Origin: Dulcicalothrix desertica PCC 7102
GTDB taxonomy: Bacteria; Cyanobacteriota; Cyanobacteriia; Cyanobacteriales; Nostocaceae
NCBI RefSeq assembly: GCF_003991905.1
Contig: NZ_RSCL01000003.1
Span: forward strand, 215,092-279,091
Length of the DNA: 64,000 bases
Direction of reading: 5' to 3'
Position 1 is the first letter of the stretch. The number at the start of each line of letters is the position of its first letter. A program made the position numbers and the translations under genes. Below are positions 1-64,000 of the stretch, piece after piece. The notes beneath the pieces are model-generated. The model was not told where the DNA came from. It was given only the letters and a program-made list of their open reading frames with translations, and made no database searches.

Positions 1-1
1 G

Positions 2-3000
2 GAATTTCTCGATACCTTAGAGCGCAAAGAGGTGCAACTTCTCTCGTGGGGTATTGTTGATGGTGGATTTTCTGAAGAAGAAATAGAAGAACTAGCACAA
101 GAGTTCTTTGATAATAACGATATTGATGAGGATGCTTGGGATTTAGTGGAGTTAATGCTGGAACGGCGCCTTATATTCGATTTTAACATCAGAGGTCGGC
201 GCCTATACCGCAGTCGCATGGCTGAAGCGGTAAGATTATTCGCGCGTCTTCGTCAACTTTTCCCTAGCAATAATTGGCAAACTGCCCCTACAATGGTTGC
301 CGATTATCGTTTACAAATTACCCCTAGAGTTTATCCCAGAAGACATATAACGTTACAAACTGTAATTGAGTATTTACAAAATGACAAACAAAATGACAAA
401 GTATTAACTCCCATACGGCAACAAGCAATTACAGCTATTCTTGATTCCCCTACAAGTGATAATGAAATTTTACTTGCTGATTTTCAATTACGCGCGACGA
501 GTAGAATGTTGCGCGATTTGAATAGTACAAAAAGTCGGGGGATGATTGTTTGTGCGGGTACGGGGACAGGGAAGACTTTGGCTTTTTACTTGCCTGCATT
601 GGCACATATTGCGGGTTTGGTTAAAAAAGATGAGTATTGGAGTAAGGGTTTAGCTATTTATCCTCGTAATGAGCTTCTCAAAGACCAATTTTCTGAAACT
701 TACCAACAAGCACGGCGCCTTGATGCTGTTTTAGGTAACGATAAGCGTAAAATTATTATCGGCGCCTTTTTTGGCTTAACTCCCAAAAGTGCAACTCTAC
801 AAGATGTACAAGAGAAATGGGAGTCCCAAAGCGGTGGATTTACTTGTCCTTATTTAAGATGTCCAAAGTGTGATTCTGCTTTATCTTGGCAACGTGCTGA
901 TTTGGAGGCAAAAAGAGAGAAACTTACTTGTTTAAACCCAGATTGCCGCAATATTATTCATGAGTCAGAAGTAATTCTCACGCGCGAGAGGATGGCAAAA
1001 ACTCCTCCTGACCTGGTTTTTACTACGACAGAAATGTTAAATCGCTCGATGAGTGATTCAAAATATGGTCATGTATTTGGAATTAGGGCGCCGAAAACCC
1101 CTCAGATTATATTACTCGATGAGGTACATACTTATACGGGAATACATGGCGCCCAAGTTGCTTATTTACTACGACGTTGGCAATACATAATTCAAAACAA
1201 AGTTCACTTTACTGGACTTTCGGCAACATTAGAAAGTGCAGCAGAATTTTTTAGTCAACTTACAGGTTTAAATTTAGGTTGGATTGAAGAAATATGTCCT
1301 GGTAATGACTTAATTGCTGAGGGGATGGAATATCAACTTGCGCTTAGAGGCGACCCTGTATCTGGCACTACTTTATTATCTAGTAGTATTTTAACGGCAG
1401 TTTTATTAAGGCGTGTGCTAGACCCTAGGGTTGAACCTGCTAGCAAAGACTTTTACGGTTCGCGGGTTTTTGCTTTTACTGATGACCTAGATGTTACTAA
1501 TCGTTTGTTCCATAACTTATTAGATACTGAAGGACTGAATAGTTGGGGGCGCCCAATTAGGAAACGTTTACCTTTAGCAGCTTTACGCGCGCGTAGTAAT
1601 GCTGAGAATAAAGAACGTTTGGTTTATGGTCAATCTTGGTTGATGTGCGAAGAAATTGGTCATGGTTTAGAAATTCCCTTAAATATTGGACGTACAAGTT
1701 CCCAAGATACAGGAGTCAGCTTAGATGCAGATATTATCGTTGCCACTGCATCTTTAGAAGTGGGATTTAATGACCCTGATGTTGGAGGTGTAATTCAACA
1801 CAAAGCACCACGCGACATGGCTTCTTTCCTTCAGCGCAAAGGACGAGCAGGACGAAAAAGAGCTATGCGACCTTGGACTGTGATAGTACTTTCTGACTAT
1901 GGACGTGACCGTATAGCTTATCAAAATTATGATATGCTATTTAGCCCAGTTCTAGAAAAGCGTTTTCTACCTATTGCCAACCGCTATGTAATACGAATTC
2001 AAGCTGTTTTTGCATTTATGGATTGGGTTGCTACTCAATTAGTTGATGCAAATAAAGGTAGTGTTTGGAATGACTTTGCAGCACCAGCGTTTCACGATAA
2101 AACACGTCAGCAGCGAGAAATTGACCTGATCAAAAATCTTCTTGAAACTGGCGCCAAGCAACGTGAGTTAGAATTATACCTTCAAACAGCGCTAAATTTG
2201 ACTAAAGAAGAAGTAGAGACAATTCTTTGGGAACCACCAAGGTCATTAATGATGGCAGCACTTCCCACTTTACTACGTCGTTTAGAATCTGGTTGGAAAT
2301 GTTATCCTCTTAATCCTGGTGATGATGCAGAAAAAGATTATCAAGTTGATTTTTCACCCTTACCAGATTTTGTTACTTCTAATTTATTCAGCGATTTATT
2401 ATTACCAGAGGTATTAATTACAACACCTGCCCAAACCAAAAATAGCACCCCAGATATGCATATAATGCCTATGGTGCAAGCGCTAAAAACCTTTTCACCA
2501 GGTAGAGCATCACGACGTTTTGGTGTACAACATATTCGTGTTAGTCACTGGATTGCTCCATTAAATTTTGAAGAAAGAATACAATCTTTACCAATCAAAA
2601 AATATTGTGCGGAACTTGAAGAAGTTGGAATTTTCCAGCTTCGCGAAAATGGAAAAATCCTTAATATACCTACTTACCGTCCTTGGGCAATAAATCCCAC
2701 TCAAATTCCAGCAGATATTTCTATAACCTCAAATGCTTATTTACAATGGCATTGTCAAATATTACCACCTACTGGAACCAAGCTGGAAATTCCCAAAGGT
2801 TCACCGTGGCGCCAAATTATTACAGAAATTTCCTGTTTTACTCATACTCAGCAGTCACCAATTGAAGTAAGAAGATTTGCAATTGCCTCCCATGCTACTA
2901 TACGCTATCAAAATGGACGCGAGTTTGATACTACTATTGGTTTTGTAGATAATAATAACAATTCTGCGGCAGTAGGGTTTGCTGTAGCAGTAGACGGTTT

Positions 3001-4471
3001 AGTATTTCGCTTTCGCATTCCTCCCTTTACCTACACAGGGGGTTCATCTCGCACAGCATATTTTCGAGACCGCATTATCAAGGATGCGGAATTGTTTTAT
3101 TTCACAAACTATTTCCAGCGTGAGTGGCTTTATCAAATATATATATCAATGCTGACTGCACGCGCGCTTCAAGAGCAAATTTCTTTACAAGAAGCTTGGG
3201 AAATTTTAAAGCAATGCGATATAGGTAGGGAAATGGCAGCAGTTTTAGAAAATATCTTCCAAACATTAGATATCGAAGAAATTTTGCTCGAAGATGGACA
3301 ACCAGACGAAGATAGAGTAGTTGGGCGCCAGAAAGTACATGATAAACTATTAACGCTTTGTAACAATGTTGAAATACAAAGTATATTAAATGATCTGGCG
3401 CCAGTTCTATGGTTAGAACCAGATGAACAATGGCACCAATGGGCAGCATTACGTTTTAAATCAACTTTAGGAGGAGCAATACTCGAAGCATGTAGACAGC
3501 TATGTCCTCAATTTGACATCGATGATTTAATTTTAGATATAGACTCAGGCGCCTCCGAAGATATAGAACAAGAAATACAAGAAATCTGGATAACCGAGTC
3601 TACCATAGGTGGCGGTGGAGTTATCGAAGAAATAATAGCAAGGTATGCAGCAGACCCAGCTAACTTTTTCCGCTTGGCAACAAGTGCATTAGAACCTTCA
3701 GATTTTGAAATAGTAGACTCAGAACTAACGCGGTTACTTGAATTAATAGATACCAATGATGAAGTGAATTATGCAGTTGCAGACGCGCGTGCTGCTGAGG
3801 GGTATAGTGAATTAAAACAAGCAACAGATAATCTACGCAGAGTTTTATCTGAGCAAAGAATATTAGTTACCCATCCCGTTATCACTGCAATTAATGCCAG
3901 AATTTTACGTCCCGGAAGTACACCACAAACCGATAAGCTATTATTAGATTTAATTCATTTATGGCATCAAGAAGAAGCGCGTTTAGGTATTGATATAGAT
4001 GCACGAGTATTTGCTTACATAGCCAGTACAAATAACAACTTAGACCAAGCCTTACAGCATCTTGGTTTATTACAGCCTAATCCTTATTGGCGCTTTCAAG
4101 TAATTTACGGGTTATTATGGGCAAGAGGAAATACCATCCGTTCGCGCGCTTTATCTCCATATAATCCCTTTGTAGCACTCCCCGAACCTGATAGAGAAAT
4201 TTTACTCAACGTACTCCAAGCAAAAGAACGTATAATTATGCTGGATGATATTGACTGGCGCCAACAAATAGAAACAGCATTTAGTCAGGGTATGTCAGTA
4301 TTATTAATGGGGCGCCCAGAAGCACTACAAGAATTAAAACTAGCTATCTTACAATTAGTAGCAGAACCAATAGAACTTGGTTTCTTACAAGTGTACCCAC
4401 TAATAGAAGGAGTACAAAGATATTGGCAAGGATTTGGAGTCAGATTAACAGTACAAGAAATAGTACAATAA
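2..4471 (+). CDS. dpdJ: DpdJ-like DEAD/DEAH-box helicase, 5' end outside the window
   Basis: A very large superfamily 2 helicase (about 1490 residues visible). The reading frame is open from the first base, so a start at the GTG at 32 would be artificial; the gene begins upstream. Visible motifs: Walker A with AGTGTGKT (nt ~555-578), a four-cysteine zinc-ribbon-like insert CPYLRCPKC...C...C (nt ~846-945), Walker B DEVH (nt ~1117-1131), SATL (nt ~1218) and motif VI RKGRAGRKR (nt ~1837-1863). About 850 residues without recognised domains follow. Size, zinc insert and the downstream PLD and 750-aa genes match DpdJ of the dpd islands, which install 7-deazaguanines in DNA and restrict unmodified DNA. 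The helicase assignment is firm; the DpdJ name is inferred from architecture and neighbours. The coding sequence is rich in GGCGCC (14 sites), so it is long resident in this genome. A DISARM DrmA/DrmB-type helicase is the main alternative. Confidence 0.8.
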   Translation, partial: EFLDTLERKEVQLLSWGIVDGGFSEEEIEELAQEFFDNNDIDEDAWDLVELMLERRLIFDFNIRGRRLYRSRMAEAVRLFARLRQLFPSNNWQTAPTMVADYRLQITPRVYPRRHITLQTVIEYLQNDKQNDKVLTPIRQQAITAILDSPTSDNEILLADFQLRATSRMLRDLNSTKSRGMIVCAGTGTGKTLAFYLPALAHIAGLVKKDEYWSKGLAIYPRNELLKDQFSETYQQARRLDAVLGNDKRKIIIGAFFGLTPKSATLQDVQEKWESQSGGFTCPYLRCPKCDSALSWQRADLEAKREKLTCLNPDCRNIIHESEVILTRERMAKTPPDLVFTTTEMLNRSMSDSKYGHVFGIRAPKTPQIILLDEVHTYTGIHGAQVAYLLRRWQYIIQNKVHFTGLSATLESAAEFFSQLTGLNLGWIEEICPGNDLIAEGMEYQLALRGDPVSGTTLLSSSILTAVLLRRVLDPRVEPASKDFYGSRVFAFTDDLDVTNRLFHNLLDTEGLNSWGRPIRKRLPLAALRARSNAENKERLVYGQSWLMCEEIGHGLEIPLNIGRTSSQDTGVSLDADIIVATASLEVGFNDPDVGGVIQHKAPRDMASFLQRKGRAGRKRAMRPWTVIVLSDYGRDRIAYQNYDMLFSPVLEKRFLPIANRYVIRIQAVFAFMDWVATQLVDANKGSVWNDFAAPAFHDKTRQQREIDLIKNLLETGAKQRELELYLQTALNLTKEEVETILWEPPRSLMMAALPTLLRRLESGWKCYPLNPGDDAEKDYQVDFSPLPDFVTSNLFSDLLLPEVLITTPAQTKNSTPDMHIMPMVQALKTFSPGRASRRFGVQHIRVSHWIAPLNFEERIQSLPIKKYCAELEEVGIFQLRENGKILNIPTYRPWAINPTQIPADISITSNAYLQWHCQILPPTGTKLEIPKGSPWRQIITEISCFTHTQQSPIEVRRFAIASHATIRYQNGREFDTTIGFVDNNNNSAAVGFAVAVDGLVFRFRIPPFTYTGGSSRTAYFRDRIIKDAELFYFTNYFQREWLYQIYISMLTARALQEQISLQEAWEILKQCDIGREMAAVLENIFQTLDIEEILLEDGQPDEDRVVGRQKVHDKLLTLCNNVEIQSILNDLAPVLWLEPDEQWHQWAALRFKSTLGGAILEACRQLCPQFDIDDLILDIDSGASEDIEQEIQEIWITESTIGGGGVIEEIIARYAADPANFFRLATSALEPSDFEIVDSELTRLLELIDTNDEVNYAVADARAAEGYSELKQATDNLRRVLSEQRILVTHPVITAINARILRPGSTPQTDKLLLDLIHLWHQEEARLGIDIDARVFAYIASTNNNLDQALQHLGLLQPNPYWRFQVIYGLLWARGNTIRSRALSPYNPFVALPEPDREILLNVLQAKERIIMLDDIDWRQQIETAFSQGMSVLLMGRPEALQELKLAILQLVAEPIELGFLQVYPLIEGVQRYWQGFGVRLTVQEIVQ

Positions 4472-4526
4472 ACGTAGGTGCGGCAAAAGCCACCAATAGA
4501 AGTAGGTTATGCTTAGTTTTTAATTA

Positions 4527-5065
4527 AGATAAATCAATTGTTTTGTCTTTATCTTTTTTTGTAGTGTCGATATTACCTTGTAAGTCAGCTTCTCCAATGT
4601 GAAGTCCTCTACCATCAAAAACTTCTATATGGGCGCCTTTGCCCCATCAAAAATTTGATTAAGCCATTCCTCTGTCTGAGTAGCTAACGTCTTTGCATCT
4701 TGACCAAGACAAAGCTTTTCATGTACTAAATCATCTTTCTTTTTATAAAGTAAATTAACTGTTTGTTCTCCCTTTGCCCCTACATTAGGAAAAGAGGTCA
4801 AAGTATATTTAAAATAAGAGTCTTGCGGTCCTAATCTATCAGCAGAAATATAATGAATACGGCTAAAATTTAAAAATGAATTTAAGAAACTAAAATCTAT
4901 TTCTCGGTGGCTATTATTATGTACTTTATTGAAATGGTTTACAGGAATTAAATCCATTATTATAGATGAACCCTTAGACTCTTCCTCATCAAGCGTATTA
5001 CTGCGACTTATTGAAAAAACTCGATTATAATCAAACTCGATATTGTAAATTTTAACTACGTTACA
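4527..5065 (-). pseudogene. Remnant of a DUF3696-type AAA ATPase
   Basis: Reading the minus strand, an open frame enters after a stop near 5063 and runs to a stop at 4625. It contains the segment YISADRLGPQDSY followed by VGAKGEQTVNLLY, typical of the middle of ABC-like ATPases with DUF3696. Homology-like reading (HIEVFDGRGLHIGEADLQG) then continues in another frame to about 4527, so a frameshift lies near 4630-4640, next to a GGCGCC site. The Walker A N-terminus and the ABC-signature C-terminus are missing. I read it as a decayed fragment inside the dpd-like island; the family call rests on motif resemblance only. Confidence 0.55.
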
Positions 5066-5080
5066 TTATTCAGACTTGCT

Positions 5081-5215
5081 ATGGAAACTAAAAAGGACAA
5101 TAATCCAATTATGGCATTTTGTAAGGGTTCTATATTCAAATGGCGCCCAGATACTGTGTTCACTCACGCTATAATATTTTATGGCGGAAAAAGTGTCCTC
5201 AGAGATTCAGGATGA
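5081..5215 (+). other. Spacer 5066-5301 with a 44-codon ORF of doubtful status
   Basis: The 236-bp gap before the next gene holds one ATG-initiated frame of 44 codons (starts METKKDNNPIMAF, ends RDSG). It has no clear ribosome binding site and no family I recognise; it may be a gene remnant. Nothing else is seen in the gap. Confidence 0.2.
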
Positions 5216-5301
5216 GGTGAGCAACATAAAACAATAGTACTATAACAAGAGCCTTAGTATAAAGCATAACTAACTAACTTAATAAATTTGTCCGAACTAT
5301 A

Positions 5302-5646
5302 ATGCCTGATGAACAACGTATAGACCAATTTTTTGAGCAACTTGTGTGCGGATATACAGAGGCAGAAGTTGCCGAAATAAGGCAATATATAGCTGATTGG
5401 GATACTTCTACTTACGTCACTGTATCTCAGAGTATTCTAGATCATGCTTCTAGGAAAGAGTTCGACCGACTTAAATATTTGCGAAAAGCTCATAATTTTA
5501 ACAAAAGTAGAGCAGCAAGGGTTCCAAAATCTGGGTATCGTCGAGATGGTTCAGCAGTCTACCGCAAAGGAAATGAATATTTAATTGTAAGACCAGATAA
5601 ATTTGGAACTGAAAAAATAGTTACTTATGGAGTGAATGATGACTAA
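5302..5646 (+). CDS. Hypothetical protein (114 aa) in the dpd-like island
   Basis: Not recognised. A small charged protein, acidic in the first third (MPDEQRIDQFFEQL), basic in the middle (LRKAHNFNKSRAARVPK) and ending in a compact beta-like stretch (YLIVRPDKFGTEKIVTYG). No membrane segment or signal peptide. It starts at ATG 5302 and its last 11 bases overlap the next gene, so the two are probably translationally coupled. It contains no GGCGCC, unlike the flanking dpd-like genes. It could be an accessory dpd component or a recent insertion; no function is assigned. Confidence 0.6.
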   Translation: MPDEQRIDQFFEQLVCGYTEAEVAEIRQYIADWDTSTYVTVSQSILDHASRKEFDRLKYLRKAHNFNKSRAARVPKSGYRRDGSAVYRKGNEYLIVRPDKFGTEKIVTYGVNDD

Positions 5647-6034
5647 AACAGCCTTTAATACTCAAAGCCTTGAAATAAAAATAAATTATATTACTCAATT
5701 ATTAGATAAATTAACAAATGATTATAAAAACACGAAACAGGAGCGAAAAGAAATTGCGTCTCAGTTTTATATAATAGATGAAGAATTTAGTTTATTAGAA
5801 GAAATTGAGCTATTGACGGTGAACATTCGAGGTTATGCTAGCCAAATTCAGGCAACAGCTAAAATTGAGAATCAACAAGAGGCTATTGGACAGTTACAAG
5901 CAATGAATGCTTTTGATATTCCTGTAATTGCCCAGTTTTATTTTAATAATAATGACAACTATGAACAAATCAAAGGTTATATTAGAAATTTGGACTACCT
6001 GCGCTTAGTAATCCTTGAATTTCTGTGTCCATAG
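5636..6034 (+). CDS. Hypothetical helical protein (132 aa) coupled to the preceding gene
   Basis: Not recognised. Start ATG 5636 lies within the end of the preceding gene (ATGATGACTAA arrangement), implying translational coupling. The protein looks almost wholly alpha-helical, with lysine/glutamate-rich stretches (residues ~25-45) and leucine-rich stretches (residues ~50-65) suggesting a short coiled coil. No signal peptide. The two-gene unit 5302-6034 sits between the helicase and the PLD gene on the same strand, a typical position for small accessory subunits or a toxin-antitoxin-like pair. Either reading is inference. Confidence 0.6.
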   Translation: MMTKTAFNTQSLEIKINYITQLLDKLTNDYKNTKQERKEIASQFYIIDEEFSLLEEIELLTVNIRGYASQIQATAKIENQQEAIGQLQAMNAFDIPVIAQFYFNNNDNYEQIKGYIRNLDYLRLVILEFLCP

Positions 6035-6074
6035 ATTATAAATAGTAGTGCATATAAACTAAATATAAAATTAA

Positions 6075-6584
6075 ATGCCTTCTCGCTATATTCACTCTCG
6101 CTTAAGTTCTCGTCAAGTTCCTAACTTGCTGCAAGCAATTTTCGTTGCGGAACTACTAACTCCTAGTAAATGTATATGGCTTGTTTCACCGTGGATATCT
6201 GATATCCAAGTTATAGATAATACTAGTAATTCTTTTATGTGCTTGGAACCGTCTTGGAGTCGTTCACGCATTTTACTTTCTCAAATTCTTACTACCCTGA
6301 CTCAACGAGGAACCATAGTACATGTTGCAACTCGTCCAGATAAACACAACCGTAGTTTCGTAGAAGCACTTCTTCTCAAAACTGATGGTGTTAATTGTCA
6401 AGTGCATAGTACCGATGAACTTCATTCTAAGGGTATTTTAGGAGACGGGTATTATCTAGCTGGTTCTATGAATTTTACTTATAACGGTATCACTGTAAAC
6501 GAGGAAGCGTTAACTTATGATACATCACCACAAGTGATTGCCGAGCAACAGTTGATTTTTGGCAGTCGTTGGGGAGTTGTGTAG
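6075..6584 (+). CDS. dpdK: DpdK-like phospholipase D-fold protein
   Basis: A 169-aa protein with a single PLD active-site motif: HSKGILGD at residues ~116-123 (H-x-K-x4-D), followed by the GSMNFTYNGI strand typical of HKD enzymes. One HKD per chain implies a dimer forming the active site, as in PLD-type nucleases. Its length, the absence of a signal peptide and its position between a DpdJ-like helicase and a DpdD-like protein fit DpdK of dpd islands, where it belongs to the restriction side. DrmC of DISARM is another PLD defence protein but is usually longer. It is 12 bp upstream of the next gene, so the two are probably co-transcribed. No GGCGCC. Confidence 0.7.
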   Translation: MPSRYIHSRLSSRQVPNLLQAIFVAELLTPSKCIWLVSPWISDIQVIDNTSNSFMCLEPSWSRSRILLSQILTTLTQRGTIVHVATRPDKHNRSFVEALLLKTDGVNCQVHSTDELHSKGILGDGYYLAGSMNFTYNGITVNEEALTYDTSPQVIAEQQLIFGSRWGVV

Positions 6585-6596
6585 GATAAATCAGTC

Positions 6597-8849
6597 ATGA
6601 ATAAAAGCAATGCTAATACTGTACATTTTCTGGAACAGTTTTTCGGCGCCAGTAATAAATTTGATTTAGACAAGATTAAGTGTACCGAAGGAAAAAGCGC
6701 GAAAATTCGTCCTTGGGTAGAGTTGTTGACCCAAAGTGAAGCTCAACCTACCATCCTTCCATGCTGGCGCCCAACAAACAATCAGGTAGATTGGTATGGC
6801 ATTGCTTTTTCAGCAAAACAGTTGCGTCGTTTAAGCGAAGAGTTAATGGCATTTGTCGGCCCAACGTATTCAACGTATCGGGGACAAACTGCACAACTTA
6901 ATTTAGAAGACCCAATAGAAGCGGCAGTTAATGAATTCACACAAGGTAATGCAATAAAATTTAACGGAGATTCCTCTCAAGTTTGGCAAGCACTTGAACG
7001 GATGCGCCAAGTAAGCGCGCGCTGTGTCAAACATAATAGAGAAATTCCCCGTCCAACAGGTAGAGTACTGCGGGATTTTTATATGGCACTACAAGCAGAC
7101 GCCCGCAGTTGTGCAGAACAAGAACTACAGTATCTTGCTAACCAACACCGCTTAGATGCTCTCAATCTTTTATTTTTGCGTGTGCAACTTTTAGCAGAGT
7201 TAGAACAATGGAATGAATTATTACAACTTCCAGAACTTAGCAATCTTTTACAGGTAAAAAGACCGTTTGCCGTTACAATAGCATTATTAAAAGCAGTATA
7301 CCAAGTTGAACTTCTGCATTTTGAAGAAAAAAACACACCTAGTAGCGCAATAGCTTATTTTAAAGAATTTGTTTTTCCCCGGTATCAAAATCTTTTTGCT
7401 GCCCGTGCAGGTAGTAGAGTTCCAGAAGTATTAAAGTTATTTATGCTGCTAGCTGTAAGCGTAGAACCAAAAAAACCAGCTTTACGTGATGAGCTATTAG
7501 CAATTGAGACAGCAGAACACCGTAACTACTTAGAAAGACTAGCTGAGTCTTTACCTGATATTACACCTTGTAATGAAGAAGACCCTTTACAACAAGCCGA
7601 AAAATTAGCGTCTGAAGCAGATTTTGATTCCTGTTTTTTAGTTTTACGCGATATTCCATCATCACACCGTAAAGTTAGCTTACTGTTTCAAGGCGCCTAC
7701 GAGTTACAAACATTAGAAGCAGAAAAAACCGCATTACAAGCTTTTGATGAGCTTACGATTGAAGAACAAACAGCCTTTTTGAAGTTACGTTGGAATCAAG
7801 ATTGCTTAAACCGATGGCGAGGAAGTACCGAAGAGGTAACAAATACACAATTAGCTGAAACAGTTCCAGCAAGCTGGTTAGAATGGTTATTACAACTAAA
7901 TAAACAGCCAACTTGGGAACGCGCGCTATTTACTGCACGTCAGGGTTCTAGCGAATGGGATGTTACAAGTTTACTGGCACAACCAAATGCTGTATACGAA
8001 TTTGAGGAATTACTAAGCACAGTTGGCTCGAAAGCTGAATCTGTTCTACACAATGCAATTCCTTATTTATTGGGATTTTTCCAAAAGGATGAGTTATTCC
8101 CTCGGAGTGAATTTTTTAACCTTTACCAATTATTATTAGAAATATTAGTTATAAGTACCGAAGGTGGAGATGTCGATTTAGTATTGTTTAACGATTTAGT
8201 AATTGCACTGTTAAATCTTGGTTTGGATGCTAAAAAGTATACAGATATAATCAACTGTGCTTTAGACCTTTGGAAGCGCTATGAATCTCCGAAAAAAGTT
8301 GATTGGGCATTAGATTTACTCGATATACTAGTATTAAATTATAGTCCAAATATGAGCGTGCGCGAGCAAACTTTATTTACTGTAGCCGAAAGCTTACGAA
8401 ATTTTGCAGGACGCATCGACGAAGAACAATGGGGAATTTTGCGGTCTTTAGTTAAAGACTTAAAGTTAGAAGAAGCTTTTTCATGGTTATTTGATAAACA
8501 ACTTGTAGAACAAGAAAGTGAAGTAGATGTTTTTCAAAAGCTCAATGGCAAATCAGTACTTATTTATACTCTTACTGAAACCGCAGCGTTAAGGGTCAAA
8601 AGCATTTTAGAAGCAGCTTCTAAAGTAAAAGTTAATATTAGTCATGATAAAGGTGGTACTGATAGACTAGGGCAGTGGGTAAAAAACTCTGACATTGTTT
8701 TAATGGTGACAGCTAGTGCAAAACATGCAGCAACTAATTTTATTGAAGCACATCGTCCATCACATCTGGCACCGATTCTTTTAGTCAATAGCAAAGGTAG
8801 TGCAAGTATGCTGCGGATGATTAAAGAGTACTTAACAAAAATTGGCTAA
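6597..8849 (+). CDS. dpdD: DpdD-like protein (750 aa)
   Basis: A large cytoplasmic protein without ATPase motifs. Most is helical and repeat-like, rich in W and L (residues ~150-640, possibly TPR/HEAT-like). The last ~100 residues form a separate alpha/beta domain (GKSVLIYTLTETAALRVK ... SDIVLMVTASAKHAATNFI) resembling the DUF2325 type of small Rossmann-like domains. Following DpdK in the same operon, and by size, I infer DpdD, a protein needed for restriction in dpd islands. The homology is not certain from reading alone. Start ATG 6597 is 12 bp after the PLD stop. Four GGCGCC sites mark it as an old resident. Confidence 0.55.
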   Translation: MNKSNANTVHFLEQFFGASNKFDLDKIKCTEGKSAKIRPWVELLTQSEAQPTILPCWRPTNNQVDWYGIAFSAKQLRRLSEELMAFVGPTYSTYRGQTAQLNLEDPIEAAVNEFTQGNAIKFNGDSSQVWQALERMRQVSARCVKHNREIPRPTGRVLRDFYMALQADARSCAEQELQYLANQHRLDALNLLFLRVQLLAELEQWNELLQLPELSNLLQVKRPFAVTIALLKAVYQVELLHFEEKNTPSSAIAYFKEFVFPRYQNLFAARAGSRVPEVLKLFMLLAVSVEPKKPALRDELLAIETAEHRNYLERLAESLPDITPCNEEDPLQQAEKLASEADFDSCFLVLRDIPSSHRKVSLLFQGAYELQTLEAEKTALQAFDELTIEEQTAFLKLRWNQDCLNRWRGSTEEVTNTQLAETVPASWLEWLLQLNKQPTWERALFTARQGSSEWDVTSLLAQPNAVYEFEELLSTVGSKAESVLHNAIPYLLGFFQKDELFPRSEFFNLYQLLLEILVISTEGGDVDLVLFNDLVIALLNLGLDAKKYTDIINCALDLWKRYESPKKVDWALDLLDILVLNYSPNMSVREQTLFTVAESLRNFAGRIDEEQWGILRSLVKDLKLEEAFSWLFDKQLVEQESEVDVFQKLNGKSVLIYTLTETAALRVKSILEAASKVKVNISHDKGGTDRLGQWVKNSDIVLMVTASAKHAATNFIEAHRPSHLAPILLVNSKGSASMLRMIKEYLTKIG

Positions 8850-8864
8850 TTAATAAATTTCGAT

Positions 8865-8925
8865 GGTGCGTGAAAGCTTGTAGATTTTGTGGTTCTATTT
8901 TTACTTATTTGTGCTTTCACGCACC
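8865..8925. terminator. Inverted repeat between convergent genes
   Basis: A perfect 13-bp inverted repeat (GGTGCGTGAAAGC at 8865-8877, complement at 8913-8925) with a 35-base T-rich loop. It sits between the convergent dpdD-like gene and the nuclease gene, so it probably ends transcription from both sides. Confidence 0.55.
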
Positions 8926-8930
8926 CTACT

Positions 8931-9800
8931 TTAATTCTGAACTAATTGACGCAATTCGTCTAAGTTGTTAACAATTTTAATTGCGTCTTTAATTACTTTA
9001 AGTTGCTCTAAATCTAAAAGAGAAATAGATTCCATTAATTGTAATGCTTCGGCGCCGAATTTTAACTCTAGTCCTAATTCAATTGCTGATAAAATACCTC
9101 GTTGCTCACCTATTTCTTCTCCTATTTGCTGGCCTATTTGCTGACCTTCTCTAAGAATTTGCTCATACCAAGGAGATTCTCGTAGTACTGCCATATCTAA
9201 CCTCATTATACGTTGTACTAATGGACTATCTAACACAAATGTAGCAAAAAAACCTAGGAGCATTTCAAATTGCTCTAATTGCTCATCAGCACGCAGAACT
9301 CGCAATGCTTCTTCAATTATGGCTTCGTTACCACCATTTTTGAGGATTGGCACAAATGGTAGCAGAGAAGACAATCCATTAAAGGCTACCTGTGCGTCAA
9401 TTTCCCAGAGATTAATAACTTTATAGTCCTGACGCGCTAATAAACCCATAAATTTTGATTTGAAGCGAGTGGGTATTTTGGTATCGCTTCCTTTTATGAT
9501 GTTTATTAGGACAGGGTATACAGGTAGGTCGTACTTTTCTTCAGCTAACCCTGTATACGCGCGCATTCGTTTGGGCATCCTCATTTTATAACGCAGTTGT
9601 AATTCGTTGAGAATAAGGAAGTTTCCAAGTGTTGGACTTTCCGCACGAATTAAAACATCGCTTTCACGACTAACCCATTGAAATTCTGAACTGGGAATTT
9701 CTTTAACTATAATATCCGAGGCGCCTGTTACCCAGTTTGCCCATTGTTGTGGCGCCAGACTGATCAAACGCTTGGAACCGATATCAGATGCTTTTGCCAT
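8931..9800 (-). CDS. Rpn/DUF4351-type PD-(D/E)XK nuclease-like protein
   Basis: A 289-aa protein of the large cyanobacterial family annotated as Rpn transposase-like or DUF4351 proteins. A PD-(D/E)XK core is visible as ESDVLIRA (D) followed by FLILNELQLRY (E-x-Q) at residues ~65-90. The middle is helical. Near residues 215-232 is a short heptad-like repeat (GQQIGQQIGEEIGEQRG), typical of this family. The C-terminus is the DUF4351-like helical hairpin (LELKFG ... LMESI). Family members are linked to RecA-independent recombination or to domesticated transposase nucleases; the role here is unknown. Monocistronic, convergent with the dpdD-like gene. Confidence 0.75.
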   Translation of the reverse strand: MAKASDIGSKRLISLAPQQWANWVTGASDIIVKEIPSSEFQWVSRESDVLIRAESPTLGNFLILNELQLRYKMRMPKRMRAYTGLAEEKYDLPVYPVLINIIKGSDTKIPTRFKSKFMGLLARQDYKVINLWEIDAQVAFNGLSSLLPFVPILKNGGNEAIIEEALRVLRADEQLEQFEMLLGFFATFVLDSPLVQRIMRLDMAVLRESPWYEQILREGQQIGQQIGEEIGEQRGILSAIELGLELKFGAEALQLMESISLLDLEQLKVIKDAIKIVNNLDELRQLVQN

Positions 9801-10123
9801 TTTTGATTATCTTCAAGGGTTAAAAATCAATATTGATTTCTAAACGAATAGAATAAATGGCTATATTGATTCATGTCACGCTTTATTCAAAAAATATAAC
9901 TTGAACCTTTAATAATCATTCTCAGTAGATGCTTGCTAGTTTTTATCCTTGAAATATAAGGATTTTACTGTCTATCGTATTTTGATATTGAGAATATATA
10001 GTAATTTTGTATACATGTACGGTTGTTGCGAATTTTACCTATCGCTTGGCAGACTGTAATAGTGGGCGGGCAAGGATGCCCACTCCACAAGACAATTTTA
10101 GAGGTTTTTTATTGAGAAATCCT
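9801..10123. other. Non-coding spacer with part of a dispersed repeat
   Basis: AT-rich spacer between two minus-strand genes. It holds one arm of the 'GGGCATCCTTGCCCGC' dispersed repeat (10061-10091, ending CCACTCCACAAGA). The rest shows no coding potential or recognisable RNA; it presumably holds the promoter of the nuclease gene at its left end. Confidence 0.5.
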
Positions 10124-10975
10124 TTAAGATTTTTCTGAGCGTCGCATGAATGGTAGTAAGTCTTGTAAGATTGTTTCGTGGTAGTGTTCTTGCGGGTAGT
10201 GACCGACGTTATTAAGTTTTACTAACTCTCCATCGGGTGTAGCTTTAGCAAATGTTTCTGCCATATCTACAGATAACCAAGGGTCTATTGCTCCCCATTG
10301 TATTAACACAGGTTGCTTCCATTCTTTAAATCCAGTTTCGATTTCTTGCATGGCTTTGTCTAGTTGCAAGTTACGAATAGTTGCTAGCAGTGCGCGTCCT
10401 GATGATGAACTTTTTAAATATGGTTTACGATAAATATCTAAATGTTGGTCATCGATACGATAACGGGCGCCTCCTTCTAATGTTCTATCTACTAATAATG
10501 GGTCTTGGGTCATCATTTCACCTGCCAAGGGTAAACCCATTTGCTGAATTTTCCAAGGTACTTTGGCACTTTGAGAGATTGGTGCATTCAAAATTGCTAT
10601 ATTAGCGACTTGTTCAGGATGACGTAAAGCGTATTGTAAGCCAACTGAACCTAGAAAACCCTGAACGACTAAAGAAAATCTTTCTAGCTTTAATTCTGTG
10701 ATAAATTTTTCCAATGCAGTAATAAATGCATCGGGTGTATACGCAAAGTCGCGTTTTTCTGGTTTAGATGAAAAGCCGTATCCAATCCAATCTGGTGCTA
10801 TTGCGTGGGTTCCCTGTTGTGCTAATGCTGGAAGAATATTTCGCCAACTGTAACTTTGTGATACTAACCCATGTAGCAATATTACGGGTAATAAATCACT
10901 GCGACCAATGGGTTCAGATTCGCGGTAAAACCATTCTAATGAGTCGATTTTTATCTTTTTTTCTGCTATTGACAC
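10124..10975 (-). CDS. Alpha/beta-fold hydrolase of the haloalkane-dehalogenase type with atypical nucleophile
   Basis: A 283-aa cytosolic alpha/beta hydrolase. The oxyanion region HGLVSQSYSW (residues ~35-44), cap region and C-terminal GHYPQEHY (catalytic His) are present, as is the acid strand WGAIDPWLS. At the nucleophile elbow, where related enzymes have QDWGG or GxSxG, this protein reads VVQGFLGSVGLQYALRHP, so the position expected for Asp/Ser is Gly or the elbow is shifted. I recall similar wording in other cyanobacterial homologues, so this may be a subfamily feature rather than a mutation. Substrate unknown. Its start (ATG 10975) lies 33 bp after the stop of the FAD oxidoreductase on the same strand, suggesting an operon. 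Confidence 0.8.
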   Translation of the reverse strand: MSIAEKKIKIDSLEWFYRESEPIGRSDLLPVILLHGLVSQSYSWRNILPALAQQGTHAIAPDWIGYGFSSKPEKRDFAYTPDAFITALEKFITELKLERFSLVVQGFLGSVGLQYALRHPEQVANIAILNAPISQSAKVPWKIQQMGLPLAGEMMTQDPLLVDRTLEGGARYRIDDQHLDIYRKPYLKSSSSGRALLATIRNLQLDKAMQEIETGFKEWKQPVLIQWGAIDPWLSVDMAETFAKATPDGELVKLNNVGHYPQEHYHETILQDLLPFMRRSEKS

Positions 10976-11008
10976 GGTTTTTTATGTGCTGCTTGTATTT
11001 TAGTTTTA

Positions 11009-12097
11009 TTAAATAATCATCTCACGAATTGTTACCGCAGTTGCAGGCGCCAGTAAAACACCGTTACGATAATGTCCTGTGGCAACAAGAATATTACTAT
11101 ACCCAGGTAGTTTTTCAATAATTGGGGCAGGGCGCCCTTCGGGACGGGGACGTAAACCTGACCATGTGCGCGTAATAGTCGCGTTCTTTAGTTCGGGACA
11201 AAAAGAAATAGCCTGCTGTTTGACTGACTCTAGTAATTCAGTATCAGGAGGTAAGCTATATCCTTCAGTGTTGGGAAACTCTACAGTGGCGCCTACCCAA
11301 TAATCGGTTGCGGGCACAATGCCGGCGCCGCATGGGACAATATGAACATCATCACCTGTAATCGCTGGCTGAAAATCTGGGTTGCCTAGTGGGTGTCCAA
11401 CATGAAAGTGTATAGCTTGCCCTAATACAGGACGAATATCTATTTTTTGATTTAACTGCGCTGTTAAAGCAGAAGTACCAAGCCCAGCAGATATAATCAC
11501 TTTGTCTACGGATATTTTACCTGCGCTTGTCTCAATGTTATGAGAACTAAACCCGTTAACTTCTACGCCAAATTTGAAACTGACACCATTTGACATTGCT
11601 GCATCTACCAAAGCTAATGTCAATGTCGTTGGGTCGAGTTGACGGTCACATGGTGAATATACGGCACCAGTAATTTGTTCAGTATTTAGCTGTGGACATG
11701 CTTGCTTAAGTTTTGCTGTGTCCCATACTTCTAAGTGCCAACCTTGTTTAGCACGAATTGCTGCTAAATTTTCCCATTGTGATTCCCCTTTAGATATTTC
11801 TTCAGGAGTTAGTAACATCAAGATTCCCTGACGATTAAAAGGTATTTTACGTCCAGAAACAGCTTCTAGCTTGGGAACCCACTCTTCGTAAGTCGCAATA
11901 CTCTGTTCTCGCATTCGCCACGCTTTACCCTTGGTCTTGTGGCTAATAATGCCCATTAATACACCTAATGCCGCCCCTGTTGAAGCTTGTGCTGGCGGTA
12001 ATAGATCGAAAACTGTAATTTTTAATCCTGGAACTTGACTCAGTTCGTATGCTATTGCGGCGCCGACAACGCCACATCCAATAATTGCTATGTGCAT
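11009..12097 (-). CDS. FAD-dependent oxidoreductase of the DAO family
   Basis: A 362-aa flavoenzyme that begins with a Rossmann dinucleotide-binding motif, IIGCGVVGAAIAYEL (residues 4-18). It ends with the DAO-family closing segment TRTWSGLRPRPEGRPAP and GHYRNGVLLAPATA, which binds FAD and substrate. Such enzymes oxidise secondary or tertiary amines, for example glycine oxidase (ThiO, thiazole synthesis) or D-amino acid dehydrogenases. The length and the 'ATGHYRNG' ending resemble ThiO-like enzymes, but the substrate cannot be read. No signal peptide. Upstream and on the same strand as the alpha/beta hydrolase (33 bp gap). Confidence 0.8.
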   Translation of the reverse strand: MHIAIIGCGVVGAAIAYELSQVPGLKITVFDLLPPAQASTGAALGVLMGIISHKTKGKAWRMREQSIATYEEWVPKLEAVSGRKIPFNRQGILMLLTPEEISKGESQWENLAAIRAKQGWHLEVWDTAKLKQACPQLNTEQITGAVYSPCDRQLDPTTLTLALVDAAMSNGVSFKFGVEVNGFSSHNIETSAGKISVDKVIISAGLGTSALTAQLNQKIDIRPVLGQAIHFHVGHPLGNPDFQPAITGDDVHIVPCGAGIVPATDYWVGATVEFPNTEGYSLPPDTELLESVKQQAISFCPELKNATITRTWSGLRPRPEGRPAPIIEKLPGYSNILVATGHYRNGVLLAPATAVTIREMII

Positions 12098-12148
12098 GAT
12101 TTGAGAGTTAGAGACCAGGGACTAATCCCTAGCCCCCTTTATTCAAGA

Positions 12149-12616
12149 TTAACCTTCTTCAGCAGAATTAAGCTTAGACGGCATTAAATTCAGGAATTTG
12201 TCAATATCTGAATATACCGCTTCAAAGTTGCTGGCAGCAACAAGCTGATTACCAGAAGAAGCCGCTTGGTCAACTTTGACTAAGTGGTCGAACACATCGC
12301 GTGCAACTTTACGCGCAGGCGCCTGTTCAGATGGCAGCAAGTTAGGAACAATATATGTCATGTCCAAACGCGCTTCCGCCATTGGTCCATGTATAAAATT
12401 ACCCACCTTAATCCATTGTTTAGAGTCAATTAACTCTCCAAGTTCTGATTTACGCTCACGTACTGCTTTGATATCAGTTAAATATCCCTGAATCTTTTCC
12501 AGTTGCGTTTGCGTGTAGGTTGGAGGTGGAGTGGCAACGGTGGGTCCACCACAACTCATTAAAAAAGTTGCCAAAAATACCAGTATTAGGGAAATGATGC
12601 TCCGTTGACGCGCCAT
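12149..12616 (-). CDS. psbQ: Photosystem II protein PsbQ (CyanoQ), lipoprotein
   Basis: A lumenal extrinsic subunit of photosystem II. The N-terminus is a lipoprotein signal (SLILVFLATFLMSCGG) with Cys after LMS, so the mature protein is lipid-anchored on the lumenal side of the thylakoid. The rest (YTQTQLEKIQGYLTDIKAVRERK ... WIKVGNFIHGPMAEARLDMTYI ... DFLKFLNLMPSK-type ending) predicts the four-helix bundle of CyanoQ. I chose ATG 12616 (MARQRS), which puts the signal in normal position; in-frame starts at 12625 and 12655 are also possible. Core photosynthesis gene, clear support for a cyanobacterial host. Confidence 0.88.
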   Translation of the reverse strand: MARQRSIISLILVFLATFLMSCGGPTVATPPPTYTQTQLEKIQGYLTDIKAVRERKSELGELIDSKQWIKVGNFIHGPMAEARLDMTYIVPNLLPSEQAPARKVARDVFDHLVKVDQAASSGNQLVAASNFEAVYSDIDKFLNLMPSKLNSAEEG

Positions 12617-12991
12617 AAGCTGCATACGATTTGATAGCCATATAACAGTTGTCATTTTAGATCGGAGCGGCCTTGTTTACGAGTGCTTATTGGTAATTCT
12701 TGTTTTACGAAGATACCTGATTTTACTGGTTCACAACTTACATACTACAAAACTGGCAACTTTTATCACTTGCAAGTAAAATTGAGTATAATTGCTCAAT
12801 AAGTCTCTATAACTCAAAAATTTTTGTATCAAAAGTTTCAAAAAATACAACTAAGGACACAAATATTATAAAATGCTAATTTTTAAGTTGATTTCTTCGT
12901 GTAGTATTGTTAAGCTGTAACACCAATAAAGCAAGTTTAGTGTCGTCACAAATTTGGGAATCATCGATGCAGTAAGAATGGAGGACAATTC
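12617..12991. other. Divergent promoter spacer
   Basis: A 375-bp AT-rich region between the divergent psbQ gene and the next plus-strand gene; both promoters must lie here. A good ribosome binding site (GGAGG at 12980-12984) precedes the GTG at 12992. No RNA gene or repeat seen. Confidence 0.45.
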
Positions 12992-13411
12992 GTGAACGCA
13001 GCTGAAATGGCAACCAGTCTTGAATTCACTAGTAAAATAGCCACGGTAGTTAATTTATTCAAGCGCGAATTTCCAGATGCAAAGTCTGACCTTAAGCCTT
13101 GGCACAATGACCCCGACACTCGCGAGTTAATTGACCCTGACTCAATTGATATTGGTTTTCATTTTCCTGGTATAAGTCGGTCGTGGCGTGTTCGCAGTTT
13201 ACTGTTTCAAATTCGTTTGCACTTAGACCCAGAAACTAATTCCCGTTTTTGTGTGGGTGTTGAAGTCGCTGGTTTTGACCATCGCGGTGAAGCTTGGCGC
13301 CTTTCTACGGTGGAAAACTGGAAATTTGTAGGCGCCACTATGCCATCTGAGCAAGTAGGGGAACGGCTCAAACAAATTTGTCGCCAAATACTAGAAATTT
13401 TTAATAGTTAG
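12992..13411 (+). CDS. Conserved cyanobacterial hypothetical protein (139 aa)
   Basis: No named function known to me. The GTG start is chosen because GGAGG lies 7 bp upstream. A soluble protein with a regular alternation of beta strands (SIDIGFHFPGISRSWRVRSL, FCVGVEVAGFDHRGEAWRL) and a C-terminal helix (QVGERLKQICRQILEIF). The style resembles small conserved cyanobacterial proteins encoded near psbQ or photosynthesis genes. Followed at once by a heptamer-type repeat (13410-13443). Confidence 0.65.
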   Translation: MNAAEMATSLEFTSKIATVVNLFKREFPDAKSDLKPWHNDPDTRELIDPDSIDIGFHFPGISRSWRVRSLLFQIRLHLDPETNSRFCVGVEVAGFDHRGEAWRLSTVENWKFVGATMPSEQVGERLKQICRQILEIFNS

Positions 13412-13443
13412 GAGTTGGGAGTTAGGAGTTAGGAGTTGGGAGT
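13409..13443 (+). repeat. Short tandem repeat of GTTAGGA/GTTGGGA units
   Basis: Five heptamer-like units alternating GTTAGGA and GTTGGGA directly after the stop codon of the preceding gene. This matches the style of cyanobacterial short tandemly repeated repetitive (STRR) sequences. No function is evident. Confidence 0.6.
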
Positions 13444-14705
13444 CATTGTGGCGCCGAACTTTCACATTTAAGCAGCTTATTCAAAATGGCTATTTGCTGT
13501 TGATTACTAGATTTACGAATATTATTTTCCATGCTGATATCTACAAGTTCCATACCTAAGCGTTTTAAATAAGCTTGCTCTTCTTCGGTATCATACTCCG
13601 AAGCGCTTAACTGGTCGTAATTATCACTATAAGACTTGGTAGAATTCCAATTAAACATTTTTACTATCGAATTGACTACATACTTTTGCTCTGGACGTGC
13701 AGTTCTAATAATTTCGCTTATCGGTTGCTGCATTATTCTTTTGATATCAAGAGAGCTAGCTTTTTCTTGTAACCAAGATTCTGAAGTCGAAATAGGTAAA
13801 TCCATTGTTTGCTCATCAACTTTAGCAAAAGCATGAGCCTCAGCATAAGAAACTTTATTATCTTTGTTATAATCGGCTGAAGCTACAGGTTGTCCAATTC
13901 TATTTTTACCGCTCAACCCAGCAAAAAAGCTTGAACTATAATCTTTATAATCAGCTTCGTTAACTAGTGGTGTACATCCTACCGAAGGTCGTGTTTTAAC
14001 AGTAGCAAAGAAACCACACCGTGTTTGTAGTGCAACTGGACGCTGCGGATTACCTCCAGTATAAATAAAATTGGCAAAAGAACCAGAAAAACACTGTGCC
14101 ATTACTACCGCTACTGGTGTTTCTTGTGGCATTTTATCGAGCATCGTCGAAAATTCTTTAACGCTCATTGATTTACGGTTCCAAAGCGTCAACGCATTAT
14201 TATTCAAATCTTGTTTGTTAGGAATTCCATGTCCTGTAAAATACATTAATATTGGCTTTTTGGGAGTTTGGCTAGCTTGTTGTACCCAGCTACTTAAATT
14301 GTCTAAAGTTGAGGCGCCTTTAAGTTCAGGAATAGCTGGTACTTTAAATTTTTCGTTACCCGCATCATCTATGTAGCGAATAGTCGCTTCACCATCATTA
14401 CCATTGGCAAAGTATACCGATGCGTCTTTTTGGTCGTATCCCAATAGACTAAGCGTTCGTTGAAAATAAAGAACGTTCTTTTCTAAAGCTATTTCATTAT
14501 GGTCTGGGGCGCCACCACCTGCCAAAACCAAAAAATTTAACTTATTCTTCTTATCCCAGTTTGCTTTTAACTGCTTTACATCATGCTGCATCGAACAACT
14601 GCTCTTAGTCACTGCAAAATTGGGAGCCATTTCGAGTAGTGATGTAGTAACTATTACAGCAAAAGCAGTACCCGAAAAAAGCTGACGGTGCATAAAATAC
14701 CTCAT
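13443..14705 (-). CDS. Exported caspase-like (C13/C14-type) protease with an EF-hand loop
   Basis: A 420-aa protein with an N-terminal signal peptide (LFSGTAFAVIVTTSLLEMAP). The first long strand, KLNFLVLAGGGAPDHNEIALEKNV, is the legumain/caspase fold start. The catalytic dyad is visible as His in MYFTGHGIP (residues ~155-161) and Cys in VVMAQCFSGSFA (residues ~202-213). At residues ~278-289 DYNKDNKVSYAE fits a 12-residue EF-hand loop (acids or Asn at 1, 3, 5; E at 12), suggesting calcium binding. The ~150-residue C-terminal region is helical and unrecognised. Location is periplasmic or lumenal. Substrate unknown; legumain-like and orthocaspase assignments are both possible. Monocistronic. 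Confidence 0.72.
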   Translation of the reverse strand: MRYFMHRQLFSGTAFAVIVTTSLLEMAPNFAVTKSSCSMQHDVKQLKANWDKKNKLNFLVLAGGGAPDHNEIALEKNVLYFQRTLSLLGYDQKDASVYFANGNDGEATIRYIDDAGNEKFKVPAIPELKGASTLDNLSSWVQQASQTPKKPILMYFTGHGIPNKQDLNNNALTLWNRKSMSVKEFSTMLDKMPQETPVAVVMAQCFSGSFANFIYTGGNPQRPVALQTRCGFFATVKTRPSVGCTPLVNEADYKDYSSSFFAGLSGKNRIGQPVASADYNKDNKVSYAEAHAFAKVDEQTMDLPISTSESWLQEKASSLDIKRIMQQPISEIIRTARPEQKYVVNSIVKMFNWNSTKSYSDNYDQLSASEYDTEEEQAYLKRLGMELVDISMENNIRKSSNQQQIAILNKLLKCESSAPQ

Positions 14706-15059
14706 GATAGACTCTTAAGCCTGATTTGTCGTCTAACTTACTTAATTTTAGTAATTTTTATTTCATATTTCATAAGTAGTTTTTTAAACTTATATAAAGA
14801 AATATACTGATTATTACGGCGCCTCATACCTACAACCTTGACATTCTTTTAGTACTATAGTATTATGTAGACATTCACGGCGCCGCTACGACTGCTATAA
14901 ATATAGGGCGCATAAGTGTAGAGTAAACATTTTGTAATATCTGCATTGATCCCCCCTAACCCCCCTTAGTAAGGGGGGAATAAGAACTATTCTTACCCCC
15001 CCTTATCAAGGGGGTTGGGGGGATTATCTTAAACGTTTATATCCAGGGAAGCTAGAAAT
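14706..15059. other. Spacer with GGCGCC sites and a C-tract inverted repeat
   Basis: The 354-bp spacer between divergent genes holds two GGCGCC sites (near 14820 and 14880) and, at 14949-15027, a copy of the dispersed inverted repeat with arms of the ATCCCCCCTAACCCCCCTTA type. No coding frame is seen. The plus-strand gene starts 32 bp after the repeat. Confidence 0.6.
14949..15027. repeat. C-tract inverted repeat, copy 1
   Basis: Two nested hairpins: CCCCCTAACCCCCCTTAGTA pairs locally with AAGGGGGG, and the whole arm pairs with GGGGGTTGGGGGGAT about 50 bp on. Same family as 25335-25419, 44841-44956 and 47033-47151. Confidence 0.8.
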
Positions 15060-16460
15060 ATGGAAATTAAAACAGGTGCCAAAATATCCCTGCTCGAATT
15101 GATTAAAATCTTAGAAGAGCATCGTAACAGTATTATTATCAACTTTAAGCATTTACAAGAAAACTACCAACATCAAGGAATTAAGCGTATAAAAGGTGTA
15201 CGTGATACTAAGGGAGACTTGATAGAACCTTGGTTGAAAACCCAATATATTGATGCGGGTGAGTATGTTGATATGGGGACGTTTGAACTTAATCGCAATA
15301 CTGCTACTATTAATATGCTGATAAAACGTCGAGTTAAATTGGTGACAGCAGAAGATAAAACACCAATTATTGAAGTAGCAGGTTTACTAGCAAATGACCT
15401 TTACACGTTTAATAATTATACGGTTGTAAGTGATGGTGAAGTTAATATCAGGTCGTTACGAGTCAAAATAAGTGCTAAAAAAACTTTTGATTTACTTAAA
15501 GCTAAGGGTGTAATTCTAGCAGGAAAATTTGATTTTCGTTCGGAGTATGAAATTTTATTCGATAATTTACCTCTGGTAACATTTGATGCACATTTCAATA
15601 ATGTAGATGGATTATTTTATGAACTTGCTCAGATGAAAGTGCTATTAAGTATTATTAGGGCACATCTCAAGCAAAAGTCAGATGTATATATCCCTGACCA
15701 ATTAGATGAATTGCAAAAACATTATTTGTCAAAAAATGTGTATCTTAATTTTCCAACAACAAATGAGTATACTGATATCAACACAGCGCTAGCCACGGGT
15801 GTAATTGATACACGTGTTAGCTATAAAATTGATATCGGTAGTCGGGATATTCTCAACTTTGGTAAATTAATGAGCGCGAATAGATTCCTTGACAGAATGT
15901 ATCGTGCTTACGATAGTCAAACACGTGTTGCGTTCCAAAAGGCAATATTTGAAATGACGTGGGAAGAAAACATTAGCTTCCGACGTAAGTCCCCATCCGC
16001 GCGTATGAAAATTACAGCAGTAGATGATTTAATGGCGCCTATTTTTGATGACTTTCTTGGCTTTGAGAATAACGGTATCGTTAGTGCAATACTTAATAAA
16101 GTTGGTGCAGGCGCCGACTATAAGATATTAGAAGCCAAGCGAAACGGTATTTCGGTAAATAAAGAAGAAACGGTAGCAGCTTTTACAGCGGCAAATACCA
16201 AGTTGAGTCATTATATAGATAGGGTTTACCGCGAAAATATTTCACCGCTTATTTTTTACATCGGTTCCACAGGAATTTTACCCGACCAAATTGATGGCAA
16301 AGCGGTTTCAGCTATTGAGCTTGCAGCAAAATATCCAAATTTACAGTTTAGTGAGGATGAAAAAAATGGCACATTTTTTGAAGTAGGCAACAGCATTATT
16401 GGAGTATATGCTAAGACCGAATATTACAGCACGCGAATTCCCACAAATGTAGAGACGTGA
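15060..16460 (+). CDS. Unknown 466-aa protein
   Basis: Not recognised. A cytosolic protein (no signal peptide or membrane span) with an N-terminal helix pair (SLLELIKILEEHRNSIIINF). Alternating strands follow (residues ~60-200), with a motif VTFDAHFNNVDGLFYELAQM. The second half is helical and charged, with SFRRKSPSARMKI and a final globular part (HYIDRVYRENISPLIFYIGS). The stop codon lies inside a dispersed GTAGAGACG repeat, so the last four residues (NVET) are repeat-derived. The gene carries two GGCGCC sites. No conserved neighbours. Confidence 0.65.
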   Translation: MEIKTGAKISLLELIKILEEHRNSIIINFKHLQENYQHQGIKRIKGVRDTKGDLIEPWLKTQYIDAGEYVDMGTFELNRNTATINMLIKRRVKLVTAEDKTPIIEVAGLLANDLYTFNNYTVVSDGEVNIRSLRVKISAKKTFDLLKAKGVILAGKFDFRSEYEILFDNLPLVTFDAHFNNVDGLFYELAQMKVLLSIIRAHLKQKSDVYIPDQLDELQKHYLSKNVYLNFPTTNEYTDINTALATGVIDTRVSYKIDIGSRDILNFGKLMSANRFLDRMYRAYDSQTRVAFQKAIFEMTWEENISFRRKSPSARMKITAVDDLMAPIFDDFLGFENNGIVSAILNKVGAGADYKILEAKRNGISVNKEETVAAFTAANTKLSHYIDRVYRENISPLIFYIGSTGILPDQIDGKAVSAIELAAKYPNLQFSEDEKNGTFFEVGNSIIGVYAKTEYYSTRIPTNVET

Positions 16461-16544
16461 TTTATCACGTCTCCTGTTTATCACGTCTCCTGTTTATCAC
16501 GTTTGTGCGATAAACCAAGACGCGATCAATCGCGTCTCTACAAT
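16449..16544. repeat. GTAGAGACG palindromic repeat, expanded copy
   Basis: Begins with GTAGAGACGTGATTTATCAC and continues through two further CACGTCTCCTGTTTAT units to end in AAGACGCGATCAATCGCGTC plus TCTAC. It overlaps the stop codon of the preceding gene. Likely forms a strong hairpin in RNA and may terminate transcription. Confidence 0.75.
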
Positions 16545-16856
16545 TTGGCGCCAAAATTTTTATGCGATGAAAGAAAATAAATAAAAGTTTGAGAATTTTC
16601 CGTAATTCAAATTTTAAGAGTGTATTAGTACAAAACACCTGAATTGAGTTCTATAAACCTTGCGATTCGATTTTTAATTAAACTCTAGCCAAGGATAATT
16701 ATACTTACTTGTTTCAAACCAAAACGCTGTTCCGAAATTGATACGAAAGATACAAATATTACTAGTGGCAAATAAAATGTAAGCTCTTTGTTACCTAGAA
16801 AAAATCCAGGATGCAGAACCATGACAATTGCAGCTTCTTTGTAGCATTTCATAGTA
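16545..16856. other. Non-coding spacer
   Basis: AT-rich, with one GGCGCC (near 16548). No open frame, RNA or repeat beyond the palindromic element on its left; presumably it contains the promoter of the HEAT-repeat gene. Confidence 0.4.
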
Positions 16857-17819
16857 ATGAAAAATCTTGTGAAGCAATCGCTTATGGCTATTAAAAAATG
16901 GCAACTTAAATCATGGGGTTGTTCGGATGCTGTTAAGACAACTTTACCGCCAATGGGACAAGATAAACAGACTGTTTCTGAGTTGATTACTTTATTAAAA
17001 CATAACAATGTGACGGTTCGCATCAACGCTATTGAGTCACTTTGCAAAATTGGTGACTGCAAAGCGATTCCAGCACTAGTTACTGCTTTACAAGATACAG
17101 ACTCACAAGTGCGCGCAAATGCTGCGTTTGCACTTGGTTGTTTTCGTTCTCAAGCTATAACTGCTGTTGAACCACTAATTATGAGTTTGGAAGATTCTGA
17201 TGAATGGGTACGTGCGAAAGCTGTAGAAGCTTTAAGTCATATTCGCCATCCTAAAGCTACTGTACATCTAGCTGCTGCTCTACACGATAACTATCCAGGA
17301 GTACGTGCAAAAGCGGCTTTAGCTTTACCTAATATTGCTGAAGCTAGTTTTGCTGTACCACTATTAATTGCAGCATTAACAGATACAGATACGCGAGTGC
17401 GTGCTGCTGTTGCTGACGGTTTGGGTATGTTTGGTACATTAGCAAATTCAGCGGCGCCATATTTAGTAAATGCTTTGCAAGACGAAGATTTACACGTTCA
17501 AATCAATGCAGCTAAAGCATTAATCAAAATCGGCTCGCATACCACTCATAGTATGAATATTTTGATGCAGATGCTTGAAAAAGAAGACACCAATACTCGC
17601 ATCACTACGGCTTTGAATTTAGGTATTATTGCTCTACACTTTCAAGACAAAGCAAATTTTCTATCTGTGTTGGAACTAGAACAGGTTATATACGACTTAG
17701 AAACAGTAAGCCAGTTGTTAAAAACAAACTCTGACTTTGATGCAGCACAATTTGCACTTGTTTCTGTCAACAATGCATTATGTTCTTTGAAAAAAGAACG
17801 AAAAAGTCGTAATACTTAA
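16857..17819 (+). CDS. HEAT-repeat protein (PBS lyase-like)
   Basis: A 320-aa protein built of about six ~31-residue HEAT units, each with the pattern (A/V)xPxLxxALxDxDxxVRxxAAxALGxI. Clear units are at residues ~58-90 (AIPALVTALQDTDSQVRANA), 90-122 (EPLIMSLEDSDEWVRAKAVE), 122-152, 152-186 and 186-218. This is the fold of CpcE/CpcF bilin lyases and of many scaffolding proteins. No phycobilisome genes are adjacent, so a protein-binding scaffold is as likely as a lyase subunit. ATG 16857 is taken; MAIKKW at 16884 is an alternative. Confidence 0.75.
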   Translation: MKNLVKQSLMAIKKWQLKSWGCSDAVKTTLPPMGQDKQTVSELITLLKHNNVTVRINAIESLCKIGDCKAIPALVTALQDTDSQVRANAAFALGCFRSQAITAVEPLIMSLEDSDEWVRAKAVEALSHIRHPKATVHLAAALHDNYPGVRAKAALALPNIAEASFAVPLLIAALTDTDTRVRAAVADGLGMFGTLANSAAPYLVNALQDEDLHVQINAAKALIKIGSHTTHSMNILMQMLEKEDTNTRITTALNLGIIALHFQDKANFLSVLELEQVIYDLETVSQLLKTNSDFDAAQFALVSVNNALCSLKKERKSRNT

Positions 17820-17961
17820 AATGAAAGACTAAATCTGGGCGACGATTTATTTTGTTAGACGCTTGAGCTACAAATAACGTTACAATTTGGGCAGTCTGTT
17901 AAAGAGTACAATATATATATCGACATATAAGAAGCCTACTCACACTTTGGTACTAAATTCT

Positions 17962-18786
17962 TTAAGAATTAGCAGCTATTGGTTGAGATTGCATCATATA
18001 CATCAAATCTTGAATGCCTTTTTGCAGATATCGCGTTACAGTCATTGGACTTGTGCCAATTTTCTTAGCTGCATCCTTACGCGAAAGCTCTTTTAAGAAC
18101 ACTAATTCTACTGCCATCCGAGGTTTATCTTCAAGCTGTGTAATGGCGCCTTGTAGTTGCTGACGTTCTTCTTCTTCTTGCTGTACAGAAGTGGAACGTG
18201 GACAGGGTAGTGCTTCACCCAAGGTAATTTGGCAGTCTACATAGTGAACAACTGTAGCATCTAAACTCAATGGCATCCGATTTTGGGCAGCGAGTTTTGT
18301 TTCTTGCCATTCGTGTAATGGTACATCAAGTAGGTCAGCAATTTCTGAATCTTTAGGTGGGCGCCCTAAAGACTCCGCCAAATCTTTGCGAACTTTCTGT
18401 CCTTCGTTATATAATTCCTGCCAACGACGAGGAATTTTTAGTAAAGTGCTGCGGTCACGTAAGAAGTGCAGCATTTCACCGCGAATGTAAGGAACAGCGA
18501 ACGAGCTAAAAGCATAACCTTGACTAGGGTCAAAGCGTTCAATTGCGCGAATTAAACCAAAATAACCAATTTGTTCCAAATCCTCATAAGGTTCGTTACA
18601 TTGATGGCTAAACTTATGCGCCATTTTACGAACCAAACCAGTGTGTAGCTGGACTAATTCATTACGAAGTTTTATAGAGGGATTTTGATGATAAGTGAGC
18701 AATAGCTCCATGCTATCAGAAGGCATTGTAGAGCGATTTCCGCTTTCACAATTGCCGTACCGCATATACGACTGATTGGCGACCAT
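17962..18786 (-). CDS. sigF: RNA polymerase sigma factor, SigF type (group 3)
   Basis: A 274-aa sigma factor with regions 2, 3 and 4. Region 2 reads LVQLHTGLVRKMAHKF ... DLEQIGYFGLIRAIERFD ... AFSSFAVPYIRGEMLHFLRD. Region 3 contains KIPRRWQELYNEG and LGRPPKDSEIADLL. Region 4 ends with the helix-turn-helix LSRKDAAKKIGTSPMTVTRYL. This is the SigB/SigF-like group 3 class of cyanobacteria, which controls pili, surface and hormogonium-related genes. I choose ATG 18786 (MVANQSYM) because AAGGA lies 8 bp upstream; an upstream GTG at 18927 would add 47 atypical residues. No anti-sigma gene is adjacent. Confidence 0.82.
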   Translation of the reverse strand: MVANQSYMRYGNCESGNRSTMPSDSMELLLTYHQNPSIKLRNELVQLHTGLVRKMAHKFSHQCNEPYEDLEQIGYFGLIRAIERFDPSQGYAFSSFAVPYIRGEMLHFLRDRSTLLKIPRRWQELYNEGQKVRKDLAESLGRPPKDSEIADLLDVPLHEWQETKLAAQNRMPLSLDATVVHYVDCQITLGEALPCPRSTSVQQEEEERQQLQGAITQLEDKPRMAVELVFLKELSRKDAAKKIGTSPMTVTRYLQKGIQDLMYMMQSQPIAANS

Positions 18787-19425
18787 ATAATATATCCTTT
18801 TAATTAACCCCGATACTGATTTACCGAAGTCGCGTAATTTTTCATCTAAGCTGTAATTATTTTCCTTACTGAGGCTTTTAGACACCATTCGTTGTTCTAC
18901 TGAACTTGCTGGAGGGGTCAAACCCACGGTCAGTATTTATACGGTTATCTTTTCCGGGATATTCTGTTCTAAGCAAATTTTAGTTTGAGCGTTGTGGATG
19001 AATAATTTGAAGTGCAATTCGCCATAGAGCTTACCATTCCAATCTTCTAGCGTTTTATTATAAGTCCCACAAACATCATTCAACTCTGCTTATTCTTGTT
19101 GTACCCAAAATCGAGCAACGATTTTACAATGTGGGAAAAATTTATGTCTTTTTCAAAAAACTCTGCCCATAACTCGAAGTTTCAGTAATTTATCACAAAA
19201 ATTAAGGGGCGGTAGAATTTTACACTATAATGGCATATTATTCAATAACGTAATCTTATGTAACATTTAGTAAAAAATTTTTACTCGAACACCAAATTTT
19301 ATCCAAACATTACCTATGGTATTATACACTACATAAATCCTCAGTTTTCATAATAATTTCTGCAATTGAAACAACACAACCACAGCAATGACTAAAAGAT
19401 TTATGGCGAATGTATAATTACTGTT
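18787..19425. other. Long AT-rich spacer without recognisable genes
   Basis: About 640 bp between sigF and the release-factor-like remnant. Very AT-rich and free of GGCGCC. No open frame above background, no tRNA-like cloverleaf and no family repeat seen. It holds the sigF promoter and perhaps decayed sequence. Confidence 0.45.
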
Positions 19426-19813
19426 ATGTCAAATGATTTATTAATTCAAAAACAGGATTTAGATATAAGTGGTTGGTCATGGCGCCATGTGAAGAGCAAG
19501 TATGATAGGTTTGATACATGTGTACAGGTTATTCACAAGCCAACTAAGCTAGAAACATTCTGCAACGGCGCCTTTGAAGCTAATAATTAATCAAGAAAAT
19601 GCTTTGAGAATTCTTAAAAGTAAGTTAAATATAATTATGCACCTCAAAGGTGTGACGTTAGATAAGATTATACCAACAGATGTGGCGCCGAAGCTTAAAA
19701 CTATTCGAGAATATGTTTTTTACCCCAAAGAGGTAGTTAAAGATTGGCGTACAAAAATAAAGACTAATGCAATTAAAGATATTTTAAATGGTAATATCGA
19801 TTTATTTACATAA
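19426..19813 (+). pseudogene. Frameshifted release-factor-like C-terminus lacking GGQ
   Basis: Two frames together resemble the last third of a class I peptide-chain release factor. Frame one (19426-19590) reads ISGWSWRHVKSKYDRFDTC then VQVIHKPTKLETFCNG, matching the region around GGQ and [10 protein letters not shown] of RF2. Frame two (from about 19572) reads NQENALRILKSKLNII then REYVFYPKEVVKDWRTKIKT and KDILNGNIDLF, matching [29 protein letters not shown] and [11 protein letters not shown] of the intact prfB at 33461. The GGQ tripeptide is absent. The shift lies close to a GGCGCC site (~19567). Either a decayed duplicate or a diverged RF-like protein that has since been frameshifted. Confidence 0.6.
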
Positions 19814-19848
19814 TTTAAAACTTGTCATATTGATGCAAAATATAATTT

Positions 19849-19921
19849 GTCATTCCTCGCTGTGGGAATAATCTCAAAGACTTCAAAATTTTGAGATACT
19901 TCACTACGTTCAGTATGACAC
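19849..19921. repeat. Dispersed repeat of the 'GTCATTC...CTTCACTACG' type
   Basis: GTCATTCCTCGCTGTGGGAA at 19848 and GAGATACTTCACTACGTTCA up to 19920 form imperfect inverted copies of the widespread cyanobacterial repeat also seen near 39200 and 63953-63980. It abuts the stop of the AraC-type fragment. Confidence 0.5.
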
Positions 19922-19923
19922 TT

Positions 19924-20331
19924 TTAAGATTTTAAGTAAAGAAAACAATTTGTAATTAAAACCGTAACGATTGAATAAATAAATTGTTGACTTAAGGGAT
20001 TTGGATATTGAATCTCGGTTATAAGTAAGTTTGCCATATGTAGCATTGAAGGGTCGGTAATTTTGAGTTGATGCATATAAGCTTGATTTAAGCAAATTAT
20101 GGTTTGGTCAAGCATTTGCTCAAATCGTAATGGACTGAGAGTAAAAAGCAGATATTCTTTCATGTGTTTAATACAGGCGCCGTGAATCGCATCAAATTGT
20201 TCTAAGGTATTATCAAGTATCACAACACCCACAATTAAACTATCACCCTCCATTAGAGGAATTCCTGTATTTACATACTTTATATCTAGTCCATCCCAAG
20301 AAGCGTTAAGGATAGAAGTTTTAGAGTGCAT
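19924..20331 (-). pseudogene. AraC-family regulator N-terminal fragment, DNA-binding part missing
   Basis: A 135-aa frame that resembles the N-terminal half of cyanobacterial AraC-type regulators: a start like ILNASWDGLDIKYVNTGIP, then a sensor segment, then PSMLHMANLLITEIQYPNPL and a final YSIVTVLITNCFLYL equivalent to the segment before the HTH pair. No helix-turn-helix region follows; the frame ends beside a dispersed repeat. I read it as a truncated regulator of the oxidoreductase cluster on its right. The family call is by pattern resemblance and is moderate. Confidence 0.45.
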
Positions 20332-20338
20332 AATAAAA

Positions 20339-20494
20339 TTAATTAACTGGGACGAGTACCTTCCAAGTCCATGTCATTTTAATTTCTGTAACTTTCCAAC
20401 GTCCGTTAATACGTGCAAGGGTATGGTTATAATATCCACCAAGTGTCCAACTACCTTTGGCGCCAAATATAACTGTTCTTCGTGATTTATTCAT
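20339..20494 (-). pseudogene. C-terminal piece of an NTF2/SnoaL-like protein
   Basis: A 51-codon frame ending just upstream of the AraC-type fragment. GGYYNHTLARINGRWKVTEI followed by KMTWTW is the closing beta-hairpin of SnoaL/NTF2-like proteins. The N-terminal two thirds are missing. It has an ATG at 20494 but is too short for the fold, so it is a remnant. A related full-length gene is at 23308-23856. Confidence 0.5.
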
Positions 20495-20520
20495 GTTTTT
20501 AAATTATGGGATTTATTTGT

Positions 20521-20550
20521 TGTAGAGACGTTACATGTAACGTCTCTACA
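20521..20550. repeat. GTAGAGACG palindrome with TTACATGTAA core
   Basis: Perfect 30-bp palindrome (arm TGTAGAGACGTTACA and its complement). It lies 14 bp after the stop of the aldo/keto reductase, consistent with a terminator-like hairpin. Confidence 0.8.
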
Positions 20551-20563
20551 TTTGATTGTTTAA

Positions 20564-21676
20564 TTACGAGACACCTGCACCAGCAGATTGAATTAGTACA
20601 TTAGGCTGATATCCCGCACGTTTATCGCCAACTTTTACACCACCATGAATCATTCCTTGAATTTCGGCGCCAAAGAAACTGTAAGGAAACTGTGGTTCTG
20701 GACGACTAACAGCTTCTAAGCGGTTTGCCAATTCTGTGGGAATTTCAAAATCTAATGCTTGGATATTATCTTCTAATTGTGATAATTTTGAGGCGCCGAC
20801 TATAACCGTAGCAATACCAGGACGGTTAGCAGTCCAGTTTACAGCTACTTGTGCCATACTACGTCCAAGTTCTTTAGATACGGTTTCGAGTTCTGTGACA
20901 ATTTTCCAGTTGCGTTCGCTAATTTTTTGAAATGCTGGGTTACTAATACCGCGTGTAGTATCAAGGCGCCCTTCTCCAGTAAATCCAGATTCACTTGGTT
21001 TATATTTACCACTAAGTAAACCACTTGCCAAAGGACTCCATACCATTGTCCCCATTCCTAACTGTTGACCTAAAGGAATAAGTTCGCGCTCAATATTACG
21101 TTCAACTAAGGAATATTCGAGTTGTAGTGCAGAAATTGGTTCATAGTTACGGTATTCAGCTATAGTTTGCGCGCGTGCTGCATACCAAGCAGGAGTATCG
21201 CTCAACCCAATATGTCGTACTTTACCAGCAGAAACTAAATCATCAAGTGTCCGCATTACTTCTTCAGCAGGTGTAATTGTGTCCCATGTGTGAAGAATAT
21301 ATAAATCTATATAGTCAGTATTGAGTCTTTTCAATGAACCTTCTACCGCACGCAAAATATTTTTACGTCCGTTACCACCTGCGTTAGGGTTTCCTGGTTG
21401 GGCATTGTAAGTAAATTTAGTGGCAATTACGACTTTATCACGGAGATTACGCTCAGTAAGAAACTTGCCAACCCAAGTTTCGCTGGTACCATTGGTGTAC
21501 AAATCAGCCGTATCAACAAAGTTACCACCAGCATCTATATATGTATTAAATAACTGACGTGCGCTATCTTCATCGGCGCCCCATCCCCACTCGGTACCAA
21601 AAGTCATGGCGCCTAATGCTAGGGGACTTACGCGCAGTCCAGAACGTCCAAGGGTGTAGTAGGTGTTGAGAGACAT
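20564..21676 (-). CDS. Aldo/keto reductase
   Basis: A 370-aa NADPH-dependent aldo/keto reductase. Visible signatures: LGAMTFGTEWGWGADEDSA at the N-terminus, the FVDTADLYTNGTSE active-site Asp/Tyr segment (D56 and Y61 region), KVVIATKFTY with catalytic Lys, YIDLYILHTWD with catalytic His, and the cofactor-binding GIATVIVGASKLSQLEDN. It probably reduces carbonyl compounds in the cytosol. The C-terminal ~35 residues extend beyond the usual barrel. The gene is preceded at ~73 bp by a motif shared with the hydrolase at 23909-24949 (see 21749-21777). Six GGCGCC sites. Confidence 0.9.
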   Translation of the reverse strand: MSLNTYYTLGRSGLRVSPLALGAMTFGTEWGWGADEDSARQLFNTYIDAGGNFVDTADLYTNGTSETWVGKFLTERNLRDKVVIATKFTYNAQPGNPNAGGNGRKNILRAVEGSLKRLNTDYIDLYILHTWDTITPAEEVMRTLDDLVSAGKVRHIGLSDTPAWYAARAQTIAEYRNYEPISALQLEYSLVERNIERELIPLGQQLGMGTMVWSPLASGLLSGKYKPSESGFTGEGRLDTTRGISNPAFQKISERNWKIVTELETVSKELGRSMAQVAVNWTANRPGIATVIVGASKLSQLEDNIQALDFEIPTELANRLEAVSRPEPQFPYSFFGAEIQGMIHGGVKVGDKRAGYQPNVLIQSAGAGVS

Positions 21677-21748
21677 TTCTTTAATTCCCTGTTTTTGTGT
21701 GTTACATACACTTTAAGGAATTTCAATTTGCAAAGCATACTCAATTTT

Positions 21749-21777
21749 TGCGCGGTTATATCAAAATCTTGCTCTAC
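21749..21777 (-). promoter_or_regulatory. Conserved upstream motif of the reductase gene
   Basis: On the minus strand AGAGCAAGATTTTGATATAA then CCGCGCAA, followed by a -10-like GTATGCTTT. The same block, at nearly the same distance (73-74 bp) from the start, precedes the alpha/beta hydrolase at 25023-25052. Probably a regulator binding site plus promoter. Confidence 0.6.
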
Positions 21778-21807
21778 TGCTTGCGTGGGTTTTATTTAAC
21801 CTACTAA

Positions 21808-22443
21808 TCAAGCTCTACTCGATTTAAATTTTTCCATCGCTTCTTGTGTAGGTAGACTTTTAACCCAAGCAGGACGTTGATTCAGATTTTCAAGCCAAGT
21901 ACTTAATTTCGGATGATTATCAAGGGATAGACCTACAAGATATAAACTACTTGCTACCGTTCCTGCTGTCACATCTGCTAGGGTGAGTTGTTCCCCAGCA
22001 AAGTAAGTTTGCTCACCGAGAAGCTCTTCAAAAAATGTCAATATTGTAGAAACCTTATTTTTTGTTTGCTCAATTTTTTCTGATTCTACAGGCAATCCAA
22101 ACAGTATAGGAAACATAGGCATAATTCCAGGTAACAACTCGTTAACTGTTACCATTTGCACCATCCGTACTTTAGCTAAATTTTGAGCATCATGAGGAAG
22201 TAAGGAAGGTTCTGGATATTTTGCTTCTAAATAATCGAGAATTGCAAAGGATTCGACGATTCTAAAGCCGTCATCTTCCAAAACAGGAATATGATGAAAG
22301 GGATTAATTGCTAATAATTCTGGTCGATTTGGTTGACCGTTTAACTCAAGTTCTACCAACTCTGCTTTTATATCTTTTTCCAGTAAGGCTACCAAAACGC
22401 GCCGAGAGTGGGGAGAAATAGGGTTAAAATATAGCTTTAGCAT
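21808..22443 (-). CDS. Glutathione S-transferase
   Basis: A 211-aa cytosolic GST. N-terminal thioredoxin-fold domain: MLKLYFNPISPHSRRVLVAL with the active-site Ser/Tyr region, and FHHIPVLEDDGFRIVESFAI with the cis-Pro and Glu-Ser glutathione-binding motif. The C-terminal helical domain contains FAGEQLTLADVTAGT (N-capping box). The start MLKLYFNP at 22443 is chosen; an upstream frame to 22482 adds 13 atypical residues. It belongs to the detoxification-like cluster with the aldo/keto reductase but reads as a separate unit. Confidence 0.88.
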   Translation of the reverse strand: MLKLYFNPISPHSRRVLVALLEKDIKAELVELELNGQPNRPELLAINPFHHIPVLEDDGFRIVESFAILDYLEAKYPEPSLLPHDAQNLAKVRMVQMVTVNELLPGIMPMFPILFGLPVESEKIEQTKNKVSTILTFFEELLGEQTYFAGEQLTLADVTAGTVASSLYLVGLSLDNHPKLSTWLENLNQRPAWVKSLPTQEAMEKFKSSRA

Positions 22444-22540
22444 AATTTTTGAATGTATATGAATTTTAATATAGTAATACAATATTGATATATTAGAGTG
22501 AAATACTTAAGCATTAGAAAAAAACAAAGAGAGTTAAAAG

Positions 22541-22888
22541 ATGCAACTTGAAGATTACTTCAACTTTCTGGCGCCTGATGATATACGTATTAAAGGTTCA
22601 CGCATTGGTATTGAAACAGTCCTTTATGATTATATCTACCGTTCTCGCACTCCAGAAGAAATTGCCCAAACATACACATCTATTACCTTAGAACAGGTAT
22701 ATGCAACAATTCTTTACTATTTACACAATAAAGAAGCTGTAAGTAATTATATTGCAGACTGGTTAGAGTGGGGATACCAACAACGTAAAGCCCAAGAAAT
22801 GAATCCATCTCCAGCTATTATTCGTATACGTAAAATTAAACAAGAAAGAGAGGCAATGAAACAAGGGACGGGATGCTCAAATATCTAA
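22541..22888 (+). CDS. DUF433 antitoxin-like protein
   Basis: A 115-aa protein with the DUF433 domain: DDIRIKGSRIGIETVLYDYI, then TPEEIAQTYTSITLEQVYAT, a winged-helix-like DNA-binding fold. A basic tail follows (RIRKIKQEREAMKQG). Its last 16 bp overlap the next gene, a PIN-like DUF5615 toxin, an established pairing of a type II toxin-antitoxin module of the VapBC-like kind. DUF433 is expected to neutralise the toxin and repress the operon. Confidence 0.85.
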   Translation: MQLEDYFNFLAPDDIRIKGSRIGIETVLYDYIYRSRTPEEIAQTYTSITLEQVYATILYYLHNKEAVSNYIADWLEWGYQQRKAQEMNPSPAIIRIRKIKQEREAMKQGTGCSNI

Positions 22889-23232
22889 TGGATGAAAATA
22901 TTGACCCAGTATATTTTAATCAACTGCGGCGCCAGAAACCCGATTTGACTGTTTGGGCAGTGGGAGAACCAAATACTCCAGCAAAAGGTACTTTAGACCC
23001 AGAAATTCTTTATTGGTGTGAGGAACATGATTTTGTACTAGTGACAAATAACCGTAAATCTATGCCTGTACAATTAAATGACCATATCGCAGAAGGGCAT
23101 CATATGCCTGATATTTTTATCCTTAATCCAAATTTAAGCGTGGGCGATAATCTTGAAGAGCTAATTTTACTTGCAGAATATTCTTTTGAGAACGAATATC
23201 AAGACCAAGTTGTTCATCTACCCATAACATGA
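22873..23232 (+). CDS. DUF5615/PIN-like toxin
   Basis: A 119-aa PIN-like protein. MLKYLMDENIDPVYFNQLRR carries the first catalytic Asp, GTLDPEILYWCEEHDFVLVT the second acidic cluster, and TNNRKSMP the third element. These Mut7-C-like proteins are predicted RNases and pair with DUF433 antitoxins. The ATG overlaps the end of the antitoxin gene by 16 bp, implying translational coupling. Ends 18 bp before a perfect palindromic repeat. Confidence 0.85.
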   Translation: MLKYLMDENIDPVYFNQLRRQKPDLTVWAVGEPNTPAKGTLDPEILYWCEEHDFVLVTNNRKSMPVQLNDHIAEGHHMPDIFILNPNLSVGDNLEELILLAEYSFENEYQDQVVHLPIT

Positions 23233-23250
23233 TATTAATTGCAAACGGTT

Positions 23251-23280
23251 TGTAGAGACGTGACATGTCACGTCTCTACA
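23251..23280. repeat. GTAGAGACG palindrome with TGACATGTCA core
   Basis: Perfect 30-bp palindrome (arm TGTAGAGACGTGACA and complement) between the convergent toxin gene and the SnoaL-like gene; likely a bidirectional terminator hairpin. Confidence 0.8.
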
Positions 23281-23307
23281 TTAACGTTTATTATTTGTTA
23301 AAAAACT

Positions 23308-23856
23308 TTAATTAAATCCGCTTGGGCTTCCCCATGCTTCGGTAAAAACGATGGGGTCAAAATATTCACGAAATAGTGCTACTTTACCATCGCGAAATTT
23401 GAATAGTCCGGCGTAGGTATTATTATAAGGCTTCTTCGTTGCTAAAACTTCGATTTCGCCACGGAATTCTACAAAGAATGTATTCGGGTCAGTAGTAGGA
23501 TATATTTTTAGGTCGGGAAATACCATTCTTCCTACACTCGTAGGTAATGCTGAGTAATGTTTAGTCACAGCAGCTTTACCTTCAACTCGTTTCGGGAAAC
23601 CTTTAGGGGAATATGGCATATCTTGCACACCATCTTCAGCCCATAACTTCAACCATTCGTCCATACGTTTTTGTGATAGTAGCTCAAAATATCTACGAAT
23701 AGTTTGCTCATTTCTACTACGAATAGTTTCAGCTTGAGTATTTACAGGCGCCGCAGCAACATTATTCACGCTCTGTGCTGCTAACTCAGTTTTCGGAACA
23801 AAACTTAACAAACCCAAAATTAAACTGGCGCCAATTAAACTTCTTTGTAAAAACAT
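23308..23856 (-). CDS. Exported SnoaL/NTF2-like protein
   Basis: A 182-aa protein with a signal peptide (QRSLIGASLILGLLSFVP). An NTF2-like fold follows: IRRYFELLSQKRMDEWLKLWA (helix), KRVEGKAAVTKHYSALP, then strands FFVEFRGEIEVL and YNNTYAGLFKFRDGKVALFREYFDPI. Such domains are small-molecule isomerases/cyclases or binding domains. The gene lies 52 bp downstream of the alpha/beta hydrolase on the same strand, so the two form an exported pair. Substrate unknown. Confidence 0.8.
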   Translation of the reverse strand: MFLQRSLIGASLILGLLSFVPKTELAAQSVNNVAAAPVNTQAETIRSRNEQTIRRYFELLSQKRMDEWLKLWAEDGVQDMPYSPKGFPKRVEGKAAVTKHYSALPTSVGRMVFPDLKIYPTTDPNTFFVEFRGEIEVLATKKPYNNTYAGLFKFRDGKVALFREYFDPIVFTEAWGSPSGFN

Positions 23857-23908
23857 CTTCCTTCCTCGTCTTCCTTTGCATTATGCAGCGTTATGCAGCG
23901 GTTCGTCG

Positions 23909-24949
23909 TTACAGAGACTTATTCAAAAACTTAGCCACCTCACCAACACTCTGATTAACAGTATTTTCTTGGTCATAAAAATCAAACTGAGTGCGGTTCT
24001 CTAACCAAACAAAGCTCTTATTCTTAGCCGGAATACCATTAAAAAACTGTCTAGCACCATCAGGAATAGCAGCTTTCTCACTATGAACAAACAAAGTAGG
24101 CACATTAATATTCTTAGCTTGCGACATAGGCTTAAAAGTCAACCACTCAGCCCAAGAAGCAACAGCAAACTTATTATCCCACTGAGGAATGGCGCCACGT
24201 TGAGGATTTAAATAGTAATCAATCTCACCGAACATCGGTGCATTTTTATCAGTTCTACTAGCAGCAGGGACAGATTTAACCTTACCAGTTTGCTCAAACT
24301 TCTCCCGTGCAGCTTGCCCAATTTCAATTTTGTCCTGCACAGCTTTCTCACCACCATATACAGTATTCAAAATCGCTGTATCATGAATCCAAGGCGCCAC
24401 TGTTACAAGTGACTTAATGCGAGAATCTTCTGCTGCTGCAACTGTCATATAAGCAGCACTAGCGCAAATACCTAACCCAGCAATTTTATTTGAGTCAACC
24501 GCATCAACCGTTTGTAAAAAGCTAACCGCATTTTTGATATCTGTAATTTTCTCAGTCGGAGATTCAAAGTTGCGAAGCTTACCACCGCTTTCTCCAAAAG
24601 TGCGAAAATCAAAAGCAAACGCAGCAAATCCTTGTTCAGCAAGCTTTTGAGCATAAGTCGCAGGCATTTGCTCCTTGATAGTTATCCAGGCACCTGTCAC
24701 TATTACAGTAGGTAACTTATCACCTGGTTTATAGTTAGCAGGTAAATACAAATTACCAACAAGTCTTTCCCCTTCGCTAGTAAACGTTACACGATTAATA
24801 CCAGGTTTGTAGGTATTAGCTGCAATCACAGTATTAGATTGCTGAACTTGCGGTATGTTGGCAAGGGATAAAGTTTGGGAGATGGCGGCGCCACCGAATA
24901 AAATTAATGAGAGTGTGCAAGCTTTGATAGCGCAGTTAGCAAGTTTCAT
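23909..24949 (-). CDS. Exported alpha/beta hydrolase with Cys at the nucleophile elbow
   Basis: A 346-aa hydrolase with a signal peptide (ACTLSLILFGGAAISQTLS). The fold begins GNLYLPANYKPGDKLPTVIV and contains FAFDFRTFGESGG. The elbow reads AGLGICASAAY, placing Cys where serine hydrolases have Ser, as in dienelactone hydrolases. At the end, where DxxHFDFYD-type catalytic His is usual, it reads ENRTQFDFYDQ, so Gln seems to replace His. Activity is therefore uncertain. The start is preceded at 74 bp by a motif shared with the aldo/keto reductase. It leads an operon with the SnoaL-like gene. Confidence 0.8.
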   Translation of the reverse strand: MKLANCAIKACTLSLILFGGAAISQTLSLANIPQVQQSNTVIAANTYKPGINRVTFTSEGERLVGNLYLPANYKPGDKLPTVIVTGAWITIKEQMPATYAQKLAEQGFAAFAFDFRTFGESGGKLRNFESPTEKITDIKNAVSFLQTVDAVDSNKIAGLGICASAAYMTVAAAEDSRIKSLVTVAPWIHDTAILNTVYGGEKAVQDKIEIGQAAREKFEQTGKVKSVPAASRTDKNAPMFGEIDYYLNPQRGAIPQWDNKFAVASWAEWLTFKPMSQAKNINVPTLFVHSEKAAIPDGARQFFNGIPAKNKSFVWLENRTQFDFYDQENTVNQSVGEVAKFLNKSL

Positions 24950-25022
24950 AGTGGTTTCTCCGTGTTGGTTTGTTTCGTTAAATCCAATTTAGAGAATCTG
25001 CACTCCAAAACCATACCCTATT

Positions 25023-25052
25023 CTTGCGCGGTTATATCAAAATCTTGCTCTC
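25023..25052 (-). promoter_or_regulatory. Conserved upstream motif of the hydrolase operon
   Basis: Minus strand AGAGCAAGATTTTGATATAA then CCGCGCAAGAATAGGGTATGG. Near-identical over ~28 bp, and similar over ~45 bp, to the motif upstream of the aldo/keto reductase. Confidence 0.6.
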
Positions 25053-25143
25053 TTCTTAACTCTCTGTGTACTCTGTGACTCTGTGGTAAAAGTTTACTAT
25101 GCCGCACCTACTGGTTCATGTCATTAATTTTGGTGTGTTGGTT

Positions 25144-25260
25144 TGCAACAGATATAACGGATGTAACGGATAATTTATTTGTTACAAACAAGATTTGATT
25201 TTGCAGTACCTCCTTTAAACGAATCAACTATCCGTTACATCCGTTTCACATCCGTCGCCA
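25144..25260. repeat. CAACGGAT long inverted repeat, copy 1
   Basis: Left arm TGCAACAGATATAACGGATG then TAACGGATA; right arm TATCCGTTACATCCGTTTCA then CATCCGTCGCC. Copies at 37664-37764 and 56193-56293 have the same arms and different centres. Confidence 0.75.
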
Positions 25261-25334
25261 ACATACCCACCAAAACTTATAAGATTAACCACTACTAGTC
25301 CGTGTGATTAGTTTTGGGGTGTTACTGTAGATTT

Positions 25335-25419
25335 TAATCCCCCCTGCCCCCCTTATTAAGGGGGGTACAAGATGGTCATTCTTAGCCCCCCCTTATTAAG
25401 GGGGGGTTGGGGGGGATTT
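25335..25419. repeat. C-tract inverted repeat, copy 2
   Basis: AATCCCCCCTGCCCCCCTTA to AAGGGGGGGTTGGGGGGGAT; two local hairpins within a larger hairpin, same family as copy 1. Confidence 0.8.
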
Positions 25420-25645
25420 GTTTCAACTCCCCAAAACTTATGACATGGAACACTACTTATAGGCGCCAACTACCCAAAACTTATAATACTAACTGGAAGT
25501 GGTAGTATATTTTTTACCGCAGAGGCACACTCGTACACGAAGGAAGAATTGAGAAGGAAGTACTAGTTGTTGTTATTTTGTTGTAAATTAGAGGCGCCTG
25601 AGTATGCTGTGATAAGCTAAATTAAGTTCATTTGTTCTGTGCTAT

Positions 25646-26581
25646 ATGGCGATTCCGCATCCAGTACAATATCAGGGTAGTAAGAGAAACCTGGCGCCAG
25701 ACATTTTAAAATTTCTACCCAAAACTGTGGAAAGATTAGTAGAACCGTTTGCGGGAACTGCTGCTATTAGTGTTGCCGCTTCTTGGAACCGGATATCCCA
25801 GAAATTTTGGTTAAATGATTTAAACCAGCCACTAGTTGAGCTATTGGAATTAATTGTAGAGCAACCATCAACGATAGCAGGCACCTATGAAGAAATATGG
25901 AATCAACAGCATAGTGATTCTATAGAGCATTATTATCAAGCAAGGTATAAATTTAATCAGACTAACGACCCGAAAATTCTTTTATATTTACTAGCTAGGT
26001 GTGTTAAGGGCGCCGTTAGATACAACTCTGAAAAACTTTTTAATCAAAGTCCTGATAAGAGACGCAAGGGAACCCACCCAGAAAAAATGAGAAAAAATAT
26101 AGAAGGTGTTTCCAAGCTACTCAAAGGTAAGTGTATATTCACATGCTTAGATTATAAAGAGGTTTTAGCTGAAGTTAAACCAAGTGACTTTGTTTACATC
26201 GACCCTCCCTACCAAGGAGTTTGTGGTGAAAGAGACTCAAGATACCTGGCTGGAATTAATTTTGATGAATTTGTTGATTCTCTTGAAAATTTGAATCGTA
26301 AACAGGTACCATTTGCAGTTAGCTACGATGGCAGACGAGGAAACAAAACCTTTGGTAATGAGTTGCCCTCACACTTAAAACTCAAAAAAATTGAAATTGT
26401 TGTTGGACGCTCATCTCAAGCAACATTATTAGGCAGGGATGAAGTCACAATAGAGTCTTTGTACTTATCACATACCTTGCTTGATAGTTCTAGCTGCTCA
26501 TCAGAAAGTGATATCAATCAGGCGCCTAAAAAGCATCGTAAATATCATCTTTACTCTGTGCCCTCTGTGCCTCTGTGGTAA
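25646..26581 (+). CDS. D12-class DNA adenine-N6 methyltransferase
   Basis: A 311-aa Dam/DpnM-type methylase. Motif I: LVEPFAGTAAISVAASW (residues ~32-48) for S-adenosylmethionine. Motif IV: DFVYIDPPYQG (residues ~185-195), the DPPY catalytic loop. The N-terminal GSKRNLAPDILKFLP is the conserved 'GSK' start of the D12 class. No restriction endonuclease gene is adjacent, so it looks solitary; target site unknown. The last residues (SVPSVPLW) are encoded by a dispersed CTCTGTGCCCTCTGTGCCTC repeat, so the C-terminus has been replaced or extended by a repeat. Carries three or more GGCGCC sites. Confidence 0.88.
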   Translation: MAIPHPVQYQGSKRNLAPDILKFLPKTVERLVEPFAGTAAISVAASWNRISQKFWLNDLNQPLVELLELIVEQPSTIAGTYEEIWNQQHSDSIEHYYQARYKFNQTNDPKILLYLLARCVKGAVRYNSEKLFNQSPDKRRKGTHPEKMRKNIEGVSKLLKGKCIFTCLDYKEVLAEVKPSDFVYIDPPYQGVCGERDSRYLAGINFDEFVDSLENLNRKQVPFAVSYDGRRGNKTFGNELPSHLKLKKIEIVVGRSSQATLLGRDEVTIESLYLSHTLLDSSSCSSESDINQAPKKHRKYHLYSVPSVPLW

Positions 26582-26658
26582 AAATTATAGTTTGTAGGTT
26601 AGGCGTCCCTCCCGCCTGACCGAGCGGAACACCTAAATGCACAGGCGAGATGCCTATG

Positions 26659-29523
26659 CTACGGGCAGTTTGTTACGTTTGTGAAGTTGTCTTTGGTTGG
26701 TTGGAAGGTGATGGCGCCTGTATTATTCACTGCTATATTATCTAGGTCAGCTACTAGGAAGGCGTCGCTATTACGCTGAAGTGAGAAACCTGTTGTAGTT
26801 TTATTATTCCTTAATGCTAAACACATTGGATTGTTACTGTTATTTGCAGCACTCAGTGCGGTTATTAGCTGGTTCTCTAAGTTGTTTAATTCAGCTAATG
26901 CGGTCATTTGAGAGCTTCCGTTAGCTTGTAAGAAAATATCATTACTCCCGCTATTAGTAATTGTATTACTGTTTATACTTACTTTTGAGATAGCGGCGCC
27001 GTTTGTTTGCACGAATATTCCTTGACCTGCGCTGTTGGTAATTTGTGTATTATTTATATTAATGTTTTGCTGTGTGCCGTTGGCTTGGATGAATATTCCT
27101 TGACCTCCTTCACCGTTATTATCTAGTTTGGTGTCATTAATTTTACCGTTGGTAAGTGTAAAGTCTTGCCGCGCGTTATCGTTTGATTGGACGAATATTC
27201 CTTGACCACGGCTATTATTTATATTGGGATTAGTAAGTGTAGCTGTTTGCTGAGTTTGAGGTGTATCTAATTTACCACTGCTTCCAATAAATATACCTTG
27301 TCCGGCACTGTTTGATACTGTTGGGTTATCTAGTTTTAAGCGTTGTTGGGCGCCTGCGTTTGCTGCAATAAATATACCTTGTCCACCATCTCCATTACTA
27401 TCTCTTGTAGTATTACTTACTGTAGCTTGCTTAATTTCCAATTCTTGAATAGAGCTATTATTAGCTTGGGCAAAAATACCTTGACCACTGTTGCTGTTTA
27501 CACTTGCTTGATTAACTGTGACAGTTTGTTTGGCGCCATCGTTTGCAGAAATAAATAAACCTTGGGATAAGTTATCTGTAACTACAGGGTTATTTAATGT
27601 AAACTTTTGCTGTCCCCCACTATTAGCTGCAATAAAAATACCTTGACCACCATCACCGTTACTATCCTTAGCTGTATTACTAGCTGTTATTTGATTGATG
27701 GTAAATTCCTGTTGTGAGTTTCCGTTTGCTTGGACAAACACACCTTGCCCAGCGTTACGGGTTGCTGTTGAGTTATCGATAGTAAAGGTTTGCTTGGCAC
27801 CAGTATTTGCTGATACAAATATACCTTGTGCAGCGTTATTACTAGCTGTGCTGTTTTCTATCTTTAAATTTTGTTGTGCAGTGCCATTTGCCGTTACAAA
27901 TATACCTTGTCCCCCTTCTCCTGCACTATCTTTAACCGTTCCACGCGCTTCTACTCCTGTAATATTAATAGTTTGATTAGCACTATTATTCGCTTGAACA
28001 AAAATACCTGTACCAGTGCTATTCGTAATTAAATTATTTTTGAGATTAACTTGCTGCTGTACACTGTCAGAAGCTTGAGCAAAAATACCTTGCGAGCCAC
28101 TATTATTAATGATATTATTTTCGACGTTAAATGATTGCTGAGTATTTCCAAACCCTTGCAGAAAGATGCTTTGACTGCCTGTGTTTTGAATTGTGTTGTT
28201 ACTAATAATATTACGTCCACCTACACCGTTAAGACTAATACCCTGTCCTTCGGGGTTAGTGATTTCGTTATTAATGATAGTAAGATTGCTAACACCCGAA
28301 GCTTGAATAGCGTTACCTGTTACGTTACTAATTACAAACCCTTCAAGTGTAGTATTATTGCCCATCGTTACAGTACCGTTAACAACGGGTAATTGCCCAG
28401 TTCCCGAATTTGGTATTTGGATAGTTCCAGCTTCTTTAGTTTCTACAAAGCGTGGTAGTGCATTCGAGAGTACCTTAACACCATCAGGGATATTGAATCC
28501 AAGAGAGGAAGAGTTGCTAAATTCCACATAGATAATATCTTCTGGTTTGGCGCCACTTAAAGCAGTTTGAATATTACCCGTTGGATTTTCAATAGTACCA
28601 TCACCCGTTCCCGTTCCTGGGGTGACATAGCGAAACTCTAAAGGTTTGCCCGTTTGAGCATTTCTTGCAGGTTCTTGAGTATTCTCTGTTTTTCCAATAA
28701 CTCCTATGGTTGGAATTCGCTGTACTGAAGAAGCTAATCGCGTAATATTATCTTCAGGAGCATTACGTGAACTACCAGCAAAATCAACATTCGCATTAAA
28801 TACTAATCTTGTATCAAAAATGGAGTCATGCTGTAACATCAAGCCCAAACTTACATTGTTAGTGGGTTTCGCAACTAACCTTCCTCGCACTCCTAACGCA
28901 CTACCAACACTTTCCCCTGTGTAATAGTACATCCCTCCATACGCACGCAAGTCACCGCTACCAAAACGCGCGATAGGTACTCCCGCTTCAATATCAAACC
29001 CTGCGAGAGAAACTTCAAACTGTCTATTAACATCTAACAGAAAACTATTACCTGTAAATCCTAAGCTACGAAACGACTCGGAAATTACTTGCTTGCTATT
29101 ACCTACAGGTATATAACCATTCGCGCGTAAATCCCAGTTTTTTCCTAATCGTTCCAATCCTAAACCAATTTGGTTAAACGTCTTGTTACCTGTATCACGA
29201 ATATCATAAGCAACATAACCACCCCATATAGCATCATTAGAAGCACTAAACCTGTGTCCGAGTAATAAGTTACCCCCCATCGTTGAGTCGGTAGATATTA
29301 ACAGGCGCCCTTCTAAAAAAGTTAAATTACCATTTGTAGCGTTTTGAAATGGAATAAACCCCTCAATACCAAAATAAGGTTCTTGATATCCGGCGCCAGT
29401 ACTAGTGAAACTGCCGCTAAATCGAGGATATACTGAGTTAGTTGTTGTCTGTGCAACAACGGGGGCAGTAGAAAGTAGACAGGAGACTAGCCCGATAGCA
29501 TAGTATTTAAAAGCTTTTTTCAT
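26659..29523 (-). CDS. Secreted beta-barrel plus right-handed beta-helix protein
   Basis: A 954-aa protein with signal peptide (YYAIGLVSCLLSTAPVVAQ). Residues ~35-260 resemble the inverse autotransporter (intimin-type) barrel: ...YFGIEGFIPFQNATNG, LEGRLLISTD, GGNLLLGHRF, IWGGYVAYDIRD, IGLGLERLG, DLRANGYIPVG. Residues ~300-900 form a right-handed beta-helix: first a parallel helix of pectate-lyase style (NTTLEGFVISNV, ISNNTIQNTGSQSIF), then about 14 coils with the core G-Q-G-I-F-(I/V)-x-A-N. Likely an outer-membrane adhesin or surface matrix protein. It is divergent from the double-glycine secretion module. Eight GGCGCC sites. Confidence 0.72.
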   Translation of the reverse strand: MKKAFKYYAIGLVSCLLSTAPVVAQTTTNSVYPRFSGSFTSTGAGYQEPYFGIEGFIPFQNATNGNLTFLEGRLLISTDSTMGGNLLLGHRFSASNDAIWGGYVAYDIRDTGNKTFNQIGLGLERLGKNWDLRANGYIPVGNSKQVISESFRSLGFTGNSFLLDVNRQFEVSLAGFDIEAGVPIARFGSGDLRAYGGMYYYTGESVGSALGVRGRLVAKPTNNVSLGLMLQHDSIFDTRLVFNANVDFAGSSRNAPEDNITRLASSVQRIPTIGVIGKTENTQEPARNAQTGKPLEFRYVTPGTGTGDGTIENPTGNIQTALSGAKPEDIIYVEFSNSSSLGFNIPDGVKVLSNALPRFVETKEAGTIQIPNSGTGQLPVVNGTVTMGNNTTLEGFVISNVTGNAIQASGVSNLTIINNEITNPEGQGISLNGVGGRNIISNNTIQNTGSQSIFLQGFGNTQQSFNVENNIINNSGSQGIFAQASDSVQQQVNLKNNLITNSTGTGIFVQANNSANQTINITGVEARGTVKDSAGEGGQGIFVTANGTAQQNLKIENSTASNNAAQGIFVSANTGAKQTFTIDNSTATRNAGQGVFVQANGNSQQEFTINQITASNTAKDSNGDGGQGIFIAANSGGQQKFTLNNPVVTDNLSQGLFISANDGAKQTVTVNQASVNSNSGQGIFAQANNSSIQELEIKQATVSNTTRDSNGDGGQGIFIAANAGAQQRLKLDNPTVSNSAGQGIFIGSSGKLDTPQTQQTATLTNPNINNSRGQGIFVQSNDNARQDFTLTNGKINDTKLDNNGEGGQGIFIQANGTQQNININNTQITNSAGQGIFVQTNGAAISKVSINSNTITNSGSNDIFLQANGSSQMTALAELNNLENQLITALSAANNSNNPMCLALRNNKTTTGFSLQRNSDAFLVADLDNIAVNNTGAITFQPTKDNFTNVTNCP

Positions 29524-29808
29524 AACACGCGCGTTTAATAAACATGTATCTTATTTACACATAACAGCGACATTAACGCGATAAAATACACAAGCAATCC
29601 GTGAAATTACCATAAATTTTTGATGAAGACCCACAATGTAGAGACGTGACATGTCACGTCTTTACATATGTATTTAAAATTTTGAACGCTGCAAATTGCA
29701 TAAGAATTAAAAGTAAGACATGGAAAAGAAGTAACGGCTTATTCAGAGAATGAATATTTTTCACTCTGTGTGTAAACCTCTACAAAACTTCAATAAAAAG
29801 AAAAACTC
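29524..29808. other. Divergent promoter spacer with a palindromic repeat
   Basis: Between the divergent beta-helix gene and the cargo gene. Contains a GTAGAGACG palindrome (29637-29666, one mismatch in the right arm). Promoters of both genes must lie on either side. Confidence 0.5.
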
Positions 29809-30222
29809 ATGTCTAGTAACAATCTAATTTCTAAGCTCAACACTGAACTGTTCACAGAACTTTCTACTGAACAAGCTGCCGTAGTCGAAGGTGGTCTTAA
29901 TCAAGTACAGATTTTAACTGTACGTTGTATTAAGGCAGGCGCCGACTCAGATGGCACAGATGAAGTGTTTGCCTCTTTTAATGGAACAGATTCTAACTTT
30001 GGTAGACCAATCAGCATGAGAACTGGTTCTGTTGCCAATTTTGGACAATCAGGTGGTTCTGGTAACTCGATTCAAGTTGCGCTGTTTGATAAGGATGGCA
30101 GTAACCGGGGAGCAGCTGATTTACTTGGTAGTTTTAGGGTTTCAAGCCCTGTTCGCAATCCTCAAACTCGAAGAATCTCTGGCAATGGTTCGACGTATGA
30201 AGTGACTTTCAGAGCCTTCTAA
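29809..30222 (+). CDS. Double-glycine leader cargo protein, C2-like
   Basis: A 137-aa protein that looks like a substrate of the adjacent C39-peptidase transporter. Residues 1-29 form a leader (ISKLNTELFTELSTEQAAVV then EGG) ending in Gly28-Gly29; cleavage would release a ~108-residue protein. That part has an all-beta pattern resembling a C2-type or similar Ca-binding sandwich: VQILTVRCIKAGADSDGTDE, then IQVALFDKDGSNRGAADLLG. This is much longer than a classical bacteriocin, so it is probably a secreted structural or signalling protein. Function unknown. It precedes the transporter by 95 bp with a hairpin in between. Confidence 0.7.
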   Translation: MSSNNLISKLNTELFTELSTEQAAVVEGGLNQVQILTVRCIKAGADSDGTDEVFASFNGTDSNFGRPISMRTGSVANFGQSGGSGNSIQVALFDKDGSNRGAADLLGSFRVSSPVRNPQTRRISGNGSTYEVTFRAF

Positions 30223-30242
30223 GAGGCGCCGAACGCTTGCAT

Positions 30243-30286
30243 GGTTAGACCAATACCAATATAAAAACGGTTGGTATTGTCTAACC
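30243..30286 (+). terminator. Hairpin between cargo and transporter genes
   Basis: GGTTAGACCAATACCAA pairs with TTGGTATTGTCTAACC (one bulge) around an 11-base loop. It probably attenuates read-through so that more cargo than transporter is made, or stabilises the cargo mRNA. Confidence 0.55.
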
Positions 30287-30317
30287 TTCTTCAATTGTAC
30301 TTTTACTGGAAGTAACC

Positions 30318-32495
30318 ATGCGTTATCCAATTGTTCTGCAACATAATCTCGAAGACTGCGGTGCCGCATGTATCGCCACTGTTGCTAAATACTACGGGCG
30401 CAGCCTTTCCCTTGCTCGAATAAGAGAAGTTGTTGGTACAGGTTCACGCGGTACCAGTTTATTGGGTCTAAGTCGAGGCGCCGATACTCTCGGATTCCAT
30501 GCTCGTCATATCAAAGCTACAAATCAAATGCTCGAACGTTTGTCGGAAGTACCGTTGCCTGCAATTTTACATTGGAAGGGCTATCACTGGGTTGTGCTGT
30601 ATGGGAAAAAAGGCAAGCGCTATATTGTTGCTGACCCAGGTAATGGTATTCGCTACCTAACGCAGCAGGAATTGCTAGCAGGTTGGGAAAATGGCATAAT
30701 GCTATTGCTACAACCCGATGAAAGTAGATTTAATCAACAGCAATCTGATGATTTAACGGGTATCGGACGATTTTTGCAACGGGTTTTACCAGACCGTTGG
30801 CTTTTAGCTCAAGCAATTGGACTAAATATTGTGGTTGGGTTGATGGCACTCGCATCACCAATGATGATGCAATTGCTTACAGATGATGTGTTGGTGCGAG
30901 GAGATACACAGCTTTTAGTCGTCGTAGTTATTGCCGTAATGGTAATGACTTCAATCCGCAACGTAATTGGGTTAATTCAATCTTATCTAATAGGACACTT
31001 TGGACATCGGCTTCAGTTAGGATTAATTCTAGACTATGGACGCAAACTGCTGCATTTACCCCTAAGCTACTTTGAAGCGCATCGTAGCGGGGAAGTTGTT
31101 AGCCGTATTGCTGATATTAATGTTATTCATAATTTAATTTCACAAATTGTTTTAGGATTACCTAGTCAATTTTTTATTGCTATTGTTTCTCTGTGGTTCA
31201 TGCTGCTTTATAGCTTTCCACTAACCATTGCTTCATTTGTAATATTTGTTTTTATCACACTAGTAAATTTACTGTTTCTGCCTGCATTGCGTCAAAAAAC
31301 CCGGAAGCTAATAACATTGGGGACAGAAAATCAAGGATTTTTGGTAGAAACGTTTCGGGGTGTTCAGGTTCTTAAAACTAGTAACGCTACGCCACAAGCT
31401 TGGCAAGAATACCAATCAAATTATGGGCGGTTAGCTAATCTAAGTTGGATTACGATGAAACTGCAACTTCACAGCAGTACTATTACGTCGGTACTCTCGA
31501 CGTTTACCAGTGTAATACTGCTGTGGTTAGGTAGCTATTTGGTGATTAACCATCAACTCAGTATCGGTCAGCTATTAGCATACAGCGGTATGAGCGGCAA
31601 CTTCTTTGGCTTTCTGGGGTCTGCAATTGCTCTGGTTGACGAATTTATCATTGCTCAGGTCGTAATTCAACGATTAGGCGAAGTGATGGATGCTACACCG
31701 GAAGATGCCAACGACTCGAAAAAGCCTTGGGCAAATATTCCAACTTCAACAGATGTTACTTGTGCTAACCTACAGTTTCATCATGCTGGGCGCCTCGATT
31801 TACTGCAAAACTTCTCATTAACTATCCCTGGTGGGCAAATGACCGCCCTAGTAGGTAAATCAGGTTGTGGTAAAAGTACTGTCGTGAAACTGCTAGCAGG
31901 ACTCTACTCACCCCAATCTGGCAATATTCAATATGGTCGTTACAATCAACAGGATGTGTCACTAGCCTGTTTGCGGCATTCTGTGGTTTTAGTTCCCCAA
32001 GAAGCCCACTTTTGGAGCCGCTCTATTATAGATAATTTCCGTTTTTGTCACCCAGATATAGAATTTGAGCAAATTGTTGAAGCTTGCGATTTGGTTGGAG
32101 CTTCGGAGTTTATTTCTCAACTACCAGATAAATATCAAACCGTACTGGGTGAATTTGGCGCCAATATTTCTGGTGGACAACGGCAGAGACTAGCGCTTGC
32201 ACGAGCAATTGTTACTCAACCACCGATTTTAATACTTGATGAATCAACTTCTGCCCTAGATGCCTTAAGTGAAATAGACGTTATCGAGCGTTTAAAAAAG
32301 CATCGTCAGGGTAAAACCACGATTTTAATTAGTCATCGTCCACCTGTTATTCAACGTGCTGATTGGGTTGTAATGCTCGACAGTGGGCAAGTAAAAGCGA
32401 GTGGAACCGTGAGAGATTTACAATCCCAACCTGGAGAACACCATATTTTCTTAAGTTCTACGTTGCAATCGAAAACACACGCACTTTCATTTTAA
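30318..32495 (+). CDS. C39 peptidase-containing ABC transporter
   Basis: A 725-aa bifunctional exporter. N-terminal C39 peptidase: catalytic Cys14 in LEDCGAACIATVAKYYG, His in GYHWVVLYG (residue ~90) and Asp in VADPGNG (residue ~106). Membrane domain with about six helices (residues ~155-430). C-terminal ATPase: Walker A GKSGCGKST, signature ISGGQRQRLALARAI, Walker B ILILDESTSALD. It should cleave double-glycine leaders and export the cargo through the envelope together with the HlyD adaptor that follows. The full active site is present. Confidence 0.93.
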   Translation: MRYPIVLQHNLEDCGAACIATVAKYYGRSLSLARIREVVGTGSRGTSLLGLSRGADTLGFHARHIKATNQMLERLSEVPLPAILHWKGYHWVVLYGKKGKRYIVADPGNGIRYLTQQELLAGWENGIMLLLQPDESRFNQQQSDDLTGIGRFLQRVLPDRWLLAQAIGLNIVVGLMALASPMMMQLLTDDVLVRGDTQLLVVVVIAVMVMTSIRNVIGLIQSYLIGHFGHRLQLGLILDYGRKLLHLPLSYFEAHRSGEVVSRIADINVIHNLISQIVLGLPSQFFIAIVSLWFMLLYSFPLTIASFVIFVFITLVNLLFLPALRQKTRKLITLGTENQGFLVETFRGVQVLKTSNATPQAWQEYQSNYGRLANLSWITMKLQLHSSTITSVLSTFTSVILLWLGSYLVINHQLSIGQLLAYSGMSGNFFGFLGSAIALVDEFIIAQVVIQRLGEVMDATPEDANDSKKPWANIPTSTDVTCANLQFHHAGRLDLLQNFSLTIPGGQMTALVGKSGCGKSTVVKLLAGLYSPQSGNIQYGRYNQQDVSLACLRHSVVLVPQEAHFWSRSIIDNFRFCHPDIEFEQIVEACDLVGASEFISQLPDKYQTVLGEFGANISGGQRQRLALARAIVTQPPILILDESTSALDALSEIDVIERLKKHRQGKTTILISHRPPVIQRADWVVMLDSGQVKASGTVRDLQSQPGEHHIFLSSTLQSKTHALSF

Positions 32496-32506
32496 GGATA
32501 ATCTTA

Positions 32507-33421
32507 ATGTTTACCAATACTGATGAACCGCCCTGTCCAACTCAAGAATTTTTACCACCTATGGAGCGTTGGGTGCAGTGGGGAGGAGTGTGGATTGTTG
32601 GTATTATGCTTGCTGCAAGCACACTTTCTTCCATCGCTCAATATCGGATGACCGTTAAAGCACCCGCAACAGTTCGTCCACTGGGTGAATTGCGATTAGT
32701 ACAGGCAGAAACCACTGGAACGGTCGTACAAATCAATGTAACAGAGCATCAAAAGGTGCGCCGAGGTGATGTGATGGCTCGTATTGATGATGCTAAACTG
32801 CAAACTCAAAAAAATCAACTTGAGCAACGTATTCGTATTCGCCAATTACAACTTGCCCAAGTAGACACTTTTCTGGCAAAAGAACGACATGCTGGTATCC
32901 AACTCCAACAGTTGCAACTGCAAAATCAACTAATGTTAGATACCCAAACCCTCAACCAAGTCAAACTTGATTTGAGCAAAACAAAGATTGTGGCAATGCT
33001 TGATGGCGCCATTGCAAAACTGACCCTACGTAATGGGCAAACGGTGCAACCAGGTAACGAAATTGCCCAAATTGTCCCTAATAACTCATTACTTGTAATT
33101 AAAGCTTGGGTATCAACGCAGGATATTAGCCAAATTCGCGTTGGTCAAATTACTCAGTTACGTTTATCAGCTTGTCCTTATCCTGATTATGGCGCCCTTC
33201 CAGGAACAGTTAAAACAATCGCACCAGATGCTACACCAACCTCACCATCGTCCATACCTTTGTATGAAGTAACCGTGGCGCCGGAACGACTAGTTCTAAA
33301 CCAGCAAGGCAAAATTTGTCAAGTACAAGTGGGGATGACAGGGCAAATTGATATTGTGACGCAGCAAGATACAATGCTACGAGCCTTCCTGCGGAAAGCC
33401 AGGTTAACCAGCAATACATAA
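32507..33421 (+). CDS. HlyD-family membrane fusion protein
   Basis: A 304-aa adaptor. Start ATG 32507 (MFTNTDEPP), 12 bp after the transporter stop; the frame extends upstream to 32363 but only inside the transporter gene. One N-terminal membrane helix (WVQWGGVWIVGIMLAASTLS), a lipoyl half (VQINVTEHQKVRRGDVMAR), a short helical hairpin (residues ~95-155), the second lipoyl half (GAIAKLTLRNGQTVQPGNEI) and a beta-barrel. It connects the inner-membrane ABC exporter to an outer-membrane channel, presumably TolC-like and encoded elsewhere. The hairpin is shorter than in HlyD itself. Confidence 0.9.
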   Translation: MFTNTDEPPCPTQEFLPPMERWVQWGGVWIVGIMLAASTLSSIAQYRMTVKAPATVRPLGELRLVQAETTGTVVQINVTEHQKVRRGDVMARIDDAKLQTQKNQLEQRIRIRQLQLAQVDTFLAKERHAGIQLQQLQLQNQLMLDTQTLNQVKLDLSKTKIVAMLDGAIAKLTLRNGQTVQPGNEIAQIVPNNSLLVIKAWVSTQDISQIRVGQITQLRLSACPYPDYGALPGTVKTIAPDATPTSPSSIPLYEVTVAPERLVLNQQGKICQVQVGMTGQIDIVTQQDTMLRAFLRKARLTSNT

Positions 33422-33460
33422 TACTAATTAAGTGTAATAATCGTAAATGCAATTATTGAA

Positions 33461-34583
33461 ATGAGTCCTATGGACGTATTGGAACTGAAACGCGAAATTG
33501 AAACGTTGTCTCGCCGCCTGGGTAAAACCCAGGACTATCTTTGACCTACCTGCACTTACAGCTAAAATTCAAGATTTAGAACAAGTCTCAGCGCAGCCTG
33601 AGTTTTGGAACGACCAAACCAAAGCGCAGCAAACAATGCAAGAACTTGATGAAGTCAAGGCACACCTATCACAGTATCAACAGTGGCGCCGTAATTTAGA
33701 AGATACGAAAGCTGTTGTCGAACTGTTGGAGTTAGAATCTGACGAAGGACTGCTTAAAGAAGCAGAAACTACTGTCAACAAGCTCAACCGTGAACTCGAT
33801 AATTGGGAATTAGAACAGTTACTTTCTGGTACTTACGATAAAGAAGGCGCCGTAATATCAATTAACGCAGGTGCAGGTGGTACAGATGCTCAGGATTGGG
33901 CGGAGATGTTGCTAAGAATGTACACTCGCTGGGGTGAAGACCACGGTTACAAAGTTAACTTGGTTGAAGAATCCGAAGGCGATGAAGCAGGAATAAAATC
34001 TGCGACAATCGAAATTACTGGGCGTTATGCCTACGGTTACTTACGTTCAGAAATGGGAACGCACCGCTTAGTGCGAATATCACCCTTTAATGCCAACGGC
34101 AAACGACAAACCAGCTTTGCTGGTGTTGAGGTAATGCCACAAATTGATAGTAGTGTCCAGCTAGATATACCAGAAAAAGACTTAGAAATCACCACATCTA
34201 GGTCAGGTGGTAAAGGTGGACAAAACGTCAACAAAGTAGAAACTGCCGTGCGTATCGTTCACCTTCCTACTGGTATAGCTGTACGTTGTACCGAAGAACG
34301 CAGTCAGCTACAAAACAAAGATAAAGCTCTCGCACGCTTGAAAGGCAAACTATTAGTTATAGCCCAACAACAGCGTGCCAAAGAAATTGCCGAAATTCGC
34401 GGTGATATCGCTGAGGCATCTTGGGGCAACCAAATTCGTAACTACGTATTTCACCCTTACCAACTTGTCAAAGATTTACGTACCAACTTGGAAACCACAG
34501 CCATCAACGATGTCATGAACGGTGAACTCGACCCATTTATTCAATCCTACCTCAGACAAGAAAATCAATTGGTCGAAACCTAG
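33461..34583 (+). CDS. prfB: Peptide chain release factor 2, with programmed +1 frameshift
   Basis: RF2 reads UGA and UAA stop codons and releases the nascent chain. The zero frame begins at ATG 33461 and codes 27 residues to CTT TGA at 33539-33544. The +1 frame resumes at GAC 33543 ([10 protein letters not shown]...) and runs to 34583, giving about 373 residues. This is the classical autoregulatory CUUUGAC frameshift; AGG lies ~7 bases upstream of CTT and could act as the SD-like stimulator. GGQ is present ([14 protein letters not shown], nt ~34205-34245). The codon-recognition domain lies in the middle third. Typical cyanobacterial context: DUF3285, ybeY, dgkA and pabA follow. Confidence 0.95.
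33533..33545 (+). promoter_or_regulatory. Programmed +1 frameshift site of prfB
   Basis: CTTTGAC with in-frame TGA at 33542-33544. Shifting on CTT lets reading continue at GAC. Low RF2 slows termination at TGA and favours the shift, restoring RF2. Confidence 0.9.
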
Positions 34584-34590
34584 GCGCCCA

Positions 34591-34617
34591 TAGAGACGTT
34601 ACATGTAACGTCTCTAC
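34591..34617. repeat. GTAGAGACG palindrome with TTACATGTAA core
   Basis: Palindrome TAGAGACGTTACATGTAACG then TCTCTA, just after the prfB stop; probable terminator hairpin. Confidence 0.75.
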
Positions 34618-34688
34618 ATTGGCAAACTGGCACGCCATATTATCAACAAACTGTTACATTAATAGTGAGGATTTGTGAGCAAATCATT

Positions 34689-34841
34689 ATGAGTAATTCT
34701 TCTACCGAACCAAAACCCAGTTACGTCAAGCTCGCCATGCGAAACATGGTGCAAAAGCGTCTTACATCTCTCAAGCATTTTGCTTTAACAACCGTGGGGT
34801 TATTAGCTGTATTAATTGGGCTAGCTTACCTAACCCGTTAG
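34689..34841 (+). CDS. DUF3285-type small membrane protein
   Basis: A 50-aa protein: a basic N-terminal part (KPSYVKLAMRNMVQKR) and one C-terminal membrane helix (FALTTVGLLAVLIGLAYLTR). This is the small conserved cyanobacterial DUF3285 protein normally found between prfB and ybeY. Function unknown. It starts at ATG 34689, 55 bp before ybeY. Confidence 0.85.
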   Translation: MSNSSTEPKPSYVKLAMRNMVQKRLTSLKHFALTTVGLLAVLIGLAYLTR

Positions 34842-34895
34842 TTAAAGCTTTTGTGTCTTTAAAAATGTTTGTGATGTGGGGTTGATAAATAAACC

Positions 34896-35420
34896 GTGCT
34901 GGTTGAACTGTGTGTACAAAATTGTTTTGATGAACTTCGCGACAGCGAAGAAACGCGCGTTATCTATAACGATGCTCAAGTTCCCTTAGAAACTTGGGAA
35001 AATTGGTTTAGTGCTTGGTTAGAATTTAACCAATTTGAGGCGCCAAAAGAACATTCAGGTTATGAGATAGCATTGCGTTTGACAAACGACGCGGAAATTC
35101 ACTCTTTAAACTCTCAATATCGTCACCAAGATAAACCAACAGATGTACTAGCTTTTGCAGCACTGGAGGTTGACTCTCCTGATTTCGAGCAGGATGATTC
35201 ACCTTTATACTTGGGCGATATCATTATTTCCGTCGAAACAGCATTCTTACAAGCGCAACAACAAGGTCATACGCTATTAACTGAACTTGCGTGGTTAAGC
35301 GCACATGGATTGCTACATTTATTGGGATGGGACCATCCGGATGACGAATCTCTAGAAAGAATGTTAAAACAGCAAGTGACAATGCTGAATCAGATAGGTA
35401 TTTCTATTGATATAAATTAG
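34896..35420 (+). CDS. ybeY: Endoribonuclease YbeY
   Basis: A 174-aa zinc-dependent RNase involved in 16S rRNA 3' end maturation and ribosome quality control. The metal site HGLLHLLGWDHPDD (H-x3-H-x5-H) is visible near residue 130. Other conserved parts are ALRLTNDAEIHSLNSQYRH and PTDVLAFAA. The N-terminus begins with GTG (MLVELCVQNCFD), longer than in many bacteria but usual in cyanobacteria. Lies in the conserved prfB-ybeY-dgkA-pabA order. Confidence 0.93.
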   Translation: MLVELCVQNCFDELRDSEETRVIYNDAQVPLETWENWFSAWLEFNQFEAPKEHSGYEIALRLTNDAEIHSLNSQYRHQDKPTDVLAFAALEVDSPDFEQDDSPLYLGDIIISVETAFLQAQQQGHTLLTELAWLSAHGLLHLLGWDHPDDESLERMLKQQVTMLNQIGISIDIN

Positions 35421-35688
35421 TGTTAAGATTTGCTTGCATCGGTTTAGGTGGTGCTAGGTACAGCTTGGCAAACGGCGGCAGAGCGCTTCTTTAAGTAAGT
35501 GTTATAAAATTTATGTTAATTGGAGATAAATTTTTGATTAACTTGTCACCTATGTCTAAAGTTTTTGTATAATTCGCCCAAAATATCGATGAAAGCGACC
35601 AGTACTAGTGCCATAATTTACTTGTCGATTGTCATCTTAAGCGTATATTAGATTAAAACCAATTTTGCTATCTTAATTACCTATTTAT

Positions 35689-36150
35689 ATGTCTATGTCG
35701 CAGAAATTAACACCACTAACTAAACTTAACCCTATAGAGCCTGTTGTGTCCGAAGAACGGCAACTATCCTGGAAGGTTGCCTCAAATTTATTTGTCAGCT
35801 TTAAGTATGCTTGGGCTGGTGTCAGTTACGCATTTAGAACACAGCGTAATTTTCGCATCCATGTTTGTGTTGGTACATTAGCCATTGGACTCTCACTTCT
35901 ATTACATTTACAAGGTGTGGAAATCGCTGTAATTGCCATAACTAGCGGTTTAGTTTTAGCTCTAGAGCTAGTAAACACAGCCATTGAATCACTAGTTGAT
36001 TTAACAGTAAAACAAACGTATCATGAACTAGCTAAAATCGCAAAAGATTGTGCTGCTGCTGCCGTACTAATTTCAGCTTTAGTCGCAGTACTTGTTGCAG
36101 CGACACTTTTATTACCTCCATTAGTCAAGCTTGTACTGGCACAACTGTAA
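35689..36150 (+). CDS. dgkA: Diacylglycerol kinase family (DgkA/undecaprenol kinase)
   Basis: A 153-aa integral membrane kinase with three membrane helices (FRIHVCVGTLAIGLSLLLHL, EIAVIAITSGLVLALELVNT, AAAVLISALVAVLVAATLLL). The active-site ELVNTAIESLVDL and AKDCAAAAV motifs are present. A cytoplasmic N-terminal extension of ~45 residues precedes. It phosphorylates diacylglycerol or undecaprenol. Same strand and order as in other cyanobacteria. Confidence 0.92.
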   Translation: MSMSQKLTPLTKLNPIEPVVSEERQLSWKVASNLFVSFKYAWAGVSYAFRTQRNFRIHVCVGTLAIGLSLLLHLQGVEIAVIAITSGLVLALELVNTAIESLVDLTVKQTYHELAKIAKDCAAAAVLISALVAVLVAATLLLPPLVKLVLAQL

Positions 36151-36294
36151 TTAGAAATCAATTAGTACATAAACACCATAAAGATTCAGGCTAATAGAAT
36201 AATTAAATTTGATTATCGTATTGAGATGGCTTTAAAATCCTGCAAGAATCATAGACAATGCTTTGATTGATAAAATACAGGAGTTATTGTCACG

Positions 36295-36897
36295 GTGCTA
36301 ATAGTCATCGATAACTACGATAGTTTTACATATAACTTAGTTCAATATTTAGGAGAGCTTGCAGTAGATTTTCCTGTTGCAGCAGATATCCAAGTTTTTC
36401 GCAATGATAAAATATCAATCGAAGAACTGCGTGCTATCTCTCCTGATGGAATTGTCATATCTCCAGGTCCTGGGCGCCCAGAAGATGCAGGTATCTCACA
36501 ATTAATAATTGAGCAACTTGGGGAAACGATGCCCATTTTAGGCGTGTGCTTAGGGCATCAAAGTATTGGTCAAGTATTTGGCGGTAATATAACGAGAGCC
36601 AAAGAACTTATGCACGGCAAAACTTCCCAAGTGTCGCATACTGGGGTTGGTGTTTTCAAAGGTATCGAAAACCCGATGACTGCGACTCGTTATCACAGCT
36701 TAATTATTGACCGCGATACCTGCCCCGAAGTGTTAGAAATTACAGCTTGGATTGATGATGGCACAATAATGGGCGTGCGTCATCGGAACTATCCACATAT
36801 TGAAGGCGTCCAATTTCATCCAGAGAGTGTTCTTACTACCTCTGGTAAGCAGTTGCTACGTAATTTTCTGGAACAATTACAGGCGAGAAAAAATTAA
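36295..36897 (+). CDS. pabA: Glutamine amidotransferase of anthranilate/aminodeoxychorismate synthase
   Basis: A 200-aa class I amidotransferase. IDNYDSFTYNLVQYL starts the protein. The nucleophile is in GVCLGHQSIGQVFGG (Cys ~ residue 84); the His-Glu pair is in VQFHPESVLTTSG. It supplies ammonia to chorismate for p-aminobenzoate (folate) or anthranilate (tryptophan); TrpG and PabA cannot be told apart by sequence alone. GTG start with AGGAG ~10 bp upstream. Overlaps the next gene by one base (TAATG). A PabC-like aminotransferase is at 40376. Confidence 0.9.
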   Translation: MLIVIDNYDSFTYNLVQYLGELAVDFPVAADIQVFRNDKISIEELRAISPDGIVISPGPGRPEDAGISQLIIEQLGETMPILGVCLGHQSIGQVFGGNITRAKELMHGKTSQVSHTGVGVFKGIENPMTATRYHSLIIDRDTCPEVLEITAWIDDGTIMGVRHRNYPHIEGVQFHPESVLTTSGKQLLRNFLEQLQARKN

Positions 36898-37664
36898 TGA
36901 AACGAAGAGAGTTGATAGGCTATGCTGGCGCTGGGCTAGCTACAGGATTAATTGCGACTTTGGCTAACTCGACTAAGTCTTTGGCACAAGCTGGTGGGTT
37001 ATCGGTACAGTGGTTGGGTCACACCTGTTTTTTGTTTACTGGTGGTGGTCTCAGAATTTTAGTCAATCCGTTTCGGACGCTTGGCTGTACTGCTGGGTAT
37101 CGCGCTCCTAAAGTAGCAGCTGATTTGGTTATGATTAGCAGTCAACTTTTTGATGAAGGTGCAGTTGAGGGTTTACCCGGTAATCCTAAGTTGATTTACG
37201 AACCTGGTGTTTACGACTTTAAGGGTATCAAATTTCAAGGAGTCGGAATTGACCATGACCGTAAGGGTGGAAAACAATTTGGAATTAATGCTGCTTGGAG
37301 TTGGAGCCAAGCAGGTATTAAAATTACCCATTTAGGCGCCCCAGCAGCACCTTTGTCATTCGAGCAAAAAGTTTTGTTTGGGCGCCCAGATATATTATTC
37401 GTACCCGTAGGTGGTGGTCCAAAAGCATACAATGCAACTGAAGCCAAACAAGCAATTCAGGCATTAAACCCTAAACTAGTAGTTCCCACCCACTTTCGTA
37501 CCCAAGCTGCTGACCCTAAATTATGCGACATTTCACCACTCGATGAGTTTCTTACTGTCATGCAGGGTACACCCATCAGACGTAGTAACAGCGACACAAT
37601 TTCACTTTCGCCCCGCAATTTACCAGAAAACACTACAATTCAAGTTTTGAGTTATAGATTTTAG
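36897..37664 (+). CDS. Tat-exported metallo-beta-lactamase-fold hydrolase
   Basis: A 255-aa UlaG-type MBL-fold protein. The N-terminus is a twin-arginine signal (KRRELIGYAGAGLATGLIAT ... SLAQAGG). The fold begins LSVQWLGHTCFLFTGGGLRI; metal ligands include the GIDHDRKGG segment and PTHFRT near the end, while the usual HxHxDH motif is replaced by SSQLFDEG, so the metal site is altered. Common among cyanobacteria next to pabA; substrate unknown. Coupled to pabA by a one-base overlap. Confidence 0.8.
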   Translation: MKRRELIGYAGAGLATGLIATLANSTKSLAQAGGLSVQWLGHTCFLFTGGGLRILVNPFRTLGCTAGYRAPKVAADLVMISSQLFDEGAVEGLPGNPKLIYEPGVYDFKGIKFQGVGIDHDRKGGKQFGINAAWSWSQAGIKITHLGAPAAPLSFEQKVLFGRPDILFVPVGGGPKAYNATEAKQAIQALNPKLVVPTHFRTQAADPKLCDISPLDEFLTVMQGTPIRRSNSDTISLSPRNLPENTTIQVLSYRF

Positions 37665-37764
37665 GCAACGGATACAACGGATGTAACGGATAAGTGATTT
37701 TAAATAATTAGGTTTTGTTTTTAACCCATAGCCCATCCGTTACATCCGTTCATCATCCGTTGCC
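37664..37764. repeat. CAACGGAT long inverted repeat, copy 2
   Basis: Left arm GGCAACGGATACAACGGATG plus TAACGGATAA; right arm CATCCGTTACATCCGTTCAT plus CATCCGTTGCC. Starts at the stop codon of the preceding gene, so it probably terminates it and the convergent gene. Confidence 0.8.
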
Positions 37765-37765
37765 A

Positions 37766-38212
37766 CTATTCTGGGCGCAATCGCGTTAATTTTAACGTGA
37801 AGGCGCCCTCGCTAGCTTCACTTCCAAAACTACGTACACGAATAATATAGTTTCCAGCCTTGGTGATGCGCTCGAACAACATCGAGTTAGTTGTTCCTTC
37901 TGCGGCATCGTCGTTTTCGCCAATAATTACACCTTTGGCGCCGATTAAGGTGACAATAGTATCAAAGCTATCAGACTTCAAGTCGATAACAATTTGGTCT
38001 CCCTCACGTAAATTAATGATAAAATCGCGTGCAAAACCACCAGACCCAGTGGGAAAATCAGACTTTGTTAATTTATCCTTAATTTCCCTACCAATTGGCA
38101 GAGTTATTGGATTATATGCTCGCCTTAGTGTTGTAGCTAGACTTATTGGTACATTTATTTGATTAATTAATATTACAGTTGAAGCTATTACGATTCGTAT
38201 TACAAAATTCAT
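37766..38212 (-). CDS. Exported PPC-domain protein
   Basis: A 148-aa protein with a short signal peptide (VIRIVIASTVILINQINVPI) and one pre-peptidase C-terminal (PPC) beta-sandwich: FIINLREGDQIVIDLKSDSF, TIVTLIGAKGVIIGENDDAA, then GNYIIRVRSFGSEASEGAFT. PPC domains usually sit at the C-terminus of secreted proteases; here the domain stands alone, so it may be a binding protein. Monocistronic. Confidence 0.82.
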   Translation of the reverse strand: MNFVIRIVIASTVILINQINVPISLATTLRRAYNPITLPIGREIKDKLTKSDFPTGSGGFARDFIINLREGDQIVIDLKSDSFDTIVTLIGAKGVIIGENDDAAEGTTNSMLFERITKAGNYIIRVRSFGSEASEGAFTLKLTRLRPE

Positions 38213-38377
38213 AGTTAGTTACTATATGTCACACATCTGAAATTTGCCTACGTAATCTTACCAGCGAATGAGCAAATATTACGAACAGAATTATATGCTA
38301 GATGATTTGTTAATTTTTGAGAAATTCTGGGAACACTAAATATGTAATCACTGTATTTAGTACCTATTGCCAACAAA

Positions 38378-39163
38378 ATGTTTGCACTGTCTCGTCAATT
38401 CGTAGGAACATCACTTGCAACTTTATTATGTGTCATTGGAGTAACATCACTTCAATACCCACGCATGAATAAAATGCTTGCGACAAAGCAGGGGTTATCT
38501 TCTGAAGCATTAGAACGTGACGTACTAGCTGAAAAAGCACGTTTAAACCTGCTGGAAAAAATACCCTCGTTTGGCTACGATAACTTACTTGCCAACTGGA
38601 TGTATCTCAGCTTTCTACAATACTTTGGTGACGATGAAGTTCGTGCAAAAACAGGTTATGCTTTAAGTCCTGAATACTTTGAAATTATCCTCAAACACGA
38701 CCCACGCTTTCGGTTGGCATATTTAGCACTTTCCACAAGTACATCCATGTACGCTGCAATGCCCGAACGTTCAGTCAAAATTACAGAACAAGGTTTAAAA
38801 AAACTTACTCCTTGGGCGCCTCTCGATTCATACTATGTATGGCGATATAAAGGAGTAGATGAGCTATTATTTCTAGGAAATTCTCAAGCTGCCAGAAAAT
38901 CATTTCAATCAGCAGCAGACTGGGCAAGCAAGCATTCAGACGAAGATAGTAAACTTTCTGCCAGTATTTCTCAAGGTACAGCAAACTTCCTCGCACGCAA
39001 CCCCAACAGTAAACGCGCACAAATCTCAGCTTGGGGAATGGTACTACAAAATCAAATTGACAAAGAAACAGAAAAACGTGCGATTCGTGCTATTGAAGCT
39101 CTAGGTGGTCAAGTTGTCAACACTCCTCAAGGTAATCAAATCAAATTTCCTCAAAACGACTAG
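38378..39163 (+). CDS. Conserved cyanobacterial membrane-anchored TPR-like protein
   Basis: A 261-aa protein with an N-terminal membrane anchor (FVGTSLATLLCVIGVTSLQY) and a helical body that reads as degenerate TPR: DNLLANWMYLSFLQYFGDDE, PEYFEIILKHDPRFRLAYL, then DSYYVWRYKGVDELLFLGNS and AARKSFQSAADWA. I know this type as a conserved cyanobacterial protein of unknown role; no function is assigned. Confidence 0.65.
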   Translation: MFALSRQFVGTSLATLLCVIGVTSLQYPRMNKMLATKQGLSSEALERDVLAEKARLNLLEKIPSFGYDNLLANWMYLSFLQYFGDDEVRAKTGYALSPEYFEIILKHDPRFRLAYLALSTSTSMYAAMPERSVKITEQGLKKLTPWAPLDSYYVWRYKGVDELLFLGNSQAARKSFQSAADWASKHSDEDSKLSASISQGTANFLARNPNSKRAQISAWGMVLQNQIDKETEKRAIRAIEALGGQVVNTPQGNQIKFPQND

Positions 39164-39285
39164 GTTCCGTTATGTCATGCAGCTTATATCATGCATATGT
39201 CATGCTGAGGAACGAAGCATCTCTAACCAAGTTCCAGGTAATAGTAAGGCCGCCACTGGCGACCCTACAATGACTATTGATTAAA

Positions 39286-39326
39286 GAACACTGTTCGTGT
39301 ATTATCATCAATACAGAACAACGTTC
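39286..39326 (+). promoter_or_regulatory. Two GAACNNNGTTC operator-like palindromes
   Basis: GAACACTGTTC at 39286-39296 and GAACAACGTTC at 39316-39326, each followed by GT. Centres are 30 bp apart (about three helical turns), immediately upstream of the tetR GTG at 39343. Likely autoregulatory operators. Confidence 0.6.
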
Positions 39327-39342
39327 GTTAATAAAGAATTAA

Positions 39343-39966
39343 GTGCCGCAAGTAAAAAAAGAAGATATAGAAAGGCGCCTTTTAGCATCAGCAAAACAGG
39401 AATTTTTGAAGCATGGCTTTAAAGGCGCCAACCTGAGAGCTATTGCGCTGGGAGCAAATATATCTTTATCGAATGTATATAGTTATGCCAAAGATAAAGA
39501 TGAACTTTTTAATAGAATTTTAAAAGATGTAACTCGTGACTTGGACAGAGTAGAAGAGTATTTCAAAAACTATCAGCCTCTTACAATCAACTTTGATTCA
39601 TTAGATATTCAGAAAAGTCGGATGAAGCTAGCTGTTGAATATAGTGATAGAAACCGTAATGAGCTAAATCTTTTATTCAATCTTTCAAAAGGTTCTTCTT
39701 TAGAGGATTATCCAGAAAAAATAGTTGAAGGATATTCTGAAAACTGTATAACTTTTTTAAAATACATCAGGCAGAATAATCAGGAATTAAAGTTTCAAGA
39801 GCCTTCACAGTTTTTTTTCCAAAGCGTTGCTCGTTTTGCATTAAAAGCATTTGCAGAAATGGTTAAACAAGATTTGCCTATCCAAGAAATGGAGAAAATA
39901 GCTAACGAAATTGTTGAATACAATTTTTATGGCTTTAGAGGACTAGCAAAAATTAACGATAATTAA
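39343..39966 (+). CDS. TetR-family regulator
   Basis: A 207-aa regulator. The N-terminal helix-turn-helix is RRLLASAKQEFLKHGFKGAN followed by LRAIALGANISLSNVYSYAK; the TetR-type YSYAKDKDELFNRIL segment is clear. The C-terminal ligand domain is helical. GTG start. It leads a cluster with a cupin (15 bp gap), a class IV aminotransferase and the poly-FtsH_ext gene. Two palindromic operator-like sites lie in its promoter. Confidence 0.9.
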   Translation: MPQVKKEDIERRLLASAKQEFLKHGFKGANLRAIALGANISLSNVYSYAKDKDELFNRILKDVTRDLDRVEEYFKNYQPLTINFDSLDIQKSRMKLAVEYSDRNRNELNLLFNLSKGSSLEDYPEKIVEGYSENCITFLKYIRQNNQELKFQEPSQFFFQSVARFALKAFAEMVKQDLPIQEMEKIANEIVEYNFYGFRGLAKINDN

Positions 39967-39981
39967 TACTAGGAGCTTTAT

Positions 39982-40350
39982 ATGAAAACACACCTAAAGC
40001 ATAACATTCCAAAACTTGTGATTTCTCCGTCAGTAACTCAGGAGCAAGCAGAAGCTTCAATGATGCTGCTTCAAAACTTTAACCAATGTATTATGGGATT
40101 AGCGCACTTTTCAGGCATGACCCCTTGGGAACGTCATCAAGACGACGAGTTCCTGCAAATCTTGGAAGGGAAAGTTGATGTTATAATTTTAACCCCTGAA
40201 AAAACTATTACTGAAAGCTTACAAGAGGGTGAATGTTTTGTAGTGCCAAAGGATGTATGGCATAAACAATCTTCATCGGAAGGAGTAAAGCTAATGTTTA
40301 TTACTTCCCTTGAAGGAAATCAAACATCAATGGAAGAATACCCACAGTAA
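39982..40350 (+). CDS. Cupin-domain protein
   Basis: A 122-aa single-domain cupin. Metal-binding His/Glu positions are visible: GMTPWERHQDDEFLQILEGK (motif 1) and GECFVVPKDVWHKQSS (motif 2). Small cupins often sense or bind small molecules in TetR-controlled operons. SD AGGAG lies upstream of ATG 39982. Substrate unknown. Confidence 0.85.
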   Translation: MKTHLKHNIPKLVISPSVTQEQAEASMMLLQNFNQCIMGLAHFSGMTPWERHQDDEFLQILEGKVDVIILTPEKTITESLQEGECFVVPKDVWHKQSSSEGVKLMFITSLEGNQTSMEEYPQ

Positions 40351-40375
40351 ATTTCTACACACAGAGGTTAAACCT

Positions 40376-41167
40376 ATTTTTTGGTATAATAATAAACTCA
40401 TCAATTCCCAAACCATTGAGTTAGACATTAATAATCCAGGGTTATTATACGGCGCCACCATTTTTACAACGCTGCGAGTATATGACTCTCTGGATAATCC
40501 TTTGACACAATGGCAAGCACATCTCGCACGCATTAAAACTTCCTTAAATCATTTTAGCTGGCAGCAACCTAACTGGGACTCTATACGTAATGGCGCCGTA
40601 TTAATGAAACAGCATTTTCCCGTATTGCGAGTAACAGTGTTTCCTGATGGCAAAGAGTGGATAACTGGGAGAATGCTTGCTTCTGACTTAAAAGAATTGC
40701 AAAAACATGGAATCACAGCAAGTGTAGTTCAAGATTATTATCGTTCATTACCTGGTCATAAAACAGGAAATTATCTGGCGCCAATTTTAGCGAAAACAGA
40801 TGCTGCTCAAAATCATAATTCTCAAGAAGCTATATTTATAGACGAAAAAGGAAACTGGTTAGAAACAACTACAGGTAATCTTTGGGGGTGGAAAGATAAC
40901 TGTTGGTGGACTCCTCCCCTGTCTACGGGTATTTTACCAGGAATCGCGCGCGAGTATATAAGAACTAATTTGATTCAGCAAAATCAGGTAGTGCGCGAAG
41001 ACGTTTGGAATATAAAGTTAGTTAAAAGCTTTGAAACGCTTGCTTACAGTAATTGTATAGTAGAAATTATACCTATCCATACTGTTGTTACAGATACGGG
41101 TACATTAACATATGGCGCCCAACATCCAAGTTTAATAAAGTTACAAGCATTGTTTCAAAAGGATTAA
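40376..41167 (+). CDS. Class IV aminotransferase (4-amino-4-deoxychorismate lyase-like), probable ATT start
   Basis: A ~263-aa PLP enzyme. Conserved features: NPGLLYGATIFTTLRVYDSL at the start, Lys in GHKTGNYLAPILAKTDAA, and QEAIFIDEKGNWLETTTGNL then TGILPGIAREYI. This is the PabC/branched-chain aminotransferase fold; PabC is likely, but substrate is unproven. No ATG or GTG fits the N-terminus. The first plausible codon is ATT at 40376 (IFWYNNKL), preceded by AGAGG 8-12 bp upstream; the frame also opens with TTG at 40310 inside the cupin gene. ATT initiation is rare. Stops 4 bp before the next gene. Confidence 0.85.
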   Translation: MFWYNNKLINSQTIELDINNPGLLYGATIFTTLRVYDSLDNPLTQWQAHLARIKTSLNHFSWQQPNWDSIRNGAVLMKQHFPVLRVTVFPDGKEWITGRMLASDLKELQKHGITASVVQDYYRSLPGHKTGNYLAPILAKTDAAQNHNSQEAIFIDEKGNWLETTTGNLWGWKDNCWWTPPLSTGILPGIAREYIRTNLIQQNQVVREDVWNIKLVKSFETLAYSNCIVEIIPIHTVVTDTGTLTYGAQHPSLIKLQALFQKD

Positions 41168-41171
41168 TATC

Positions 41172-42437
41172 ATGATAAGATTTAAAAAAATATTTACTAT
41201 AATAATTGCTGTTGGTTATTTGGCATTTGAAGTTAAGACAAGTTTTGCACAAACTATACCTCAAGAAATGAATAAAATTCGGCAATTAGAACAATGGCGT
41301 TACAGTCAGTTTATTCAAGAAGTCGAAAACGGTAACGTCGAGAAAGTTAATCTTTACCAAGACCGTACTACAGCAATAGTAACTCGTAAAAATGAGACTA
41401 AACACAAAAGGGTAACTTTAGTTGATGACCCTGAATTAATTAATATTCTTATAGACAAAAATATTGATATTGATGTTATACCCGAACGACCTCAACCGAT
41501 GTATGACAAACTTTCAACATGGTCATATAGTCAACTGCTGCGAGAGGTCAAAAACGGTAACGTCAAGCAAGCTATGATGTCTTCAGATGGTTACACTGCA
41601 TTAGTTTTTTATAAAAACGAACCAACACTAAAATTAGTTCATTTAATTAATGACCCTAAACTAATTAACTATCTTGTCAATAAAGTTGACATTACAGTTT
41701 TACCAGCGGGTAAAGGGACTGACATTCTAGTTATAGAATATACAGACAAGAAAACAGAAGCAAATATAAGAGAAAAACCTCCTGAAAATCAACAATGGAG
41801 TTACAGTAAGCTAATTCAAGAAATCGATAAGAATAATATAGCCAGCGTTACCATCAATCAAGACGTTTCTGAATTGAACGCAATTTCAAAAAATGGTTCA
41901 AACAGTCAATTAGTCTATTTAGTTAAAAATCCGAAGCTTATTGAAACATTAATTAAAAACAATGTTCATATTACTGTTATACCAGAAAGCACTCATGTGC
42001 AAGACAAAAAATTTGAACAGCTAAAATATAGTAATTTGATTCAAGAAGCTTCAAATGCCAATATTAAACAAATAAATGTGTATCAAGACCGTCCTGTAGC
42101 GCTTGTGACACTTAAAAATGACGCGAAGACAAAACTTGTTTATCTACCACAATATCCAAGCCTAATCAGTACATTAGTTCGGTATGAAGTAGATATTAGT
42201 GCTATCCCTAAAAAAACAGATGAGAAAGATAAGCGACTCGAACAATGGTCATATACGAAGTTTATTCAAGAAGTGAAACGTGGCGCCGTAGAACGTGTGT
42301 TGTTAAGTGCAGACCGAACTAAAGTTATAGTAACGAGTAAGGGTGATGCTAAGAGGAAGCTTGTTTACTTAGCTGATGACCCAGAGTTAATTAATACTTT
42401 GACTACTAACAACGTTGATATCTCGGTTTTGCCTTAA
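41172..42437 (+). CDS. Secreted protein of five tandem FtsH extracytoplasmic domains
   Basis: A 421-aa protein with an N-terminal signal peptide (FTIIIAVGYLAFEVKTSFAQ, cut after FAQ/T or SFA). The remainder is five repeats of ~75 residues beginning at W42, W117, W209, L284 and W359. Each follows (W)xYSxxIQEVxxGNVxxV ... DDPELINxLxxxNVDIxVxP. This is the small domain that lies between the two membrane helices of FtsH; repeat 5 (WSYTKFIQEVKRGAVERV ... NNVDISVLP) is very close to the same region of the ftsH at 42874. No AAA or protease domain is present. It should reside in the periplasm or thylakoid lumen. The gene starts 4 bp after the aminotransferase gene, so co-transcription is likely. An FtsH decoy, scaffold or regulator is possible (inference). 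Confidence 0.85.
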   Translation: MIRFKKIFTIIIAVGYLAFEVKTSFAQTIPQEMNKIRQLEQWRYSQFIQEVENGNVEKVNLYQDRTTAIVTRKNETKHKRVTLVDDPELINILIDKNIDIDVIPERPQPMYDKLSTWSYSQLLREVKNGNVKQAMMSSDGYTALVFYKNEPTLKLVHLINDPKLINYLVNKVDITVLPAGKGTDILVIEYTDKKTEANIREKPPENQQWSYSKLIQEIDKNNIASVTINQDVSELNAISKNGSNSQLVYLVKNPKLIETLIKNNVHITVIPESTHVQDKKFEQLKYSNLIQEASNANIKQINVYQDRPVALVTLKNDAKTKLVYLPQYPSLISTLVRYEVDISAIPKKTDEKDKRLEQWSYTKFIQEVKRGAVERVLLSADRTKVIVTSKGDAKRKLVYLADDPELINTLTTNNVDISVLP

Positions 42438-42444
42438 GTTTAGT

Positions 42445-42542
42445 CTTGTGGAGTGGGCATCCTTGCCCGCCCTCTATATTAGATGGGGCACATTGGATGG
42501 ACATATTTGGATGGGACGGGCAGGGATGCCCGTTCCACAAGA
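42445..42542. repeat. GGGCATCCTTGCCCGC inverted repeat, copy with both arms
   Basis: Arms CTTGTGGAGTGGGCATCCTT and GGGCAGGGATGCCCGTTCCA flank a 45-bp centre containing ATTGGATGGACATATTTGGA. The remaining spacer (to 42873) holds two GGCGCC sites and the ftsH promoter. Apparent ORFs here are repeat-derived. Confidence 0.75.
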
Positions 42543-42873
42543 TTATATTTCTACAAGATTATATTTTTACGAGATTGTGGTTTTGTAGTGTAATCCCTCT
42601 ATACATACTCAGGCGCCTACAAGGGTTGGCTCGCTAGAATATATCTTCAAGGGTTTGGTGTCCACTTAGGCGCCAAGCTTAATGTAACGAAGTTGACTGA
42701 GGGTTATAGAATTTTTTTTGCTTTTACATGAATATGAGAGCATTTTGCGATACCTTAAGATAAGTTAACATAATTCTTAACTACACCCAGTTGATTTCGG
42801 AACGCTCTGCGGTTCTCTCATAAACAAGAGGCGCCAAGGCGACAGCACAAAATGTACAGGAGGACTCACTTCG
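42543..42873. other. ftsH upstream spacer
   Basis: No gene. Three GGCGCC sites lie near 42612, 42670 and 42831. AGGAGG at 42858-42863 is the ribosome binding site for the GTG at 42874. No leader RNA recognised. Confidence 0.5.
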
Positions 42874-44736
42874 GTGAATAGTAACAACAACAATAATAAT
42901 AATAAAAAGTGGAGAAGCGCAGGGCTGTACGCACTGCTGTTTATTGTAGTCATAGCGTTGGGAACAGCGTTTTTTGACAAGCAGCCTCAAAACAGGGAAA
43001 CATGGCGCTATAGCCAGTTTATTCAGGAAGTAGAAAAAGGTAACGTCGCACAAGTAAGACTGAGTGCTGACCGTACACAAGCTATTGTTAAGTCACAAAG
43101 TGGTAATCAAGTATTGGTTACTTTGGTTGAGGACCCACAATTAATTAATACGCTTACCGAGAAAAACGTAGATATTAGCGTTTTGCCTCAAACCGATGAA
43201 GGTTTCTGGTTTAAGGCACTTAGCAGTTTATTCTTCCCAGTATTACTACTAGTAGGTTTATTCTTTTTACTTCGCAGAGCGCAAAATGGTCCAGGTAGCC
43301 AAGCGATGAACTTTGGTAAGTCGCGCGCTAGGGTACAAATGGAACCACAAACCCAAGTTACCTTTGGTGATGTTGCGGGTATTGACCAAGCGAAGTTGGA
43401 ATTAAACGAAGTTGTAGACTTCCTTAAAAATGCTGACCGCTTTACTGCTATTGGCGCCAAAATTCCTAAAGGTGTATTGTTAGTTGGACCTCCAGGAACA
43501 GGTAAAACCTTATTAGCACGTGCGGTTGCGGGTGAAGCTGGTGTACCTTTCTTCTCTATCTCTGGTTCAGAGTTTGTAGAGATGTTTGTTGGTGTAGGTG
43601 CTTCTCGTGTACGTGACTTGTTCGAGCAAGCAAAAGCGAATGCACCTTGTATTGTATTTATAGATGAAATTGACGCAGTAGGTCGTCAACGTGGCGCCGG
43701 TTTAGGTGGTGGTAACGACGAACGTGAACAAACCCTTAACCAGTTGCTCACCGAAATGGATGGTTTTGAAGGTAACACAGGTATTATTATCATCGCTGCT
43801 ACCAACCGTCCCGACGTATTAGACGCAGCCTTATTACGTCCTGGTCGTTTCGACCGTCAGGTAGTAGTAGACCGTCCTGACTACGCTGGTCGTGTAGAAA
43901 TTCTCAAAGTACACGCACGTGGTAAAACTTTAGGTAAAGACGTAGACATCGAACGTATTGCACGTCGTTCACCTGGGTTTACTGGTGCTGACTTGTCGAA
44001 CTTGCTCAACGAAGCAGCAATTTTGGCCGCACGTCGCAACCTCACCGAAATTTCGATGGACGAAATTAACGATGCTATCGACCGCGTATTAGCAGGTCCA
44101 GAGAAGAAAGACCGTGTTATGAGCGAGCGTCGTAAGCAGTTAGTAGCGTACCACGAAGCAGGTCACGCTTTAGTTGGTGCATTAATGCCCGACTATGACC
44201 CAGTACAAAAAATTAGCATTATCCCACGTGGTCGTGCAGGTGGTTTAACTTGGTTTACTCCTTCTGAAGACCGGATGGACAGCGGACTTTACAGTCGCTC
44301 CTACTTAGAAAACCAAATGGCTGTTGCATTAGGTGGACGTATTGCTGAAGAATTAATCTTTGGTGACGAAGAAGTTACCACAGGTGCTTCCGGTGACTTA
44401 CAACAAGTTGCACGAGTTGCCCGTCAAATGGTGACACGCTTCGGGATGAGCGACAAACTTGGACCTGTAGCTTTAGGGCGCCAGCAAGGTAACATGTTCT
44501 TAGGTCGTGACATCATGTCCGAGCGCGACTTCTCCGAAGAAACAGCAGCTTCTATCGACGAAGAAGTACGTAAGTTAGTAGACGTAGCTTACATACGCGC
44601 GAAAGAAGTATTAGTAAAAAACAAACTCATCCTCGACAAACTAGCAGATATGTTAGTTGAAAAAGAAACCGTAGACGCAGAAGAACTGCAAGACCTACTC
44701 GCTAACAACGACGTACAAACCGCAGCATTCGCGTAA
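42874..44736 (+). CDS. ftsH: ATP-dependent zinc metalloprotease FtsH
   Basis: A 620-aa AAA+ membrane protease that degrades damaged membrane proteins, including photosystem II D1. N-terminal run of asparagines (residues 2-10), membrane helix 1 ([17 protein letters not shown]), the extracytoplasmic FtsH_ext domain ([18 protein letters not shown] ... NVDISVLPQ, residues ~47-108), membrane helix 2 ([15 protein letters not shown]), AAA domain with GPPGTGKT and CIVFIDEID, arginine-finger region LRPGRFDRQ and zinc site HEAGH with distal Glu region. GTG start with AGGAGG. The preceding gene encodes five extra copies of its FtsH_ext domain. It may be one of the cyanobacterial FtsH2/FtsH3-like paralogues; which cannot be read. 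Confidence 0.97.
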
Positions 44737-44749
44737 TTCAAAAATGTAA

Positions 44750-44775
44750 TGTAGAGACGTGATATATCACGTCTC
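44750..44775. repeat. GTAGAGACG palindrome with TGATATATCA core
   Basis: GTAGAGACGTGATATATCAC then GTCTC directly after the ftsH stop; likely terminator hairpin (right arm shorter). Confidence 0.75.
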
Positions 44776-44840
44776 AAATTGTAAGGTTGCCATTGGCGAC
44801 CTTATTTTTTGTTAATATTTTTATACTGCAATTAAATGCA

Positions 44841-44956
44841 AATCCCCCCAACCCCCCTTAATAAGGGGGGCTAAAAAATACTTTTTTTTTCACTCTTTAA
44901 TTAATGGAAGCTAAAAAACTCTTTCCCCCCTTATTAAGGGGGGCTAGGGGGGATTT
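44841..44956. repeat. C-tract inverted repeat, copy 3
   Basis: AATCCCCCCAACCCCCCTTA ... AAGGGGGGCTAGGGGGGATT with an intervening CTAAAAAATACTTTTTTTTT centre. Lies between the ftsH terminator and the convergent small gene. Confidence 0.8.
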
Positions 44957-45004
44957 TTAATGTATGTTTTAATTATATAAAATAAAGGACAACCAGCTAT
45001 CAAT

Positions 45005-45220
45005 TTACTCATCTTCATCTTCATCATATTCATCACCTTGTGCTGTTTTAATTACCGCTTTAATACAATAAACAGACTCCTGAATATAATAACCAGCAGC
45101 ACCAACATTTTCAAAAACATCTTTGAATAGTGGATGAGTTACAGGAAACAGTTTCATTAAGTGCTGATTAATCTGCTCTAATTCTTGCTGAATCTGTGAT
45201 AATTGGTTTACATCATCCAT
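45005..45220 (-). CDS. Small acidic hypothetical protein (71 aa)
   Basis: Not recognised. Helical N-terminus with heptad spacing (LSQIQQELEQINQHLMKL), a conserved-looking middle (FENVGAAGYYIQESVYCIK) and an acidic tail (GDEYDEDEDE). Cytosolic. It lies downstream of Uma2 on the same strand, 32 bp apart. Confidence 0.55.
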   Translation of the reverse strand: MDDVNQLSQIQQELEQINQHLMKLFPVTHPLFKDVFENVGAAGYYIQESVYCIKAVIKTAQGDEYDEDEDE

Positions 45221-45252
45221 AATGTAATTATTAAATACTCACAATATTTTAG

Positions 45253-45831
45253 CTAGTAGGTAGGTGGTAAGATATCGCAAACATTAACTACTAAATCAGG
45301 GAAATGTAACGGTGAAATTGTTTTATCTTCACTCAAAACAATTTTGCTTTTGTAACCTTCCTGTGTTGGTTGCCGATAAACATATAATTCACGGTCAATT
45401 ACATCTAGTACCCAATAATCAGCAATATTCGCTTTTGCATAAGCTTTACCCTTGGTCTCACAGTCAAACTTTAAGCTACTATCTGCAACTTCGATAATCA
45501 AATAAACTTCTTCGGGTGTAGGATGGTGGTCAGCGTAATCTAAAGGGTCTATTTTGACTACAGCTATATCAGGTTCTGGTTCGGAATTTTTGCTTAAAGC
45601 TACTGGGTCTTGGACAGATATCCACGCACGATCCCCTAAACGCCTTTGCAGTAATTTGTCAATTCTTCCAACCGCACACGTGTGTGCTGTTCCCTTTGCG
45701 CTCTTCCAAATAACTTTGCCTTCAAGAAGCTCTACTCGTTCTGAATTGTCTATAATACCAGTCTCAGCCATGCGATGGTATTCCTTGACTGTCCACAAAC
45801 GAAGGTTAAAGGTTGTTTCTATACTTTGCAT
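45253..45831 (-). CDS. Uma2-family (DUF820) endonuclease-like protein
   Basis: A 192-aa member of the Uma2 family, which is massively expanded in cyanobacteria. Visible core: LRLWTVKEYHRMAETGII, then EPEPDIAVVKID (Asp), VYLIIEVADSSLKFD (Glu) and KGKAYAKANIADYWVLDVI (Lys/Asp), the PD-(D/E)XK-like fold. The cellular role is unknown. Monocistronic with the small acidic gene. Confidence 0.88.
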   Translation of the reverse strand: MQSIETTFNLRLWTVKEYHRMAETGIIDNSERVELLEGKVIWKSAKGTAHTCAVGRIDKLLQRRLGDRAWISVQDPVALSKNSEPEPDIAVVKIDPLDYADHHPTPEEVYLIIEVADSSLKFDCETKGKAYAKANIADYWVLDVIDRELYVYRQPTQEGYKSKIVLSEDKTISPLHFPDLVVNVCDILPPTY

Positions 45832-46039
45832 GGCTCAAAAATATCCTCAACAGACAAAGCGTTATTTATATGATACACAACTTGGAGCTATTGGCTGTTC
45901 CCGGCGCCTTATGCTGCTCTTACCTAGCGTGTAGCATTATTAAAATGTTTTTTAAACAACATATATTGCTTTTATCGTTATATTGATATAGATTATCAAT
46001 TAATTGTCACTAAGTAGCACCAAAAGGTATTGTACAGTT

Positions 46040-47020
46040 ATGCAAGTGAAAGTGGTAAAAGCTATTGCTCCGCATTTAGCGTTATTAGGGTTAACGATAG
46101 GCGCCTTTGGATGTAGCCAAGAAACAGCAACAAATACTCCTAGTAGTCCAGACGCAGTAGCAACACCTGCTGCAAATACTACTCAGAGTGCTGGAAATGC
46201 GATAAAAGTAGCCTTCCCCAGTCGTTCAGATTCAACAGACTTACAGAATAAAGCGAATGCTGTCGCTGCATATTTATCAAAAGAAATTGGCAGCCCAGTA
46301 GAAGCAGTTGTAGGAGATGACTCTGCTGCTGTAGAAGCATTGCGTGCAAATCAAGCAGATGTTGCATTTTTGAGTAGCCGTCCAGCAATAAAAGCAGAAC
46401 AACTTGCAGGCGCCAATTTATATTTAGCAGAAGTTCGCCCAAGCTATTCAGGCAAGCAAACCTATAACTCCGTATTTATCGTTCCAAAAGATAGTCCTCT
46501 ACAAAGCAAAGGTTCAGCAAAAGAAACTCTGCAACAACTCAAAGGTAAAAAAATGGCGTTTACTTCGCCAACCTCCGGTTCAGGGTTTATCTTCCCTGTT
46601 AGCGAATTAGTAAAACAAGGATTTGTGCCCAACCGAGACAAACTCGATGGTTTCTTTGGACAAGTCAGTTACGGTGGTAACTATAGTAAAGCACTACAAG
46701 CAGTCTTACGGGGACAAGCAGAAGTTGCAGCAGTCTCAGAATATGCGCTCCAACCACCTTACATTACAGCCGAAGAAGGTAAAAAGCTGCGAGTTCTCCA
46801 TGCAATACCCAACGTACCTGCACATGGAATAGCAATAGATGATGACGTTCCAGCAGAAAAGCGCGATAAAATCGTAAATGCGTTATTGAAATTAAATCAA
46901 AAAGAAAACAACAAACTTTTAAGCGGCTTATACAACTCCACCGAACTTGTTAAAGTTGACCACAAAACACATTTACAAGGAATGCGCGAAGCACTCAAGA
47001 CAGTAGCCATTGACCCATAG
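46040..47020 (+). CDS. PhnD-like phosphate/phosphonate-binding lipoprotein
   Basis: A 326-aa periplasmic binding protein. N-terminal lipoprotein signal ALLGLTIGAFGCSQ with Cys after AFG; the mature protein begins with a Ser/Thr/Ala linker. The fold is visible as IKVAFPSRSDSTDLQNKA, VEALRANQADVAFLSSRPA, and MAFTSPTSGSGFIFPVSELV, typical of PhnD-type binding proteins for phosphonate, phosphite or phosphate. No permease or ATPase genes are adjacent, so the transporter is elsewhere or it is a sensor. Start ATG 46040 is chosen; the upstream frame to 46004 adds 12 atypical residues. Confidence 0.82.
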   Translation: MQVKVVKAIAPHLALLGLTIGAFGCSQETATNTPSSPDAVATPAANTTQSAGNAIKVAFPSRSDSTDLQNKANAVAAYLSKEIGSPVEAVVGDDSAAVEALRANQADVAFLSSRPAIKAEQLAGANLYLAEVRPSYSGKQTYNSVFIVPKDSPLQSKGSAKETLQQLKGKKMAFTSPTSGSGFIFPVSELVKQGFVPNRDKLDGFFGQVSYGGNYSKALQAVLRGQAEVAAVSEYALQPPYITAEEGKKLRVLHAIPNVPAHGIAIDDDVPAEKRDKIVNALLKLNQKENNKLLSGLYNSTELVKVDHKTHLQGMREALKTVAIDP

Positions 47021-47032
47021 AGTCACAATTAT

Positions 47033-47151
47033 AATCCCCCCAACCCCCGCGCGGAAGGGGGGCTAAGAATAGCCTTTTATTCTCCTCTTATTAAGGAGTT
47101 TAAAAATAGACTCTTATTCCCCCCTTCCGCGCGGGGGGCTAGGGGGGATTT
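47033..47151. repeat. C-tract inverted repeat, copy 4
   Basis: AATCCCCCCAACCCCCGCGC ... GCGCGGGGGGCTAGGGGGGA. The inner part (CTCCTCTTATTAAGGAGTTT) is a third small hairpin. Confidence 0.8.
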
Positions 47152-47429
47152 CCTAATGATATGCTTTAATTCAATACCTTTAAAATATCCTTTAAAATGA
47201 ATTCAAAGCATCTCACAAAATAAAATAGCAAACAAGCATTTCGCACAAAATTACTAATATGTCTTGCTAGCATACCCTTTTGGGTATTAATTAAGATCGT
47301 GGAATATTACCCGATGTCCAGGCGGCACACTTAATTGTCGTAATTGAAGTGTTACCATTTTAATAGTATTTTATATTTGACTTAGTAGCTCTATTATTAC
47401 ATATAATCCAACGTAAGCTTTAATTTTGG

Positions 47430-47500
47430 GTAATATCCATTACCAGTAACTTCAACCGCACGGTTTCTTTATCAACGTTCCTCTTGCTAAAAATGATTAC
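47430..47500 (-). pseudogene. Fossil fragment of ahcY (C-terminal end)
   Basis: Minus-strand reading VDKETVRLKLLVMDIT aligns with the C-terminus of AhcY at 54701-54840. About 200 bp to the left (47295-47315) GATGTCCAGG matches the ahcY 3' tail region. Too short and broken for a gene. Confidence 0.55.
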
Positions 47501-47669
47501 TATTCTTTGCTATCAGCGCTTGGGCAGTGTTTGTCCTTGCATGTTTAAATAATATTTGGCGCCCATACCATAAATTTGGTATTGTTAGCACAATTTTACC
47601 TGATGCATGAGACTGCACGGAAACAGTTTATAATAGGGTACAGTAAAATTGGAAGCCAAGTTATCATAT

Positions 47670-47909
47670 ATGTTAAAAAAAACAGTTACTATAGATGATT
47701 CTGTATCAATTCGCTTACCAGAAGAAATAATTAAAGCCTTGGGCTTAAATCCTGGTAGTGAAGTAGAGTTAGAAGTAGTCGGCAATACTTTAGTTATCCG
47801 CCCAGAAACAGAAAGAAAGCGCTCTACACAATTTCTAGAAACGTTTCAGTCTGTCCTTGAGAAAAGAAAGTCAGCATATGAGGAATTGGCAAAAGGAGAA
47901 TCATCATAA
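47670..47909 (+). CDS. AbrB/MazE-type antitoxin
   Basis: A 79-aa SpoVT/AbrB-fold antitoxin: MLKKTVTIDDSVSIRLPEEI then IKALGLNPGSEVELEVVGNT, the swapped-hairpin DNA-binding fold, followed by a charged tail that wraps the toxin. Start ATG 47670 (GGAAG upstream); a TTG at 47649 is possible. Directly upstream (2 bp gap) of a Doc toxin gene, so they form a type II module. Confidence 0.85.
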   Translation: MLKKTVTIDDSVSIRLPEEIIKALGLNPGSEVELEVVGNTLVIRPETERKRSTQFLETFQSVLEKRKSAYEELAKGESS

Positions 47910-47911
47910 AA

Positions 47912-48295
47912 ATGAATTTTCCAGATAAATTTGATGTGATAGCCGTTCATGCTCAATTAATCGCTGTTACAGGAGGTAGTCAAGGACTACGAGACGAAGG
48001 CACCCTAGAATCAGCACTTGCGGCACCCTTAAATAGACTATATTATGAGCAAGCAAGTTTAATTATTTGTGCTGCGACTTATGCTTTCCACCTTACCCAA
48101 GCTCATGCATTCATTGACGGGAATAAAAGAATCGCAGCAGCTATTACAGAAACGTTTTTAGAAACGAATGGGGCACAATTAGACATGAGTAATGAGGAAA
48201 TCGTCACTCTATTTTTGGATATTGCTGCCGGACGTATGAGCCGCGATGATATAGAAATTTTATTTTTACAAAAAGTTTTTTTGAAGGACGAGTAG
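47912..48295 (+). CDS. doc: Doc-type Fic toxin
   Basis: A 127-aa Doc (death-on-curing) toxin. The catalytic motif HAFIDGNKRIAA (H-x-F-x-D-G-N-K-R) is intact. Other conserved parts: LIAVTGGSQGLRDEGTLESA, LNRLYYEQASLI. Doc proteins phosphorylate elongation factor Tu. Paired with the AbrB-type antitoxin before it. Flanked on both sides by decayed ahcY-like sequence. Confidence 0.9.
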   Translation: MNFPDKFDVIAVHAQLIAVTGGSQGLRDEGTLESALAAPLNRLYYEQASLIICAATYAFHLTQAHAFIDGNKRIAAAITETFLETNGAQLDMSNEEIVTLFLDIAAGRMSRDDIEILFLQKVFLKDE

Positions 48296-48685
48296 TAAAG
48301 TTGGTTGACAATTGTATTTTTAATGTGCCAAGCTTAAGCTTAATCTTAATATTTATTTTAGGTTCTCTGCATTATTAGTAACTTCAAGCGCACGGTTTGC
48401 TTATCAGCATCAGCATTTTAGGAATGATTATTATTGCTCACTATCAGCACTTAGAATATGTTTGTCCTTTTATATTTAAGCATGTGTAATGGCTAGAGTG
48501 TAAATTAGGAATTTAACCATTTCTGAATTCATCTAATGCTCAGTTTGAAAGAAAAATTTCGAGTGAAAATACCGATATGCAAATAATCAGTATATACACT
48601 CAGCCCTCTATAGGTTTTAATTACTAATATAGAAAATTAAATATGCTTTGTTTCAACCTTAGTAAGTTTCAATATCAAAAATTAA
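48296..48685. other. Spacer without a gene
   Basis: Holds the second ahcY fossil (48360-48480) and AT-rich sequence with TAAATTAGGAATTTAAC (near 48501), also found near 54391. No coding frame. Confidence 0.45.
48360..48430 (-). pseudogene. Fossil fragment of ahcY (C-terminal end), second copy
   Basis: Minus-strand reading DADKQTVRLKLLIMQ matches AhcY near its end, and the surrounding ~110 bp are an imperfect direct repeat of 47440-47550, so the AbrB/Doc module sits between two related fossils. Confidence 0.5.
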
Positions 48686-49045
48686 ATGAACAATAATACT
48701 GACCCTAATTATCAGAGCGAATATTCACCTTGGAATCCTTTTCTACCAACTAAGAGAGACATAGAAAGAAGTGAAGAATTATCCAAAAAAGAACCTTGGG
48801 TAGCTGGAGTTTTGAGCTTTCTTCTCCTACCCGCCGCAATGATTTATTTGAACCGAGGAGTAAACAATCTCAAAATTGTAGGATACGTATTTGTCATTGC
48901 CTTTGCCGTTGGACTTACAACATATAATAGCAAAAATGAGAAAGAGCTTGATGCAATAGGTAACTTGATAGGAGTATGTGGTCAAATAGCAGCAACTGCA
49001 GAAAACATAAGGGCAGTTACTCTCGCGCGTAAACGAGTATCTTAA
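48686..49045 (+). CDS. Hypothetical membrane protein (119 aa)
   Basis: Not recognised. Two membrane helices (WVAGVLSFLLLPAAMIYLNR, IVGYVFVIAFAVGLTTYN), a hydrophilic N-terminus (PNYQSEYSPWNPFLPTKRDI) and a basic tail (ARKRVS). ATG start; no clear SD. No GGCGCC. Confidence 0.6.
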   Translation: MNNNTDPNYQSEYSPWNPFLPTKRDIERSEELSKKEPWVAGVLSFLLLPAAMIYLNRGVNNLKIVGYVFVIAFAVGLTTYNSKNEKELDAIGNLIGVCGQIAATAENIRAVTLARKRVS

Positions 49046-49168
49046 TGCATTTGCCCTTTTACTTTACCTGTTAATCCATACGTCCCTAAATAAACCCGTC
49101 ACGTAAGCTGTGCTGTACTTACATTATAGCCTTTTACAAAATGGCAGCAGTCGAAACTCAACAAACAG

Positions 49169-49351
49169 TCACAATATATAAGGCGCCTCTTCTAAATACA
49201 TTTCTATTACTTCTTCTCCGTCACCAATGGCTTCTTCACGAGTTTTTCCGTGGGTACAAGGCATAACGACGCGCTCGTTAAACTCTGGGATAGTAACTAG
49301 AAAAAGCTCATCTTCATCACTCCACTGAATAATCATACTATATTGATTCAT
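49169..49351 (-). CDS. HicB-type antitoxin
   Basis: A 60-aa HicB half: QYSMIIQWSDEDELFLVTIP followed by EFNERVVMPCTHGKTREEAI, the HicB RNase-H-like partner fold. HicB usually pairs with the dsRNA-binding toxin HicA; no HicA frame is seen adjacent, so it is an orphan. A 3'-adjacent GGCGCC is inside the coding end (near 49185). Confidence 0.8.
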   Translation of the reverse strand: MNQYSMIIQWSDEDELFLVTIPEFNERVVMPCTHGKTREEAIGDGEEVIEMYLEEAPYIL

Positions 49352-49378
49352 AAATCTTCTCTAAGTTCAGGCAGGGAA

Positions 49379-49540
49379 TCATCGTGACTCAAAAGCATCA
49401 GCTTGAAAGATTTTTAATGCTTGACCTAGTTCGTGTATTGCCATCTCTTCTTTTAATTGTGCTTTTTTCTCTGCTATTTTTGCAATTCTTGCAGCAGAAA
49501 AATCTTGAGTAAGACGTGAAAATTTATGATGTCCTGCCAT
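49379..49540 (-). pseudogene. N-terminal fragment of an XRE-type antitoxin
   Basis: A 53-codon frame (ATG 49540): MAGHHKFSRLTQDFSAARIA then EEMAIHELGQAL, which is the typical beginning of HTH antitoxins (FSxLTxDFxxERxA ... EMALxELRQAL). It stops before the helix-turn-helix. Likely a remnant. Confidence 0.55.
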
Positions 49541-49600
49541 ATTAAGCCTAACTCTCTTTAATACAACTAGAAAAAATACCTTCGCGCAGACAGCTTGAGA

Positions 49601-49891
49601 TTACATGACATAAATTAGCTCTTTCTTTACAGACTCACGGATTTGAGGCTTTAAGGTTTTCCAGGTTACTAAATCTACCCTACTTCCCAGTTGTTCCTCC
49701 AAGTAAAACTTTATATCCATGTAACGGTCAAAAGTTATAGGTGGTTCTAAATCAATTAATATATCGATATCGCTATCTGTAGTTGCTTCATCCCTAGCAG
49801 CAGAACCGAATACAGCTAGAGAGTGAACGCCTAAGCTTTTCAAATTTGCTTTTATGCTGACTAATATATCGATTACTTGGTCGCACGGCAT
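49601..49891 (-). CDS. MNT-type nucleotidyltransferase (antitoxin-like)
   Basis: A 96-aa minimal nucleotidyltransferase. GSAARDEATTDSDIDILIDL carries the GSxARxxxxxxSDxDxxv signature with two catalytic Asp. In MNT-HEPN modules this protein AMPylates and silences the HEPN RNase; no HEPN gene is adjacent, so it is an orphan. Start MPCDQVID at 49891 is preferred over the longer frame to 49960. A decayed second copy is at ~51725-51890. Confidence 0.82.
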   Translation of the reverse strand: MPCDQVIDILVSIKANLKSLGVHSLAVFGSAARDEATTDSDIDILIDLEPPITFDRYMDIKFYLEEQLGSRVDLVTWKTLKPQIRESVKKELIYVM

Positions 49892-49972
49892 AAAGTTTAT
49901 CGATAATCTTACGCGCTTCGTCAATGTTACCACAATACATAAGGGAGAATGTGGCGCCACAAGTCGCGCATA

Positions 49973-50332
49973 TTATAAACCGAGTCCCAAGTGTAATTTT
50001 AGCGCAGCATCAACTAAAACCATCAACTCTTCGCTTAAGCTACCTACAACCTCACCAGTTATACGTTCTTTAGAAATTGTCCGCACTTGTTGCGCTTGTA
50101 CTTTAGAAGGTCTGGATAAATTGCTATCTTCTGAGGAAATCAAAACTTCAAATGGATAAACGCGCGTTACGTTAGAAGTAAGCGGCAAAATTGTTACTGT
50201 GGTGGAAGTACGATTATTTGCATTATTGCTTACTATCAAGACCGGACGACGTTTACCCATTTCTGAACCCACCACAGGACTAAGGTCGGCGTAAAAAATA
50301 TCACCACGTTTCATCTGCCAATCCATCCGCAA
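49973..50332 (-). CDS. mazF: MazF-type toxin, copy A
   Basis: A 119-aa PemK/MazF endoribonuclease. RGDIFYADLSPVVGSEMGKR and RPVLIVSNNANNRTSTTVTI are the MazF core; the remaining loop and helix are present. It cleaves mRNA. The start lies inside the end of the mazE gene (32-bp overlap), so they are coupled. Paired with the ribbon-helix-helix antitoxin at 50301-50525. Nearly identical copy B is at 51963. Confidence 0.88.
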   Translation of the reverse strand: MRMDWQMKRGDIFYADLSPVVGSEMGKRRPVLIVSNNANNRTSTTVTILPLTSNVTRVYPFEVLISSEDSNLSRPSKVQAQQVRTISKERITGEVVGSLSEELMVLVDAALKLHLGLGL

Positions 50333-50525
50333 CTGTCACATCCCAAGCACTGTCAACCTCAGCAGAAGCTAATCGTAATCGCTCTTCTAGTTCCCGGTTT
50401 CGCAGTAACTCCAATGCTTCCTCAATTACTTGAGAACGGGACTTACATCCTTTGCTCAGTTTATAGTTTTCAATAAACTCTACTAAAGATGGTGGCAAGG
50501 ATATAGATAATTTCTCTACGTTCAT
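50301..50525 (-). CDS. Ribbon-helix-helix antitoxin, copy A
   Basis: A 74-aa antitoxin: VEKLSISLPPSLVEFIENYK, then GCKSRSQVIEEALELLRNRE, the RHH DNA-binding fold, and an acidic C-terminus that binds MazF. Promoter at 50526-50560. Overlaps mazF A. Confidence 0.85.
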   Translation of the reverse strand: MNVEKLSISLPPSLVEFIENYKLSKGCKSRSQVIEEALELLRNRELEERLRLASAEVDSAWDVTVADGLADETW

Positions 50526-50627
50526 ATTCCTACTATTGGTAGTAAAACTTTTCCTACCAACATAGTAGCTTAGTTTTTGACCCTGAAGTCAAAATAGGTT
50601 AGCTAGTATATCAACTTCAGCTTAAGA

Positions 50628-50700
50628 ATTGGAAGCTCATCTACTACGGCACTATGCTATTCTCCTACAGTGAGGTTAGCCAAGCGACCTTAACGTAGTA
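50628..50700 (-). pseudogene. Fossil internal fragment of ahcY
   Basis: Minus-strand reading VVLR*GRLANLTVGE resembles [17 protein letters not shown] of AhcY; the next bases (GTGCCGTAGTAGATGAGCTT) resemble the codons of SAVMDMSF. It lies in the correct order relative to the fossil at 48360. Confidence 0.5.
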
Positions 50701-50744
50701 CAACTGAAGATAAATGTATATAATAATGAATATTTGAAACCCAT

Positions 50745-51163
50745 ATGCCAAGAAAAGATATCTACCATGATACAGTCAAAGTAGCTTTACAAAAAGCAGG
50801 CTGAACAGTTACCCGTGAGCAGTTTCCTCTTAAAATAGGTAATAAGCGTTTATCTATTGATTTAGGAGCAGAACGTTTAATTAGTGTGGAAAGAGGAATT
50901 AAAAAATTCTGGTTGAAGTCAAGAGTTTTGTTGGTGAATCAGATGTTAAAGATTTAGAGCAAGCTCTAGGGCAATATGTTTTATATCGTCAAGTTTTAAA
51001 TGAGATGGGTGATAATAGAGAATTATATCTAGCCGTAACTGCAACAATTTTTAATAGTGTATTTAATATAGAGTTAGGACAAGTACTATTAAGGAATAAA
51101 ATTATCAAATTAGTTGTATTCGATGACATAACGGAGGAAATAGTTCAATGGATACCAGATTGA
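50745..51163 (+). pseudogene. xisH: xisH-like gene, disrupted
   Basis: A fdxN-element excision controlling factor (XisH) family gene. The frame reads MPRKDIYHDTVKVALQKAG, then TGA where Trp is expected (nt 50802-50804), then TREQFPLKIGNKRLSIDLGA. After ERGIKK an A is missing from a poly-A run (near 50907), and the frame resumes as ILVEVKSFVGESDVKDLEQA and ends VQWIPD. Two inactivating changes in an otherwise complete gene. Overlaps the intact xisI by 16 bp. Confidence 0.85.
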
Positions 51164-51486
51164 AGTACCAAGAGATAATCAAAAAAATATTAATAGAAAA
51201 CGCCGAATATCGCGCATCAATACCAGATTGCTATGATTCTCAAGTTTTATTTGACGATGAGCGAGGGCGTTATTTAGTTTTAGATATTGGTTGGGATAAA
51301 GATAGTTACTTACACACCACTCCTATACATATTGATTTAATTGGTAATAAAGTTTGGATTCAATATGATGATACGGAGGAAGGTGTTGCTAATGATTTAC
51401 TAGCAGCAGGAATTCCAAAAAACGATATTGTACTTGGTTTCCGCAATCCTAGAGTCAGGGAATATACAGGTTTTGCAACGAAATAG
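51148..51486 (+). CDS. xisI: XisI-family protein
   Basis: A 112-aa XisI protein: YQEIIKKILIENAEYRASIP, then ERGRYLVLDIGWDKDSYLHT and DLIGNKVWIQYDDTEEGVAN. XisI, with XisH, is required for excision of the fdxN element in Anabaena heterocysts, though most cyanobacterial copies are in accessory regions. Here the xisH partner is broken, so XisI is alone unless other copies complement. Confidence 0.92.
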   Translation: MDTRLKYQEIIKKILIENAEYRASIPDCYDSQVLFDDERGRYLVLDIGWDKDSYLHTTPIHIDLIGNKVWIQYDDTEEGVANDLLAAGIPKNDIVLGFRNPRVREYTGFATK

Positions 51487-51584
51487 TGTTTAGTATAAGT
51501 ATTGTGTGGCGCCCTTCAAAATGGAAGGGTGAAAAATTATTCAAACAAGCTTTTGAAGCAGACATGACACTAACTATATTAATC

Positions 51585-51665
51585 TTATGCACTCTTTAAC
51601 AAGTTTACTAGAGTAGCCAGTTCAATTTTGCCGTCTTTATAAATTCCTTCAATGGTTTGTAGCAT
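51585..51665 (-). pseudogene. Start of an AF2212-type antitoxin, truncated
   Basis: A 26-codon frame MLQTIEGIYKDGKIELATLV ends at a stop. TIEGIYKxGKIEL is the typical beginning of AF2212/PG0164-family antitoxins. The rest is missing. Confidence 0.5.
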
Positions 51666-51724
51666 TATTGTTAAACTCCTGTCTAAATTGCAGGCTTATT
51701 ATATTTTAGGCTATTAACCAATAT

Positions 51725-51890
51725 CTCAAAGTAAAATTTTATATTTATGTATTAGTCAAAAGTTACCTGTAACTGCATCATTGCTAGCAACAGAACTAAA
51801 TACAGCTAGAGAATAAACACAATCGCTATTCAAATTTGCTTTTATGCTGACTAAACATATCGAGTACTTAATCGCGCGGCATAAAGTTTA
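51725..51890 (-). pseudogene. Decayed copy of the MNT gene
   Basis: Sequence matches parts of 49695-49870 (e.g. AACAGAACTAAATACAGCTA versus AGCAGAACCGAATACAGCTA) with a ~60-bp deletion and stops. It forms the left end of duplicated unit B. Confidence 0.65.
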
Positions 51891-51961
51891 TCGATAATCA
51901 TATGCACTTCGTCAATGTTACCACAATTTATAAGGGAGAAGCGGCGCCACAAGTCGCGCAT
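51857..51961 (-). other. Short conserved frame after mazF in both duplicated units
   Basis: In copy B an ATG one base from the mazF stop opens ~34 codons (MRDLWRRFSLINCGNIDEVH ... IIDKLYA). In copy A (49870-49971) the same reading needs one frameshift (MRDLWRH ... CGNIDEARKIIDKLYAVRP). It may be a former third gene of the module. Confidence 0.35.
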
Positions 51962-51962
51962 A

Positions 51963-52316
51963 TTATAAACCGAGTCCTAAGTGTAATTTTAACGCGGCAT
52001 CAATTGATGACATCAACTCTTCACTTAAACTACCCACAACGTCGCTGGTTAAACGTTCTTTAGAAATTGTTCGCACTTGTTGCGCTTGTGCTTTAGATGG
52101 TCTAGATAAATTGCTATCCTCTGGCATAATCAAAACTTCAAATGGATAAACGCGCGTTACGTTGGAAGTAAGCGGCAAAATCGTTACTGTGGTGGAAGTA
52201 CGATTATTTGCATTATTGCTTACTATTAAGACCGGACGACGTTTACCCATTTCTGAACCTACCACAGGACTAAGGTCGGCGTAAAAAATATCACCACGTT
52301 TCATCTGCCAATCCAT
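51963..52316 (-). CDS. mazF: MazF-type toxin, copy B
   Basis: A 117-aa paralogue of the toxin at 49973 with only about ten differences (for example IMPEDSNLSRPSKAQ versus ISSEDSNLSRPSKVQ). All core residues are retained. Overlaps its antitoxin by 26 bp. The near identity to copy A suggests a recent segmental duplication. Confidence 0.88.
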   Translation of the reverse strand: MDWQMKRGDIFYADLSPVVGSEMGKRRPVLIVSNNANNRTSTTVTILPLTSNVTRVYPFEVLIMPEDSNLSRPSKAQAQQVRTISKERLTSDVVGSLSEELMSSIDAALKLHLGLGL

Positions 52317-52515
52317 CCGCGACTGTCACATCCCAAGCACTGTCAACCTCAGCAGAAGCTAGTCGGTAAGCTTCTTCTAGTTCCCGGTTTCGCAGTAATT
52401 CCAATGCTTCCTCAATTACTTGAGAACGAGATTTACATCCTTTGTTCAGTTTGTAGTTTTCAATAAACTCCACTAAGGATGGTGGCAAGGAAATAGATAA
52501 TTTCTCTACGTTCAT
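52291..52515 (-). CDS. Ribbon-helix-helix antitoxin, copy B
   Basis: A 74-aa paralogue of copy A, differing by NKGCKSRS for SKGCKSRS and EEAYRLASAEV for EERLRLASAEV. Same coupling to MazF. Upstream region is also duplicated to about 52590. Confidence 0.85.
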   Translation of the reverse strand: MNVEKLSISLPPSLVEFIENYKLNKGCKSRSQVIEEALELLRNRELEEAYRLASAEVDSAWDVTVADGLADETW

Positions 52516-52979
52516 GTTCTTACCATTGGTAGTAAAACTCTTCCTACCAATATATTAGCTTAGTTTTTGACCCTGAAGCCAAAATGCTTTAGGTCAAAAA
52601 TAATGATGTGGGAAACTGTCTTCACATCCGCACTTGCGGCATAAAAACTCAGCTTCTCCCTAAAATACCAATTTCTAAGTAGCTAAATATACACAACTAG
52701 GCAGTGATATAACTGAAATTTTATAAATAGTGTTGCTGATGTCTTTAAATTGGGAATCTTGAAATTAGAGCAACTTTTTCAAATTTGAGTTTGCTAGCCA
52801 TGACACAGCAAAATGTTTTGGAGCTTGTGAACTAGAGTGATGCTGTAGTACATAAATATATGCTGGCTATATATTTTTTCATGGTTATAATTGACACAAT
52901 TATTTCTAGGCATTTAAGTTTTTCTCTTAATGCCTGAAAGCTAATGTACTTATATTTCAATTATATATTAGGGTTTAAA
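52516..52979. other. AT-rich spacer
   Basis: The right end of duplicated unit B (to ~52590), then AT-rich sequence without recognisable genes, RNAs or repeats. The nuclease gene promoter is expected near 52850-52930. Confidence 0.4.
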
Positions 52980-54179
52980 ATGGGATTCACAGAAGATATT
53001 GCTAAGTTGTCAGAAAGAGTCCGTAATAGAGCGGAGCAGGTTGTAGGAGAAGAAGCGACAAAAATGGCGCTTATCGTACCTTTTTTAAGCACTCTTGGTT
53101 ACGATGTTTATGACCCAAGCGAAGTTAAGCCTGAATATATAGCAGATTTTGCTATTAAAAAGGCAGGACAATTTGAGAAGGTTGATTATGCAATAGCCAT
53201 TAACGGTAGTATTGTAATGCTTGTAGAAGCAAAAGCTCGCGGACAAAAAGCAGAAGCTCATGATGGTCAGCTTAGTCGTTATTTCAATGGTCTTATAACT
53301 ACTAAGGTTGCTATAGTAACGAATGGTGTTGAATATCGCTTCTTTACAGACTTGCGTGACAAAAATGTCATGGACAAGGAACCATTTTTTACTTTTAATA
53401 TTCTTGAATATGATACTAAAGATATAGAAAATCTTAAGTTATTCCATAGAGATAATTTTGATGTTGCATCGATTAATCAGTATGCAGAAGAAATGGTTTA
53501 CGTTAAAGGAATGACCCAGTTAGTTGGTCATCTTTTACGTTCTCCATCTGAAGAATTTATTCGTTTCTTAGTCGCTGAACTAGGTAAGGTGGCGCCTAAC
53601 TATCAGATTCAAGGTAAAATTACCAATAAAGTGATTGAAAAGTTTAAGCCGATTGTTAAAAAATCTATTCAAGGTAGCTTAGTGGAATTAATGACACGCT
53701 CATTAAGTCAAGAAATTATTCAATTGAGCGAAGTAGCTAACACAGAAGAAGTCGAGGAGTTAGATGCTTTAGAAGCGAATGATACTAAAGTTACCGAAGA
53801 ATCGAAAATTATAACAACAGAAGAAGAACTCAAAGCTTTTGATAAAATTAGGAGTATTGTAACCACCTCCAAAAATTATCACCATGATGTGTACTATAAA
53901 GACACTGAGTCTTACTTTAGTATTAATCTTGGTAAAGCTAATTGGTGGTTCCTCCGTTTCTACTTATCTTCTTCTAAAAAGACATTTATCGCTCGATTAA
54001 GCCTAGAAGAAGCAAAATATCTAGCACCAGAATTTACAATTCAAGAAGTGCCTTCTTCAGCTTCAGAAGTTATATCTAAAATTACTATTTCTTCTGTAGA
54101 CGACTTGGATAAATTATCGCAAATTATCATTAAAGCTTATGAAGCAGAAGCTTCTAAGCACTCACTTCAGAAAGTGTAA
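52980..54179 (+). CDS. Type I restriction R-subunit N-terminal-like nuclease
   Basis: A 399-aa protein beginning with an HsdR_N-type nuclease: MALIVPFLSTLGYDVYDPSE, then VDYAIAINGSIVMLVEAKAR (the D...ExK catalytic residues) and ATNGVEYRFF-like strand IVTNGVEYRFFTDLRD. C-terminal ~130 residues form another domain (YYKDTESYFSINLGKANWWF). No helicase is attached and no hsdM/hsdS are adjacent, so it is a stand-alone nuclease, perhaps in defence. Start ATG 52980 is chosen (MGFTED); the longer frame from 52944 is unlikely. Confidence 0.8.
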   Translation: MGFTEDIAKLSERVRNRAEQVVGEEATKMALIVPFLSTLGYDVYDPSEVKPEYIADFAIKKAGQFEKVDYAIAINGSIVMLVEAKARGQKAEAHDGQLSRYFNGLITTKVAIVTNGVEYRFFTDLRDKNVMDKEPFFTFNILEYDTKDIENLKLFHRDNFDVASINQYAEEMVYVKGMTQLVGHLLRSPSEEFIRFLVAELGKVAPNYQIQGKITNKVIEKFKPIVKKSIQGSLVELMTRSLSQEIIQLSEVANTEEVEELDALEANDTKVTEESKIITTEEELKAFDKIRSIVTTSKNYHHDVYYKDTESYFSINLGKANWWFLRFYLSSSKKTFIARLSLEEAKYLAPEFTIQEVPSSASEVISKITISSVDDLDKLSQIIIKAYEAEASKHSLQKV

Positions 54180-54209
54180 ACACGATGTTGGGTTACAGCA
54201 GGTTAATAA

Positions 54210-54334
54210 ACGCAGTTTATGTTAGAAGTAGTGTTGAAATCGTTACCGTAGTAGAAGTACGATTATTTTGCGTTATTACTAACTATCACTACTAAACCGC
54301 GTTTATCCATCTCTGAACCCACTGTAGTAACGTG
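54210..54334 (-). pseudogene. Fossil third copy of mazF
   Basis: Plus-strand TACCGTAGTAGAAGTACGAT and TTACTAACTATCACTACTAA match the 5' half of the two mazF genes with many substitutions and small indels. Confidence 0.65.
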
Positions 54335-54700
54335 TCTAATCTAAAATGTCGGGTAGAAGTACGACTAATAATTAGTACTATAAATATAAATTAGGAATTT
54401 AACTCACTAAAATTATTGATTTTGACTTCACTATCTTTCTTAGTCCTCTTTCAGAGGACTTGCGCCCCGCCGCATAGGGGTTTTCAACCCTATGCGGGTA
54501 GGAACGAAGCCAGTAATCTACAAATGCACAATATTATATGTCTAGTTTAATTAATGTTGGGTTTATGTTGGGTTGCGCTGTCGCTCCACCCAACCTACGG
54601 ATATTACAGATGCTAAAAAAGGATGAGCTGGCGCCCATCCTTAAAATTGCGTATTGTAGAGACGCGATTAATCGCGTCTCTACATTATGTCGTGTGCAAA
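54335..54700. other. Spacer with hairpins after the nuclease gene
   Basis: Two stem-loops: GTCCTCTTTCAGAGGAC (54449-54465) and CCGCATAGGG/CCCTATGCGG (54471-54499). Then a GTAGAGACG palindrome (54655-54684, core CGATTAATCG) after the ahcY stop. No gene. Confidence 0.55.
54655..54684. repeat. GTAGAGACG palindrome with CGATTAATCG core
   Basis: TGTAGAGACGCGATTAATCG then CGTCTCTACA, 17 bp past the ahcY stop; likely the ahcY terminator. The core differs from the other copies but remains palindromic. Confidence 0.8.
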
Positions 54701-55993
<1,293 letters not shown>

Positions 55994-56130
55994 TTAAAAA
56001 GTAAAAACAAAGCGTAATAGTTACGCCCTCTACTAGGGTAATCCATGATTGAGAAAGTTAGTAGTACTTCACTCTTTCAGCCAATGGGTTCCTTGCACTA
56101 GCTTGACGGGGAGATAGTTGTATTGTCAAT
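55994..56130 (-). promoter_or_regulatory. Structured leader of ahcY with terminator-like hairpin
   Basis: On the minus strand GCGTAACTATTACGC (56013-56027) is followed by TTTGTTTTTAC, an intrinsic-terminator shape just before the ahcY start. Upstream are CCCTAGTAGAGGG, overlapping the terminator stem, and GAAAG...CTTTC. The arrangement suggests attenuation or a riboswitch; no known class is recognised. Confidence 0.4.
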
Positions 56131-56451
56131 GTTATCTAAGCATCTTTTTGATAAATTTAACCTTGTATACGTAATTATACTTAAGATTTCTCGCAACGGA
56201 TACAACGGATGTAACGGATAGTTGATTTTAGAAAACAAGTAGGCGTTTTGTAACTAATAACTCATCTGTTACATCCGTTCATCATCCGTTGCCATTTTTC
56301 ATCTTTCTAAAGGTTAATAAAGTATTGACTTGTTGTGAGTATAATTACTAGAGTCGATTTTGAAGTATGGTTAGTTCTGAGGTTATGGGCACGCTACAAA
56401 CCGAAAGGCGCCACTAGTCATACTCCATAACTCGTTAATCAGGGGGGAGTA
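56131..56451. other. Divergent spacer with the third CAACGGAT repeat
   Basis: Contains the repeat at 56193-56293 and one GGCGCC (near 56410). Promoters of ahcY (left) and the MscS gene (right) are expected; GGGGGGAG at 56440-56447 is the ribosome binding site for 56452. Confidence 0.55.
56193..56293. repeat. CAACGGAT long inverted repeat, copy 3
   Basis: GCAACGGATACAACGGATGT ... ACATCCGTTCATCATCCGTT then GCC. Same arms as copy 2, with a different centre. Confidence 0.8.
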
Positions 56452-57672
56452 ATGCGTTTTAGATTTTTGGCAGTTGCGAGTTCAATCGCTGTTGTAATTG
56501 GCTTGGTTGTGCCAAAAGCTACAGGTCAACTAAATTTGCTATCTACTTTACAAGCTCCCAGCAATACCCAAACTGATTTTTTGATTCGCCAAGGTCTAAT
56601 TGCAGTTGGTATTGGAATAAGTGTAATTTGTATTAGCTTGGGGCTTTATAACTGGCAACGTCGCTTAAAGAGGACTTCGGAGTTAACGACGGATGCACCA
56701 ACTGAGGCGCCGATGCCCGCACAGGTAGAACAACAGCAAATTCAAAATTTCACAGAAATCAAGCTTAAACTGCTGACTGTCGCAATTGCTGGAGTGTGGG
56801 GAGGTGGCATAGTTGCTATTTTAGGCTTATTTCCTCAAACACAAACGCTACAAGCAAGTATAATTAAAGCTGCACAAATTCCTTTAATATTGGTTCTTAT
56901 CGCACTTGGTACTTATATTGCGATTAATTTAACGTATGCTTTTATTGACCGCTTTACTTCAGCTATCGGCAAAAGCGGCAATTTATTAACCCCAGAAAAT
57001 TCTCAGCGTCTTCATATACGTGTTTCCACTATATCGGCTGTGACTAAAAGTCTTGTCACAATTATTTTGATTGGATTTGGTGTTATCTTAAGTTTAATGT
57101 CTTTGGGTATTAATATTCTTCCCTTACTAGCTGTTGTTAGCGTAGCTAGCGTTGGTATATCCCTCGCCTCACAAAATATCATCAAAGACGCAATTAACGG
57201 GTTTCTGATTATTTTGGAAGACCAGTATGCTCTGGGCGATATGATTGCATTAAATAATGTGGGTGGTTTGGTAGAAACTTTGAATTTGCGTATTACTCAA
57301 GTGCGCGATGCAGAAGGCCGTTTAATTACCATTCCCAACAGTGAAGTAAAAATAGTTGCCAATCTTTCTAGTCGCTGGTCGCGCGCTGACTTAAGTATCC
57401 CTGTTCCCTACGAAACCGATATTACTCACGCTATACGGTTAATTGAAACCGTAGCAGTTGAAATGAGCGTTGAACCTACATGGCAATCACGAATCCTTGA
57501 AACTCCACAAGTATTAGGTGTTGATAATTTTGGCGAACGTGGTCTAATTATTCGCGCCCAGTTTAAAACACAGCCACTTAAACAAATGGATGTTGCCAGA
57601 GAATTTAGGCGCCGTCTTAAAATTGCTTTTGATGAAGCAAAAATATCTATTCCCCATTCTTTAACAAGCTAA
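56452..57672 (+). CDS. MscS-family mechanosensitive channel, copy 1
   Basis: A 406-aa MscS-like channel with a signal-like N-terminus (FLAVASSIAVVIGLVVPKAT). About four membrane helices (residues ~45-65, 105-125, 140-160, 200-245), the pore helix/beta region LVSLGINILPLLAVVSVASVG-type with the conserved SLASQNIIKDAINGFLIILE and a C-terminal alpha/beta cage (GRLITIPNSEVKIVANLS). It lacks the ~110-residue periplasmic insert of copy 2. Opens under osmotic downshock. SD GGGGGGAG upstream. Confidence 0.88.
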   Translation: MRFRFLAVASSIAVVIGLVVPKATGQLNLLSTLQAPSNTQTDFLIRQGLIAVGIGISVICISLGLYNWQRRLKRTSELTTDAPTEAPMPAQVEQQQIQNFTEIKLKLLTVAIAGVWGGGIVAILGLFPQTQTLQASIIKAAQIPLILVLIALGTYIAINLTYAFIDRFTSAIGKSGNLLTPENSQRLHIRVSTISAVTKSLVTIILIGFGVILSLMSLGINILPLLAVVSVASVGISLASQNIIKDAINGFLIILEDQYALGDMIALNNVGGLVETLNLRITQVRDAEGRLITIPNSEVKIVANLSSRWSRADLSIPVPYETDITHAIRLIETVAVEMSVEPTWQSRILETPQVLGVDNFGERGLIIRAQFKTQPLKQMDVAREFRRRLKIAFDEAKISIPHSLTS

Positions 57673-57777
57673 TATTAAAACACTCAGAAAATATACTATT
57701 TCATCTCTCTGAGGGTTGGTGAAGTTTCGACTTGTTATGACTATATTTACTAAAGTCAATTTTGGAGTAGAGGAGTA

Positions 57778-59373
57778 ATGCGGTATAAATTTTTGGCAGT
57801 CGCTAGTTCAATTGTTGTTGTAATCGGCTGCACTATACCAAAAGCTACGGGGCAGATCAATTTATTACCTAATTTACAAACTCCTGCTAGCTCGAATAAT
57901 GATGAAAATAGAATTGTCAATGGCTCAGTTTACTTAGATGGTCGTCGTTTATTTCGATTAGCAGCAACAAGAGCTACTATTACAGAGCGTTTAGATAATG
58001 TGCAGCAAAATATCAACGAAGCTAGTCGTAGTTTTTTTGAATCATCCGCAACAGAACCGAAGGTAGAATCTAGGATTCTCAATGGGTTGCCAGTTATTTA
58101 TGTCAACGACCGCTATTTGATGACCATTACTTCCAATGATGCTGCGTTATTACAGGTAGATGTGATGACGGCAGCAAATCAAATTACTCAAGTATTGGAG
58201 AATAATTTTATACGTGCCAAGCAGGAGCGCTCAAGAGATTTCTTGGTTCAACAAGGTTTTATTGCAGTTGGAATTGGCGCCAGTGTAATTATTGTTAGCT
58301 GGGGTATTCATTCTTGGCAACGTCGTTTAAACAAAAAAGCTTCATACTCAACGATACCTCCATTAAATGAGGCGCCAATATCTACACAGCTAAAACAGAA
58401 ACAACATCAAAATCTCCAAGAAGTTAGGCGGCGTTTGTTTCAGTTAGCACAAACAGGAGTATGGGGAAGTGGCGCCTTTGTGATTTTAGGCTTGTTTCCT
58501 TACACACGAATGCTACAGGTTATTGTTCTTAGAGTTGCACAAATTCCTTTGGCATTAGGTGTTGTTGCACTTGGCGCCTATGTAGTTACTCGTCTTAGCT
58601 ATGCTTTAATTGACCGCTTTACTTCAGCTATAGTTAGTACTTCTTTATTAAACCCAGAAACTCCCGAACGTTTACAGCTACGAATTTCTACTATATCTGG
58701 TGTTGCCAAAAGTATTATTACCCTTGTTTGGATAAGTGTTGGAATTCTCTTAACTTTAATTTCTTTAGGTATTGATATTGTTCCTTTACTAGCTGGTGTT
58801 AGTTTAGTTGGCGTTGCAGTATCCCTTGCCTCTCAAAATTTAATTAAAGACGCAATAAACGGTTTTCTGATTATTCTCGAAGACCAATATGCCTTGGGTG
58901 ATGTTATTGCCTTAAACAATGTCAGTGGTTTTGTAGAAACTTTGAATTTGCGTATTACTCAGATACGTGATGCAGAAGGTCGTTTGATTACCATTCCCAA
59001 TAGCGAAGTAAAAATCGTCGCAAATCTTTCCAGTCGTTGGTCGCGTGCGGACTTAAGTGTCCCTGTTGCCTACAACACCGATGTTAGCCAAGCTTTAAAA
59101 TTAATCGAAACTGTCGCAGTAGACATGGACTTAGACCCAGCATGGCAAGCGCAAATCCTCGAAACTCCCAGAGTCTTGGGTGTCGAGAACTTTGGCGAAC
59201 GTGGTCTAATTATTCGTGTCTGGATAAAAACACAACCACTCAAACAATGGGACGTTGCTAGAGAATTTCGGCGCCGTCTTAAAATAGCCTTTGACGAAGC
59301 AGGAATTTCTATCCCCATTCCACAACAAGCTGTTTGGATTAACGACACCCACACATCAAACGGCAATCATTAA
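57778..59373 (+). CDS. MscS-family mechanosensitive channel, copy 2
   Basis: A 531-aa paralogue of copy 1 with the same signal sequence start (FLAVASSIVVVIGCTIPKAT) and highly similar pore and cage segments (SLASQNLIKDAINGFLIILE, IPNSEVKIVANLSSRWSRAD). It has an extra periplasmic region at residues ~40-155 (VYLDGRRLFRLAATRATITE ... GLPVIYVNDRYLMTI), typical of YnaI-like cyanobacterial MscS. The two genes are 105 bp apart and probably arose by tandem duplication followed by loss of the insert in copy 1. Confidence 0.9.
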   Translation: MRYKFLAVASSIVVVIGCTIPKATGQINLLPNLQTPASSNNDENRIVNGSVYLDGRRLFRLAATRATITERLDNVQQNINEASRSFFESSATEPKVESRILNGLPVIYVNDRYLMTITSNDAALLQVDVMTAANQITQVLENNFIRAKQERSRDFLVQQGFIAVGIGASVIIVSWGIHSWQRRLNKKASYSTIPPLNEAPISTQLKQKQHQNLQEVRRRLFQLAQTGVWGSGAFVILGLFPYTRMLQVIVLRVAQIPLALGVVALGAYVVTRLSYALIDRFTSAIVSTSLLNPETPERLQLRISTISGVAKSIITLVWISVGILLTLISLGIDIVPLLAGVSLVGVAVSLASQNLIKDAINGFLIILEDQYALGDVIALNNVSGFVETLNLRITQIRDAEGRLITIPNSEVKIVANLSSRWSRADLSVPVAYNTDVSQALKLIETVAVDMDLDPAWQAQILETPRVLGVENFGERGLIIRVWIKTQPLKQWDVAREFRRRLKIAFDEAGISIPIPQQAVWINDTHTSNGNH

Positions 59374-59375
59374 TA

Positions 59376-59432
59376 TTGTGGAGCAGGCATCCGAAGCTGC
59401 CCCGGAACAGGCAAGGATGCCTATTCCACAAG
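59376..59432. repeat. GGCATCC...GGATGCC dispersed repeat, short copy
   Basis: TTGTGGAGCAGGCATCCGAA ... CAGGCAAGGATGCCTATTCC then ACAAG. Same family as 10061, 42445 and 62585. Confidence 0.65.
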
Positions 59433-59604
59433 AGACACCATATGTAACCTTCCCACACTGAAAAAATAATTCTTATTATCCCACACACTAAGGTAATTTT
59501 GTACTATAATATAAGAGTAGTGAATATAAAGCCTAAAAACAGCGAAAGCTTTGTAGCAACTGCATTCACAAGCTCTAAGACAAGGTGATGCGAGGGTTAG
59601 TCCG

Positions 59605-59868
59605 ATGATAAAGCACTATATTCTTAGCCTCAATCCCATAGCCAAACATGAATGGGATAGATGTATATTACGCGACCCGCTAACTGCTAAACGTCCGGAT
59701 ATAGCCAAACTAATCGCCGATGCAGTTGGTTCAGAAGCGGGAAGTTATTTAGTTAGTGTCAATATAGACGTGCAGGTTTTAGAGCAAGCAAACGCTCCCC
59801 AAGTAGAACAATTATCTATCAACCTTGCAGAAGTTACCGAAAAACCACAATTACGCGAAGCAGCTTAA
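59605..59868 (+). CDS. Conserved cyanobacterial hypothetical (87 aa)
   Basis: Not recognised by function. A small protein with an N-terminal strand-helix (MIKHYILSLNPIAKHEWDRC) and an acidic, Val-rich C-terminus (YLVSVNIDVQVLEQANAPQV). ATG 59605. Upstream spacer (59433-59604) is AT-rich. No neighbours in operon; the next gene is 98 bp away across a repeat. Confidence 0.5.
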   Translation: MIKHYILSLNPIAKHEWDRCILRDPLTAKRPDIAKLIADAVGSEAGSYLVSVNIDVQVLEQANAPQVEQLSINLAEVTEKPQLREAA

Positions 59869-59872
59869 ATAG

Positions 59873-59943
59873 TGCTGAGTTGAAAGTGCTGAGTGCTGAG
59901 TTAGTACTTCTTACTCTTAATTAAACTCAGCACTCAGCACTCA
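59873..59943. repeat. GTGCTGA repeats in inverted orientation
   Basis: GTGCTGAGTTGAAAGTGCTG and its inverted partner CAGCACTCAGCACTC with a 30-bp centre; short tandemly repeated heptamers, hairpin-forming. Confidence 0.65.
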
Positions 59944-59965
59944 TTACTTTTTACTTATTATATAT

Positions 59966-60337
59966 ATGATGCAACTTAGTCATTATCCATCTGCTATTGC
60001 TCAAGCATCTCAACGAGTTAATGAGATAGACTCACAGCTAATGGCAGTACAATTACAAATTAACCGTTTTGAAGGTGGCGCCGATCGAATTTCCTCATTC
60101 GATATGGACATGAAAAACGATGCTCAACGTAAAGCACGCCGCTTTGAAGTGTTGCTCGTTAATCAAGAGTATCAAAAAGCACTTGATGCTCAAATTCGGT
60201 TAGCAACAGAAAAAGCAAATGCTCTCGCGCATCTAGAATATCTACGAAATCAATTTAGCGTTGCCAAGTTAGAAGCACGTCTAAAGATAGCACAGCAACT
60301 TACCGATTTAGAATCGCGCGAGTTTGTTGGTTTGTAA
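59966..60337 (+). CDS. Hypothetical coiled-coil protein (123 aa)
   Basis: Not recognised by function. Almost entirely helical with heptad spacing: AIAQASQRVNEIDSQLMAVQ, QINRFEGGADRISS, then LVNQEYQKALDAQIRLATEK. ATG start. Likely a structural or phage-like/regulatory small protein; conserved in style with cyanobacterial hypotheticals. Precedes a bidirectional terminator. Confidence 0.5.
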   Translation: MMQLSHYPSAIAQASQRVNEIDSQLMAVQLQINRFEGGADRISSFDMDMKNDAQRKARRFEVLLVNQEYQKALDAQIRLATEKANALAHLEYLRNQFSVAKLEARLKIAQQLTDLESREFVGL

Positions 60338-60367
60338 AACTTTAAATTAAATTACCTAGATATTTAG

Positions 60368-60397
60368 ATTCCCGACTTCGCCGAAGTTATCGGGAAT
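60368..60397. terminator. Bidirectional hairpin terminator
   Basis: ATTCCCGACTTCGCCGAAGT then TATCGGGAAT, followed by TTTT on the plus strand and preceded by A-rich sequence. Between convergent genes at 60337 and 60407. Confidence 0.7.
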
Positions 60398-60406
60398 TTT
60401 CACATT

Positions 60407-61963
60407 TTAGGCGCGCACAACTGCGATATGGCGCCCGTTTTTTGTGGTTGCAGTTTTAGTTGATAATCGTTCTTGAATTGGGGGTGCCTTTGAGCGTCGG
60501 TCAAAAATGACTAACCACCCGGAGTTTTCTTCTATTCGGGCTAAATATGAGTCTATTTGCTCAAGACCTTCTTCTTCAGGGTCGCCTTTTTTATTTCGCC
60601 AAACTTTTAATTCTATACCTAATGTTGTGCTTCCATATCTTAAACATAAGTCCATGCGGTCATTTCCTATCGCATACTCGCGTTCTAAGGTTCCACCTCC
60701 ATTTACAACACGATGTAGAAATGCCATTAGTACTAAATGGGGTGCTACTTCATGATATCCCGTAGTACCAAGTAATGGTTCACCATGCTGGCGCCAAAAC
60801 TTTAAAAATGCTTTTAGTAAACTTTCGGTGTTTAATTCTCCTTCTTCGGTCAGCCAAGTTGGCGATATGTGAGGCAGTGAAGCCATTGGTGTAATTGTTA
60901 GTACTCGCGGTAAGATTTCGCGATAAATTGGATTTGCAATTCTTAATCCGCCTTGTGGGTCAATAGTGCATAAACCTAAGTCTATAACAAATTGAATATC
61001 ATCTGAAGGTACATTTCCTAGTTCCAATCCAGCTAACATTGGTTCAATAATAGCTTTGACTCTGGGTTCTTGAAGTCTTTCTGCAAGTGAGTCTAAATGG
61101 GTATCTTTACGGGCAATTAATATTTCTTTAGCTTTTAAAATATGTTCATGTGTAATTGTAACGCTTGTCTCTTTAACCATGTTTTCAACAATTTCTTTTG
61201 CTAACGCATTGACTAACCAAGGTTGCCCTTGAGTTAAATCAAATGCCATTGCTGCCGCATCAGATGTAAAAACTTGTCCTGTATCGTCAGTATGTTGCTG
61301 ATAAAGTTCTGCAACTTCAGCGGCATTAAAATTTCTTAATGTGATGGAACTAACTTTAATATTAAATGGACTTGATGTGTTTAATCTCTTGCTTCCTCCA
61401 GAAGCGTATTTATAATCGCGTACATCTCGTAAACCAATTAGCCCTATAGATTGTGGAAAGTTTTTAGGACGGCCACGATATCCTTCACGTAATTGCCGCA
61501 AAAATGATATTAGCGCATCGTTTTCTAAAGAATCAATTTCATCTATTAATAATACTATTGGTCGCTTGCAAGCTTGTGCCCAAGCCCTTAAACTAGCTCT
61601 TATTCTTTGCCCAGGCTCTGGGTAATTCCAAGTAGGGGGTTGCAAATCTTGCGGTAGAGTATCTTCAATTGTATCACGCCAGGTTGGAAGAATTGCAATT
61701 TCTGCGGCACCTGGGTCATTATTATAAGCACTTCCAACTTCTACTGATACCATTACTGCTGCGTAACGTCCACTGGAAGTCAATTCTTCTGCTAACGATA
61801 TCATTGCCGTTGTTTTACCCGTTTGTCGGGGTGCATGAATCACAAAATAGTTTCTTTGTTCTATTAATTGCTTCAAGTCTGGCAATCGACTACTAGGCGA
61901 CAACATGTAGTGAATGTCGGCTTGACAATGACCTGTAGTGTTGAACCAACGACGCATGAGCAA
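60407..61963 (-). CDS. AAA-like ATPase fused to PD-(D/E)XK nuclease domain
   Basis: A 518-aa protein of the archaeal/bacterial AAA_14-like ATPase class. N-terminal: MLMRRWFNTTGHCQADIHYM, Walker A HAPRQTGKTTAMISL (residues ~44-58), Walker B PIVLLIDEIDSLE (residues ~135-147), sensor strands (SIGLIGLRDVRDY), then a winged-helix region (residues ~290-340). The last ~100 residues hold a PD-(D/E)XK-like nuclease: RMDLCLRYGSTTLGIELKVW. Common in cyanobacteria as a stand-alone mobile-element or defence-related gene; no partner is seen. Three GGCGCC sites. Confidence 0.75.
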   Translation of the reverse strand: MLMRRWFNTTGHCQADIHYMLSPSSRLPDLKQLIEQRNYFVIHAPRQTGKTTAMISLAEELTSSGRYAAVMVSVEVGSAYNNDPGAAEIAILPTWRDTIEDTLPQDLQPPTWNYPEPGQRIRASLRAWAQACKRPIVLLIDEIDSLENDALISFLRQLREGYRGRPKNFPQSIGLIGLRDVRDYKYASGGSKRLNTSSPFNIKVSSITLRNFNAAEVAELYQQHTDDTGQVFTSDAAAMAFDLTQGQPWLVNALAKEIVENMVKETSVTITHEHILKAKEILIARKDTHLDSLAERLQEPRVKAIIEPMLAGLELGNVPSDDIQFVIDLGLCTIDPQGGLRIANPIYREILPRVLTITPMASLPHISPTWLTEEGELNTESLLKAFLKFWRQHGEPLLGTTGYHEVAPHLVLMAFLHRVVNGGGTLEREYAIGNDRMDLCLRYGSTTLGIELKVWRNKKGDPEEEGLEQIDSYLARIEENSGWLVIFDRRSKAPPIQERLSTKTATTKNGRHIAVVRA

Positions 61964-62109
61964 TAAACGTGATTGTAAGTTGCACTTAACACTGTTATTG
62001 AGTATAGCTTACAAACTAATTTTAAACACACCTGATTTCAGATGTTGTTAAATGTTTTGGTTACGGTTGTAAATGCCTCTACTTTTTAGAGATTCATATG
62101 CTTCACAAA

Positions 62110-62562
62110 CTATTTATACTGAACAAATGGAAAATCACCACGTCTTCTGTCTCTGTAACTTTTTTCTTCGAGTAACGCAGCAATCTTTAAAAGTTGGAAA
62201 TATATTAGTGTAGAAAGTTGTTTCTTCTTTATTTCAAACGTAACTATTACTTTCTCTTTCTCTTTGTCGGCTTTTGTGAAAAAATCTGAAATTTCTGATA
62301 TTGTAATAATGACTTTATGATGTTGCTTATCATTTATTCTTAGCCACCATCTATATCCACTTGGTTCTCCAGGAAATATAAATTCTGATTCTATGGCGCC
62401 TTTGTTTATTAGCATGATGGCTTCTATCATGTCGGCTATTGGGCATGAAAAAGCATGTGTGATTGCAAAATTATAGATATCACCGTTGATATAAAGTAAA
62501 TATGTACTCCAACCATGTGGTTGTAAATTGTACAGAAAATCAATATCATCACCGTCGTACAT
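62110..62562 (-). CDS. Hypothetical protein (150 aa)
   Basis: Not recognised. Mixed alpha/beta protein: WSTYLLYINGDIYNFAITHA, EFIFPGEPSGYRWWLRINDK, KVIITISEISDFFTKADKEK, then a helical, basic end (IAALLEEKSYRDRRRGDF). Resembles small immunity-type or barstar-like proteins in size only. ATG 62562 lies next to a dispersed repeat that follows the glycosyltransferase gene. Confidence 0.55.
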   Translation of the reverse strand: MYDGDDIDFLYNLQPHGWSTYLLYINGDIYNFAITHAFSCPIADMIEAIMLINKGAIESEFIFPGEPSGYRWWLRINDKQHHKVIITISEISDFFTKADKEKEKVIVTFEIKKKQLSTLIYFQLLKIAALLEEKSYRDRRRGDFPFVQYK

Positions 62563-62584
62563 TTCTTTACTGTGAGCTTTAGTA

Positions 62585-62660
62585 TTGTGGGATGGGCATC
62601 CTTGCCCGTCCTTTTATATAAGGTTATATGAGGCGGGCAGGGATGCCCGCTCCACAAGAA
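62585..62660. repeat. GGGCATCCTTGCCCGT inverted repeat
   Basis: GTGGGATGGGCATCCTTGCC and GGCGGGCAGGGATGCCCGCT arms around an ATATAAGGTTATAT centre. It is followed directly by a hexanucleotide tandem repeat. Confidence 0.75.
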
Positions 62661-62701
62661 CAAGAACAAGAACAAGAACAAGAACAAGAATAAGAGCAAG
62701 A
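62654..62701 (+). repeat. Hexanucleotide tandem repeat (ACAAGA)
   Basis: Six perfect copies of ACAAGA (62654-62689) and two degenerate ones. The unit equals the ending (CCACAAGA) of the adjacent palindromic repeat, so it probably expanded by slippage from it. Confidence 0.85.
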
Positions 62702-62706
62702 ATGAA

Positions 62707-63843
62707 TTATATTTTACTGAGTACTTGGGTAATTTGCTGATTAATTACTTCTACATCAAATCTTGAGCGCGCGCTACGAAGTGCGTTGTCTGCTAATGTG
62801 GCGGTTTTTGATGGTTCTTTAAAACAGGTTTTAATAATTTGGGCAAGTTCTTGGGGTTCTCCTGGTGTGACGAGATAGCCATTTATATTATTTTCGACTA
62901 TTTCTATGGCACCACCTGCCGATGCTGCAACTACTGGTTTTCCACATAACATTGCTTCTACTATAACTCTACCAAATGGTTCGGCGGCAATTGAGGTGTG
63001 TGCTACTAGGTCACATGCTGACATTAGTTGCGGTATGTCGGAACGGAAACCTAGAAATTTGACACGGTTTTGAAGTTGATGTTTTTCTACTTGTTCGTGT
63101 AGTTGTTTGACGTATTCTTGTTCTCCGAATAATGCATCACCGACTAAGATGGCTGTAACTTCTTGGGATGACTGTGCTATTGCTTCTATTAATATATGTT
63201 GTCCTTTCCACGGTGACAAACGGCTAAAGTGTCCTATTACAAATTTGTCTTCAAGTTGTAATTCTTGACGGAGTTGTTTTATTTGAGCTTCATTAACTTG
63301 ATATGATGTTGAGTCAAAGCCGTTATATACTACTTCTACTATATCCGCGCGTCCACCTGCTTCAATAAAAGCGGTTTTGCTTGCTTGCGAGTTGGCTATA
63401 ATTAATTTGGCAAAGCGGTTTGCTAAGGTTACGGCAATAGTACGGTTCGTTTTGCTGAAGTGTTCGGGAGATAATATATCGTGAAGATGATACACTAATG
63501 GGCGCCGACTCAGAAAACTCGCAATGGCGCCGATAACTAGTGCTTTTTGTGTGTTAGCGTAAATTAAATCATAGTCACTGGCAATTTTTGCTACTTTGTT
63601 AATTAAGGGTAATAACTGAGTTAAACTTGCTAAACCTTGTATTAATGTGCTTTCTTTACGAACTTGAATTGCTTGGTTTGTTAAAATTTTTACGGGTATT
63701 TGATTTTTTTCTAGTAAGTCGCGAAATGAACCGTCAGCAAATAAGCCTACTAAGCAGTTAGAGCGATATGGTTTTGCTATGTCTATTAAACATAATTCGG
63801 CGCCGCCCGGTTTGCCGCTTTGGTCTAAAAATAATATTTTCAT
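62707..63843 (-). CDS. Glycosyltransferase family 4
   Basis: A 378-aa GT-B enzyme. N-terminal: KILFLDQSGKPGGAELCLID (the G-G-A-E nucleotide-sugar/acceptor loop). C-terminal: HFSRLSPWKGQHILIEAIAQ, then EPFGRVIVEAMLCGKPVVAA, the EPFGxxxxEAM(L)xGxPVVA signature that binds the sugar nucleotide. Likely involved in exopolysaccharide or lipopolysaccharide synthesis on the cytoplasmic face. Ends next to a hexanucleotide repeat. Confidence 0.93.
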   Translation of the reverse strand: MKILFLDQSGKPGGAELCLIDIAKPYRSNCLVGLFADGSFRDLLEKNQIPVKILTNQAIQVRKESTLIQGLASLTQLLPLINKVAKIASDYDLIYANTQKALVIGAIASFLSRRPLVYHLHDILSPEHFSKTNRTIAVTLANRFAKLIIANSQASKTAFIEAGGRADIVEVVYNGFDSTSYQVNEAQIKQLRQELQLEDKFVIGHFSRLSPWKGQHILIEAIAQSSQEVTAILVGDALFGEQEYVKQLHEQVEKHQLQNRVKFLGFRSDIPQLMSACDLVAHTSIAAEPFGRVIVEAMLCGKPVVAASAGGAIEIVENNINGYLVTPGEPQELAQIIKTCFKEPSKTATLADNALRSARSRFDVEVINQQITQVLSKI

Positions 63844-63952
63844 ATATATAAAGCATGAATGTATCGTGCCCCTACAATATCCTATTGTTTTATCTAGATT
63901 TACCTAATTACAATATTTAAATGAAAAATTTACAGTAAAAAAATATTAATTG

Positions 63953-63980
63953 TCATTCTGAGCGTAGCGAAGAATCTCGT
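63953..63980. repeat. Dispersed repeat TCATTCTGAGCGTAGCGAAG
   Basis: The common cyanobacterial repeat TGTCATTCTGAGCGTAGCGA followed by AGAATCTCG; an imperfect version is at 39200 (CATGCTGAGGAACGAAGCAT) and near 19849. The rest of 63844-64000 is AT-rich and without a gene. Confidence 0.6.
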
Positions 63981-64000
63981 TTAACTTGATGTCTCGCGAG

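Follow-up and report, generated by a model that had tools for sequence, protein, structure and literature searches.

A genus-restricted protein of five tandem FtsH_ext domains, without AAA or protease parts, is encoded next to ftsH in a cyanobacterium

The window, i.e., the whole analysed stretch of 64,000 nucleotides from Dulcicalothrix desertica PCC 7102, carries a PabC-like gene, a gene for a protein of five FtsH_ext (ext) domains, and an ftsH gene. The host cyanobacterial genome has a size of 11.4 Mb. The features at the locus are as follows.

40310..41167, plus strand: PabC-like class IV aminotransferase gene (Pfam Aminotran_4, 6.9e-39)
41172..42437, plus strand: five-FtsH_ext gene, 421 aa, without AAA or M41 domain
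41172..41249, plus strand: putative cleavable signal peptide, residues 1-26, recognized by eye in sequence and alignment
41286..41483, plus strand: FtsH_ext repeat 1 (R1), residues 39-104
41511..41705, plus strand: FtsH_ext repeat 2 (R2), residues 114-178
41787..41984, plus strand: FtsH_ext repeat 3 (R3), residues 206-271
42012..42209, plus strand: FtsH_ext repeat 4 (R4), residues 281-346, with L284 in place of W
42237..42434, plus strand: FtsH_ext repeat 5 (R5), residues 356-421, the domain end being the protein end
42436..42550, no strand: inverted repeat at the stop codon, 37-nt arms, 81% complementary
42874..44736, plus strand: ftsH with GTG start (Pfam FtsH_ext, AAA, AAA_lid_3, M41)

The ATG of the five-FtsH_ext gene lies 4 bases past the stop of the PabC-like gene, and ftsH begins 436 bp after the five-FtsH_ext gene. 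The PabC-like gene probably starts downstream of the TTG at 40310. The ftsH at 42874-44736 is probably the type-A FtsH3, judged against the Synechocystis sequence. The inverted repeat at 42436..42550 may end the pabC/poly-ext transcript. A terminator-like match was found inside it (42453-42470), with the number of such matches here at the chance level, and promoter and terminator scans gave matches at the chance level.

The N terminus of the 421-aa protein is signal-like by eye, i.e., a hydrophobic core followed by SFA/Q, or SVA/E in PCC 7103. Such a start was seen by eye in the alignment in all three intact orthologues, and the protein is probably exported. Three of the four linkers between repeats have 9 residues, and the R2-R3 linker has 27.

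The domain was recognized by Pfam with an FtsH_ext match (1.6e-23; 83.3 bits over the whole protein against a gathering score of 25.5), for which four stretches passed. No Pfam match was found in the protein for the AAA ATPase domain at E up to 1, or for the M41 peptidase domain. An AAA module of FtsHi type with a broken protease site is likewise absent, as Pfam gives no AAA here. Membrane helices flanking the ext domain as in FtsH were not seen; by eye, the sequence has a single N-terminal hydrophobic stretch, and no helix in the predicted model exceeds 10 residues. An ext HMM was built from 49 distinct FtsH ext domains. It is FtsH3-type because these domains were chosen by motif. The HMM found all five repeats, with i-E values of 4.6e-31, 4.3e-19, 1.8e-14, 1.2e-14, and 1.9e-27 for R1 to R5.

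The AlphaFold model consists of five E-H-E-E-E-H-E units, with mean pLDDT 75, pTM 0.64, and pLDDT of at least 70 for 313 of 421 residues. Its input was an alignment of three sequences, and the relative placing of domains is unreliable. The units match the FtsH-PD plan of two helices and five strands, as reported in PMC13097134. By Foldseek against PDB, five matches were obtained at E <= 0.001, four of which are FtsH or FtsHi entries. The top match was 2muy (4.5e-5), and the fourth, 4v0b (2.5e-4), superposed on the predicted model with rmsd 1.1 Å over 64 columns and TM 0.88 on the target; the unrelated 7xsx (1.7e-4) was also in this group. Lower in the list, FtsH-HflKC and FtsHi entries were interspersed with unrelated matches. 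Many weak unrelated matches, beta-propellers among them, were treated as noise (TMq about 0.1). Sequence matches in PDB were to E. coli FtsH (phmmer, 0.0016-0.0058). Chance similarity to FtsH_ext was ruled out by the Pfam, ext HMM, and Foldseek matches.

The 421-aa protein is thus five tandem FtsH_ext domains without AAA or protease part. An earlier note on this DNA had read it in this way from the letters alone, and Pfam, the ext HMM, AlphaFold, and Foldseek bear it out. Its anchors (W42, W117, W209, L284, and W359) and its placing of the gene, 4 bp past the PabC-like gene and 436 bp before ftsH, are correct, and the repeats model as FtsH_ext in the structure check that it proposed.

The repeats differ in how many of the 28 FtsH3-invariant residues they keep. 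R1 keeps 27, and its counterparts in the two orthologues 26 and 23; R5 keeps 25 and R2 23, and R4 and R3 keep 16 and 15. Residues 62-64 of E. coli FtsH align with N74-T76 of R1 (phmmer). The loop region of N74-T76 has the FtsH3-typical length in all five repeats, and in the genome's own FtsH3 the loop at this position is one residue shorter.

The note also has R5 closest to the adjacent FtsH, a point that was not supported. R5 is 60% and R1 58% identical to it, yet R1 has the higher score. Among the 49 FtsH ext domains, the adjacent FtsH comes only 41st-44th by score for R1, R2, R4, and R5, and 4th for R3. For the most part, the repeats are closer to FtsH3 from other genera than to the adjacent FtsH. 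A recent copy of the adjacent ftsH was ruled out by the score ranks and the domain tree. In domain trees, R2 and R3 group by position across species at 100/100, and R4 weakly; in a smaller domain set, R1 and R5 each group by position (100/94 and 100/99). As position in the array and not species decides the grouping, the array was fixed before the species split. R1 and R5 group together at 96/80. Forcing R1, R5, and four FtsH domains of the genus into one clade was borderline (AU p 0.0545), and an origin of R5 from the lipoprotein type described below was neither demonstrated nor refuted (AU p 0.42); these ext domain trees have few columns and long branches.

The PabC-like gene is the usual upstream neighbour of the host's ftsH type in the family. 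Outside the genus, 34 of 45 ftsH loci have a pabC motif upstream, 29 of the 34 at a distance of roughly 53-135 bp. The three genomes with an intact five-repeat gene have pabC and ftsH about 1.66-1.77 kb apart, and G004, a further genome of the host genus, has them 375 bp apart. At the same spot, genus g20 carries a TM1-ext(-TM2) gene with dN/dS 0.21-0.38. It keeps TM2 in G025 and has a stop directly after ext in the other two of the three genomes (G073 and G099), where TM2-like sequence follows the stop by eye, clearest in G073. In G015, a TM-ext ORF lies one gene further upstream. The TM-ext genes of g20 and G015 suggest that ext pieces of FtsH3 arose more than once at the pabC-ftsH locus.

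The intact five-repeat gene was found in three of seven host-genus genomes, i.e., in the window, in Calothrix PCC 7716 (G006, 90% identity), and in Calothrix PCC 7103 (G001, 79%), and adjoins ftsH in all three. Remnants were found in another three, i.e., a frame with repeat 5 alone in G005, two broken pieces in G002, and a short piece in G003. In G004, the search gave FtsH matches only, with no five-repeat gene or remnant. In the ftsH tree, G004 branches first within the genus, and the relations of the remaining six genomes are poorly resolved. Gain after the split of G004, followed by decay in three genomes, is the simplest reading; an older gene that was lost in G004 is a possible alternative history.

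Wider searches gave no further intact five-repeat gene. A scan of 84,980 species genomes gave 31 pattern stretches and three loci, all Calothrix. Of the three genomes with the five repeats, two have them on the named contigs NZ_AP025018.1 and NZ_KB217478.1. A common bacterial protein was ruled out by these counts and by those of the class genomes below. The nearest named relatives at the gene are Calothrix sp. PCC 7716, PCC 7103, and FI2-JRJ7. When 192 family genomes were searched with the 421-aa protein (E <= 1e-5, at most the best nine candidates per genome scored), 11 had more than one match, five of them within the genus. The other six, out of 185 non-genus family genomes, each hold one FtsH_ext frame without AAA. 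Among 388 class genomes (E <= 1e-22, best four candidates per genome), a sample evidently without the PCC 7103 and PCC 7716 genomes, two matches were found, one being the five-repeat gene of the window and the other an ordinary FtsH. When 40 order genomes were searched with PF06480, the matches listed were in FtsH-size frames, save the 421-aa protein and seven short frames. These short FtsH_ext frames, at least seven among the matches listed (163-323 aa), are in G201, G205, G221, and G229, and three of the seven start less than 450 bases from a contig end. Further frames of 312, 121, and 221 aa are in G025 and G073. No match to the gene was found on plasmids.

The earlier note had allowed that the protein might be a misassembly or a widespread FtsH fragment. 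It is neither, as three genomes carry the gene and no further intact one was found in the genomes searched. The same five repeats in three genomes rule out a misassembly or frameshift artefact. A search for multi-copy PF06480 proteins without AAA, as proposed in the note, gave five repeats in three genus genomes, and the other AAA-less proteins identified have one domain each. Its statement that no protein of this kind is described agrees with the literature searched, mostly outside subscription papers, where no tandem FtsH_ext or FtsH_ext-only protein was found; it has to be narrowed, as undescribed AAA-less FtsH_ext relatives exist.

FtsH_ext without AAA is indeed not unique to the five-repeat protein. 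Single-ext proteins with a lipobox (by eye) were found in G001 and G054; they are 64% identical, with dN/dS 0.18 and dS 1.3. These single-ext lipoproteins (L075, L079) sit away from the ftsH locus of the five-repeat type. In G129, a kinase-TM-ext-TM protein was found (Pkinase 5.3e-41, FtsH_ext 2.1e-12; TM by eye), the gene of which lies 250 bp downstream of another ftsH and the module of which is FtsH3-type. A kinase in G174 is 94% identical to it over residues 1-303, also adjoins ftsH, and ends by eye in WD-like repeats. Past residue 366 of 446, the only hit among the matches listed in the 192 family genomes was G129's own. The G129 kinase suggests that an FtsH3-type TM-ext-TM module can serve as a docking part.

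The three intact copies are under purifying selection. Over 421 codons, dN/dS is 0.24, 0.26, and 0.33 (Fisher p 1.3e-10, 3.3e-17, and 7.3e-12), dS is 0.18-0.43, the frames are intact, and the alignment of the three proteins has only two gaps, of one and three residues. The constraint is near that on pabC (0.22-0.25) and far weaker than that on ftsH (0.01-0.02). It sits on the domains, with dN/dS of 0.07-0.19 for R3 among the orthologues and about 1.2-1.3 for the R2-R3 linker (23 codons; the two pairs in which synonymous changes occur). Gaps of 63 and 65 bp are present in the spacer ahead of ftsH, which is 94-96% identical where aligned, the pairwise figures using only columns aligned to other spacers. 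The gene itself is about 85-93% identical. The spacer is more conserved than the gene, and therefore it is no neutral yardstick. Because three intact copies show purifying selection, the gene is neither chance nor misassembly; it is a real gene under selection, restricted to the genus, in which a known domain has a variant architecture.

A decoy, scaffold, or inhibitor role, as proposed in the earlier note, is possible for such a protein. The reading we favour, tentatively and at somewhat less than an even chance, is that the protein mimics the FtsH3 ext domain in polyvalent form in the lumen or periplasm and would tune partner access to, or assembly of, FtsH3-containing hexamers. The exported protein would be a string of five FtsH3-type ext domains, joined like beads by linkers, at the lumenal or periplasmic side. 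R1 and R5, and less so R2, with their FtsH3-type signature, could occupy sites used by the ext domain of FtsH3 itself, above all on SPFH/prohibitin cages, or else in the ext ring of FtsH1/3 and FtsH2/3. R3 and R4 have drifted from FtsH3 yet are conserved among the three orthologues, and a second, fixed role is therefore likely for them. The net effect would be a tuned access of partners to these hexamers or a tuned assembly of them.

Counting for the mimic are the five ext domains and the constraint on them, the FtsH3-invariant residues of R1, R5, and R2, the alignment of the HflK contact residues with R1, the loop of FtsH3-typical length in all five repeats, and the kinase module of G129. In E. 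coli, the periplasmic domains of FtsH form hexamers within the HflK/C assembly, and FtsH residues 62-64 are reported to be contacted by HflK Arg191 (Qiao et al. in PMC12048511). In Synechocystis, FtsH3 is common to FtsH1/3 and FtsH2/3, and prohibitins co-purify, according to PMC5566888 and PMC11287208. The host genome has six band-7 (SPFH) matches, one with an internal stop. Other points count against a mimic. When four band-7 genes were deleted in Synechocystis, no effect was apparent (PMC11287208), and the five-repeat gene has decayed in three of seven genus genomes, with nothing found in G004. Its constraint is also far weaker than that on ftsH, and the spacer next to it is more conserved than the gene.

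The decay speaks for a dispensable role, since three genus genomes (G002, G003, and G005) keep only remnants and none was found in G004. The gene would then be a relic of a partial ftsH3 duplication, expanded in tandem and now being lost, with no important role. The stop right past ext in the g20 single TM-ext gene of two of three genomes, and a constraint much weaker than in ftsH, fit this as well. Against it, three species at dS 0.18-0.43 have intact frames under purifying selection, and so argue the repeats that cluster by position (R2, R3, R1, and R5), i.e., an array that predates the species split; we consider a relic unlikely. It is similarly improbable that the duplicated fold was exapted and now binds a periplasmic target unrelated to FtsH. 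R3 and R4, far from FtsH3 yet kept among orthologues, would agree with such a change of target, and so would the lipoproteins away from the ftsH locus, but R1 and R5 are still FtsH3-like and the gene adjoins ftsH in every intact genome.

Competition in assembly was also weighed, in which the tandem ext domains enter the hexameric ext ring and a five-of-six pseudo-ring caps or poisons the assembly of the FtsH3 complex. FtsH ext domains form hexameric rings (PMC13097134; title of 4v0b), only one of the 28 invariant residues is missing from R1 and three from R5, and three of four linkers are 9 residues long, next to the 27 of R2-R3. However, R3 lacks 13 and R4 12 of these residues, the domains have no TM helix to hold them in the complex, and the placing of domains in a model of pTM 0.64 from three sequences is unreliable. 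There is a small chance that this is the role of the protein.

The polyvalent mimic may belong to a wider pattern, although we regard this as doubtful. Filamentous cyanobacteria would repeatedly detach the lumenal module of FtsH3 as a free regulator, i.e., the Calothrix five-domain SPFH/prohibitin decoy, lipoproteins or membrane stubs, and the docking tail of a kinase. If true, dedicated proteins that imitate the outer domain of the protease would control FtsH in the lumen, and such regulation of an AAA protease was not found in the literature searched. Complexes that contain FtsH3 take part in PSII repair and in responses to nutrients, and a recent review describes the route of FtsH3 to two membranes as unresolved and the control of FtsH expression as little known (PMC11287208). 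The natural multi-copy FtsH3-type ext protein of PCC 7716 and PCC 7103 is a ready probe of ext-domain binding. The gene also shows that part of a membrane protease, one of its subdomains, can be split off, multiplied, and maintained by selection in a gene of its own.

Compared with known systems, the repeats are the same domain by Pfam and predicted fold as the FtsH N-domain (PF06480; 2muy, 4v0b, 7vhp, and 7wi3), with weak sequence likeness to E. coli FtsH (best E 0.0016). FtsH has one ext domain followed by TM2, AAA, and protease, whereas the five-repeat protein has five ext domains, is probably exported, and has none of these parts. The nearest ext domains are those of cyanobacterial FtsH3, the type A subunit of FtsH1/3 and FtsH2/3. 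However, FtsH3 has the enzyme parts which are absent here, and the repeats are not clearly from the adjacent copy. The FtsHi proteins of plants and Chlamydomonas are likewise proteolytically inactive FtsH relatives, and the Ycf2-FtsHi entries 8xkv and 8xqw appeared in the fold search. FtsHi pseudo-proteases keep the AAA module and membrane helices, whereas the five-repeat protein has neither. The other AAA-less ext proteins (G001 and G054; G025, G073, G099, and G015; G129) share the FtsH3-type ext, and those of g20 share the pabC-ftsH position; they differ in having one domain each and in being lipid-anchored, membrane-anchored (by eye), or fused to a kinase.

Short proteins with a single FtsH_ext domain and a putative lipobox, recognized by eye, were found in the genomes G001 (Calothrix PCC 7103) and G054, and were located away from the pabC-linked ftsH. 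In another genus of the family, g20 (loci L058, L059, and L060), the pabC-ftsH interval was occupied by a TM1-ext(-TM2) gene, and in two of the three genomes a stop codon immediately 3' of the ext domain removed TM2. The domain was also fused to a Ser/Thr kinase in genome G129, where 250 bp separate the fusion gene from a divergent ftsH and the kinase gene lies downstream. The close kinase of genome G174 carries WD-like repeats (by eye) in place of this TM-FtsH_ext-TM part.

L075:3020-3292, (-), short protein, one FtsH_ext domain, putative lipobox
L079:1492-1773, (-), short protein, one FtsH_ext domain, putative lipobox
L068:1317-3218 (G129), divergent ftsH, upstream neighbour of the fusion
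L068:3469-4809 (G129), fusion of a Ser/Thr kinase with an FtsH3-type TM-FtsH_ext-TM module, TM by eye
42436-42550 (window), 37-nt inverted repeat at the stop of the poly-ext gene

Because 63 bp are missing from the spacer of PCC 7103 at this site, the inverted repeat could represent a small mobile element or a REP-like one. Upstream, TetR-like and cupin genes (39343-40350) separate the window's 261-aa gene from pabC, whereas PCC 7103 has neither there. The palindrome GGCGCC, an over-represented HIP1-like site, occurred 131 times in the whole window versus 5.5 expected from shuffles.

A weak FtsH_ext match was located at G000:C39:5907-6158, apparently in the window's own genome, within a fifth, divergent frame of FtsH size. 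Four FtsH homologues are described as typical of most cyanobacteria in PMC11287208.
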